DNA of 43,126 nt from Hydrotalea sp. (GTDB lineage Bacteria > Pseudomonadota > Alphaproteobacteria > JASGCL01). The DNA is taken from the NCBI GenBank assembly GCA_030054115.1, contig JASGCL010000011.1, positions 1-43,126 of the forward strand, given 5' to 3'. Below the pieces are notes generated by a model. The model was not told where the DNA came from. It did not search any database and worked only from the letters and a program-made list of their open reading frames with translations. Shown here one piece after another: positions 1-43,126 of the stretch; position 1 is the stretch's first letter, and every line of letters starts with the position of its first letter. A program made the translations under genes and the position numbers.

Positions 1-58
1 TTGTGGCATCGCTTTGTTCTCCGCCGTTTTTTTAACACCCCACCGTCCGTCATTCCTG

Positions 59-112
59 AAATCGTTGCGAGCGATATTGCGTTCAGCAATATCGCAAACC
101 ATTCGCAACGAT
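59..112. repeat. Nested inverted repeat upstream of mraZ
   Basis: Two stacked perfect arms are visible. The outer pair ATCGTTGCGA (61-70) and TCGCAACGAT (103-112) encloses the inner pair GCGATATTGC (71-80) and GCAATATCGC (86-95). Together they make a hairpin with about 20 paired bases and only a small bulge (aaaccat, 96-102). No T-run follows, so it is not a typical intrinsic terminator. It may be a dispersed palindromic element or the end of an upstream transcript; a genome-wide copy count would decide. Confidence 0.7.
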
Positions 113-157
113 TATCGGCCGCGCTCAAGTAACGAAGTGATAGCGCGAATAAATTGC

Positions 158-270
158 AATCCTTGGCGTCATATTTCATCAAAGTAATAATCTTTTGCCA
201 GCGAAGCTGTCATTTTATCAACCAGCGAGGCGATGTCCGCTGAGAGTGGGCAAAGTTGACGCCAAGGATT
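158..270. repeat. 14-bp inverted repeat with wide spacing
   Basis: AATCCTTGGCGTCA (158-171) is perfectly complementary to TGACGCCAAGGATT (257-270), with 85 nt between the arms. With its neighbours it fills most of the gene-free 1-558 stretch. Weak ORFs crossing it have no recognisable product. It could be a decayed mobile palindromic element or a structured RNA; nothing else in the stretch is recognised. Confidence 0.5.
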
Positions 271-281
271 GGTTTCCCGAT

Positions 282-332
282 AGCCACCACGCGCTGACGC
301 GCCCCCGCCTAAACGGCGGGCATGTGGTGGCT
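282..332. repeat. Compound hairpin in mraZ upstream region
   Basis: The outer arms AGCCACCAC (282-290) and GTGGTGGCT (324-332) enclose a second GC-rich hairpin, CCCGCC (304-309) and GGCGGG (315-320). This is the third palindromic structure in 350 bp, all upstream of the mra promoter. Confidence 0.55.
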
Positions 333-463
333 TCGAGAATGACGGAGAGAGGGGTGAGAGGGGGAGATTTCAAGGATGACGGGGAGAGAGATATTGAGCG
401 GTGAAGCGAAAAAAAACACCAAAAAACGCCTCCAAAACCACTTGACAAAGCCGTGGAAATAGC

Positions 464-492
464 TTGACAAATCCCATAAAATCCCATAAAAT
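464..492 (+). promoter_or_regulatory. Sigma70-like promoter of the dcw cluster
   Basis: A perfect -35 TTGACA (464-469), a 17-nt spacer and a -10 TAAAAT (487-492, five of six consensus bases) predict transcription from about position 499. That gives a leader of about 60 nt before mraZ. The -10 lies within the run of MraZ boxes, which suggests autorepression. A second TTGACA at 442-447 has no matching -10. Confidence 0.7.
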
Positions 493-496
493 ACCA
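472..496 (-). promoter_or_regulatory. MraZ operator: three 10-bp-spaced TGGGN-type boxes
   Basis: On the minus strand the sequence reads TGGTA-TTTTA-TGGGA-TTTTA-TGGGA, with boxes at 492-496, 482-486 and 472-476. MraZ of E. coli is known to bind direct TGGGN repeats with 5-nt spacers upstream of its own operon. The period here matches exactly and one box is degenerate (TGGTA). The boxes overlap the -10 element, so bound MraZ would block RNA polymerase. Binding is inferred from the pattern and from mraZ being the first gene. Confidence 0.7.
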
Positions 497-511
497 AAAT
501 ATGGCAATGAT

Positions 512-534
512 GGGGGATTCTGTTTTTATCCCCC
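512..534 (+). promoter_or_regulatory. Hairpin in the mraZ 5' leader
   Basis: GGGGGAT (512-518) and ATCCCCC (528-534) form a perfect 7-bp stem with a 9-nt T-rich loop. It lies inside the predicted mraZ leader and 24 nt before the start codon. No T-run follows, so termination is unlikely; RNA stabilisation or modulation of translation is possible. Confidence 0.45.
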
Positions 535-558
535 GCAATTGCGCCATAAGGGTATTTT

Positions 559-993
559 ATGATGGCTGTTTTTACTGGAACCTATCCCTTGAAACTTGAC
601 CTGAAGGGTCGAGTCTCCTTGCCGTCCGCTTTTCGCACCCATTTGCCGGAAAATCGTTTTTTTCTTTTTCCATCGCCCAGCCATGATGCGCTGGAGGCCT
701 GCCCCATCAATTTCATGGAAAAATTACAAACCGCGGTCATGGCGCAAACCAATTTGTTTTCAAAGGAAGAAGACGACATGGCCTGGCTGTTCGCCGAAAG
801 CCGCGACATCGCCATCGACGATACCGGCCGGTTTATTTTGCCCGGTGAATTTTTATCCCACGCCGCCATTTCATTGGGTGATACAATATTTTTTGTCGGC
901 CATGGCACAAGGTTTTTTATTTGGCATGAATCGAAATTGAATGATTTTAAGAAAAAACGCACCCCGCCGAAAAACCTAAAGCTCGTGCTCTAA
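559..993 (+). CDS. mraZ: Transcriptional regulator MraZ
   Basis: MraZ is a ring-forming DNA-binding protein of the SpoVT/AbrB fold that represses the dcw cluster it heads. At 144 residues it is of normal length. It shows the two diagnostic repeats: DLKGRVSLPSAFR at residues 14-26 and DDTGRFILPGEFL at 87-99. The start at 559 follows an AAGGG-like ribosome site; an immediately following ATG at 562 is equally possible. It is first in the cluster and lies downstream of its own probable operator at 472-496. A lysine-rich C-terminus (KKKRTPPKNLK) is present. The identification is secure; regulation is inferred from the boxes. Confidence 0.95.
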   Translation: MMAVFTGTYPLKLDLKGRVSLPSAFRTHLPENRFFLFPSPSHDALEACPINFMEKLQTAVMAQTNLFSKEEDDMAWLFAESRDIAIDDTGRFILPGEFLSHAAISLGDTIFFVGHGTRFFIWHESKLNDFKKKRTPPKNLKLVL

Positions 994-1020
994 CCCGCCC
1001 ACAATTAACAAAATTAAAAA

Positions 1021-2046
1021 ATGACAACCAACCACATTCCAGTTTTATGTAACGAGGTCATCGATATGCTAGCCCTAAAAATTAACCAAGCGAACGGCAT
1101 TTACATCGACGCAACCTTTGGCGCCGGCGGCATGGCGCGGGCGATATTGGAACAGCGGCCGCAAAAACTCATCGCCCTGGACCGCGACCCCAGCGTCAAC
1201 CAAATGGCGAAGATATTGCAAGATAATCACTCAAATTTTGAATTTATGAATAGCAATTTTGGCAAGATGGACGATTTATTAAAAAACTATCACGGCATGG
1301 TCGACGGCGTGGTCTTCGACCTCGGGGTTAGCTCGATGCAATTGGATAATGCGGCACGCGGTTTTTCCTTCATGCAGGATGCACCGCTCGATATGCGGAT
1401 GAATCAAAATGGCACCGATGCAACCGCCGCCGATATCATCAACCAATCGAGCGAGGCCGCCCTGGCCGATATTTTTTACCGCTACGGCGAGGAAAAAAAA
1501 TCGCGCTGGTTGGCAAAAAAAATTGTCGCGGCGCGTGCCGAACAACCCATCACCACCACCGCGCAATTAAGCAAATTGGTGGTCGACACGATTGGTAAGC
1601 ATGGCAAGCATCACCCGGCAACCCGCCTGTTCCAGGCGTTGCGCATTGCGGTGAATAACGAATTGGGCGAGGTTGTAGCTGGTTTATTGGCGGCCGAAAA
1701 ATTATTAAAAATTGGCGGCCGCATGGTGGTGATTTCGTTCCATTCGTTGGAGGATAAAATTGTCAAAGATTTTTTTAAACAACGCGCCGTGAAACCGGCA
1801 AATCCATCGCGCCATGTGCCAATGGTCATGCCGGTTGCTGGCGGCGCAAGCGCGGCGCAAACCACCCAAACCACCGATGAGCCAAACCCAGCCAAGCCAC
1901 ATAACCTGACCTTTAAACTTCTAACCAAAAAACCCATCACCGCCAGCGGACAGGAATTGGCGCAAAACCCGCGAAGCCGTTCGGCCAAATTGCGCGCCGT
2001 GATAAAAATTGCGGCGAACAATTCACCACAACCGCTGGCCGCTTAA
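1021..2046 (+). CDS. rsmH: 16S rRNA (cytosine-1402-N4)-methyltransferase RsmH
   Basis: RsmH (formerly MraW) uses S-adenosylmethionine to methylate N4 of C1402 in the decoding centre of 16S rRNA. The 341-residue product begins MTTNHIPVLCNEVIDML, the family's standard N-terminus. It carries the SAM-binding DATFGAGGMARAIL, then VVFDLGVSSMQLDNAARGFSF, RLFQALRIAVNNEL and VISFHSLEDKIVKDFF. The C-terminal 80 residues are Ala/Thr/Pro-rich and end SRSAKLRAV, as in homologues. It lies 27 bp after mraZ, and the A-rich sequence before its ATG has no clear Shine-Dalgarno. As second gene of the dcw cluster it should share the mra promoter. Confidence 0.95.
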   Translation: MTTNHIPVLCNEVIDMLALKINQANGIYIDATFGAGGMARAILEQRPQKLIALDRDPSVNQMAKILQDNHSNFEFMNSNFGKMDDLLKNYHGMVDGVVFDLGVSSMQLDNAARGFSFMQDAPLDMRMNQNGTDATAADIINQSSEAALADIFYRYGEEKKSRWLAKKIVAARAEQPITTTAQLSKLVVDTIGKHGKHHPATRLFQALRIAVNNELGEVVAGLLAAEKLLKIGGRMVVISFHSLEDKIVKDFFKQRAVKPANPSRHVPMVMPVAGGASAAQTTQTTDEPNPAKPHNLTFKLLTKKPITASGQELAQNPRSRSAKLRAVIKIAANNSPQPLAA

Positions 2047-2075
2047 TAACATCAAAATTTACGAAAGAAAAAACC

Positions 2076-2456
2076 ATGACCCTTAAAAAATTACTTATCA
2101 TTATTATTTACAGCTTCTCCTTTGTTGCGGTGTGGTGGACGCCGACCTACATCGGTTATTACCTAAGCCAGGCCAACCGCACCGCCAAGCAATTGCGCCA
2201 CGATGTGCTGGCCCTGCGCGAAGAAAACAGCCGTTTGGAGATTGCCTACAGCGACCTTTCCAGTCCCTCGTCGGTCGCGACCCTGACCGCAAAATTTTTG
2301 CCCGACATGCGGCCAACCCACGAAGCGCAATTTGTCAGCCGCCAATGGTTTTTTGATAACCGCCTGGTTTACAACCCCGATGACAATCGGCGCGCGCTGG
2401 ATAACATCGATAATGGCCAATTAACGAACGACAGCGATAAGACCCTGCAACAATAA
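2076..2456 (+). CDS. ftsL: Cell division protein FtsL
   Basis: FtsL is a bitopic divisome protein that forms the FtsQLB complex and activates FtsWI septal synthesis. The product has 126 residues: a short basic cytoplasmic N-terminus (MTLKK), one membrane segment at about residues 6-25, and a heptad-like periplasmic helix (RTAKQLRHDVLALREENSRLEIAYSDL, in part, about 33-60). A poorly conserved tail follows. FtsL proteins are too divergent for a firm motif match; the call rests on size, topology and position between rsmH and ftsI. ftsI starts 6 nt after its stop, which suggests coupled translation. Confidence 0.85.
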   Translation: MTLKKLLIIIIYSFSFVAVWWTPTYIGYYLSQANRTAKQLRHDVLALREENSRLEIAYSDLSSPSSVATLTAKFLPDMRPTHEAQFVSRQWFFDNRLVYNPDDNRRALDNIDNGQLTNDSDKTLQQ

Positions 2457-2462
2457 GCAAGC

Positions 2463-4469
2463 ATGCCGCGCGCCAAAACCCTGCCCCGTTCGATGCCGCT
2501 TATCGATTTTCTGGATGAAAAACAGCTGTTCGATACGCGCCACCTGCCGCACGATTTTAAGGCGACGCATGACCCCAAACAAATTTATTTGCGGAAAATA
2601 AAAGGGCGGATGATTATTGCGGTGGCGGTTTTGTCATTGATATTTACCGTGCCGTGTTATCGATTGGTGCATTTGGCGATGGACGGCGCGATTAACAAAA
2701 AATTTATGATAGCGCCGGACGCATATAATATTGTGCCGCGCGGTAAGATTTATGACCGCAAAGGTTTTTTATTGGCCGGCAATTTGCCGACATTGTCGCT
2801 GGTCGCCAGCCCGCGTAATATTCTAAAACCCAACGACACGGCGCAAAAATTAAGCCAATTGTTGCCTTACCTGCAAAAAAGCGATTTGCTAAAACAATTC
2901 CAAGATAAAAATGGCAGTAAAATTATTCTCGCTGAAAACCTTGACCCGGCCCTGAAGCAATCTATTTTGGCCTTGGGCGAGCCAGGGTTAGAAATCGGTA
3001 ATGGCAACAAACGTTTTTACCCGAGCAGTCGTAGCGGCGCGGTGACGGTGGGGTTTGTTAATCGCAACAACCTGGGGGTTTCTGGCCTGGAACGTTTTTT
3101 TAACAAACAATTATCTGCCGGCCATGATGTTAATATCTCGATTGACAGCCGCGTGCAAAATTACCTTGATAACGAATTGGCCAAGGCGAAGACGGCGCAT
3201 AATGCATCGGCCGCCGGTGGGGTGGTGCTGGATATGCAAACCGGGGAGGTTTTGGGACTATCCTCCCTCCCCGGGTTTGACCCCAACAATCGCGCCAAGC
3301 TTGATATCAACGATACCTTCAACATGGTCACCGGCGGCAGTTACGAATTGGGGTCGGTCATGAAAATTGTCACCATGGCCGGATGGTTGGACCAGCAACA
3401 GGTTAACCAGAACAGCAAGGGCGATGAACCATGGCGCAAAAGATTGTGGGATGTTACCCGGCCGCTGGATATCGATGGTTACACCATCAACGACCTGCAC
3501 CCCATCAAGCGATCGATTACCAGCGACGAGGTTTTTATCTATTCATCGAACATTGGGGCGGCATTGCTGACGGGTGATGTTTTGCAAAATAATAAAATGG
3601 CGCAACGTAATTTTTTGCAATCGTTGCATTTGCTATCAAAAATGAATTTTGAACTGCCCGACCATGAGATGGCGCGGCCGATGGTGCCAAAAACATGGGG
3701 CAAGATAGAAAGCGAAACCATAAGTTTTGGCCATGGGATTTCCCTGCCGCCGTTGCAATTTGCCGCCGCGGTGGCGGCATTGGTGGGCGACGGCGTGTGG
3801 CGCGCCCCGACGTTGCAAATCAAGCAACCCGATGCAAGCAATGCCGCCAGCCAAAATCAATCGCTCAATCAAGGGAACATGTTCGGCACCTTGTGGGGTA
3901 AATTCCGTGGCTTGTTGCCAGAAAAATGGCAAGCCGCTTTCAACTGGCCATCACCGACCGACAATGTGGCCGACCCAAATAAAAAAAATAATAGCGAGGT
4001 TGTCAGTGCCGCCACCCGCGCCGAATTGCGGCGGTTGCTTCGCCTGAATGTGCTGGTGGGTTCGGGGCAACGTATCAATGGCACGGCGGCGGTCGGGTAT
4101 GAGGTCGGCGGTAAAACCGGCACCGCGGAAAAAATCATCAATGGGCAATATAGCCGCGATAAAAACTTGACCAGCTTTATTTCGATATTCCCGACGCAGA
4201 AACCGCGTTACCTGGTTTTTCTGTTGCTGGATAACACCAGCAAGGGTTATTTGGCGAGCGAGACATTGGTGCCGGCCAGCGGGCGATTGATTGGTGCCAT
4301 CGCGCCATTGTTGGCGGTCGCGCCCAGCCGCGCCGCCGAACAACGCAACGACCAGGCGTTGGAAAAAATCAGTCATTTTGCGCCGCTGGATGGCGCCTAT
4401 AACGGCGGTGATGACGGGGTTGTTGTTGACACAAATAATATTAAAACCGAAATGATAAAATCGCAATAA
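2463..4469 (+). CDS. ftsI: Septal peptidoglycan transpeptidase FtsI (PBP3)
   Basis: FtsI is a class B penicillin-binding protein that cross-links septal peptidoglycan with its partner glycosyltransferase FtsW. A 48-residue cytoplasmic part precedes one membrane anchor (about 49-70). The dimerisation domain begins near VPRGKIYDRKG. The transpeptidase motifs are complete: SVMK with nucleophile Ser298, SSN at 361-363 and KTG at 551-553. At 668 residues it is about 80 longer than E. coli FtsI, partly through a linker rich in Asn and Gln near 455-520 and a C-terminal extension after the catalytic domain. It is preceded by ftsL and separated from murE by about 108 bp. Confidence 0.95.
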   Translation: MPRAKTLPRSMPLIDFLDEKQLFDTRHLPHDFKATHDPKQIYLRKIKGRMIIAVAVLSLIFTVPCYRLVHLAMDGAINKKFMIAPDAYNIVPRGKIYDRKGFLLAGNLPTLSLVASPRNILKPNDTAQKLSQLLPYLQKSDLLKQFQDKNGSKIILAENLDPALKQSILALGEPGLEIGNGNKRFYPSSRSGAVTVGFVNRNNLGVSGLERFFNKQLSAGHDVNISIDSRVQNYLDNELAKAKTAHNASAAGGVVLDMQTGEVLGLSSLPGFDPNNRAKLDINDTFNMVTGGSYELGSVMKIVTMAGWLDQQQVNQNSKGDEPWRKRLWDVTRPLDIDGYTINDLHPIKRSITSDEVFIYSSNIGAALLTGDVLQNNKMAQRNFLQSLHLLSKMNFELPDHEMARPMVPKTWGKIESETISFGHGISLPPLQFAAAVAALVGDGVWRAPTLQIKQPDASNAASQNQSLNQGNMFGTLWGKFRGLLPEKWQAAFNWPSPTDNVADPNKKNNSEVVSAATRAELRRLLRLNVLVGSGQRINGTAAVGYEVGGKTGTAEKIINGQYSRDKNLTSFISIFPTQKPRYLVFLLLDNTSKGYLASETLVPASGRLIGAIAPLLAVAPSRAAEQRNDQALEKISHFAPLDGAYNGGDDGVVVDTNNIKTEMIKSQ

Positions 4470-4577
4470 AGCCAGACAAAAAATTGCTAAACAGACGTTA
4501 AATAATTGGGGCAACATGCTATAGCAATACAAGCCCCGATAATTTTTTTATTATTTTATGATAGTTTTTTTCGTTGC

Positions 4578-6068
4578 ATGACCGAACTTGCCCCAAAATC
4601 GATAGAACAATTGGCCGCGTCCCACGCCGGCATAACCGCCGATAGCCGGCGGGTGGCGGGTGGCTGGTTATTTGTCGCCCTGCCGCCGAGTTTTAGCGGC
4701 GGCCAAGATGGCCGCGATTATATCGGGGCGGCGATTGAAAATGGCGCAACGGCGATTTTGACCGACGATGGTGCGGTGGCAAAAAAAATCAGCGGCGATA
4801 AAAATATTGCCATCATCACCAGCGATAACCCGCGCCGCGATTTAAGCCTGCTACTATCGGCACGCGCCGGTGCCATGCCGCGCAACATTGCCCTAGTTAC
4901 TGGCACCAATGGCAAAAGCAGTATTGTCCAAATGGCGCGCGAATTATGGGCGCGTGGCAATTTATCGGCGGCGTCGATTGGCACGCTGGGCATTGTGCGC
5001 GAGGGCGCGGCGGCGAAATCCACCACCACCTTATCACACACCACGCCCGACCCGGAATGGCTTTACCCCGCCCTGGCGGCATTGCACCGCGATAAGGTAG
5101 ACCATGTGGCGATGGAGGCATCGTCCCACGGCCTGCACCAGTATCGGTTGGATGGTATTATCGGCCAGGTGGTGGCCGGCGCAATGGCCGAATTAAGCCA
5201 AGACCATTTGGATTATCACCAAACATTGGACCATTATTACCAAAGCAAATTGCGGTTGTTTACCGACATATTGTCAATTGGTGGCCGCGCCATTTTTTGG
5301 CAACATTGCGCGGTGGCGGAAAAAATTTCGGCAATTTGCGACCAACGGCAATTGACAAAAATAATGATGAGCCGCAAGAAAAATTCCGCCGCAACATTAT
5401 TCCTATCCCGCGTGACGCCAACCGACAATGCGGGCCAGGTTATGGATTTTCAATTCATGGGAAAAAATTACCAGGCGAGAATCCCCCTGACCGGTCATTT
5501 CCAGGCGGAAAATGCCCTGACCGCCTTGATGATGGTGATGAAGGATAACAGCGCGGGTGAATTGCAAAAATACCTGCCGCATCTTGCCACTTTATCGCCG
5601 ATACGCGGGCGGATAGAAAAAATTGCCGAACATCGCGGTGCGCATTTTTTTGTTGATTACGCCCACACCGACGCGGCCCTGGCCACGGCGTTGCAAACCT
5701 TGCGACCTTTTACCAAGAGAAACCTTATCGTGGTGTTTGGTTGCGGCGGCAACCGCGACGCCACCAAAAGGCCAAAAATGGGCAGGGTCGCCAATGAACT
5801 GGCCGATAAAATTATTGTTACCGATGACAACCCGAGGGGCGAGGTGGCAAGTAAAATTCGCGCCGCGATTTTGGCGGCCTGCGAAAATGGTATAGAGGCC
5901 GAAAACCGCCGCCAAGCCATTGCGATGGCGGTGGCGATGGCCGATAAGGGCGATGTGGTGTTGGTCGCGGGTAAGGGCCACGAAACCGGCCAAATTATTG
6001 GCGATAAAACATTACCATTTGATGATGCTGAGGTGATAAGGGAGGAAATAAAAAATGACAGAAAATAA
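4578..6068 (+). CDS. murE: UDP-MurNAc-L-Ala-D-Glu:meso-DAP ligase MurE
   Basis: MurE adds the third residue of the peptidoglycan stem peptide in the cytoplasm, using ATP. The substrate loop reads DNPR (417-420), the signature for meso-diaminopimelate rather than lysine. The ATP site TGTNGKS is at 108-114 and the C-terminal GKGHE motif is present. I chose ATG 4578 (MTELAPKSIEQL, 496 residues) because it gives the usual MurE N-terminus. An in-frame TTG at 4506 would add 24 hydrophobic residues that MurE lacks. No Shine-Dalgarno is visible before 4578. The 3' end overlaps murF by 14 nt. Confidence 0.95.
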   Translation: MTELAPKSIEQLAASHAGITADSRRVAGGWLFVALPPSFSGGQDGRDYIGAAIENGATAILTDDGAVAKKISGDKNIAIITSDNPRRDLSLLLSARAGAMPRNIALVTGTNGKSSIVQMARELWARGNLSAASIGTLGIVREGAAAKSTTTLSHTTPDPEWLYPALAALHRDKVDHVAMEASSHGLHQYRLDGIIGQVVAGAMAELSQDHLDYHQTLDHYYQSKLRLFTDILSIGGRAIFWQHCAVAEKISAICDQRQLTKIMMSRKKNSAATLFLSRVTPTDNAGQVMDFQFMGKNYQARIPLTGHFQAENALTALMMVMKDNSAGELQKYLPHLATLSPIRGRIEKIAEHRGAHFFVDYAHTDAALATALQTLRPFTKRNLIVVFGCGGNRDATKRPKMGRVANELADKIIVTDDNPRGEVASKIRAAILAACENGIEAENRRQAIAMAVAMADKGDVVLVAGKGHETGQIIGDKTLPFDDAEVIREEIKNDRK

Positions 6069-7644
6069 TATTATTTGGAGCCGGGAACAATTGGCGGAGG
6101 GTTTGGGGCATGATTTGGGCGATTGGGTGCGCGACCCCGTCGGCATCTCCAGCGACATCACCGGCGCGACCGGTTTTGTCATTGATAGTCGACAAATTAA
6201 CGGCGGGGAAATTTTCTTGCCATTGGTCGGCAAAAACCAAGACGGCCATGATTATATCGAACAGGTGATAAAAAATGGCGCGGCCGGCAGTTTGTGCCTG
6301 CGCGACCGCGTGAAAAATTATTCGCCCGACATACAAAAAAAACTCATCGCCAGCGATGATGTGATGGCGGATATTAAAAAACTCGCCCATTCTCGGCGCA
6401 AGGAAATACATAAAAACCGTGGCAAGGTGTTGGCCATAACCGGCTCGGTGGGGAAAACATCGGTCAAGGAAATGGTGGCGCATGTGTTGGAAAAATCCGG
6501 CAAAAAATATTACAAATCGCCGGCCAACCAAAACAACACCCTGGGGGTGCCGCTGTGCTTGCTGAATTCACCGGCCGACATCAAGGCCGGGGTTTACGAA
6601 TGCGGCATGAACCACGCCGGCGAATTGCGCGAAATTGGCGAAACATTGTGCCCCGACATTGTTATCATCACCAACATTCGCGAAAACCACATTGGTTATT
6701 TGGGCAGTTTGCGCGGCATCGCCAAAGCCAAGGGCGAATTGTTGGAGCACATGATGGACGATAACCCATTTGACCCCCCAGTGGCAATTTTGGAAAAAAC
6801 ATCTGGCCAATATGATTTTTTTAATTTGCTGTCGGGTGAGTTTAAAAACCGCCACCCACATGGCGAAGTGATTTCAGTGGGGGAGGGGGATTTTTGCGAC
6901 GTGCGTTTAAAATCAGCCCGCGCCGAAGTATCTGCTGATGCCGAATATAATTTTAATATCTCAGCACAATTCAAATTCTTTGCTCGCGAATTAAACTATT
7001 ATTTAAAAACGCATGGCAAACATCAAGCGTTAAATAGTTTGTTTGCTTTGGCCGGGCTTCGTTATTTGTGGATAGATGAAGATGCCGCCGTGGTGCAACA
7101 TGCGCAACAATTATCAACCTATGGCGCGCCAAGCGGGCGCGGCAATAGCGAGTTATTAAAAATAGGCAATAAAAGAATAGTGCTGATAGACGAATCCTAT
7201 AACGCCGCACCGGCATCGATGAAGGCGGCATTACAAAATCTTGTTAATTATGTTGAGCCAGCTTTAGGGTCGTCAAAAAAGGCTAGAAAAATTGCCATCC
7301 TCGGCGATATGAAAGAATTGGGGGATAAGGAATTAGAATATCATAAAGAGATAGTCGATATAGCCCAGCGTTCAGGTGCCTACTATCTCATCTTCGTTGG
7401 CCACTTGATGAAGCAAGCTTGGGAGCATTTTTTATTACATGGTAGCGCAGGGACTGTAGTTTCGCCGCCGCGTACAGAAGACCCGGGACGGGGGATGGCC
7501 TTTGACAACGTCGATGAAGCCATCGCAGAATTGAATAAAATTATTGTTAGATATGATATTATCATGGTCAAGGCGTCTAAGGCCATGGGGCTTGTAAAAA
7601 TTGTCAAACACCTGCAAAACAAGGCCAATGAAAACCAACCATAA
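6055..7644 (+). CDS. murF: UDP-MurNAc-tripeptide:D-Ala-D-Ala ligase MurF
   Basis: MurF adds D-Ala-D-Ala to UDP-MurNAc-tripeptide, completing the cytoplasmic pentapeptide precursor. The ATP-binding loop GSVGKT is at 130-135, followed by the family's NQNNTLGVP and, in the C-terminal half, DESYNAAPASM (from 379). At 529 residues it is somewhat longer than the usual 450-480. The extra length is spread over the central domain and a loop near VVSPPRTEDPGRG. Unlike many genes here it has a strong Shine-Dalgarno (GGGAGGAA), placed inside the end of murE, so translation is probably coupled. Codon use in the second half is more AT-rich than in its neighbours. Confidence 0.95.
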   Translation: MTENNIIWSREQLAEGLGHDLGDWVRDPVGISSDITGATGFVIDSRQINGGEIFLPLVGKNQDGHDYIEQVIKNGAAGSLCLRDRVKNYSPDIQKKLIASDDVMADIKKLAHSRRKEIHKNRGKVLAITGSVGKTSVKEMVAHVLEKSGKKYYKSPANQNNTLGVPLCLLNSPADIKAGVYECGMNHAGELREIGETLCPDIVIITNIRENHIGYLGSLRGIAKAKGELLEHMMDDNPFDPPVAILEKTSGQYDFFNLLSGEFKNRHPHGEVISVGEGDFCDVRLKSARAEVSADAEYNFNISAQFKFFARELNYYLKTHGKHQALNSLFALAGLRYLWIDEDAAVVQHAQQLSTYGAPSGRGNSELLKIGNKRIVLIDESYNAAPASMKAALQNLVNYVEPALGSSKKARKIAILGDMKELGDKELEYHKEIVDIAQRSGAYYLIFVGHLMKQAWEHFLLHGSAGTVVSPPRTEDPGRGMAFDNVDEAIAELNKIIVRYDIIMVKASKAMGLVKIVKHLQNKANENQP

Positions 7645-7689
7645 AATATTTTATCGTCTTATTTATTAACCCAGCCAACCCCAACCATC

Positions 7690-8820
7690 ATGTTTTATTA
7701 TTTTCTACTACCGCTCGATTCCTACGTCGGTTTCTTAAACGTTTTTCGCTACATCAGCTTTCGCGCCCTGATGGCAATGCTCACCGCCTTTTTATTTTCG
7801 CTGGCTTTTTACCCGTGGTTTATGCGTTGGCTTCGCGCGCAACAACGCGGCCAAACCAACATCCGCGCCGACGTGCCGCTCAACCATTTAAAAAAATCCG
7901 GCACGCCGACCATGGGCGGGTTGATGATTATTGTCGCCACGCTTTTTTCATTATTTTGTTGGGGCAATGGCGGCGATATTATTTTGTGGGGCGCGGTGGT
8001 GGTGTTCATCGGTTTCGGCCTTATCGGCATGGTCGATGATTTGCAAAAAGTCACCAAACAAACCAAAAAAGCCGGCAAAATGCTGGCCAACGGCGGCCTG
8101 CCCGGGTGGGTGCGGTTGTTGCTCGGCGGGGGGATTTCGGTGTTGGGGTATTTTTTTATTCGCTACGCGTCCGAAGATACCAACCTCAGCACGACCCTTT
8201 ATTTTCCATTTTTTAAAGACCTCAGTATTAATTTTGGCTGGGGGTTTTTGTTGGTCATGGCGGTGGTGGTGGTCGGGTCGGCCAATGCGGTTAATTTAAC
8301 CGACGGGCTCGACGGGTTGGCCATCGGCCCAATATTGATAGTAACCGCGGTGTTTGGTTTTATCAGCTATTTGGTGGGCAACAGCATCTACGCCGATTAT
8401 TTACAAATCCACCATGTGGACGACAGCGGCGAATTGGCGGTGTTATGCGCCGCCATCATCGGTGCCGGCCTGGGGTTTTTATGGTTCAACGCGCCACCGG
8501 CAATGATTTTCATGGGCGATACCGGCTCGCTCGCCCTGGGTGGCGTCATGGGTTATATCGCGGTGGCAACCAAACACGAAATTGTGTTGGCGATTGCCGG
8601 CATGTTGTTCGTGGTCGAGGCCATGTCGGTGATGTTACAAGTTGGTTATTTTAAATATAGCAAAATGAAATATAAGGCCGGGCGCAGAATTTTCCTCATG
8701 GCGCCGCTCCACCACCATTATGAAAAAAAGGGCCTGGCCGAAACCCACATCGTGATAAGGTTTTGGATAGTGGCCGGCATCTGTGCCCTTATCGCCCTCA
8801 GCACGTTAAAATTACGTTAA
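7690..8820 (+). CDS. mraY: Phospho-MurNAc-pentapeptide transferase MraY
   Basis: MraY transfers phospho-MurNAc-pentapeptide from UDP to undecaprenyl phosphate on the inner face of the membrane, making lipid I. The 376-residue polytopic protein has the expected landmarks in order: GTPTMGG near residue 75, the acidic pair in MVDDLQK, NAVNLTDGLDGLAIGP, MGDTGSLALGG and the cytoplasmic histidine-rich APLHHHYEKKG near the C-terminus. About ten hydrophobic segments are visible. It lies 45 bp after murF without an obvious Shine-Dalgarno and 16 bp before murD. Confidence 0.96.
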   Translation: MFYYFLLPLDSYVGFLNVFRYISFRALMAMLTAFLFSLAFYPWFMRWLRAQQRGQTNIRADVPLNHLKKSGTPTMGGLMIIVATLFSLFCWGNGGDIILWGAVVVFIGFGLIGMVDDLQKVTKQTKKAGKMLANGGLPGWVRLLLGGGISVLGYFFIRYASEDTNLSTTLYFPFFKDLSINFGWGFLLVMAVVVVGSANAVNLTDGLDGLAIGPILIVTAVFGFISYLVGNSIYADYLQIHHVDDSGELAVLCAAIIGAGLGFLWFNAPPAMIFMGDTGSLALGGVMGYIAVATKHEIVLAIAGMLFVVEAMSVMLQVGYFKYSKMKYKAGRRIFLMAPLHHHYEKKGLAETHIVIRFWIVAGICALIALSTLKLR

Positions 8821-8836
8821 AGAATGGGAGCCTGCA

Positions 8837-10270
8837 ATGTTGCTTCCTTCTTATCAAAAAAATAAGAAAAAAATCTACGTCGTTGGTTTGGGGGTTACCG
8901 GCCTGGCCGCGGTGAAAACCCTGGTGGCATCGGGGGCCGATGTTGTGGCGTTTGACGACGACGAAAAAAATCGCGCCACGGCTGAAAGCAACGGCATTAC
9001 CATCCTTTCCCCCGCCGATTGGGGCAAGGGCGACAATATCGATATGTTATTATTATCGCCCGGCATTGTCGCCAACGATTCAAAGCTAAAAAAATCCCAC
9101 CCGGCGGCGGTGCGGGCGCGGCAATTGGGGGTGGCGATTCGCGTCGATGTTGATTTGTTATTTGACGAATTGGGCGGCGATGGTGATGATGATGAACAGG
9201 ACGATAACAAGCGCGATTTTGTTTTTATCACCGGCACCAATGGCAAATCCACCACCACCAAATTAACCGCGCATTTATTAACGGCCAACCGGCGGTCGGC
9301 CACCATGGGCGGCAACATCGGCCTGGCGGCATTGTCCTTGCCGGTTTTGCCAAACAACGCGGCCGGGCGGGGTGTTTATGTGCTGGAGCTCAGCTCCTAC
9401 CAAATCGAACGAATGGCCGACCCCGTGCCACAGGTCGCGGTGTTATTGAATTTATCTTTTGACCATTTGGAACGGCACGACACGATGGAACATTACCTGG
9501 CGATTAAAACAAAAATTTTTGGCACGGCGCAGGCAAAGCAACCAAAATTATCGGTGATTGGCATCGACGACGAATTTTGTCGCGGCTTTTATGAAAAAAA
9601 CAAAAATAATTTGCGGCTGATTCCCATCTCTGGCCTTACCTTGCCATCGGGCGGGGTTGGCGTGGTTGATAATAATTTGGTCGACAACCGCGATGGCACA
9701 AAAAAAACCATTGCCGGCTTGCCCCTGCACCCGGCACTGCCCGGGCCGCATAATGCGCAAAACCTGGCGGCGGCTTACCTGGTGGCCGATTATTACGGCA
9801 TGGCGGTTAAGGATTTTGTCGCTGGCGTTGCAACCTTCGTCCCCCTGGCGCATCGCCAAGAATTGGTGGCACAATTTGGTGATGTTGCCTACATCAACGA
9901 CAGCAAGGCCACCAATGTCGATGCCGCGTTGATGTCCCTGCGCAGTTTTAAAAATATAAGGTGGCTGGCCGGCGGCGAATTAAAATCCGGCGATAGGTTT
10001 CATGACCTGTTGCTGGCCGCCGATAATATCGCCCGTGGGTATTTTTTTGGCGCCGGCGCAAAACAATTGCAACAGGCGGTGATGGCAAAAATCGACGGCG
10101 CGGTGTTTGACAATTTGGCCGACGCCTTGGCGGCGGCGCATCAAGATGCAAAACAGGGTGAGGTTGTTTTGCTGTCGCCGGTTGGTGCCAGTTTTGACCA
10201 ATATAAAAATTTTGAAGAACGTGGCAATGATTTTAAAACCCGTGTTTTGGCTTTAAAAAACCTCCCTTAA
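8837..10270 (+). CDS. murD: UDP-MurNAc-L-Ala:D-Glu ligase MurD
   Basis: MurD adds D-glutamate to UDP-MurNAc-L-alanine. The N-terminal Rossmann-like domain starts VVGLGVTGLAAVKTL. The ATP loop GTNGKST is at 133-139, followed by LELSSYQIE, LNLSFDHLERH and the C-terminal YINDSKATN and LLSPVGASFDQYKNFEERG. At 477 residues it is slightly longer than usual. One odd insertion is a run of 13 mostly acidic residues (about 113-125, GGDGDDDEQDDNK), encoded by GAT/GAC repeats just before the P-loop strand. It joins similar Asp-rich insertions in Def, Der and FtsZ. Confidence 0.96.
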   Translation: MLLPSYQKNKKKIYVVGLGVTGLAAVKTLVASGADVVAFDDDEKNRATAESNGITILSPADWGKGDNIDMLLLSPGIVANDSKLKKSHPAAVRARQLGVAIRVDVDLLFDELGGDGDDDEQDDNKRDFVFITGTNGKSTTTKLTAHLLTANRRSATMGGNIGLAALSLPVLPNNAAGRGVYVLELSSYQIERMADPVPQVAVLLNLSFDHLERHDTMEHYLAIKTKIFGTAQAKQPKLSVIGIDDEFCRGFYEKNKNNLRLIPISGLTLPSGGVGVVDNNLVDNRDGTKKTIAGLPLHPALPGPHNAQNLAAAYLVADYYGMAVKDFVAGVATFVPLAHRQELVAQFGDVAYINDSKATNVDAALMSLRSFKNIRWLAGGELKSGDRFHDLLLAADNIARGYFFGAGAKQLQQAVMAKIDGAVFDNLADALAAAHQDAKQGEVVLLSPVGASFDQYKNFEERGNDFKTRVLALKNLP

Positions 10271-10307
10271 TCCTGCTGGCTGTTATAGACAAATATAAAG
10301 ATAATAG

Positions 10308-11396
10308 ATGGATCGTTTGCTTTTTACCCGCGCCGACAAAAGCCCGCTGGCCAGGTGGTGGTGGTCGGTCGATATTGTTACACTGGTGTTGGTGTTTTGC
10401 CTAATGGCGGTTGGCTTGCTGGCGGTATCCTCCAGCATGGCCAACCCGACGACGCCATCATCGGTTTTTATCAAGCATGTCATTTTTGTTGCCCTGGGCA
10501 TGGTGACGATGGTTGGCACAAGTTTCCTGTCGCCGCGCCAAGTAAAGGCACTTTCGGGTTTGATATTTTTTATCGCCATCATGCTGATGATATTGATATT
10601 GGTCAGGGGCGGGCAAGAGACCAAGGGCGCAAAGCGATGGTTTCCTTTATTCGGCCTTGCCCTGCAACCATCAGAATTTATTAAGCCGGCGTTGGCGGTG
10701 CTGTTTGCCAATTTTTTTGTCCTCGCCAAGCGTGAAAAACAATATTTTTTTTATGGCTTGGGGTTGTTGATATTGCTGTTGGTTATCGGCTTGTTGTTGT
10801 TGCAACCCGATGTCGGCATGACGGCGTTGGTTGGCTTGACCTTCCTCAGTATTATGTTTTTGGCCGGCACGCGATTGCGTTTTATATTGCCGTTGCTGTT
10901 GGGCATGGCGTTGGTGGGCATCGCGGCCTATTATATTTTTCCCCATGTTCAGGAACGTATATTACACACCAACGACTACCAGATAAAAAAATCGATGGCG
11001 GCCTTCACCAGCGGTGGGTTTCTTGGCACTGGCCTCGGCACCGGCGTGGTGAAATTAACCCTGCCCGATGTTCACACCGATTTTATTTTTGCATTGTTGG
11101 GGGAGGAGCTAGGCCTCATCCCCACCTTGGGGCTTTTGGGGGTTTATGTGGTGATTATTTTAAAAAGCTTTAAGCGGCTTTATGAAAGCAAAAATGATTT
11201 TAGAATAATCGCCGGCGGCGGGTTGATTTGTCAATTTGGTTTTGCGATATTGATAAACCTGTTCAGCGTGCTGGGGCTGGGCCCGACCAAGGGCTTGACC
11301 CTGCCGTTTATTTCCTACGGCGGCTCGGCGATGTTATCGGCCGCCATCACCATGGGCTTTTTATTGGCATTGACGAGGCAGAAAAATGACGCGTAA
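10308..11396 (+). CDS. ftsW: Septal peptidoglycan glycosyltransferase FtsW
   Basis: FtsW is a SEDS-family polymerase that builds septal glycan strands from lipid II together with FtsI. The 362-residue protein has about ten membrane segments. It shows family landmarks such as GAKRWFPLFGLALQPSEFIKPAL, in part (near 105-127), QPDVGMTALV, the conserved FIFALLGEELG near 258 and the terminal GLTLPFISYGGSAM. It lies between murD and murG as in many dcw clusters; its last 11 nt overlap murG. RodA is the paralogue alternative, but the context supports FtsW. Confidence 0.95.
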   Translation: MDRLLFTRADKSPLARWWWSVDIVTLVLVFCLMAVGLLAVSSSMANPTTPSSVFIKHVIFVALGMVTMVGTSFLSPRQVKALSGLIFFIAIMLMILILVRGGQETKGAKRWFPLFGLALQPSEFIKPALAVLFANFFVLAKREKQYFFYGLGLLILLLVIGLLLLQPDVGMTALVGLTFLSIMFLAGTRLRFILPLLLGMALVGIAAYYIFPHVQERILHTNDYQIKKSMAAFTSGGFLGTGLGTGVVKLTLPDVHTDFIFALLGEELGLIPTLGLLGVYVVIILKSFKRLYESKNDFRIIAGGGLICQFGFAILINLFSVLGLGPTKGLTLPFISYGGSAMLSAAITMGFLLALTRQKNDA

Positions 11397-12549
11397 TAAT
11401 TCTTACAAAATATTTTTGGTGTCGGGCGGCACCGGCGGGCATAGTTTCCCCGCCCTGTCGCTGGCGACATTGTTATTGGCCACTGGCCACCAACCGTCGG
11501 TGGTCAGCGAACAACGCGGCATCGATTATTTTCATAAACATTTTCGCGGGCATAAATTATCTTGCCCGACCTATTGCCTGCCATTGCGTAGCCCGCAGGG
11601 CGGTGTTGTCAAAAAATTATTGGCCGGCGCGTCGTTGCTGTGGGCGGTTTTGCCGGCCATCAAATTGTTGCGGCGCGAACGGCCGGCGGTGGTGGTCGGG
11701 TTTGGCGGTTACATGATGGTGCCGATGTTTTTGGCGGCGCGGTTGCTTGGCCTGCGCCATGTTTTTTTGGAACAGAATGCGGTTATCGGTCGCGCCAATC
11801 GGTTGTTTAAATCCTCGGCCAGCGCGATAGCCATCGGCTTGCCGCAATGCCGTGGGCTTAACGCTGTTGAAAGAAAAAAAACAAGCTTCGTCGGCACACC
11901 CATCAAGGATGTTTTTTTAAAAACCAAAGCTGTTAAAAATAATAATAATGGCGCGTTAAGAATTTTTGTCACCGGCGGGTCGCAGGGGGCGCAGGTTTTT
12001 GCCGATATTGTGCCACGGGCGATGGCGCGACTGTTGCAAGAATTACCCGACAATACCGGCAACATGGCAAAAAAAATAACCATCCGCCAACAGGCCAAGG
12101 CGGCGCAGGTTGCCGCCCTGGCGGCGCGGTATGACGCAATGGCTGTGAAAAACACCATCAAGGATTTTTTTGACGATGTGCCACAACAATTGTCACGCGC
12201 CGATATTTTCATCGGCCGCGCCGGCGCGTCGACCCTGGCCGAAATTGCGGCCATGGGCAATGCCGCCATCTTGATTCCTTTCCCCTTTGCCACCGACAAC
12301 CACCAATATTACAATGCAAAATTATTGGCGGCTGGCGCGGCATGCCGATTGTTGGTGGAAAAGAAAAACAAAACGGCGGAGGACAGCGAAACATTGGTGC
12401 GTGAATTGGCGGCCGCATTGCGCGACCTGATGCTAAACCCCGCCGCACGCCAGTCATTATCGCGCAACATAAAATCCTTCGCCAAAAAAAACGCTGGCGT
12501 TGAATTGATGAAATTGGTTATAGCAACCATCGAACACCGCAAAAAATAA
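11386..12549 (+). CDS. murG: Lipid II synthase MurG (GlcNAc transferase)
   Basis: MurG transfers GlcNAc from UDP-GlcNAc to lipid I on the cytoplasmic membrane face, giving lipid II. The glycine-rich GGTGGH loop is at residues 14-19, followed by HSFPALSLA. The central FLEQNAVIGRANRLF and the donor-site region VTGGSQGAQVF, GRAGASTLAEIAAMGNAAILIPFPFATDNHQ (in part) are complete. Length, 387 residues, is slightly above the usual 355-365. Its start overlaps the end of ftsW by 11 nt and murC follows after 18 nt. Confidence 0.96.
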   Translation: MTRNNSYKIFLVSGGTGGHSFPALSLATLLLATGHQPSVVSEQRGIDYFHKHFRGHKLSCPTYCLPLRSPQGGVVKKLLAGASLLWAVLPAIKLLRRERPAVVVGFGGYMMVPMFLAARLLGLRHVFLEQNAVIGRANRLFKSSASAIAIGLPQCRGLNAVERKKTSFVGTPIKDVFLKTKAVKNNNNGALRIFVTGGSQGAQVFADIVPRAMARLLQELPDNTGNMAKKITIRQQAKAAQVAALAARYDAMAVKNTIKDFFDDVPQQLSRADIFIGRAGASTLAEIAAMGNAAILIPFPFATDNHQYYNAKLLAAGAACRLLVEKKNKTAEDSETLVRELAAALRDLMLNPAARQSLSRNIKSFAKKNAGVELMKLVIATIEHRKK

Positions 12550-12567
12550 CTATATTTTATTACGACC

Positions 12568-14031
12568 ATGCCCGCCCAAAAATCATCCGACATTACGACG
12601 CGCCCGTTAGGGACAATTTATTTTGTCGGCATCGGCGGCATCGGCATGTCGGCCATCGCCGAGGTAATGTATGATTTGGGTTACAAGGTCGCGGGGTCGG
12701 ATTCGGGCGAAAACGCCAATGTTTTGCGCTTGAAGAAAAAAGGCATCGTTATTCACCTCGGCCATGATGCAAAAAATATCATCGCCAGCAACGACAGCAA
12801 TAATGGCAATGGCATCGACACCATGGTGGTCAGCACCGCCATCAAAAAAGACAACCCCGAATATGTCCAGGCCCAAGCCCTGAATATTCCGATAGTGCAT
12901 CGCGCCGATATGCTGGCGACCTTGATGCGCTTGAAAAAATCGGTGGCGGTTTCGGGCACCCACGGCAAGACCACCACCACGTCGTTGATTGCCCATATTT
13001 TTATCACCGCCGGTTTGGACCCGGTGGTCATCAGCGGCGGCATCATCAACAATTATCAATCGAACGCCAAATTGGGGCAGGGGGATTGGTTGATTGCCGA
13101 GGCCGATGAATCAGATGGTTCGTTTTTATTATTGCCGGCGTCGGTCGCGGTGGTGACCAATATTGACCCGGAGCATCTTGACCATTATGGCGATTTCGCC
13201 ACGGTCAAAACCGCCTTTTACGATTTCATGCGGCGTGTGCCGGTTGATGGTTTTGCCGTCGCCTGCCTTGACCATCCGGTGGTGGCCGAATTGGTAAAAA
13301 AAATAAAAGAGCGAAAAATTATCAGCTACGGGCTGGCACCCGGCGCGGCGGCGCGGCTTGAAAATATCCGGTTCGATAATCGCGGCGCGTTGTTCGATTT
13401 GTGGCTTAATAAAAAATGCGAAACGGCGATTCGCCTGCCGCTGTTTGGCAACCATAATGTCAGCAACGCCGCCGCCGCCATTACCGTGGCGCGGGCGGTG
13501 GGCATCGACTGGCGCGATATTCGCGCCGCGTTGGAATCCTTTCAGGGGGTGAAACGTCGCTTCACCCTGACCGGCGTGGTGCAGGGCAAGGACAAAAAAA
13601 ATATCTCGGTGATTGACGATTACGCCCACCACCCGGCGGAGATTGAGGCCGTGCTCTCCGCGGCGCGGTTCGCGCTTGAGGGCGCGGGTCATGCGGGCCG
13701 TTTGGTGGTGGTGGTGGAACCGCACCGCTATACCCGCCTGCGCGACCTGTTCGATGATTTTTGTGCATCGCTGTTGAAAACCGACTTGCTGTTCGTGGCC
13801 GATGTTTACCGCGCCGGCGAACAACCGATAGACGGGGCGACGGGTGATAGCCTGCTCGCCGCGATAAAAAAATCCGGCCACCCCTATGCCGAAAAAATGT
13901 CATCGCCGCAGGGTTTGGCAAAACAATTGGCCGCCGTGGTGCAACCAAACGATATGATATTATGCTTGGGGGCGGGCGATGTTTCCAAATGGGCCAATGC
14001 ACTGCCCGCCGAATTGGAAAAATTATTATAA
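12568..14031 (+). CDS. murC: UDP-MurNAc:L-alanine ligase MurC
   Basis: MurC catalyses the first amino-acid addition to UDP-MurNAc. The N-terminal FVGIGGIGMSAIAEVM is diagnostic. The ATP site GTHGKT occupies residues 130-135, and EADESDGSFLLL, TNIDPEHLDHYG and DDYAHHPAEIEAVL follow in order. The length of 487 residues fits the family. A TATATT hexamer lies just upstream of the start but without a fitting -35, and there is no clear Shine-Dalgarno. murB begins five nt beyond the stop codon. Confidence 0.96.
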   Translation: MPAQKSSDITTRPLGTIYFVGIGGIGMSAIAEVMYDLGYKVAGSDSGENANVLRLKKKGIVIHLGHDAKNIIASNDSNNGNGIDTMVVSTAIKKDNPEYVQAQALNIPIVHRADMLATLMRLKKSVAVSGTHGKTTTTSLIAHIFITAGLDPVVISGGIINNYQSNAKLGQGDWLIAEADESDGSFLLLPASVAVVTNIDPEHLDHYGDFATVKTAFYDFMRRVPVDGFAVACLDHPVVAELVKKIKERKIISYGLAPGAAARLENIRFDNRGALFDLWLNKKCETAIRLPLFGNHNVSNAAAAITVARAVGIDWRDIRAALESFQGVKRRFTLTGVVQGKDKKNISVIDDYAHHPAEIEAVLSAARFALEGAGHAGRLVVVVEPHRYTRLRDLFDDFCASLLKTDLLFVADVYRAGEQPIDGATGDSLLAAIKKSGHPYAEKMSSPQGLAKQLAAVVQPNDMILCLGAGDVSKWANALPAELEKLL

Positions 14032-14035
14032 AAAA

Positions 14036-14950
14036 ATGGTCGCGCAAAAATTATCATCATTGTTACATGAATTAGGCGCAGAGCTTGGCGAAAAATTATT
14101 GTTCGATGAGCCATTGGCGCGGCACAGCTGGTTTGGGGTTGGCGGCAAGGCCGATATTTTTTTTACGCCGCATGATATTGCCCAATTGCAATATTTTTTA
14201 AAAAACCTGCCGCGCGATATACCAATCACGACCATCGGTGGCGCGTCTAATTTATTGGTGCGCGATAATGGCGTGCGTGGCGCGGTGATAAAACTGGGCA
14301 AGGGATTTAACAGCATGACTCATCATAATGGCATGATAACCGCCGGCGCGGCGGTGCGCGATGCCACCCTGGCGCAATTTGCGTTGCAGGAACATGTTGC
14401 CGGTTTTGAATTTTACATCGGCATTCCGGGCACCGTCGGCGGCGCGGTGATTATGAACGCTGGTTGCTTTGGTTCGGAAACCAAGGATATATTGCACCAC
14501 GCCGATTTTATAAATCGCGCGGGCGACATCATCACCTTACAAAACAGCGACCTACAATTTTCTTATCGCCACGCCGCCGTGCCGACCGATTTTATTTGCA
14601 TCAATGCTTATTTTACCGCCATGACGGGCGACGAAAATGCTATTCGCGAAAAGATGCTTAAGTTGAAGGAAGAAAAAGCAAAAAATCAGCCCCTGCGCGG
14701 TCGCACCGGCGGGTCGACATTTAAAAACCCACTGCCGCACCATGCGTGGGAATTAATCGACGCCGTGGGGTTGCGCGGCCACCGCCTGGGCGGCGCGGTG
14801 TTCAGCGAAAAACATTGCAATTTTTTGCTAAATGATAATAATGCAACGGCGCGTGATATCGAAACCCTGGGGGATTTGGCGGTGCAAAAGGTTAGGCAAA
14901 AATTCAACATCGATTTGCAATGGGAAATAAAAAAAATTGGCGAGGCTTAA
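14036..14950 (+). CDS. murB: UDP-N-acetylenolpyruvoylglucosamine reductase MurB
   Basis: MurB reduces UDP-GlcNAc-enolpyruvate to UDP-MurNAc with NADPH and bound FAD. The FAD-binding half has LARHSWFGVGGKADIF and IGGASNLLVRD. The catalytic part has IGIPGTVGGAVIMNAG and GGSTFKNP, whose serine is the usual proton donor. I chose ATG 14036 (304 residues), which starts just after murC stops. The frame is open back to 13979, inside murC, but that adds an unfamiliar segment. The A-run before the ATG holds no Shine-Dalgarno. Confidence 0.95.
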   Translation: MVAQKLSSLLHELGAELGEKLLFDEPLARHSWFGVGGKADIFFTPHDIAQLQYFLKNLPRDIPITTIGGASNLLVRDNGVRGAVIKLGKGFNSMTHHNGMITAGAAVRDATLAQFALQEHVAGFEFYIGIPGTVGGAVIMNAGCFGSETKDILHHADFINRAGDIITLQNSDLQFSYRHAAVPTDFICINAYFTAMTGDENAIREKMLKLKEEKAKNQPLRGRTGGSTFKNPLPHHAWELIDAVGLRGHRLGGAVFSEKHCNFLLNDNNATARDIETLGDLAVQKVRQKFNIDLQWEIKKIGEA

Positions 14951-14954
14951 AAAC

Positions 14955-15911
14955 ATGAATCAAAATACCAACCAACAATTTAAAAAAGTTGCCGTGCTTT
15001 ACGGCGGGCCATCGGCCGAGCGCGATGTGTCGCTGGTCTCCGGCGCGGCGGTGGGCGACGCCTTACGTTCCTTGGGCTACAATGTTATGATGCTCGACCC
15101 AAAAGATATAAGCGATAATGGCCTGGCGCAATTCAAAACCGCGCTTAAAAATTTTGCGCCCGATGTTTGTTTTAACGCCCTGCATGGTCGATTTGGCGAG
15201 GACGGCGGCGTGCAAGAAATCTTGGAGCAATTAAAAATTCGCTACACCCATTCGGGGCCGGCGGCGTCGCGCCTCGCCATGGACAAGGTCAAAACATTAA
15301 ATAGTTTTTCGGCCCATGATTTGCCGATTGCGCGGCACGAGGTTTTTAACCAAGCCGCCATCAGGCAACAACCAACCCCCAGCATCGCGCGGCCGTTGGT
15401 GATAAAGCCGGTGACCGAGGGGTCATCGGTCGGGCTTTATATTATCAAGGCCGGCGATGAATTCCCCGACCTGTCCACTTGGAATTTTGGCGACGCATTG
15501 GTCGAGGAATATATCCCAGGCCTCGAACTAACCAGCGCGGTGTTGGAAATCGATGGCGTGGCAACCGCCCTTGGGGTAACCGAATTGCAACCCAACCGTG
15601 GCGTTTACGATTACCAGGCCAAATACCAAACCGGCGAAACCACCCATGTCTGCCCGGCCAACATCGACCAAAAAATTTACCAGCAATGTTTGGCATTTGC
15701 CTTGCGCGCGCACCAGGTGATTGGCGCGAAGGGGGTCAGCCGAACCGACTTCCGCTACGACCCGCATAACAACCGCTTGGCCTTGCTTGAAATTAACACG
15801 CAACCCGGCATGACCAATTTGTCGCTGGTGCCGGAGCAAGCAATATACAAAGGCATTTCCTTCGCGCAATTGGTCGATTATATTTTGGCGGCGGCCGGTC
15901 GTGCAGAATAA
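14955..15911 (+). CDS. ddl: D-alanine--D-alanine ligase
   Basis: Ddl joins two D-alanines with ATP to supply the dipeptide used by MurF. The ATP-grasp fold is recognised from VLYGGPSAERDVSLVSG at the N-terminus, VIKPVTEGSSVGLYI, VEEYIPGLELTSAVLE and the metal-binding LLEINTQPGMTNLSLVPEQA. The chosen ATG at 14955 gives 318 residues; a TTG at 14937 inside murB is in frame and would add six. The D-lactate variant is unlikely, since nothing suggests a vancomycin-type pathway. It sits between murB and ftsQ, the conserved order. Confidence 0.95.
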   Translation: MNQNTNQQFKKVAVLYGGPSAERDVSLVSGAAVGDALRSLGYNVMMLDPKDISDNGLAQFKTALKNFAPDVCFNALHGRFGEDGGVQEILEQLKIRYTHSGPAASRLAMDKVKTLNSFSAHDLPIARHEVFNQAAIRQQPTPSIARPLVIKPVTEGSSVGLYIIKAGDEFPDLSTWNFGDALVEEYIPGLELTSAVLEIDGVATALGVTELQPNRGVYDYQAKYQTGETTHVCPANIDQKIYQQCLAFALRAHQVIGAKGVSRTDFRYDPHNNRLALLEINTQPGMTNLSLVPEQAIYKGISFAQLVDYILAAAGRAE

Positions 15912-15927
15912 AATATTATAGTTAGCG

Positions 15928-16737
15928 ATGGATAGTTTTTTAGATATTTATAATCGGATAGCGCGGCTGGTGATTATTATTACATTGCTGGGCATGATGG
16001 GGTTTTTGTATTTTTTTTTCTACCCGCCGCTTAACCCCGCCAGTCGATTATATTTCATCACGCCGCGAATTGAGGCCGTGGCGATAAAAATGGGCTTCGT
16101 GCTTCGTGCCACCGCGGTCAGCGAAACCACCTTCACCCCGTCATCAGATATTATTGATAAGGTTTTGACGGCGCATCAGGTGGCGATTGCCGAACCCCTG
16201 CCGCTGATTCCGGCGCGCGCCATTAAATTAGCGTTGGAACAATTGCCGATGATAGAATCGGCCACCGTGGTGATTCATTACCCCAGCCGCGAATTACGCA
16301 TCAATTTTGTTGAACGGGTGCCGGTCGCCCTCCTGGCCGCGACGCGGCAAATTATCACGCGCGACGGGCGGTTGTTGCCGCAACCCACCGTCGGCGATTT
16401 GCCCGACAATATCATGCTGTTGGATTACCGCCCGGCCGATGACATGATGGTGCAACATTTCATCGCGCTATATAACCAATTGCAATCCTACAGCCTACTC
16501 CTTGATTTGGTGCACCAGGCACAATATGTCGGTGGGCGGCGGTGGCGGTTGTGGTTGACGCGCCCCTTAGGCAATGGTTACCTGCAGGTCGATATGCCAG
16601 AGGACATAACCCCAGCGGTGATGGAGCGCTTGAGCAAATTGGTGTTAGGTGATAAAATCCTAAACTTGAAAATCGAGAAGCTTGATTTGCGGCTTGAAAA
16701 CCAAACGATAGTGCGGCTATTGTCACCGGATAAGTAG
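15928..16737 (+). CDS. ftsQ: Cell division protein FtsQ
   Basis: FtsQ is a bitopic inner-membrane divisome protein that scaffolds FtsL and FtsB. The 269-residue product has a short cytoplasmic N-terminus, one membrane segment (about 12-33, LVIIITLLGMMGFLYFF) and a periplasmic region. That region contains a POTRA-type domain (ALEQLPMIESATVVIHYPS) and then the FtsQ beta domain beginning VERVPVALL. The sequence is divergent, but position between ddl and ftsA and the topology make the call secure. Confidence 0.9.
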   Translation: MDSFLDIYNRIARLVIIITLLGMMGFLYFFFYPPLNPASRLYFITPRIEAVAIKMGFVLRATAVSETTFTPSSDIIDKVLTAHQVAIAEPLPLIPARAIKLALEQLPMIESATVVIHYPSRELRINFVERVPVALLAATRQIITRDGRLLPQPTVGDLPDNIMLLDYRPADDMMVQHFIALYNQLQSYSLLLDLVHQAQYVGGRRWRLWLTRPLGNGYLQVDMPEDITPAVMERLSKLVLGDKILNLKIEKLDLRLENQTIVRLLSPDK

Positions 16738-16774
16738 AAAAATACCAGCGGACAACAACTAAAAAATATTTCTA

Positions 16775-18043
16775 ATGGATAAAAAAAATCGCCTACAACG
16801 TCCGACCAATGCCCTGAAGAGCGGTTGGGAAGATTTTTCAAAAAGTTTTGATAACGAGCCATTTGCGGTGCTGAGCCTGGGGAGCGAAACGATTCGCATC
16901 GCGATATTTTGCCGCGATAAAAACAATCGACCATTATTGATGGGGTTTGGCACCGCGCCATCGCTGGGTATTAAAAATGGTTTTATCGTCGACCTGCGGG
17001 CTTGCCGCGACCGCGCCCTGGCCGCCCTCAGCCAGGCCGAACAAAACGCCGAGCATCATTTGAAAAAAATCACCGTGTTGTTTTCCGGCCCCAGCCCGGC
17101 GGTGGTGATGAAAAAATATAACCTGACCCTTAATGGTTCTGCGGTAACGCGGCGGCATCTGCTCGCCCTGAACCAAAAATTTTGGTCGCCAAAAATGGTG
17201 GGGGATTATCACCTGCTTTACCCCATTCCGTTTGATTACCGGTTGGATAACTCGCCCGCGCTGAAAAACCCGCTTGGCTTGGTCGGGCAAAAACTTTCCC
17301 TAACCATGGCAATGATTTACGAGGAACGCCACGCCCTAGAAAATATCGATGGGCTTTTGCAAAAAATTAACCTGCGGCCATCGTGGTTGCTTGATGAGGC
17401 CATGGCGTCAGCCCTCGGCATGACCGCGGTTGACGAACAGGAAATGGGGGCATTAAGCCTGCATATCGGTGCCGAAACCACCAACATCGCGGTGATTAAA
17501 AACTTCTGCCCGATATTTCTTTACCGCCTGCCGATTGGTGGGCGGGCATTGACCCTGGCCCTGGCCAAAAATTTGGGGCTTGATGTAAAAACCGCCGAGG
17601 CAGTGAAGCGGTCATTCGGCGATATCACGGGGCAAAATGGGCAATTATCATTTGCCACAACCAATCCGCTCCTGCCAAAAATCGATGAAGCGGCGGCCAT
17701 GGCGGTGGTAACGGCCTATCTGTCAAACCTTATCAACCAGGTAACCGGTGTGTTGGAAAAATATAACATCAATTACCGGCAATTGGCGGTGTTATCTTTA
17801 AGCGGTGGCGGCACCAAGCTAAAAGGCCTAGACCAATTGTTAAGGGAAAAATTGAATCGGCGGGTGCGCACCACGCCTGCCAACCCCCTGTCCAATTTGC
17901 CGCGCCATGCCGATGGCACAGAATTTGCAGGAATGGTGGGGGCCGCATTATTCATTATAAAAAAACAACTTAACCAACAACAAATGCCCAAACCATCTTT
18001 ATTGCGAAATTTGGTTGCTTGGGCAAGAAAAAACTATGGCTAG
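16775..18043 (+). CDS. ftsA: Cell division protein FtsA
   Basis: FtsA is an actin-like ATPase that tethers FtsZ to the membrane and recruits later divisome proteins. The 422-residue protein shows the actin-family phosphate loops FAVLSLGSETIRIAIF (near residue 30) and LSLHIGAETTNIAVI. A 1C domain lies between them, and a C-terminal phosphate loop reads LSLSGGGTKLKGL. The extreme C-terminus, LLRNLVAWARKNYG, looks like the amphipathic membrane-targeting helix. It ends 47 bp before ftsZ, and that gap holds a promoter-like sequence. Confidence 0.94.
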   Translation: MDKKNRLQRPTNALKSGWEDFSKSFDNEPFAVLSLGSETIRIAIFCRDKNNRPLLMGFGTAPSLGIKNGFIVDLRACRDRALAALSQAEQNAEHHLKKITVLFSGPSPAVVMKKYNLTLNGSAVTRRHLLALNQKFWSPKMVGDYHLLYPIPFDYRLDNSPALKNPLGLVGQKLSLTMAMIYEERHALENIDGLLQKINLRPSWLLDEAMASALGMTAVDEQEMGALSLHIGAETTNIAVIKNFCPIFLYRLPIGGRALTLALAKNLGLDVKTAEAVKRSFGDITGQNGQLSFATTNPLLPKIDEAAAMAVVTAYLSNLINQVTGVLEKYNINYRQLAVLSLSGGGTKLKGLDQLLREKLNRRVRTTPANPLSNLPRHADGTEFAGMVGAALFIIKKQLNQQQMPKPSLLRNLVAWARKNYG

Positions 18044-18055
18044 AGATAAAATAAC

Positions 18056-18084
18056 TTGGCAGGGCAAGCGAACAGGCGTAAAAT
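18056..18084 (+). promoter_or_regulatory. Candidate ftsZ promoter giving leaderless mRNA
   Basis: TTGGCA (18056-18061) and TAAAAT (18079-18084) each match five of six sigma70 consensus bases, with the ideal 17-nt spacing. The -10 ends six bases before the ftsZ ATG at 18091, so transcription would start at or within a base or two of the ATG. No Shine-Dalgarno precedes ftsZ, consistent with leaderless translation. Promoter activity is inferred. Confidence 0.5.
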
Positions 18085-18090
18085 AATATC

Positions 18091-20019
18091 ATGAGCTTTA
18101 ATCCAAACATCGTTGTCTTTGGGGTTGGCGGCGCGGGGTGCAACGCGGTCAACAACATGGTCGAAAAAAAATTGCAGGGCGTGCAATTTGTCGCGGCCAA
18201 CACCGACATGCAATCGCTTATCCATTCAAACGCCGATGTAAAAATTCAATTGGGCACCACCTTGACGCAAGGGTTGGGCGCGGGCGGCAACCCGGAAATC
18301 GGGCGAGAGGCGGCACGCGAAAACATCGTCGAAATTAAGGAAACATTAAAAAATTGCAACATGCTGTTTATCACCGCTGGCATGGGCGGCGGCACCGGCA
18401 CCGGCGCGGCACCATTGGTGGCGAAAATCGCCAAAGAACTGGGCGTGCTGACCATCGGGGTTATTACCAAACCATTTTCGTTTGAGGGGCGAAAGAAAAT
18501 GGACATCGCGCTTGATGGCATCCGCGCCATGAAGGACCAGGTCGGCACATTGATAATCGTGCCCAACCAAAATTTAATGTCGCTGGCCAATGAAAAAACC
18601 ACCAACCGCGAGGCCTTCATGCTCGCCGACCAGGTGCTTTACAATGGCGTGGCCGGCATCAGCGATGTTATCGTGCGCCCCGGCCATATCAATTTGGATT
18701 TAGCCGATTTGCGCGGTGTGATGAGCGAGATGGGTCGCGCCGTGCTCGGCACGGGCGAGGCCACGGGCAAGGACCGCGCCACGGTTGCCGCGCAACGCGC
18801 CATTCAAAACCCATTGCTGGAAAACACCGACATCGCCGGCGCGAAGCAATTGCTTATCAATATATCGGGCGGTGAAGATTTAACCTTGTTTGAAACGGAA
18901 AAATCCATCGCCATTATTGCGGCGGCGGCGGGCGAGCATTGCAATATCCATATCGGCAGTTCGACCGACCCGGCCCTGAACGGCAAAATCCGCGTCTCGT
19001 TGGTGGCAACGGGTATCAAGGGCGAGGGGGCCGGCGTCGCCAGCCATTTGTTAAAATCATTGCAGGGCGCCACCGGTTTCCAAGGTAGCGACCGCGCCGG
19101 CGAGCATCTGGCGGCAATTAAAAACACCGCCCTTAATCCCCTTAATCCATTACGCCCGCAATATGATGAGGAAGGCGAAGAGGCAATGGATGAATCGGAA
19201 GAACCCTATCGCCAACCAAATGGCTTGATGGGCGGGATGGTCCATAAAACGAGCGATGAAATGAGCGATGAAGCCAGCAATGTAGACATTGATGGCATGG
19301 ACGATATCGCCAATGTCGCCGATGCCGCGCCGGCCACCGCGACGCGTGATAATAATAGTGGCCGACCGGTGTTTAATAACCCGTTTGCTAAGGGGTCGCC
19401 GATTCCTGGCGACAGCGATGACGCGGCAGACAATGTGGAAGACAGGCTTGAATATAAGCCAACTTTGCGTGATGCAACCGGCGATGAAGCAACCGACAGC
19501 ATTGCCGATGAAATGGCCGAGTTTGATAATTTTTCGCAAGCCATCAGCAAAAAAGAAATCCATAAGGAAGAAACAGAAGATAACGCCGCATGGCACGATG
19601 CCGCTGACTCGGCGCGTTACCGGAGCAACGTCGCCGACCTGCAAGACGAGCAAGATGATGCTATCGACAATCGCCGCACAGCCCATGGCAATGACGGCAA
19701 AGAATCCGGCGGTAAAAAAACCGGCCTGTTCAAAAAAATATTCAGCGCGTTTTTTGGCGATAAAGATGGCCAGGACGATGACGATGGTGATGGCCCATAC
19801 CCCGAGGTTGTCGACCTGCGCGGCGACATGGCAAGAAGCGCCACGGCGGAGGATGACAAACCACGCGGCGCCATGGCAAGAGGCGCCACGGGGGACAATG
19901 AAGCGCAACATGGCAAATCGCGCCTGAAACACCGCCTGACCCGCAAAAAACAACGGGTGGAGGAAGAAATAACCTATGACCTTTTTTCGATGCCCGGCAT
20001 CGAGTTGAAGAAGAAATAA
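18091..20019 (+). CDS. ftsZ: Cell division GTPase FtsZ with long acidic tail
   Basis: FtsZ is the tubulin-like GTPase that forms the division ring. The GTPase core (about 1-320) has VGGAGCNAVNNM near the N-terminus and the signature GGGTGTG at 99-105. The remaining 320 residues are a low-complexity, Asp/Ala-rich linker, long even for alphaproteobacteria, with a Lys-rich patch. It contains an aspartate run (DGQDDDDGDG) and two 15-residue repeats starting at Met580 and Met595. The C-terminal peptide is EEEITYDLFSMPGIE followed by LKKK; the LKKK comes from a 47-bp tandem duplication that shifted the stop codon (see the repeat at 19957-20050). That peptide presumably contacts FtsA. Confidence 0.96.
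   Translation: MSFNPNIVVFGVGGAGCNAVNNMVEKKLQGVQFVAANTDMQSLIHSNADVKIQLGTTLTQGLGAGGNPEIGREAARENIVEIKETLKNCNMLFITAGMGGGTGTGAAPLVAKIAKELGVLTIGVITKPFSFEGRKKMDIALDGIRAMKDQVGTLIIVPNQNLMSLANEKTTNREAFMLADQVLYNGVAGISDVIVRPGHINLDLADLRGVMSEMGRAVLGTGEATGKDRATVAAQRAIQNPLLENTDIAGAKQLLINISGGEDLTLFETEKSIAIIAAAAGEHCNIHIGSSTDPALNGKIRVSLVATGIKGEGAGVASHLLKSLQGATGFQGSDRAGEHLAAIKNTALNPLNPLRPQYDEEGEEAMDESEEPYRQPNGLMGGMVHKTSDEMSDEASNVDIDGMDDIANVADAAPATATRDNNSGRPVFNNPFAKGSPIPGDSDDAADNVEDRLEYKPTLRDATGDEATDSIADEMAEFDNFSQAISKKEIHKEETEDNAAWHDAADSARYRSNVADLQDEQDDAIDNRRTAHGNDGKESGGKKTGLFKKIFSAFFGDKDGQDDDDGDGPYPEVVDLRGDMARSATAEDDKPRGAMARGATGDNEAQHGKSRLKHRLTRKKQRVEEEITYDLFSMPGIELKKK
19828..19917 (+). repeat. Two 45-bp tandem repeats in the FtsZ linker
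   Basis: Copies begin at 19828 and 19873. They encode MARSATAEDDKPRGA and MARGATGDNEAQHGK, so the repeat is in frame and alters linker length by 15 residues. The first half of each copy (ATGGCAAGA then GCGCCACG-like sequence) is almost identical; the second half has diverged. Confidence 0.6.
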
Positions 20020-20050
20020 CCCCTGACCTTTTTTCGATGCCCGGCATCGA
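19957..20050 (+). repeat. 47-bp tandem duplication across the ftsZ stop
   Basis: Copy 1 (19957-20003) and copy 2 (20004-20050) are directly adjacent and differ at only about four positions. Copy 1 in frame encodes VEEEITYDLFSMPGIE. Copy 2, shifted by 47 mod 3, still encodes VEEEITPDLFSMPGIE and is followed at once by TAG (20052-20054). The simplest reading is that ftsZ once ended GIE-stop and that duplication of its last 47 bp put the old terminus out of frame. The present protein therefore ends LKKK-TAA inside copy 2. Confidence 0.85.
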
Positions 20051-20092
20051 ATAGCCACTGGTAAATACCATTGCGCCATGTTATAAAAAGAG

Positions 20093-20365
20093 ATGATATT
20101 AAAGAGCACCGCATTTTTATTATTTTTGCTGTTGTTGTTTTTTGGCATGTTTCACACCGCCAGCCAGACCTATCGCCTGTTTAAAAAAAGGGAAGAAATC
20201 AGGGCATTGCAGGCCGAGGCACAACAATGGCAGGAAAAAAATAAAATCCTGGGCGGCAAGGTAAAATCGCTGGATGGCAACAACCCAAACAAAGATTTGT
20301 TAGAAGAATTGGCGCGCGAAAAATTGGGCTATAATTACCCCAACGAACGTCGCCTTAAAGAATAA
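20093..20365 (+). CDS. ftsB: FtsB/DivIC-family septum formation initiator
   Basis: This 90-residue bitopic protein has one membrane segment (about 5-20), a coiled coil (about 25-60, KKREEIRALQAEAQQWQEK) and the family's closing motif LAREKLGYNYPNE (about 73-85). FtsB pairs with FtsL and FtsQ in the periplasm to activate FtsWI. In most alphaproteobacteria ftsB lies next to eno; here it follows ftsZ by 73 bp, so ftsL, ftsQ and ftsB are all in one cluster. The ATG at 20093 follows an AAAAAGAG sequence that could be a weak ribosome site. Confidence 0.85.
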   Translation: MILKSTAFLLFLLLLFFGMFHTASQTYRLFKKREEIRALQAEAQQWQEKNKILGGKVKSLDGNNPNKDLLEELAREKLGYNYPNERRLKE

Positions 20366-20387
20366 ATGGCAGAATAAAAGAATAAAC

Positions 20388-20421
20388 AACCGACGATTTT
20401 TTTGTAAAATCAACGCCGGTT
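20388..20421. terminator. Probable bidirectional terminator after ftsB
   Basis: AACCGACG (20388-20395) pairs with CGCCGGTT (20414-20421) with one mismatch (a G-U wobble on the minus strand). An inner GATTTT/AAAATC stem extends it. On the minus strand the sequence after the hairpin is T-rich. It lies between the convergent ftsB and the minus-strand membrane protein gene. Confidence 0.45.
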
Positions 20422-20433
20422 ATTATAGAGGGC

Positions 20434-20751
20434 TTAGAGTATTTTTTGAAATATCAGGCGCAATACCCATAATTTAATAACGCCGATAATAATAAAAATA
20501 ATAATCGCCGCCCACACCGGTAATAACAACCATGGCACAATAACATTGTCCCAAATAATATTAAGGTGTAAATAACGTTCCATAACAACCTGGAAAAGAT
20601 TCAGGCTGGAAACCGAGGCATTAAACCAGGCCTGGCCCATGCGGTCGGTCCAATCGCTGGTGGCCAAAAAATAAATCGAAAAGAAGCTATAAAAGGCAAT
20701 GATCGCCGTTGAAAGCGCACGATAAAGGTAAAGGAAAAATAAATAAGCCAT
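20434..20751 (-). CDS. Small membrane protein of unknown function
   Basis: I do not recognise this product. The 105-residue protein has an aromatic N-terminal hydrophobic segment (about 3-32) and a second one near the C-terminus (about 75-100). A short loop between them (SDWTDRMGQAWFNASVSSLN) is probably extracytoplasmic. I chose ATG 20751; a TTG two codons upstream is possible. It lies about 120 bp downstream of der on the same strand and may be the last gene of that operon. No Shine-Dalgarno is evident. Support is moderate: membrane-like composition, no overlap with other genes, and convergence on the ftsB terminator. Confidence 0.5.
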   Translation of the reverse strand: MAYLFFLYLYRALSTAIIAFYSFFSIYFLATSDWTDRMGQAWFNASVSSLNLFQVVMERYLHLNIIWDNVIVPWLLLPVWAAIIIFIIIGVIKLWVLRLIFQKIL

Positions 20752-20873
20752 GGCCAACCATAAAGGGTTTGAAGGGAAAAGTCAAGATTGCTAGCCCCCC
20801 CTGCCGATGGGTGAGATAGGCACTTGCGGCTGGTCGCCACGCGCCATTCATGGGCTTGCAATTGCCCCCGCCC

Positions 20874-22475
20874 CTAATCAAATGGATTTTTTTTGACACG
20901 CATCGTCCAGCGGAACGGCACGCCGGCGAAATCGAATTCGTCCTTCAGGCTGTTTTCCAAATAGCGCAAATAATTTTCATTCATCAAATCCTTGCGGGTT
21001 AGAAATATCACAAAATGCGGCGGCCGTGATTTTACATTGATGATGAAATTAATTTTGGCGCGCAAACCGCGACGGCTGGGCGGTGGGTTTTTTTCCATCG
21101 CACGGCGTAGCCAGCGATTCAAACTGGCGGTGTCGATACGTTTGCCCCAGCGTGTGTGTAATTGTTTAATCGCCAGCAACAGCTGGTAAATCCCCTTGCC
21201 GTCCAGCGCGTTCAACGGCATGATGGGTAAATCCTTAACCCGTGGCAACAGATACGAAACCTGCCGTTCAATTTCGGCGCGGGCGCGTTTTTTGTTTTCG
21301 ACCAAATCCCATTTGTTCAGCACCAGGCAAAATGGCCGCCCCTCCTGGATAACCAATTTTATAATCGCCATGTCCTGTTGTTCCAATGGCGCGGTGGCGT
21401 CAATCATTAAAATCGCGACATGGGCAAACCGCAGGGCGGTCAGGGCAAGGTCGACCGATTGTTTTTCAACGGCTTCGGTAATTTTGGCACGCCGGCGAAT
21501 ACCGGCGGTGTCGATGACTTGAAAATCAACCGGCTGGTTATTAATGACGCGCGTAAAATCGTGATAGGTCGCGTCGCGCGTGGTGCCGGCCAGGTCGCCG
21601 GTTAAAACCACTTCCTCGCCGATTAACCGATTGGTCAGGGTCGATTTGCCAACATTGGGCCGACCGAGGATAACCAATTTGATGGTCGATTGCCGGTCGT
21701 TGCGAATTTGTGACGCGCTTCGTTGTTTGGTTGGTTTGGTTTTTTCTTTTTCAGGTGGGGTTTTGGCCGCCTTATTGATGGCGTCATCGATATCATCATA
21801 ATCCTTACCCCATTCGCCGGCTTCCTCATCCATTTGGTCATCGGCCTGGTCGTCTTGGTCTTGGTCATCGGCAAAGGCTTCCTCGGGCAAAATTTTTATC
21901 AAGCAATCGTAAAGTTCCATCATGCCGATGCCGTGGCTGGCCGACATCACCACCGGTTCGACCGCCACACCATTGACGCGGTTGATGGGGTATTTCGCCA
22001 GCAGGTCGGCAACCTCGCCCCGCGCGTTTAACAGCTTGTTGCTATTTTCCCCCTTGTTAATTACGACAATGCAATTGTAGGCGGGTTGTGCGCCTTGACG
22101 TTGTTGCTTCAGGATGAATTCGGCCAATTGCCAATCAAGTTGATTCAGCGGCACCAAGCCATCGACCATAAAAATAAGCAGGTTACTGCGGGTTATTAAG
22201 CCGTAAAGCAATTGCCGCGCCTTCTCATCCATCGCGTCTTTAATCGGTTGAAAACCCACCGTGTCGGCCACCATGAATCGCGCGTTTAATACTTGGGCGG
22301 AACGAACCTCGATATCGCGGGTCAGGCCTGGCATGTCGGCGGTTAGGCGGTTTTTGCGCTCATAACTTTTTACCACCAATCGGTTGAATAACGTCGATTT
22401 GCCAACATTGGCACGACCGATAAGGCTGATGAGGAATTGTTGATGGATGGGCTTTATCATAAGCCGCTCTATCAT
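20874..22475 (-). CDS. der: Ribosome-assembly GTPase Der (EngA)
   Basis: Der carries two tandem GTPase domains and a KH-like C-terminal domain, and is needed for 50S subunit maturation. Domain 1 has GRANVGKST (20-28), PGLTRD, DTVGF and NKGE. Domain 2 has the canonical GRPNVGKST (271-279), DTAGIRR and NKWDLV. Domain 1 deviates from consensus (Ala for Pro in the P-loop, Val in DTxG, Glu in NKxD; a Glu there is common in alphaproteobacteria). The linker between domains (about 195-255) is unusually long and acidic (DDQDQDDQADDQMDEEAGEW). At 533 residues it is longer than the usual 440-490. Its ATG overlaps the cbtA stop as ATGA, placing it in a riboswitch-controlled operon. ATG 22460 (M6) is an alternative start. 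Confidence 0.95.
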   Translation of the reverse strand: MIERLMIKPIHQQFLISLIGRANVGKSTLFNRLVVKSYERKNRLTADMPGLTRDIEVRSAQVLNARFMVADTVGFQPIKDAMDEKARQLLYGLITRSNLLIFMVDGLVPLNQLDWQLAEFILKQQRQGAQPAYNCIVVINKGENSNKLLNARGEVADLLAKYPINRVNGVAVEPVVMSASHGIGMMELYDCLIKILPEEAFADDQDQDDQADDQMDEEAGEWGKDYDDIDDAINKAAKTPPEKEKTKPTKQRSASQIRNDRQSTIKLVILGRPNVGKSTLTNRLIGEEVVLTGDLAGTTRDATYHDFTRVINNQPVDFQVIDTAGIRRRAKITEAVEKQSVDLALTALRFAHVAILMIDATAPLEQQDMAIIKLVIQEGRPFCLVLNKWDLVENKKRARAEIERQVSYLLPRVKDLPIMPLNALDGKGIYQLLLAIKQLHTRWGKRIDTASLNRWLRRAMEKNPPPSRRGLRAKINFIINVKSRPPHFVIFLTRKDLMNENYLRYLENSLKDEFDFAGVPFRWTMRVKKNPFD

Positions 22476-23137
22476 TTTTTAGGGCTTATGGCAAAAACCA
22501 TTATAATGCTGGCCGACAAAATAAACCCGCTGAGCAACGAATACATGACAAACAATTGCACCAACCTCGGCGGCAGGGGCGATGGTGCCATATCCATCGG
22601 CAATAACATCCCCACCACCAATGACGGCAGGGTTAGCAATAATATCGATAATGCTAAGCGCAATGGCCGTGCCAGTCGGTCAATAAAAAAACCGGTGTGT
22701 AATAACAACCCAACCCCGGACGACAGCACCAACCCCAGCCATACAAATTGCCGGGACAATAGCTCATGGTGCTCATGATGCTCGCCCATGCCCGGTAACG
22801 TGGCCGGCAAAGAAATCGCCGGAATAAAAAACACCGCCAACCAAAAACAAACAACCCAAGGGAAAGCATTTTTTAAGGTGATGCGCAAATCAAGCATATA
22901 AAGGATGGCAAATAACCATAAGGACAAACTGACCGCGCTGGCCAGGTTGGCAACCATGGTGCCCGAAAACCGCGCCATCGCCAATAAATTTGGCGCGGTG
23001 CTGAGTTGTTGTTCCAACTGCTCGCCCATGGCGATAAGCGGCAGGGTAAGGAAAACCGATGTCATGGTGCTCACCGCCCCCGCCACCAGCCCGGCCAGCA
23101 ATGCTCGCCAAACGCCGGATAAAAAATTTACCGGCAT
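22472..23137 (-). CDS. cbtA: Cobalt transporter subunit CbtA
   Basis: CbtA is the polytopic component of a predicted cobalt uptake system usually regulated by cobalamin. The 221-residue product begins with the family-like FLSGVWRALLAGLVAGAVST and has about six hydrophobic segments. It carries a histidine-rich loop, GMGEHHEHHELLSRQ, that could bind metal. It follows cbtB by 14 bp and lies downstream of a cobalamin riboswitch, which supports the call strongly. The start ATG is 23135-23137. Its TGA overlaps the der ATG (ATGA). Family assignment is by pattern recall. Confidence 0.85.
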   Translation of the reverse strand: MPVNFLSGVWRALLAGLVAGAVSTMTSVFLTLPLIAMGEQLEQQLSTAPNLLAMARFSGTMVANLASAVSLSLWLFAILYMLDLRITLKNAFPWVVCFWLAVFFIPAISLPATLPGMGEHHEHHELLSRQFVWLGLVLSSGVGLLLHTGFFIDRLARPLRLALSILLLTLPSLVVGMLLPMDMAPSPLPPRLVQLFVMYSLLSGFILSASIIMVFAISPKK

Positions 23138-23151
23138 TTACAATATAATTA

Positions 23152-23376
23152 TTAATGGCATGGAAAATTCAAACCATGGCGCGTGTCATGGGCCGCGTTA
23201 TGCAGATTCGGTTGCGCCGAAAAAGCCGTCAGCCACAGGCCGCCACTCGCTAAGAACATCATGGCCAGGCCGAGTAAAAAACGGCTGGTCGCTGGCGACA
23301 ATAGCTTGGCGTGGATATTGGTTCGGGTTTTCGCCGCGCCACCATGTTGCGCGGTGATGATAGATAATTTATTCAT
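23152..23376 (-). CDS. cbtB: Cobalt transporter subunit CbtB
   Basis: CbtB is a small single-span protein of the CbtAB cobalt uptake system. The 74-residue product has a cytoplasmic N-terminus, one membrane segment (about 33-52) and the diagnostic C-terminal metal-binding motif HNAAHDTRHGLNFPCH (59-74). That motif contains four histidines and a cysteine. The start ATG at 23374-23376 has a strong Shine-Dalgarno (GAAGGAG). It is the first gene after the cobalamin riboswitch; cbtA and der follow. Confidence 0.9.
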   Translation of the reverse strand: MNKLSIITAQHGGAAKTRTNIHAKLLSPATSRFLLGLAMMFLASGGLWLTAFSAQPNLHNAAHDTRHGLNFPCH

Positions 23377-23451
23377 TTTTCACTCCTTCGGAAAAATAGT
23401 TTTTTTTTAAAAACAACCCTCTCAAACCCATGGCAATAAACCACAAGGCAG

Positions 23452-23730
23452 AAATTGTTGCTACCACGGATGGCAGGTTTCCTGACTCTGGCACGGGTGC
23501 AATTATTTATAATAAATTCTTGCGCTATAAAAAAAACCTTCCCAATTGCTCAGTGGTTTTTCCTACGTTGCGTTGTTAATAAAAACAACAACAACCCCAG
23601 GCCTACAGTTGCGAAGGACAGTTGAGATTACCAAACGCCAATCATGGCTAATTCGATTCCCATTCCCTATTAAGCCCCATTTGCCAAACGATTGTGGCAA
23701 ACAGGCACCAGCTATAGTAACCCAACATTA
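23452..23730 (-). ncRNA. Cobalamin (adenosylcobalamin-class) riboswitch
   Basis: Read on the minus strand, the conserved blocks occur in the correct order: GGTGCC (23709-23704), AATAGGGAA (23671-23663), CGCAACTGTAGG (23613-23602), CCACTG and GGGAAGG, and the B12 box GTCAGGAAACCTGCC (23486-23472). The order and spacing match the known cobalamin aptamer. About 75 nt separate the box from the cbtB start codon. I see no clear intrinsic terminator there, so control of translation initiation is more likely. With cobalamin bound, expression of cbtB, cbtA and probably der would fall. Confidence 0.92.
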
Positions 23731-23852
23731 ACCGATTCAAACCGAGATGGCAAGGCTTCAATAAGCTTTCACAACGACTTGGCGATATTTTTTGGTAACG
23801 CCATAAATAGAGCAGATGACAATGAAAAAAAAAGATGATAGAGCAGGGGGCA

Positions 23853-23871
23853 GGGGGCGAAGAAAGCCTCC
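23853..23871 (+). promoter_or_regulatory. GC-rich hairpin before ctaB
   Basis: GGGGGC (23853-23858) and GCCTCC (23866-23871) form a six-pair stem with a seven-base purine loop, about 36 nt before ctaB, in an otherwise AT-rich gap. A second G-run (23846-23850) could pair instead. ctaB itself lacks a Shine-Dalgarno. The role is unknown. Confidence 0.3.
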
Positions 23872-23907
23872 CCCAATTTACAGCCCATAAACCATATTTT
23901 AAAAAAC

Positions 23908-24864
23908 ATGCCTAAAGCCAAATCACCGAATGCCAATGTTATTGGCGAATCGATAAGCGGTCCCTATGATTATTTTCGCCTGCTAAAACCGCGCGTCATG
24001 TCGTTGGTGGTTTTTTCGGCGATGGTCGGGTTGGCAATGGGCAAGGCAATGATTTATCATATCGGGCAAGCATCGGGGCAAGTTTTACCCATGCCGATGA
24101 GCGCGGCGCAACAGGTGCTGGCAATTATTTTTATCGCCATGGGGGCGGGGTCGGCCGGCGCGTTGAACATGTGGGTCGACCGCGATGTCGACAGCAAAAT
24201 GCTCCGCACCATGAAACGGCCATTGCCGCAGGGCATTATCACCCCCGACAATGCCTTGGCCTTTGGCCTGGTGATGGCCTTGTTCTCGGTGTTGCTGTTG
24301 GCCTTCACCACCAATTATATTGCCGGCGGGTTGTTGGCCTTCACGATATTTTATTACGTGGTGGTATACAGCATGCTGTTAAAAAAACGCCATGTTTATA
24401 ACGTGGTGATTGGCGGCGTGGCCGGTGCCCTGCCACCGGTGATTGGCTTCGTCGCGGTCTTGCCAGTTTTTTATTGGCAGGCCTGGTTGCTGTTCCTCGT
24501 GATATTTTTTTGGACGCCGCCCCATTCCTGGGCATTGGCAATTTTTCGCGGCCAAGATTACCAGCGCGCCAAGATTAAAATGCTCCCCGCCGTGATGGGT
24601 TATAAAAACACCGCTTGGCAAATGGTCGGCTATTCGTTTTTGTTGTTATTGTCGGTGCTGTTGTTTTTTGTCAGCGGCCTGACCAATCAATTGTTTAATT
24701 ATTTTCTGTTGATACTAACCGTGGCGTTTTTTGCCCTGTCGTTAAAATTTTTATTGCTATGGCGTGACAAAAAAAATCTTATGATTGAGGCAAAGAAATT
24801 TTTCTACTACTCGATATTCTATTTATTTATTTTTCTGTTGGCGTTGCTGATAGATATATGGTAA
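23908..24864 (+). CDS. ctaB: Protoheme IX farnesyltransferase (heme O synthase)
   Basis: CtaB (CyoE/COX10) attaches a farnesyl group to protoheme to give heme O, the precursor of heme A for cytochrome oxidase. The 318-residue UbiA-family membrane protein starts its core with YFRLLKPRVMSLVVFSAMVG. The prenyl-diphosphate motif NMWVDRDVD is at 87-95, and the second conserved loop has AIFRGQDYQRAKIKMLP, YKNTAWQM. About eight membrane segments are visible. It heads an oxidase-assembly group with the small CoxF-like gene and ctaG downstream. Unusually, coxB and coxA do not precede it. Confidence 0.94.
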   Translation: MPKAKSPNANVIGESISGPYDYFRLLKPRVMSLVVFSAMVGLAMGKAMIYHIGQASGQVLPMPMSAAQQVLAIIFIAMGAGSAGALNMWVDRDVDSKMLRTMKRPLPQGIITPDNALAFGLVMALFSVLLLAFTTNYIAGGLLAFTIFYYVVVYSMLLKKRHVYNVVIGGVAGALPPVIGFVAVLPVFYWQAWLLFLVIFFWTPPHSWALAIFRGQDYQRAKIKMLPAVMGYKNTAWQMVGYSFLLLLSVLLFFVSGLTNQLFNYFLLILTVAFFALSLKFLLLWRDKKNLMIEAKKFFYYSIFYLFIFLLALLIDIW

Positions 24865-25052
24865 TGGTTAAGCCAATGAAATCTTCACGGAAATCTTCAC
24901 CAATTATTAAAAAGGACGCTGTGTTGTCGGCGCAAAAACGCTTGTCGCAGAAAAATATCACGGTGGCAATAATGGTGGTGTTGTTGGTTGTGTTGTTTTT
25001 TTTCATCACCTACACGCGGTTAAAAATGGGCGTAAATTTATTGGCCAAATAA
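24858..25052 (+). CDS. Small CoxF-like oxidase assembly protein
   Basis: This 64-residue protein has a basic N-terminus and one membrane segment (about 36-52), with TYTRLKMG just after it. Its size, topology and position exactly between ctaB and ctaG match the small protein often called CoxF in alphaproteobacterial cta operons. Sequence conservation in that group is low, so the name is inferred from context. The start overlaps ctaB by 7 nt; an in-frame ATG at 24864 is an alternative. Confidence 0.7.
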   Translation: MVMVKPMKSSRKSSPIIKKDAVLSAQKRLSQKNITVAIMVVLLVVLFFFITYTRLKMGVNLLAK

Positions 25053-25095
25053 TGATGCGTCGCCTGTTGCTTTCGCAATAAATAAGAATATAAAA

Positions 25096-25674
25096 ATGTT
25101 AAAAAAAATCTTCAGCAAAAATAAAAATATCGCCATTGCCTTGGTGGCGATTGTCATCGGGTTGGTGGGCGGCAGTTTCGCCTCCGCGCCATTATATCGT
25201 TTGTTTTGCCAAGTAACCGGTTTTGCCGGCACGCCGCAAAATGCCAGCCAAAATGGCAATGCGCTGGTGGCGGGTAATAATACCAGCATCACGCCGGAGG
25301 TGATAAAAAACTTTCACCCCCTCACCATTTTTTTCGACAAAACAATCGATACCAATATGCCGATTAAGGTTACCATCCAAACGCCGCGGGTTGATGTCGC
25401 TGTCAACCAAATCAAAAGAGTCGTCTACCGCGTTGAAAACCTGACCGACAAGCCACTGAACTTTACCAGCACCTATAACGCGACCCCCGATAAATACGCC
25501 CGTCAAATTATCAAGACTGAATGTTTTTGTTTTGTAAAACAATTGTTACAACCGGGTGAGAAAAAAGATTTGAGTGTGGTGTTTTTTATCAGCCCAGAAA
25601 TCATCAATGCCGAAGGGGCCGAGAAAATTCGCGAACTCACCATCGGCTACCATTTTTTCCAAGATCGTAGTTGA
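25096..25674 (+). CDS. ctaG: Cytochrome c oxidase assembly protein CtaG (Cox11)
   Basis: CtaG delivers copper to the CuB site of subunit I. The 192-residue product has an N-terminal membrane anchor (about 11-30), then ASAPLYRLFCQVTGFAGTPQ, which contains Cys38. A periplasmic immunoglobulin-like domain carries the copper-binding CFCF motif at 143-146, followed by PGEKKDLSVVFFISPEI. Length and motifs are typical. It lies between the CoxF-like gene and coxC. Confidence 0.95.
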   Translation: MLKKIFSKNKNIAIALVAIVIGLVGGSFASAPLYRLFCQVTGFAGTPQNASQNGNALVAGNNTSITPEVIKNFHPLTIFFDKTIDTNMPIKVTIQTPRVDVAVNQIKRVVYRVENLTDKPLNFTSTYNATPDKYARQIIKTECFCFVKQLLQPGEKKDLSVVFFISPEIINAEGAEKIRELTIGYHFFQDRS

Positions 25675-25761
25675 TGAAGCGCGCGGCAAAAAAAAATTGA
25701 CGCGGCGCGTAAAATTTTTGGCTTGATTCTTATTTGATAAATTGTTAGAAGTCGCGCCATC

Positions 25762-26646
25762 ATGGCAAGCAAAAAAGCAAATCACGATTATCACTTGGTT
25801 GACCCAAGTCCATGGCCGTTGCTCGGTTCCTTTTCGGGCTTTGTCTTGGCCTTTGGTTTTCTTTGCTTTCTCCACCCCGATATTTTTGGCGTTAAGGTCA
25901 GCAACGACAACCAATTTTTTGTTATTATTTACAGCGCGGTAACCCTCTGCCCGGGGTTTGCGCTGTTGCTGGCGACATTTTATTATTGGTGGCGCGATGT
26001 TATTAAGGAAGGGAAACTTGGTTTCCACAGCGCGGTGGTGGAAAAGGGGCTACGTCTTGGCATGGCTTTATTCATCGCCTCCGAGGTTATGTTTTTCGTG
26101 GCGTTCTTCTGGGCGTTTTTTTACAGCAGTTTGTTTGTCGACGATGTGAAGAACCTCGCCCGTTACAGCTTCACCGGTGGCACCTGGCCGCCGAAGGGGA
26201 TTGAGCCGGTTCCAACCTTTGAACTGCCGTTTGTCAACACCATGATATTGTTGCTGTCCGGCACAACCCTTACTTGGGCGCACCATGCGCTGAAGGAAGA
26301 CAACCGCAAGGATTTGATACGCGGCCTGGGCTACACCATCGGCTTGGGGTTGTTATTTTCCGCTATCCAACTTTATGAATATATCCACGCGCCCTTTTCA
26401 TTAAAAAGCGGTGCCTATGGCGCGACATTTTTCATGGCGACCGGCTTTCACGGGTTGCATGTTATCATCGGCACGATATTTTTGGCCATCTGCTATTTCC
26501 GCTCGAAACGCGGCGATTTTACCCCGACCCACCATTTCGGGTTGGAGGCCGCCGCCTGGTATTGGCACTTCGTCGATGTGGTGTGGCTGTTCCTGTTTGT
26601 TTCGATCTATTGGTGGGGCGGCAGTGGCGTCGTCGCCGGCAACTAA
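25762..26646 (+). CDS. ctaE: Cytochrome c oxidase subunit III
   Basis: Subunit III (CoxC/CtaE) is a seven-helix protein that stabilises the aa3-type oxidase core. The 294-residue product starts NHDYHLVDPSPWPLLGSFSGF, in part, the standard N-terminus. It has FHSAVVEKGLRLGMALFIASE, the FTGGTWPPKGI loop, TGFHGLHVIIG and the terminal AAAWYWHFVDVVWLFLFVSIYWWG, in part. Subunits I and II are not in the window, so the oxidase genes are split. Confidence 0.95.
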   Translation: MASKKANHDYHLVDPSPWPLLGSFSGFVLAFGFLCFLHPDIFGVKVSNDNQFFVIIYSAVTLCPGFALLLATFYYWWRDVIKEGKLGFHSAVVEKGLRLGMALFIASEVMFFVAFFWAFFYSSLFVDDVKNLARYSFTGGTWPPKGIEPVPTFELPFVNTMILLLSGTTLTWAHHALKEDNRKDLIRGLGYTIGLGLLFSAIQLYEYIHAPFSLKSGAYGATFFMATGFHGLHVIIGTIFLAICYFRSKRGDFTPTHHFGLEAAAWYWHFVDVVWLFLFVSIYWWGGSGVVAGN

Positions 26647-26781
26647 TTGCGAATTGGCGGGGGCGATAATGCAGAAATAACGACGGCAATTGCCCTATCA
26701 TTCCGCAATATTTATGGGCTAACATAACGGGATAAGAATAACGGGATTAACCTTTGCAACGTTTCGGACGATAGTTGGTGG

Positions 26782-26812
26782 TTAACAAATTAGTTTTTAT
26801 AAAAAATATAAT
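26782..26812 (+). promoter_or_regulatory. Candidate promoter close to the DUF983 start
   Basis: TTAACA (26782-26787) and a perfect TATAAT (26807-26812) are separated by 19 nt, longer than ideal. Transcription would start at about the ATG at 26818. No Shine-Dalgarno precedes this ATG, so this is a second possible leaderless start. In an AT-rich gap the match could be chance. Confidence 0.3.
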
Positions 26813-26817
26813 TCATT

Positions 26818-27189
26818 ATGGCTAAACGCAAAAAAAATCATATCCCACTTACCGCCGGCTCGTTGGTCAGTTTATCGCTGGCTGGGTTATGCCCGCAATG
26901 CCATCGCGGTAAAATTTTTACCGGCTACAGCCGCGTCAAAAATCGCTGTCCATCTTGTGGTTATAACCTGCAACATGAAAATTCGGGCGATGGGCCATCG
27001 GCCTTTTTATTGCTGTTGATTGGTTTTCCGGCGGTGTTTGTGATTGCGTTGCTTTATTTAAAATACGATTGGCCGTTTTGGGCGTTGTTTTTGATTTTCA
27101 TTGCGATGGTGGCGGGGGGGATGTTCCTGCTGTTGCGGCCGTTAAAGGCGATGTTCATTGCCTTGCAATATTACATGAAGAGCGAATAA
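26818..27189 (+). CDS. DUF983 zinc-ribbon membrane protein
   Basis: The family is widespread in alphaproteobacterial oxidase operons between subunit III and surf1; its function is not established. The 123-residue product has two CxxC pairs that could bind zinc (Cys25/Cys28 in LCPQCHRGK and Cys44/Cys47 in RCPSCGYNL). Two membrane segments follow (about 62-80 and 86-106). It is separated from coxC by 171 bp and abuts surf1 with one base between, so those two are probably coupled. Confidence 0.88.
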   Translation: MAKRKKNHIPLTAGSLVSLSLAGLCPQCHRGKIFTGYSRVKNRCPSCGYNLQHENSGDGPSAFLLLLIGFPAVFVIALLYLKYDWPFWALFLIFIAMVAGGMFLLLRPLKAMFIALQYYMKSE

Positions 27190-27190
27190 C

Positions 27191-28000
27191 ATGAAGCAAG
27201 CCAAAAAAATCACCACGCGGCCAAAAATTATTTTGCCGCTTATCATCATAACCTTCCTGCTTGGGGTGTGGCAATGTTTTCGGCTGGAAGCGAAAATGGA
27301 ACTTATCGACACGCAAGTGGCTAACCAGGCAAAACCGCCCATCGCCTGGTATAAAAACCCGAATCTAAGCCTCGCCGACCGCGGCAAAAAATTTATCGTC
27401 CGTGGGCGGCTGTTCCCCGACAAAACAATTTACCTGCTCAGCCTGGCGCCAGACGAAAGCGAAACCCGTGGTTACGAACCGACCATGCCGTTTTTAACCA
27501 ACGACAACGAATGGCTGTTGGTATCGGTCGGGTTTTATTTGGAACGATTGAAAAGAAATATCACCAGCCAAGCGATAGACGCCGACGTGGCCGATTATTT
27601 AAAAAATTTGGCGGGCAAGGAATTGACCCTAACGGTTTACAGCGACCCCATCAAACGCCAGGGCATGTTCACGCCGGATAACATCGATGGCAGTAAAATT
27701 TGGTTCTACATCAATAAAAAACAATTGGCCGACAAATGGCAAAGGCCGGAATTTTTAACCGATAGGCCAAGCAATCAATTTTTGTTCAAGGTCGCAACTA
27801 TCAGCCCGACGCCAAAAATCATTTCCGGCAAGCCGACGATAAAATTTTTTGACCAGGGGTTGCCGTTACCCTACAACCGGCACCTCGAATATATCGCCAC
27901 CTGGTGGCTGTTATCATTTTTTGGATTTTTGCTTTATTGGTTTGGCACCGGCCAGGTTGACGAAAAAAAGAAAACAAAAAATAAAAAAAACAAAAAATAA
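27191..28000 (+). CDS. SURF1-family cytochrome oxidase assembly protein
   Basis: SURF1 aids insertion of heme A into oxidase subunit I. The 269-residue product has the family topology: an N-terminal membrane segment (about 13-30), a periplasmic domain and a second membrane segment near the C-terminus (about 236-254, ATWWLLSFFGFLLYWFG). Recognisable are FLLGVWQCFRLEAK after the first segment, VSVGFYLERLK and PYNRHLEYIATWW before the second. It ends in a lysine-rich tail (KKKTKNKKNKK). Confidence 0.88.
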   Translation: MKQAKKITTRPKIILPLIIITFLLGVWQCFRLEAKMELIDTQVANQAKPPIAWYKNPNLSLADRGKKFIVRGRLFPDKTIYLLSLAPDESETRGYEPTMPFLTNDNEWLLVSVGFYLERLKRNITSQAIDADVADYLKNLAGKELTLTVYSDPIKRQGMFTPDNIDGSKIWFYINKKQLADKWQRPEFLTDRPSNQFLFKVATISPTPKIISGKPTIKFFDQGLPLPYNRHLEYIATWWLLSFFGFLLYWFGTGQVDEKKKTKNKKNKK

Positions 28001-28012
28001 ACGACCGCCACC

Positions 28013-28660
28013 ATGACCACAGGTTTATACGACGACAGCGCAAAAAACTTGCCACCGAAAATTTCCTCGGCGGTTATATTGCTTCATGGTTACGGCGCGG
28101 ACGGCAATGATTTGTTGTCACCGATAAGCAACGCCTGGCGCGATGTTTTTCCCGAAATGGCCTTTATCGCGCCGAACGGCCTTATCAAACGGTCGGTGTT
28201 TGGTTACGAATGGTTCCGCCTGACCAATATCAGCGAGGAAGAAATCACCAGCGGCGTGCTCGAAACCGAAAATGCCATTTGGGGTTTGGTGGCCGAGGTC
28301 GCGCGCACCCTGCAATTGCCCCTGACAAAAATATTTTTGCTCGGCTTTAGCCAGGGCACGATAGTCGCCCTGCATGCCGCTCTAAAGCACAAGGATTTGC
28401 TCGGCGGCGTGATTGGTTTTTCGGGTGCCTTGCCCGACCGAAAAAATATCGCAACCAGCCTTAAGCAAAAACCGCCGGTGTTGTTAATCCATGGCGAATT
28501 GGACCCGGTGGTGCCGGCGGTCGCGTCGGAGGTTTCAGCCCAGGCGTTGCAGGCGGCCGGTGTGGCGGTGCAATTGGTGTTGGAACCTGACCTGGCCCAC
28601 GCCATCGGCCCGATGGGATTCAACGCCGCCACCGAATTTTTGCAAAAACATTTGGCGTAA
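28013..28660 (+). CDS. Carboxylesterase / phospholipase-type alpha/beta hydrolase
   Basis: The 215-residue cytosolic serine hydrolase resembles the acyl-protein thioesterase/YpfH group. It has the opening VILLHGYGADGNDL with oxyanion-hole residues, the nucleophile elbow GFSQGT (Ser113), Asp164 in GELDPVVP and His196 in DLAHAIG, a complete triad. The physiological substrate cannot be told. It follows surf1 by 12 bp. Confidence 0.85.
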   Translation: MTTGLYDDSAKNLPPKISSAVILLHGYGADGNDLLSPISNAWRDVFPEMAFIAPNGLIKRSVFGYEWFRLTNISEEEITSGVLETENAIWGLVAEVARTLQLPLTKIFLLGFSQGTIVALHAALKHKDLLGGVIGFSGALPDRKNIATSLKQKPPVLLIHGELDPVVPAVASEVSAQALQAAGVAVQLVLEPDLAHAIGPMGFNAATEFLQKHLA

Positions 28661-28799
28661 ATTGGTATATATTGGGGGCAAGGATGGCAGGGGGGACAGG
28701 GGTTTTACGCGGTATAATCGCCACTTGCGCGCTTGGCGTTTTCGTGGTTAAAAAAGACTGAACATCGCCTCAGCGGGTTTCAGCAAAAATATATAAATT

Positions 28800-29384
28800 A
28801 TGACAACCAAACAACTCGATTTTATTTTGGCGTCTCAATCGCCGCGACGCGTGGCCTTGCTGGCGCAATTGTCGATAGCACCGCAGGCCATTGTGCCGGC
28901 GATAATCGATGAGGTGCCGCGCCGCGACGAATTGCCAAAGGATTTTGTCATCCGCATGGCCAAGGCCAAGGCGCAGGCCGTCGCAACGCAACAGCCACAA
29001 AAAAATATCTTATCGGCCGACACGGTGGTCGCCATGGGGCGGCGCATATTGTTAAAACCCGAATCGGCCGAGGCCGCCACCGCGATGATAAAAAAATTGC
29101 AGGGGCGGCGCAGTCGCATCTACACCGCCATGACATTGCTGACGCGCGATGGCGTTTTGCATAACCGCCTCAGCGTGACAAAAATAAAATTGAAAGAATT
29201 AAACAGCCAAGAAATAAAAAATTACATCACCCGCGACGAATGGCGCGGCCGTGCCGGCGGCCTGGCGCTTGACCAATCGGCGGCGGCCTGGCTGGCGTGG
29301 CTTAACGGCAGTCCGACCGCTTGCCTCGGGCTTGACCTGAAAATGACCTATCAATTATTAAAGGGCGCGGGGTTATTATCATGA
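28800..29384 (+). CDS. maf: Maf-family nucleotide pyrophosphatase
   Basis: Maf proteins hydrolyse non-canonical or canonical dTTP/UTP-type nucleotides to monophosphates. The 194-residue product starts with FILASQSPRRVALLAQL, has the catalytic acidic SADTVV (Asp74) and ends with GLALDQSAAAWLAWLNGSP, a variant of the usual YAIQG region. The exact substrate class is uncertain. The preceding 139-bp gap contains nothing I recognise. Its TGA overlaps the rarA ATG (ATGA). Confidence 0.88.
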   Translation: MTTKQLDFILASQSPRRVALLAQLSIAPQAIVPAIIDEVPRRDELPKDFVIRMAKAKAQAVATQQPQKNILSADTVVAMGRRILLKPESAEAATAMIKKLQGRRSRIYTAMTLLTRDGVLHNRLSVTKIKLKELNSQEIKNYITRDEWRGRAGGLALDQSAAAWLAWLNGSPTACLGLDLKMTYQLLKGAGLLS

Positions 29385-30715
29385 GCAATTTATTCGACCA
29401 GGTTGAGAATAAATCTTTAGGAAAAATAAAAACCGGCGGCAAATTATTGGCCGATGCCCTGCGCCCCGACACCCTGGTCGATGTCGTGGGCCAGGAACAC
29501 CTGACCGCCGACAATGACTCGGTGCCCGGCCCATTATTGCGCATGGTGCGCGAAAAAAAATTGCGGTCGATGATATTATGGGGGCCGCCCGGCGTGGGGA
29601 AAACCACCCTGGCACTTTTGCTCGCCCGAGATTCGGGCATGCAATTTCGGTCGCTGTCGGCGATTTTCAGCGGCGTCGCCGATTTAAAAAGAATTTTTGA
29701 GGAAGCCGAAACCGCGCAAAAAATGGGGTTGGCAACATGTTTGTTCGTCGACGAAATCCATCGCTTCAACCGCGCGCAACAGGATAGTTTTTTACCATTC
29801 GTCGAACGCGGCGTTATTATTTTAATTGGCGCGACCACCGAAAATCCTTCCTTCGCCTTGAACAACGCCTTGCTATCGCGCTTGGCGGTGTTTGTCTTGA
29901 AACCCTTGACCGAAAAAGATTTTGCAAAAATCTTTGCGCGCGCCGAACAATATTACGGCAAAAAAATAATGCTCGACGATGCCGGCAAAAAAATCCTTTA
30001 TGATTTGGCGGCGGGCGATGGGCGGTATTTTTTGAACATGGTGGAGCAGGTCGCCTTCGCCAATCCCGCCCAACCATTGGCGCATCAAGAATTATTGGCG
30101 TTGGTGCAAAAAAAATCCGCGCTTTATGATAAGGGCGAGGACGGGCATTATAATTATATTTCGGCCTTGCATAAATCGGTGCGCGGCAGCGACCCGGACG
30201 CCGCCCTTTATTGGTTATACCGCATGTTAAACGCGGGGGAGGATAGGGATTTTCTGGCGCGGCGCATTGTGCGCATGGCCTATGAAGATGTTGGCCTGGC
30301 CGATGTTGCGTCGCAAACCGTCGCCATCACCGCCTGGCAAACGATGGAGCGGTTGGGTAGCCCCGAGGGCGAAATTGCCCTGGCCGAGGCGGTGGTATAT
30401 CTTGCCCTGGCGCCAAAATCGAATAGTATTTACAAGGCTATCCAACGGGCGGAGGATTTTGCCAAGCAACATAACAACCAAGACCCGCCAAAAATTATTT
30501 TGAATTCGCCAACCAAATTGATGAAAAATTTGGATTATGGTAAGGATTATGTCTATGACCACAACGACCCCGATGGATTTTCTGGCCAGCATTATTTCCC
30601 CGACGGCATGGCGCGGGTCGATTTTTTTCAACCGGTTAATCGTGGCTTCGAACGCGAATTGATAAAACGCAAAGATTATTTTTCTGCCCTGCGTGCCAAA
30701 AAACAAAAAAAATAA
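29381..30715 (+). CDS. rarA: Replication-associated recombination protein RarA (MgsA)
   Basis: RarA is an AAA+ ATPase acting at stalled replication forks. The 444-residue product has RPDTLVDVVGQEHL near the start, Walker A GPPGVGKT (68-75), Walker B LFVDEIHRFNRAQQD, sensor GATTENPSFALNNALLSR and the C-terminal SVRGSDPDAALYWLYRML and YEDVGLADV typical of the MgsA domain. Its ATG overlaps the maf stop, so coupling with maf is likely. Confidence 0.95.
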   Translation: MSNLFDQVENKSLGKIKTGGKLLADALRPDTLVDVVGQEHLTADNDSVPGPLLRMVREKKLRSMILWGPPGVGKTTLALLLARDSGMQFRSLSAIFSGVADLKRIFEEAETAQKMGLATCLFVDEIHRFNRAQQDSFLPFVERGVIILIGATTENPSFALNNALLSRLAVFVLKPLTEKDFAKIFARAEQYYGKKIMLDDAGKKILYDLAAGDGRYFLNMVEQVAFANPAQPLAHQELLALVQKKSALYDKGEDGHYNYISALHKSVRGSDPDAALYWLYRMLNAGEDRDFLARRIVRMAYEDVGLADVASQTVAITAWQTMERLGSPEGEIALAEAVVYLALAPKSNSIYKAIQRAEDFAKQHNNQDPPKIILNSPTKLMKNLDYGKDYVYDHNDPDGFSGQHYFPDGMARVDFFQPVNRGFERELIKRKDYFSALRAKKQKK

Positions 30716-30723
30716 AACCCAAC

Positions 30724-32472
30724 ATGAAAAGCAAACCCGTCAATCGCTTTAACCATAACATGCCGCAGAAACTTGCCCAAAAAATTGATAGCCTGGCAAA
30801 GCCGCGGGTGATAAAAATTTTATCGCGCGAAGCATTGCGCGCCGGCGCACGCGACCTGACCAATGGTTTTTTACCCTTTTGGCCGCTGGTGTCGACCGTC
30901 GGGCTGGGCGGCCTGTCGGGTTTTTCGTTTTTGCCATGGCAACAATTTTGGTTATTTCCGCTGTTGGTTTTTTTGTTTGTTAAAAAAATTTTTGACCATG
31001 GGTTTATATCGCGCCAAGCAACCAAGGTTGTTTTGCTTCACGCTTTTTTATTTTATTTTTGCCAGAATCTTATTTCGCTAAGTTGGGTTGGCGCCGCGCC
31101 GATAGCATTTGACAGCGGCCTGTGGTGGGTGGGTTGGGCCATGGCGATTTTGTTGCCGGCGTTGCTGGCGGTGCTTTACCTGCCGATTTTTTTTCTTGGC
31201 AAAAAATATGGCGAACATATAACGCAAAAATTATTAATATTATGGGTTGGCTTGTCGTTGGTTGATATATTGCGGCAATGGGTGCTGTCGGGGCTTCCCT
31301 GGAACATCGCCAGTCACAGCTTCCTTTACCTATCGCTGATGACGCCGCTGGTGTCGCTGGTCGGGCAATATGTTATGTCATTTTGGGTTTATGGGTTGGT
31401 TTTTTTGGTGGCAATATTTTGGTATCGGCGCAACGATTGCGCCCTGCCTTGGTGGTTGATGGGGATAATGCTGTGGCTCACCCTGCCGCCGGTGGTGGGT
31501 TATCAATTGTTGCATGCTGATTCCAAAGTTGGCGCGACCACGCCGGTTGAAAAAAACATTCGCCTGTTGTTGGTGCAACCCAATTTATCGGTTAGCGAAA
31601 TCCACGGCAATTCGCTTATCGGCAATATCACGCTGTTAAAAAAACTCAGCCAAGATAAATTGCGGACAAAACCGGCTGGCAAGGTTGAGGCGACATTGAT
31701 TGTCTGGCCGGAAAGCTCGATTCCCGCTGACATATCCCACAACAATGCGGCGGCGCGTTTCGTTACCAATTTTATGGGCGACAATGATGCGCTGTTGCTC
31801 GGCACATTGCGCACCGATGACGTCGGCCAAGTTTACAATAGCATGATGTTGCTGAACAACCGTGGCGAGGTGCTGGCGACATATGACAAACATCACCTGG
31901 TGCCATTTGGCGAGTATGTGCCATTTGGCGCGGTGGCAAAAAAAATTGGCTTTCTGCCGGTGGCGGCGCGCAATATCGATTTGGCCGCCGGCGCGCGGCC
32001 GCGCCCGATAACCCTGCCATTTGGCAAAAACCAAGGTTTTTCGTTCGCGCCGTTGATATGTTTTGAAGTGGCATTCCCCCCCATGGTGCGGCGGTTTGTC
32101 GATGGCGCACCGCAAAAAATGGACGCCATTATCAACATCACCGACGATGCGTGGTTCGGCGCGGGTATCGGGCCGATACAACATCTTTTTATGGCGCAAT
32201 TGCGCGCGGCGGAAAATGGCCTGCCGCTTTATCGCGCCGCCATGACCGGCGTCAGCGCGGTTATCGACAGCCACGGTCGCGTGGTCGAAAAAATTGGCTT
32301 CAATACACGCGGCGTCATCGACAGGCTTATCTTGCCGCCAAGCAAAACCATGCCGTTTTACGCCGCCCATCGACGGGCGATGGACAATGGATTGGTAGCC
32401 GTCTTGTCATTGGCTTTGCTTGTTTTGTGCTTTCTGAAAAAAAACATTTATAAAATTGGGCGAGAAAAATAA
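30724..32472 (+). CDS. lnt: Apolipoprotein N-acyltransferase
   Basis: Lnt acylates the N-terminal cysteine of lipoproteins in the periplasmic leaflet of the inner membrane. The 582-residue protein has an N-terminal segment of about 55 residues before the membrane helices (about six to seven), then a nitrilase-like domain. The catalytic triad is Glu330 (WPESSIP), Lys389 (DKHHLVPFGEY) and Cys446 (ICFEVAFP). A last hydrophobic segment (about 556-573) precedes a basic tail. It is slightly longer than the usual 500-530. Its stop shares one base with the def start (TAATG). Confidence 0.94.
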   Translation: MKSKPVNRFNHNMPQKLAQKIDSLAKPRVIKILSREALRAGARDLTNGFLPFWPLVSTVGLGGLSGFSFLPWQQFWLFPLLVFLFVKKIFDHGFISRQATKVVLLHAFLFYFCQNLISLSWVGAAPIAFDSGLWWVGWAMAILLPALLAVLYLPIFFLGKKYGEHITQKLLILWVGLSLVDILRQWVLSGLPWNIASHSFLYLSLMTPLVSLVGQYVMSFWVYGLVFLVAIFWYRRNDCALPWWLMGIMLWLTLPPVVGYQLLHADSKVGATTPVEKNIRLLLVQPNLSVSEIHGNSLIGNITLLKKLSQDKLRTKPAGKVEATLIVWPESSIPADISHNNAAARFVTNFMGDNDALLLGTLRTDDVGQVYNSMMLLNNRGEVLATYDKHHLVPFGEYVPFGAVAKKIGFLPVAARNIDLAAGARPRPITLPFGKNQGFSFAPLICFEVAFPPMVRRFVDGAPQKMDAIINITDDAWFGAGIGPIQHLFMAQLRAAENGLPLYRAAMTGVSAVIDSHGRVVEKIGFNTRGVIDRLILPPSKTMPFYAAHRRAMDNGLVAVLSLALLVLCFLKKNIYKIGREK

Positions 32473-33116
32473 TGACCCAGCAACGCAAACCCCACCCGCG
32501 TGATATTTTAATTCTGCCCGATAAATTGTTGCGCGAGCGATCGAAAGAAATCCCCCGCGTGTCGGACGAAACGCGGCAGATTTTTGACGACATGGTCGAA
32601 ACAATGAAATCCGCCAATGGTATCGGCCTGGCCGCGCCGCAGGTTGGTATTTTGCAAAAATTGGTGGTGATTGATTTTCGCTACTCCACCCGTTACCCGC
32701 GCGATGACCTGACCGCCGCCGAGCAGGCGTTGGAGGATAGCGCGCCGCCCATTATTGATGTCACCGATGATGCCGATGACGATGACGATGACGATGACGA
32801 CGCGTCGCCGCCGACTTTATTTTTGGCCAACCCAGAAATTATTTATCGGTCGGACGAGACGAATGTTTATCAAGAGGGCTGCCTTTCCATCCCGCAGGTT
32901 TTTGAGGACGTAACGCGGCCGAAGCAGGTCAAGGTGCGTTATTGGGATTATTATGGCAAGGAACAAGAAATTTCGGCCGATGGTTTACTGGCGACATGTT
33001 TGCAACATGAATGGGACCATCTGCATGGCAAATTATTTATCGATTATTTGTCGCCGTTAAAAAAATCGATGATTGTTAAAAAATTTACAAAATTGGCGAA
33101 GCAGAAAGAATCGTAA
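32472..33116 (+). CDS. def: Peptide deformylase with aspartate-rich insertion
   Basis: Def removes the formyl group from nascent N-terminal methionine. The three motifs are intact: GIGLAAPQVG, EGCLSIP with metal ligand Cys137, and HEWDH with His179, Glu180 and His183. At 214 residues it is about 40 longer than typical. The extra sequence lies between the strand VVIDF and FLANPEI (about 65-115) and contains nine consecutive Asp residues (102-110), encoded by a GATGAC microsatellite. The insertion sits in a surface loop away from the metal motifs, so activity is probably kept. It overlaps lnt by one base. Confidence 0.96.
   Translation: MTQQRKPHPRDILILPDKLLRERSKEIPRVSDETRQIFDDMVETMKSANGIGLAAPQVGILQKLVVIDFRYSTRYPRDDLTAAEQALEDSAPPIIDVTDDADDDDDDDDDASPPTLFLANPEIIYRSDETNVYQEGCLSIPQVFEDVTRPKQVKVRYWDYYGKEQEISADGLLATCLQHEWDHLHGKLFIDYLSPLKKSMIVKKFTKLAKQKES
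32775..32798 (+). repeat. GATGAC hexanucleotide microsatellite in def
   Basis: Four perfect GATGAC units (32775-32798) followed by another GAC encode Asp102-Asp110. The unit is a multiple of three, so slippage changes length without breaking the frame. Confidence 0.85.
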
Positions 33117-33138
33117 GGGCGCGTGGTGTCAGGCGCGC

Positions 33139-34020
33139 TTACCATGCGGCAAGCGGTGGCAGGGACATCAGGATAGCCTCGACATTGCCATCGGTTTCCA
33201 GGCCGAATTTTGTGCCACGGTCATATAGCAAATTAAATTCGGCGTAGCGGCCGCGATAACGCAATTGTTGGTCGCGGTCGGCCGGTGTGAAAGGGTGATT
33301 CATTTTTTTTTCTATCAACGCCGGGTAATAGGCCAGGAAGAATTCGCCAACCGCCCGGACAAAGGCGAAGTTTTTTTGAAAGGCTTCATCGCCAAGTTCG
33401 GCCTTGTTATCGCCGCGCAATTGGTCGAAAAAAATGCCACCGACGCCGCGCGGCGTGTGGCGATGTTTGATATAAAAATAATCGTCGCACCATTTTTTGT
33501 ATTTGGGGTAAAAATCCTTATCATGGGCGTCGCATGTATTTTTTAACGATTCGTGAAAATTTTTTGCCTCGTCATCATCGGGGATGGCGGGGTTCAGGTC
33601 GATGCCGCCGCCAAACCACCAATGGCCAGTGATAAGCAAGCGTGTGTTGAAATGAATCGCCGGCAGGTGCGGGTTGGCCGGGTGTGCGACCAACGAAATA
33701 CCGGCGGCAAGAAAATCGCCGCGCGGGTTGGTGCCGGGGATTTTGCTTTTAAAATCTTCTTTAAAAAAACCATCGACGACCGATATATTGACGCCCATTT
33801 TTTCCATCACCGTGCCGTGCAACAACGCCATGGTGCCGCCACCGCCCGGCGAACCATCGGGGTTTTTTCGCTCCCAGGTTTTTTTTTGGAAGGTTTTTGC
33901 CTCACCGGTCGAGGCCTCGATAGCCTCGATGGTGGCGATGATGCGACCCTGCAATTCGGCAAACCAGGCGATGACGGGCGCGATGGTTTTTTGGTCGGCG
34001 GCGGAGAATCTATTATTCAT
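33139..34020 (-). CDS. hemF: Oxygen-dependent coproporphyrinogen III oxidase
   Basis: HemF converts coproporphyrinogen III to protoporphyrinogen IX using oxygen, in heme synthesis. The 293-residue product has the family regions GGGGTMALLHGTVMEKMGVN, in part, GISLVAHPANPHLPAIHFNTR, in part, WWFGGGIDLNP, YFYIKHRHTPRGVGGIFFDQL, in part, and the terminal YAEFNLLYDRGTKFGL. It implies an aerobic lifestyle, in keeping with the oxidase genes. It converges on def (22-bp gap) and follows trmL on the minus strand. Confidence 0.96.
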   Translation of the reverse strand: MNNRFSAADQKTIAPVIAWFAELQGRIIATIEAIEASTGEAKTFQKKTWERKNPDGSPGGGGTMALLHGTVMEKMGVNISVVDGFFKEDFKSKIPGTNPRGDFLAAGISLVAHPANPHLPAIHFNTRLLITGHWWFGGGIDLNPAIPDDDEAKNFHESLKNTCDAHDKDFYPKYKKWCDDYFYIKHRHTPRGVGGIFFDQLRGDNKAELGDEAFQKNFAFVRAVGEFFLAYYPALIEKKMNHPFTPADRDQQLRYRGRYAEFNLLYDRGTKFGLETDGNVEAILMSLPPLAAW

Positions 34021-34041
34021 GATGTCGATAATTTTTTTTGA

Positions 34042-34509
34042 CTATTTAATTGTTGCCGCGCCATGGTTTGTCCGGCGCGTTGCCGCACCAAGCACAAAAG
34101 CGATAGAGGTAGCCAGGTTGAGCGAGCGGGTGTTGTCGGCCATCGGGATTTTTATTTTTTTATCAACCGTAGCATGGATGGATTCCGGCGCGCCGCGCGA
34201 TTCACTGCCGAACAACAAAAAATCATCGTCGGTGAAGGAAAAATTATCAATAGCCTCGCTGGCGTGGGTGGTGAATAAAACACGGCGGCGCGGTTTACAA
34301 TCGGCAATAAAATGGTCGTAATCGATATGGCGAAACAGCGCGACCTTATCAAGGTAATCTAACCCGCCGCGTTTTAATTTTTGCTCGTCCCAAATAAAAC
34401 CAAATGGCTCGATAAGGTGAAGTGGCACCTGCAAACATGCGCATAACCGCATGATGGCACCAGTGTTTTGTGGAATATCAGGTTCGATAAGAACAACCGA
34501 AAGGGGCAT
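34042..34509 (-). CDS. trmL: tRNA (cytidine/uridine-34-2'-O)-methyltransferase TrmL
   Basis: TrmL is a SPOUT-fold enzyme that 2'-O-methylates the wobble base of certain leucine tRNAs. The 155-residue product shows VVLIEPDIPQNTGAIMRLCA at the N-terminus, LLFGSESRGAPESIH in the middle and the SAM-binding knot NTRSLNLATSIAFVLGAA, all characteristic. Length is typical. It lies between rpmA and hemF on the minus strand. Confidence 0.93.
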   Translation of the reverse strand: MPLSVVLIEPDIPQNTGAIMRLCACLQVPLHLIEPFGFIWDEQKLKRGGLDYLDKVALFRHIDYDHFIADCKPRRRVLFTTHASEAIDNFSFTDDDFLLFGSESRGAPESIHATVDKKIKIPMADNTRSLNLATSIAFVLGAATRRTNHGAATIK

Positions 34510-34541
34510 GTTCCTTAACCCCCATCAATAGGCCGGCGCGC

Positions 34542-34811
34542 TTAATTGCCTTTGCTGGCCTCAACCGGCAAAACCGACACGGTTTGCCGCACCGCATTTT
34601 TTTTGAACGCAACAACGCCGTTGATGGTGGCAAACAATGTGTGGTCGCGCCCCATGCCAACATTGGCACCGGCGTGATACACCGTGCCGCGTTGGCGAAC
34701 CAATATATTACCGGCCTTTGCATATTGGCCGCCAAATAATTTTACGCCCAAACGACGCCCGGCACTATCGCGCCCGTTGCGTGAACTACCGCCTGCTTTT
34801 TTATGTGCCAT
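34542..34811 (-). CDS. rpmA: 50S ribosomal protein L27
   Basis: L27 lies near the peptidyl transferase centre of the 50S subunit. The 89-residue protein starts [20 protein letters not shown] and contains [19 protein letters not shown], both near-invariant, with a divergent C-terminus. It follows rplU by 32 bp in the standard rplU-rpmA order, with a purine-rich Shine-Dalgarno region before the ATG. Confidence 0.97.
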
Positions 34812-34843
34812 GGTTTTTTCGCTCCTGTTTCTTTTTTTTTAGG

Positions 34844-35152
34844 TTAGCCGATGTTGGTTATTCTGACCAGCGACACCAACGGCCGCACCCCATTGTTGCG
34901 ACGATAATTGTGGCGGCGTTTTTTCTTAAAAATACGAATCGTCGGCAAGTGGCCTTGCTCCATAATTTCGGCAGAGACCTTCGCGCCGGCGACCAATGGG
35001 TTGCCGATTGCTGGTTTTGCACCGCCCATCATCAAGACGGGAAAATCAACCTTATCACCCTTTTTATTGGGGAGTTTTTCAACCCGCAAAATATCGCCCT
35101 TTTCGACGCGGTATTGTTTGCCGCCGGTTTTGATAATTGCATAATCGGTCAT
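34844..35152 (-). CDS. rplU: 50S ribosomal protein L21
   Basis: L21 binds 23S rRNA. The 102-residue product begins YAIIKTGGKQYRVEKGDILRVEKL, in part, and has VLMMGG, KVSAEIMEQG and IFKKKRRHNYRRNNG, diagnostic of the family. The start has a good Shine-Dalgarno (AAGGAAA). A TTGACA hexamer about 95 nt upstream (35253-35248 on the minus strand) could be a -35, but the -10 (TAGCGA, 18-nt spacing) is poor. Confidence 0.97.
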   Translation of the reverse strand: MTDYAIIKTGGKQYRVEKGDILRVEKLPNKKGDKVDFPVLMMGGAKPAIGNPLVAGAKVSAEIMEQGHLPTIRIFKKKRRHNYRRNNGVRPLVSLVRITNIG

Positions 35153-35238
35153 GGTATTTTCCTTATGGTTGCCTTATTTTTTTTCTTGTGGTTTTCTTTA
35201 TAAAAATTTCTTTCGCTTATTATTCGCTAGCGCAAAAC

Positions 35239-35278
35239 AAAAACCATGTCAAGTGGGTTTTTTTCAAGCATGGTTTTT
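35239..35278 (-). terminator. Hairpin with T-rich flank between DUF268 gene and rplU
   Basis: AAAAACCATG (35239-35248) and CATGGTTTTT (35269-35278) form a 10-bp inverted repeat with a 20-nt loop. On the minus strand it is followed by TTGTTTTG. That would end transcription from the DUF268 gene just before rplU. The stem has few GC pairs, so termination would be weak. Confidence 0.35.
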
Positions 35279-35313
35279 TTCCCAATTTTCGCAAGGGCGG
35301 CAAGCGGTTCCGG

Positions 35314-36096
35314 TTACGCCGTTTTTTGCAATTGAAAAATCGCGCAACCATAATTGTTGACGCCGTAATTTTGGGAAATTTTTTGCGGTGCAAGCCTGAC
35401 ATTTTTATGCAAATTATCATGGTCATCGACATAGGAAAAATTTATAACTTTTAACTTCATGTCCTTAAACCAATCGAGCAGGTAGGTCGCGTTGTAAATG
35501 CGATGTGCGTTATAGGCAACCCGTTGTTTTCCCATCGGCACCGAAAAATAAAGGTAACCATTTTTTTGTAGCATCGCAAGCAAATGGGCCATGCCCTTTT
35601 TATCGCCCAACGGGTCGATGGTATCGCCGTAACGGCCCAGGCCAAAATGTTCCAGCGTGTGGAGGCAAGAAATAGAATCAAATTTTTCGCGCTCGCTGGT
35701 TTTTATTGGCAACATTAAATCGCGTTGAATAAACCGCACATTGGGGATGGTTTTTTTCTGCGGTCTTATATCCATGACATCAATTTCGCGGTAACTGGCC
35801 ACGTGGGCAATGAAGCCATCGATGCGCGACCCAACATCAAGGTGTCGCCGAGGTTTATTTTTAAACAACCATTGCGCCACCAATAGGTCTTGGTGAAAAT
35901 AATGGCCACCGGCATCGCCACTGGTTAATTTTTTTTCGTCCATGATGGGGTAATCCTCAGCCAACGGCCAGGCGGTATGGTGTGGTTGGTCGCGCAACAA
36001 CATCGCGGCAAATTTTTTTTTGTCTTGTTTAAAAGCCAGATGCTGGCGAAATTTGCGCCATGTTCTTTTATTAATACTCTTCAGTATTTTTTTCAT
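35314..36096 (-). CDS. DUF268-type methyltransferase-like protein
   Basis: The 260-residue product resembles DUF268 proteins, which have a SAM-methyltransferase-like fold and often occur with polysaccharide genes. Visible are HLDVGSRIDGFIAHVA (a Gly-poor motif I), IDVMDIRP, FIQRDLMLPI, FDSISCLHTLEHFGLGRYGD, in part, and LYFSVPMGKQRVAYNAHR. Its substrate is unknown, and no glycan genes flank it, so the context does not help. The start is unsure: ATG 36096 is chosen (MKKILKSINKRTW), with ATG 36120 and TTG 36132 in frame upstream. Confidence 0.7.
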   Translation of the reverse strand: MKKILKSINKRTWRKFRQHLAFKQDKKKFAAMLLRDQPHHTAWPLAEDYPIMDEKKLTSGDAGGHYFHQDLLVAQWLFKNKPRRHLDVGSRIDGFIAHVASYREIDVMDIRPQKKTIPNVRFIQRDLMLPIKTSEREKFDSISCLHTLEHFGLGRYGDTIDPLGDKKGMAHLLAMLQKNGYLYFSVPMGKQRVAYNAHRIYNATYLLDWFKDMKLKVINFSYVDDHDNLHKNVRLAPQKISQNYGVNNYGCAIFQLQKTA

Positions 36097-36217
36097 GGGC
36101 GGGTTTTTAACCCAACCCATGGCAAAAAGCAATTAAAATAAGAACTCGAACTTTATTCTTTTTTAAATAGAGCCAAGTCGTATTTTTTTAACCAGCGTTT
36201 GAATTTTATTTTTTTTC

Positions 36218-37522
36218 TTATTTTTTATAAACCAAATCGTAAACATGGTCGATATTTTTTAGGTATGTTGCGTCGTTGCAATTTTTTTTGATATCGCCCG
36301 CCGATAAATATTTGCCGATGGTTTTATCCGCCGTTACCAAATCGATAAAATCAACTTGCTCGGCCCAGGCTTGCAACGCCAATTTTTGCACCAATTGATA
36401 TGCCGCCTCGCGCGAAACGCCGGCCTGCGTCAGGGCGTTTAATATCGCACCTGAATAATAAAGATGATGCGATTTTTTCATGTTGTGGGCGATGGCGGCC
36501 TCGTTGACTTGCAATTTTTCCAACAGGCCGCCCAAGCGGTCGAGCGCGAAGTCGAGCGTCACCAACGCGTCGGGCACAATAAAACGTTCGACCGACGAAT
36601 GGGAAATATCGCGTTCGTGCCACAGGGCAATATTTTCCATCGCCGGCAAACATTGCGCGCGAATTACCCGCGCCAGGCCGGTCAGGTTTTCGCTGAGTAT
36701 CGGGTTTTTTTTATGCGGCATGGCGGAAGAACCCTTTTGCCCCTGGTCGAAAAATTCGCTGGCCTCGTTGACCTCGGTACGTTGCAGGTGGCGAATTTCC
36801 ACCGCCAGGTTTTCAATCGACCCAGCAATAACCGCCAGCGTGGCAAAAAACATCGCGTGGCGATCGCGCGGAATAACCTGGGTCGCGTGGGGTTCGACCG
36901 CCAAGCCCAATTTTTTTGCGACATAGGATTCAACGCTCGGGTCGACCGACGAATAGGTGCCAACCGGCCCGCGCAATTTGCAGGTCGCGATTTCCGCCAC
37001 CGCCAACCCAAGCCGTTGTTGCGCCCGCGCAAAGGCCGCGTAATGGCCGAGCATTTTAAACCCGAAGGAAACAGGTTCGGCGTGGATGCCGTGCGACCGA
37101 CCAATGGTCAGGGTGGTTTTGTATTTGTCGCTGAGCTTTTGTAACGCCGCCAAAACCCGCGCCAGGCCTTGTTGCAACAACCCGCCGGCTTGCTTTAACT
37201 GCAGGGCAAGGGTGGTGTCGAGAATATCCGACGAGGTCAACCCCTGGTGCAGGAATCTGGCTTCCTCGCCAATTTGTTCGGCGATGAAGGTCAGGAAAGC
37301 AATCACATCATGTTTGGTGGTTTGTTCGATTTCCAGAATCCTCGCCACGTCGCTTGCCGTGAATGGCTTGACGGTCGCCAACAGCGGCGGCAAGGATGCC
37401 GGAATTTGCCCCATCGCCGCCATTTGCTCGGCGGCGGCGGTTTCAATTTTTAACCACAGGGCGTATTTGTTTTCCTCCTGAAATATTTTTTTCATTTCAA
37501 GGCGGCTATAACGTTCAATCAT
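36218..37522 (-). CDS. purB: Adenylosuccinate lyase
   Basis: PurB acts twice in purine synthesis, releasing fumarate from SAICAR and from adenylosuccinate. The 434-residue product begins MIERYSRLEMKKIFQEENKY, followed by LTSSDILDTTLALQLKQAG, GRSHGIHAEPVSFG and the fumarase-superfamily signature GSSAMPHKKNPI. It starts 22 bp after gcrA on the same strand, so the two are probably cotranscribed. Length and motifs are typical. Confidence 0.97.
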   Translation of the reverse strand: MIERYSRLEMKKIFQEENKYALWLKIETAAAEQMAAMGQIPASLPPLLATVKPFTASDVARILEIEQTTKHDVIAFLTFIAEQIGEEARFLHQGLTSSDILDTTLALQLKQAGGLLQQGLARVLAALQKLSDKYKTTLTIGRSHGIHAEPVSFGFKMLGHYAAFARAQQRLGLAVAEIATCKLRGPVGTYSSVDPSVESYVAKKLGLAVEPHATQVIPRDRHAMFFATLAVIAGSIENLAVEIRHLQRTEVNEASEFFDQGQKGSSAMPHKKNPILSENLTGLARVIRAQCLPAMENIALWHERDISHSSVERFIVPDALVTLDFALDRLGGLLEKLQVNEAAIAHNMKKSHHLYYSGAILNALTQAGVSREAAYQLVQKLALQAWAEQVDFIDLVTADKTIGKYLSAGDIKKNCNDATYLKNIDHVYDLVYKK

Positions 37523-37544
37523 GATATTCGCCTTTTTAAAAAAA

Positions 37545-37922
37545 TTAGGAGATTTTTAATAACATTTGCGATTTGGATAGCTCGCGGTCAGCCTCCAAAA
37601 TAGTCAGTCGGCGATAAGCACGACTGCAATGGTGGGCGCAGTAAGGTTTGCCACCCTCAACATCTTTACCACAAAAATGAAAATCGCTCTTTTGTGGGTC
37701 GCCAAACGGCCATTGGCACAAACGTTCGCGGGCAAAATGAGGGGTTAAAAATTCGCGCTTTGGTGGCGCGATACGTTGCGATAAACCGAGGCGATGCGCT
37801 TTACCAATGACTGCGTTGCGACTTACCCCACCCATCTTGTCGGCAATTTGTCGGGCTGAGTATCCCTTTTGCCATAAGGATTTTAATTCAGTTTCTTTTT
37901 CGTTCGTCCAGGTGAAGGTCAT
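37545..37922 (-). CDS. gcrA: GcrA-family cell-cycle regulator
   Basis: GcrA is an alphaproteobacterial transcription factor that binds sigma70-RNA polymerase and stimulates promoters with methylated GANTC sites. ATG 37922 gives 125 residues; a TTG 15 nt upstream is unlikely. The N-terminal helix-turn-helix has FTWTNEKETELKSLW and SARQIADKMGGVSRNAVIGK, in part (22-47). The C-terminal sigma-binding part has CQWPFGDP (69-76), HFCG and KPYCAHHCSRAY, with conserved cysteines 69, 84, 95 and 99. The linker between the halves is short (about 20 residues), so the protein is smaller than Caulobacter GcrA. Confidence 0.9.
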   Translation of the reverse strand: MTFTWTNEKETELKSLWQKGYSARQIADKMGGVSRNAVIGKAHRLGLSQRIAPPKREFLTPHFARERLCQWPFGDPQKSDFHFCGKDVEGGKPYCAHHCSRAYRRLTILEADRELSKSQMLLKIS

Positions 37923-38376
37923 AATGTTTTGTCCCAATATATATTAATGTATTAATTAACATATTCATATTATGAATATATTAATATTATTTTGTTTTAT
38001 AAGTTTTAAAATTTTGTTTAAAAATTATTTGTAATCTAACTTAAGAAAAATAGGCCCCATACCGCAAGGTTTTTTTTTGCTTTAATAAAAAAATCTGTTG
38101 ATAAGCCTGTTAGTAAATTACGCACAGGATTCGCGATGCTAACAAATTATAATAATTATAAGCATTTGCAAGTCAAGCTGCTTCATTAAAAAAAATTTGC
38201 CGATTGGTCTAATTGTCTGCTAGATGGTTGCTCGCCGCCGCGAAAATCTTTAAGGTGCGGGGTTTTTATTTTTTTAGCTTTCATTGCTGGCCGTTGTAAT
38301 CTTATCAATAATAATATTCATAAGGTTATTGACAATAATGGTTGTTTTCTCTATTGCGGAATGGTGAGAAGATAAC
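37923..38376. other. AT-rich divergent intergenic region, gcrA to atpH
   Basis: This gap of about 450 bp has no convincing ORF or tRNA. The part next to gcrA (37923-38040) is extremely AT-rich and contains the inverted repeat ATATTCAT-ATT-ATGAATAT (37961-37979), which may be an operator for gcrA. Two one-mismatch DnaA-box-like sequences follow: TGTTGATAA (38096-38104) and TTACGCACA (38118-38126). A GATTC (38128-38132) is adjacent. A weak hairpin (CCGC/GCGG near 38240-38260) with a T-run resembles a terminator for a short plus-strand transcript. Promoters for both flanking operons must lie here. Confidence 0.5.
38329..38357 (+). promoter_or_regulatory. Candidate atpH promoter
   Basis: A perfect -35 TTGACA (38329-38334) is followed after 17 nt by TATTGC (38352-38357), a poor -10 match (three of six). 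It would give a leader of about 13 nt, leaving only a short purine-rich ribosome site (GAGAAG) before atpH. Confidence 0.35.
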
Positions 38377-38997
38377 ATGGCACAATCAAGCAATAGCCCA
38401 AATCGCCCCCTGGCCAAAAGATACGGCCTCGCCCTTTATCGGTTGGCGACCGCCACAACGGCGACGGGTGTTGGCAACATGCCATTTGCCACGGCGGTTA
38501 AAAATTTACGCGACGCCATTGGCCAAAGTGCCGATGCGTGGGAGCGGATGGCCATTTCCCCGGTTTTATCAAGCGACCAAAAAAAAGACGTGGTGGGGAA
38601 GGTCTTGGCTGCACAAAAAATTGCCGATAAAAAAATTAGCGACCTGTTGTATAGTTTTTTTGATTTGCTGGTGGTCAAGGGGCGATTGGTGATGGCCGGC
38701 CTTATATTAGAGGAAGTTGCCACCATGTTGTTGGCAGATGAAGGAAAGGTGTCGGCGGTCGTTACCACCGCCAAACCGATAGCCGAGGCCGAAAAGAAAT
38801 TATTAGAAAAACAATTGGCCACGTCTTTGCCAAAATTATTACCAAAGGATATGGAAAAAAAATTGGATAATAACCTCACCATGAGTTATAGAGTGGATGA
38901 GACATTGTTGGGTGGCTTGACGGTGATGGTCGAATCATACAACATTGACCTTTCGGTAAAGAGCAAATTGGCAAAATTAGAACAAAAATTATCATAA
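38377..38997 (+). CDS. atpH: F1 ATP synthase subunit delta
   Basis: The delta subunit links the catalytic F1 head to the peripheral stalk. The 206-residue product has the N-terminal helical domain (RPLAKRYGLALYRLA, then SPVLSSDQKKDVV) and the C-terminal region ends DETLLGGLTVMVESYNIDLSVKSKLAKLEQKL, in part, the OSCP/delta signature. A 12-residue insertion (ATTATGVGNMPF) near residue 25 is not typical. It is 51 bp before atpA, the expected alphaproteobacterial order. Confidence 0.94.
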   Translation: MAQSSNSPNRPLAKRYGLALYRLATATTATGVGNMPFATAVKNLRDAIGQSADAWERMAISPVLSSDQKKDVVGKVLAAQKIADKKISDLLYSFFDLLVVKGRLVMAGLILEEVATMLLADEGKVSAVVTTAKPIAEAEKKLLEKQLATSLPKLLPKDMEKKLDNNLTMSYRVDETLLGGLTVMVESYNIDLSVKSKLAKLEQKLS

Positions 38998-39048
38998 AAA
39001 AAGTTACAACCTAAACCCATCAACCCATAAGACCTAAGGAGAACAAAC

Positions 39049-40581
39049 ATGGCCGATATTAACCCAAGCGAAATTTCAAAAATTATCGAAGCTGAAATAA
39101 GCGGTAGCGACGATGGCGGCATGGTGGCGGAGGTCGGCACCGTCCTTTCGGTGGGCGACGGTGTGGCGCGGGTTTATGGCCTGTTGTCGGTGCAGGCCGG
39201 CGAAATGGTCGAATTCGAGGGTGGCGTTCGCGGCATGGCATTGAACTTAGAAAGCGATAATGTCGGCGTGGTTATTTTTGGCGACGACCTTAAGGTGAAA
39301 GAGGGCACGCAGGTCAAACGCACCAAGCAAATTGTTTCCACCGCGGTGGGCAAGGAATTGTTGGGCCGGGTGGTCGATGGCTTGGGCATGCCAATCGACG
39401 GCAAGGGGCCGCTCAAAACCAAAGAAACGCGATTGGTCGAAACCAAGGCGCCGGGGATTATCCCAAGACAATCGGTTAACGAACCAGTGCAAACCGGCCT
39501 GAAGGCGTTGGACGCGTTGGTGCCGGTCGGTCGCGGTCAGCGCGAATTGATTATCGGCGACCGCCAAACCGGCAAAACGGCGGTGGCGATTGATGCTATT
39601 TTGAATCAAAAGAAAATTAACGAAGGCAAAGATGAAAGCAAAAAACTTTATTGCATTTACGTCGCGGTTGGGCAAAAACGCTCGACGGTTGCCCAGGTGG
39701 TGAAGGTGTTGGAAGAACATGGCGCGATGGATTACACCATTGTGGTGGCGGCCACCGCGTCTGACCCCGCGCCGGTGCAATTCATGGCGCCCTATACCGG
39801 TTGCGCGATGGGCGAATATTTCCGCGACAATGGCATGCATGCGTTGATTATTTATGATGATTTGTCGAAGCAGGCCGTGGCCTATCGCCAGATGTCATTG
39901 CTGTTGCGCCGCCCACCGGGTCGCGAGGCTTACCCCGGCGACGTTTTTTATTTGCACTCGCGGTTATTGGAACGGGCGGCGAAAATGAACAAAGACCATG
40001 GCGGCGGGTCATTGACGGCGTTGCCGATTATCGAAACCCAGGCGAACGACGTGTCGGCCTATATCCCGACCAACGTGATTTCGATTACCGACGGCCAGAT
40101 ATTTTTGGAAACCGGTTTATTTTACAAGGGGATTCGCCCCGCCATCAACGTGGGTATTTCGGTCAGCCGAGTTGGTTCGGCGGCGCAGACCAAGGCGATG
40201 AAAAAAGTTTCTGGTTCGATTAAATTGGAATTGGCGCAGTATCGCGAGATGGAGGCCTTCGCGCAATTTGCGTCTGACCTTGACCCCGCGACGCAAAAAT
40301 TGTTGGCGCGTGGTGCGCGTTTGACCGAGTTGTTAAAACAACCGCAATTTTCACCACTGACCGTGGGCGAACAGGTGGTTGCGATTTACGCCGGCACCAA
40401 GGGTTATTTGGATAATGTTAAGGTGAGCGATGTTAACCGGTTTGAGGCCGAGATGTTGCAACATCTGCGCACCAAGGGCAAGGCATTGGCGGCGGAGATT
40501 GACGACAGCGGCCAAATAACCGATGCGACCGAGGGCAAAATCAAAAGCTTCCTTGATGATTTTGCGAAAAAATTTGCATAG
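39049..40581 (+). CDS. atpA: F1 ATP synthase subunit alpha
   Basis: The alpha subunit forms the non-catalytic nucleotide sites of F1. The 510-residue product is highly conserved: [14 protein letters not shown] near the start, Walker A GDRQTGKT (170-177), [47 protein letters not shown] (in part) and [17 protein letters not shown], the alpha/beta signature. It has one of the strongest Shine-Dalgarno sequences in the window (AAGGAGA). It should be followed by atpG, atpD and atpC, but a TM2 gene intervenes and atpD/C are absent. Confidence 0.98.
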
Positions 40582-40621
40582 GGTCAAGCGGTTATATTCG
40601 TTATATTTGCAGGAAGTCTTT

Positions 40622-40837
40622 ATGAAAACATCTAATAAGTTGATTACGCCAACTTTTATTCTTTGTTTGTTTTTGGGCGTGCTTGGCGTGCATTGTTTTT
40701 ATGTTGGTAGACCAGGGCGTGGTTTGTTGATGTTGATAACGCTTGGGGGATATGGTATTTGGGCATTCATCGATTTAATTATATTAGCAGGACGAAATTT
40801 TAAAGATGGCAATGGACGCGTATTAACAAATTGGTAA
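40622..40837 (+). CDS. TM2-domain membrane protein inserted between atpA and atpG
   Basis: The 71-residue product is a TM2-domain protein. It has two membrane helices (about 9-26 and 36-56) separated by a short turn containing VGRPGRG, and the second carries GGYGIWAFIDLIILAG. Such proteins are widespread, but their bacterial function is unclear. ATG 40622 has a good ribosome site (AGGAAG); the frame is open back into atpA, but that part is a shadow. Its codons are more AT-rich (many ATT, TTT, GTT) than those of the adjacent atp genes, hinting at a later insertion. It lies 40 bp after atpA and 21 bp before atpG. Confidence 0.8.
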   Translation: MKTSNKLITPTFILCLFLGVLGVHCFYVGRPGRGLLMLITLGGYGIWAFIDLIILAGRNFKDGNGRVLTNW

Positions 40838-40858
40838 TAAAGAAATAAGATAAAATCC

Positions 40859-41776
40859 ATGGCGTCATTAAAAGACCTACGCAATCGAATCAAAACGGTT
40901 AAATCGACCGAACGGATAACCTCGGCCATGAAAATGGTTGCGGCCGCGAAATTAAAAAAATCGGAAGACCGCGTTGCGCAATCACGGCCCTATGCCAACG
41001 AAATGGAAACCATGTTGGCCAAATTATCGGCCGGCATGGGGAGCGACGCGCCATTGTTGTTGGCTGGGCGCGGTGCGACAAAAAACAAAAAAATATTATT
41101 ATTGGTCATAACATCTGACCGTGGGTTGTGCGGCGGGTTCAATGGCACAATGGTTAAGGAAACGCGCAAAAAAATTCGTGCCCTGCAACAAGAGGGCCAC
41201 AGCGTCAGCCTGATGGTGGTTGGCCGAAAGGGCATTAATTTATTGCGCCGCGATTTTGCAAAAAATATACTGGCCGATTTTGAAGAATTATGCAAACCAC
41301 TGCCGCAATTTGATGGTGCCGATATGTTGGCGCAAAAAATCATCGCGCTGTTTAACGCCGGCGAGATTGACGAATGCCAATTGTTTTACACCAAATATGT
41401 GTCGGCCCTGACGCAAGTCGTGACGCCATTGTCCTTGATACCTTTCCAGGCCGCGACGGCATCGAATGATAATCAAAAGGATAATAAAAAACCGGTCAAC
41501 GAGGCAAAAACGTCAGAACAATCGGTTACCGAATTTGACCCCGACGAAGAAGCAATTTTGGCAAAACTATTGCCGCAAAATTTGGCGGTCCAGGTTTATC
41601 GCGGGTTGTTGGAATCTTTTGCCTCTGAACAGGGGGCGCGCATGACCGCAATGGATAATGCGACGCGCAACGCCAAGGACATGATTAACAAATTAACCAT
41701 CACCTATAACCGGTCGCGCCAAGCGCAAATCACCAAGGAATTGATAGAAATTATTTCTGGGGCGGAAGCGGTGTAA
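40859..41776 (+). CDS. atpG: F1 ATP synthase subunit gamma
   Basis: Gamma is the central rotor stalk of F1. The 305-residue product begins SLKDLRNRIKTVKSTERITSAMKMVAAAKL, in part, has SDRGLCGGFNGTMVKETR and ends ATRNAKDMINKLTITYNRSRQAQITKELIEI, in part, with the closing SGAEAV. An Asn/Lys/Glu-rich insertion (about 200-225, SNDNQKDNKKPVNEAK) lengthens it by some 15-20 residues compared with homologues. The start lacks a clear Shine-Dalgarno. The next gene, seven bases on, is cobO rather than atpD. Confidence 0.95.
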   Translation: MASLKDLRNRIKTVKSTERITSAMKMVAAAKLKKSEDRVAQSRPYANEMETMLAKLSAGMGSDAPLLLAGRGATKNKKILLLVITSDRGLCGGFNGTMVKETRKKIRALQQEGHSVSLMVVGRKGINLLRRDFAKNILADFEELCKPLPQFDGADMLAQKIIALFNAGEIDECQLFYTKYVSALTQVVTPLSLIPFQAATASNDNQKDNKKPVNEAKTSEQSVTEFDPDEEAILAKLLPQNLAVQVYRGLLESFASEQGARMTAMDNATRNAKDMINKLTITYNRSRQAQITKELIEIISGAEAV

Positions 41777-41783
41777 CGTTTTG

Positions 41784-42413
41784 ATGAAAGACGATAAATA
41801 TAAAGATTTTTCTGAAGAAGAATTGAACGCCCGCCACCACGAAAAAATGGCGAAGAAAAAGGCGGCGCGGGATAAGATGCTCGCCAATATCACCGCCGAA
41901 AAGGGATTGTTGATGGTTTACACCGGCAAGGGCAAGGGCAAAACGACGGCCGCCATGGGGTTGGTAACCCGCGCCTTGGGCAATGATTTCAAAGTCGGTG
42001 TGGTGCAATTTGTTAAGGGGGCGTGGCCGACCGGCGAGGAAAAAATTCTCAGCGTGCAAAAAAATTGTGTTTTCAAACGGATGGGCGAGGGTTTTACCTG
42101 GGACACCCAGGACAGGCAAAAAGACATGGCGGCGGCCGACCGCGCGTGGCAGGAGGCGGTGAAGATGATAAATGACCCGGCGATTGATTTGCTTTTGCTG
42201 GATGAATTGAACATCGTGCTTCGTTATAATTATTTGGAACATGACGTGGTGCAAAAAATATTGGCCAACAAACGCGCGACGCAACATATTGTTATCACCG
42301 GTCGCAACGCGCCCGATTGGTTGGTCGAGATGGCCGATTTGGTAACCGAATGCACCGAGGTCAAACACCCGTTCAAAGCCGGCATCAAGGCGCAAAAGGG
42401 AATTGAGTATTAA
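41784..42413 (+). CDS. cobO: Cob(I)yrinic acid a,c-diamide adenosyltransferase
   Basis: CobO (BtuR/CobA type) attaches the 5'-deoxyadenosyl group from ATP to reduced corrinoids. The 209-residue product has an N-terminal helical, lysine-rich region (1-40), then the P-loop YTGKGKGKTTAAMG (46-59). VGVVQFVKGAW, FTWDTQDRQKDMAAA, LLLLDELNIVLRY and VITGRNAPDWLVEMADLVTE follow. ATG 41784 is preferred over the adjacent TTG 41781. It belongs with the riboswitch-controlled cobalt transporter as a second cobalamin function in the window, but it sits just downstream of atpG and I see no riboswitch before it. Confidence 0.94.
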   Translation: MKDDKYKDFSEEELNARHHEKMAKKKAARDKMLANITAEKGLLMVYTGKGKGKTTAAMGLVTRALGNDFKVGVVQFVKGAWPTGEEKILSVQKNCVFKRMGEGFTWDTQDRQKDMAAADRAWQEAVKMINDPAIDLLLLDELNIVLRYNYLEHDVVQKILANKRATQHIVITGRNAPDWLVEMADLVTECTEVKHPFKAGIKAQKGIEY

Positions 42414-42479
42414 GCCCGCAATTTTGCGGCGCGATTTTCGCCCTTGCCCAGGTTATAAATACCATGGTAAGAAAAATCC

Positions 42480-43126
42480 ATGACCGACGACATTGCCAAA
42501 AAAACCGCGGAAATTTTGTGGCGCATCGGCGCGGTTAATTTTCGCGACGAGCCATATCAATTTGCATCGGGGATAAAAAGCCCGATATACATGAATTGCC
42601 GCGCGCCGATATTTCACCCCGCCGAATTAAAAATGCTGATGGACATGGGGATGGAAAAAATTGCGCCGGTCGTAAAACAAAAAAATATTTCGGTGATGGC
42701 CGGTGGTGAAACGGCGGGCATTCCCTACGCCATGTGCTTGGCCGAACGATTTCATTTGCCGATGGTTTATGTGCGCAAAAAACCAAAAGGTTACGGCATG
42801 AACGCAAGTATTGAGGGAGGTTCGCAACCCGGCGCGCGCGCGTTGTTGGTGGAGGATTTGGCGACCAACGGGGGCAGTAAAATAAATTTTGTTAAGGGGT
42901 TGCGCCAGGCCGAATTTTTGTGCAATGATTCGTTTGTCATTTTTTATTACGGCATTTTTGGGTTGGCGGCGGACATGGCGGCGATGGATATCACCCTGCA
43001 TCACCTGACCACGGCGGACGATGTTTTTGCCCATGCCAAGGAAAAAAACCTGTTCGATACAAAAACCCTATCGCTGGTCGAACAATTCATGGCCGACCCC
43101 ATGGCGTGGTCGGCCGCGCATGGTGG
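42480..43126 (+). CDS. pyrE: Orotate phosphoribosyltransferase, 3' end outside window
   Basis: PyrE converts orotate and PRPP to OMP in pyrimidine synthesis. The visible 215 residues start MTDDIAKKTAEILWRIGAVNF and contain FASGIKSPIYMNCR, GGETAGIPYA, the lysine-rich loop VRKKPKGYG and the PRPP motif VEDLATNGGSK (124-134). Family members often have Thr or Asp where Ala128 and Asn130 stand; the key VED and GGS remain. The frame is open at the window edge, so the C-terminus is not seen. It starts 66 bp after cobO, with an AAGAAAAA-type weak ribosome site. Confidence 0.9.
   Translation, partial: MTDDIAKKTAEILWRIGAVNFRDEPYQFASGIKSPIYMNCRAPIFHPAELKMLMDMGMEKIAPVVKQKNISVMAGGETAGIPYAMCLAERFHLPMVYVRKKPKGYGMNASIEGGSQPGARALLVEDLATNGGSKINFVKGLRQAEFLCNDSFVIFYYGIFGLAADMAAMDITLHHLTTADDVFAHAKEKNLFDTKTLSLVEQFMADPMAWSAAHG

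Follow-up and report, generated by a model that had tools for sequence, protein, structure and literature searches.

Can a gene for an essential ribosome-assembly factor come to lie under a vitamin sensor, and if so, does the sensor set its level? The GTPase Der is essential for growth in Escherichia coli. In the window analyzed here, i.e. the whole 43,126-nucleotide stretch of DNA that forms contig 11 of a draft genome (1.68 Mb, 91 contigs, 95.5% complete), a cobalamin riboswitch aptamer, cbtB, cbtA, and der follow one another on one strand (Table 1), with ordinary housekeeping genes on both flanks of the locus. Were transcription to run through the whole locus, a factor of ribosome assembly that is otherwise constitutive would take its level from a vitamin sensor. 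Even with buffered expression, the locus is a clean natural example of how an essential gene can be trapped behind a riboswitch, in which it can be tested how off-switches are escaped, be it by read-through, internal promoters, or polarity. An earlier note on this DNA knew of no described connection of Der to cobalamin riboswitches; we likewise found none in the open-access papers searched.

Table 1. Features of the riboswitch-cbtBA-der locus, in window positions
Feature	Position	Strand	Basis
Cobalamin riboswitch aptamer, RF00174	23455..23727	-	cmscan, 45.7 bits, E 1.9e-8
Terminator-like hairpin, candidate expression platform	23414..23460	-	folding, shuffles
Candidate antiterminator, J6/3 and P1 3' strand against hairpin 5' arm	23440..23490	-	prediction only
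cbtB, predicted cobalt transporter subunit	23152..23376	-	PF09489
cbtA, predicted cobalt transporter subunit, divergent	22472..23137	-	PF09490
der/engA, ribosome biogenesis GTPase Der, 533 aa	20874..22475	-	TIGR03594, PF14714
ATGA overlap of cbtA stop and first der ATG	22472..22475	-	sequence

The earlier note had placed a cobalamin aptamer at 23452-23730 on the minus strand and had proposed a covariance-model scan of this region, which bears it out: the RF00174 match spans the whole model (1-189) and, with 45.7 bits, exceeds the cut-off of 31.5. All core segments are present in the alignment (GGGAA, CGCAACU, CCACUG...GGGAAGG, and GAGUCAGGAAACCUGCC). RF00174 is the sole RNA family above its cut-off in a cmscan of the whole window, and this is the one cobalamin riboswitch matched in the entire assembly, which is 95.5% complete. 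The score lies well under those of most other alphaproteobacterial aptamers, which mostly reach 80-139 bits, probably because of the large inserts in the peripheral arms. We regard the match as a candidate cobalamin-binding regulator, with both cobalamin binding and an effect on expression as predictions.

CbtAB is a predicted cobalt transporter, recognized by comparative genomics (PMC2667541). The note's assignment of cbtB and cbtA to the two minus-strand genes after the aptamer, which are separated by a gap of 14 nt, is upheld by Pfam, with CbtA scoring 72.4 bits against PF09490 (gathering score 30.7) and CbtB 46.8 bits against PF09489 (gathering score 27). The stricter NCBIfam cut-offs of TIGR02458 and TIGR02459 are missed by CbtA (62.0 vs 182.9 bits) and CbtB (43.9 vs 64.4 bits), respectively, and the two proteins are therefore best described as divergent members, predicted to form a cobalt transporter, with cobalt as the putative substrate. 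The genome also encodes cobN, cobO, methylmalonyl-CoA mutase, and a corrinoid-binding protein, so that there is a cobalt/B12 economy to regulate. Two of these genes lie against ATP-synthase genes. Within the window, cobO, for cob(I)yrinic acid a,c-diamide adenosyltransferase (41781-42413, plus strand, TTG start), begins 4 nt after atpG and is followed by a pyrE-like gene; atpD is not adjacent to atpG, and a 104-aa ORF with a likeness, by eye, to TM2-domain proteins lies between atpA and atpG (40523-40837, plus strand). On contig 10 of the same genome (G000), cobN (L107:1444-5289, minus strand) lies downstream of glnA and 34 nt upstream of atpB.

Family tests show a complete Der: it scores 394.7 bits against TIGR03594 (GTPase_EngA, cut-off 306.7), contains the GTPase domain PF01926 twice and the KH-like domain PF14714 once, and is encoded by the only copy of the gene found in the 95.5% complete genome. 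It is 533 aa long, compared to open frames of about 440-510 aa in most relatives, and the linker between its two GTPase domains (21700-21870, minus strand) is long, acidic and then basic. The overlap between the TGA of cbtA and der, to which the earlier note had drawn attention, is real for the first der ATG. A start at the alternative in-frame ATG at 22460, 15 nt downstream, would remove it and leave an 11-nt gap, and since the matches to full-length homologues begin at about residue 8-18, both starts (22475 and 22460) are possible. Downstream of der lies a 107-aa membrane-protein-like ORF (20434-20757, minus strand) with no Pfam match, just before which there is a promoter-like site.

The position of der is unusual and, judged from gene order, derived. 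When the BamB of this genome was used as the query for der loci from other alphaproteobacterial genomes, bamB was the immediate 5' neighbor of der in 32 of the 37 loci, and two of the five loci without an adjacent bamB stop at a contig edge. In the genome studied here, bamB is on contig 1, which carries no der; a co-directional gene lies just upstream of it, and downstream there is a gene for an unrelated protein whose N-terminus is signal-like. Because the bamB-der pairing is common elsewhere and broken here, der has moved. The cbtA-der junction, for which the earlier note had suggested a search of related genomes, was seen in the window alone within a class sample of 385 genomes, drawn evenly with one per species and including no same-order member. 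CbtA is matched in 86 other genomes of this sample, and wherever the positions of both cbtA and der are listed, the two genes lie on separate contigs or 60 kb or more from each other; der is absent from all fetched cbtA loci other than that of the window. Among the 41 genomes covered by both the riboswitch and the der search, no other has a riboswitch leading to der. Only in G035 do a riboswitch and der come to within 10 kb of each other: a weak cobalamin riboswitch (G035:C1:25216-25540, plus strand) follows der at a distance of about 2.5 kb and cannot control it.

A der promoter inside cbtA, which the earlier note had offered as the alternative to a shared transcript, finds no support. A scan for consensus promoters gave no minus-strand match within cbtB-cbtA, and the best site in a matrix scan is equaled in roughly every second random stretch of the same length, although the matrices describe E. 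coli sigma-70 promoters and may miss the promoters of this organism. The best promoter-like match, TTGAAT-19-TATATT at 23172-23142, is thus at chance level. The missing Shine-Dalgarno sequences at cbtA and der were considered as a sign of translational coupling, a reading that was dropped, as many of the window's sound genes likewise have none.

Between the aptamer and cbtB, directly 3' of P1, lies a 47-nt hairpin of 17 pairs, several of them G-U, followed by UUUUU. Its energy is -15.8 kcal/mol (z -2.9), and shuffling the hairpin gave a structure as stable in 12 of 1000 cases. One of 100 shuffled leaders contains an equally good terminator-like element in a search that included the last 10 aptamer bases, the hairpin beginning inside the Rfam boundary. 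Among the 948 window 47-mers with T5 after them it ranks 70th, 69 others folding at least as well, and comparable elements occur in a few other alphaproteobacterial cobalamin leaders (G001 and G002), most having none. The evidence for a terminator is moderate, and we consider this role plausible. By folding, the hairpin is compatible with P1. The candidate antiterminator reaches -11.1 kcal/mol as a local structure and falls 4-9 kcal/mol short of the best fold of the elongating RNA. Because the hairpin evidence is moderate and the antiterminator is weaker than the competing folds, we put forward switching by the ligand as a proposal only.

The common strand, the tight spacing, the lack of a promoter above chance level, the hairpin, and the removal of der from the bamB operon together support an operon well, and der is likely co-transcribed with cbtBA. 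The riboswitch operon of the earlier note thus stands as regards gene order, spacing, hairpin, and relocation, whereas for its single transcript, as for the attenuation mechanism, the response to the ligand, and the effect on Der levels, we infer rather than observe. In the model that we propose, one transcript would start upstream of the aptamer and run through cbtB, cbtA, and der. With ample adenosylcobalamin, the aptamer would close P1, the adjacent hairpin would form, and part of the transcription would end before cbtB, the translation of which may also drop. When adenosylcobalamin is scarce, more read-through would raise cbtB, cbtA, and der alike. Basal read-through would keep the essential Der supplied, with a B12-responsive component on top. 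We see even chances that a riboswitch-led cbtBA operon captured der from a bamB-der operon and that attenuation combined with basal read-through gives Der such a component. Control of Der by B12 is plausible, but an undetected promoter or the basal read-through could buffer the essential gene. It appears rather doubtful that adenosylcobalamin truly controls Der in this lineage, and by way of Der also growth rate and the assembly of the large ribosomal subunit, with low B12 raising Der together with cobalt uptake and high B12 lowering Der by attenuation.

The main rival to this model is that neutral operon shuffling, by rearrangement in a reorganized genome, placed der behind cbtA while its expression is buffered by a promoter inside cbtA or by constitutive read-through, so that the riboswitch would matter for cobalt uptake only. 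This explanation, which we consider a real possibility though short of probable, gains weight from the placement of cobO between atpG and pyrE and of cobN before atpB, neither of which has an obvious functional link to its neighbors. Der is moreover expected to be needed at every B12 level, and cbtBA contains a promoter-like match, albeit one at chance level. However, the junction is so tight that a der promoter must sit in coding sequence, where no site exceeds chance, and the terminator-like hairpin precedes cbtB, so that der, too, would lose transcripts that begin at the main promoter.

A purely translational riboswitch would merely hide or free the start of cbtB in a continuous transcript, and der would change, if at all, through translational coupling or Rho-dependent polarity. 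Translational control is the usual prediction for cobalamin riboswitches of Gram-negative bacteria, and transcriptionally active ones are reported in 10 of the 15 Gram-negative taxa examined (PMC12121620). The strong Shine-Dalgarno sequence of cbtB (GAAGGAG, duplex energy -9.0 kcal/mol), with none such at cbtA or der, would fit this explanation. In the predicted fold, however, that sequence lies in a weak A-U hairpin and is not paired with the aptamer, its absence at der is uninformative, and a terminator-like hairpin is present; we therefore judge a purely translational switch improbable. Far less credible still is an assembly artefact, a chimeric contig in which cbtBA would be joined to der from an unrelated locus. 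The assembly is a draft of 91 contigs, and the sample contains no same-order genome to confirm the junction, but the frames of cbtA and der are both intact and share the ATGA, which means that a false join must fall exactly at the stop-start overlap, and ordinary housekeeping genes lie on either side.

Two known systems come closest to the riboswitch-led cbtBA operon with der. As in cbtBA operons of other alphaproteobacteria (G001, G007, G016, G022, and G037), the aptamer precedes cbtB-cbtA on one strand; the other such operons seen contain no der, whereas here der directly follows cbtA, and both the aptamer and CbtA are divergent. A yfgM-bamB-engA operon is described in Pseudomonas (PMC5870910). 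The bamB-der operon is the normal home of der, and the present genome retains its bamB and the co-directional upstream gene, but der is gone from it and stands behind cbtA on a different contig.
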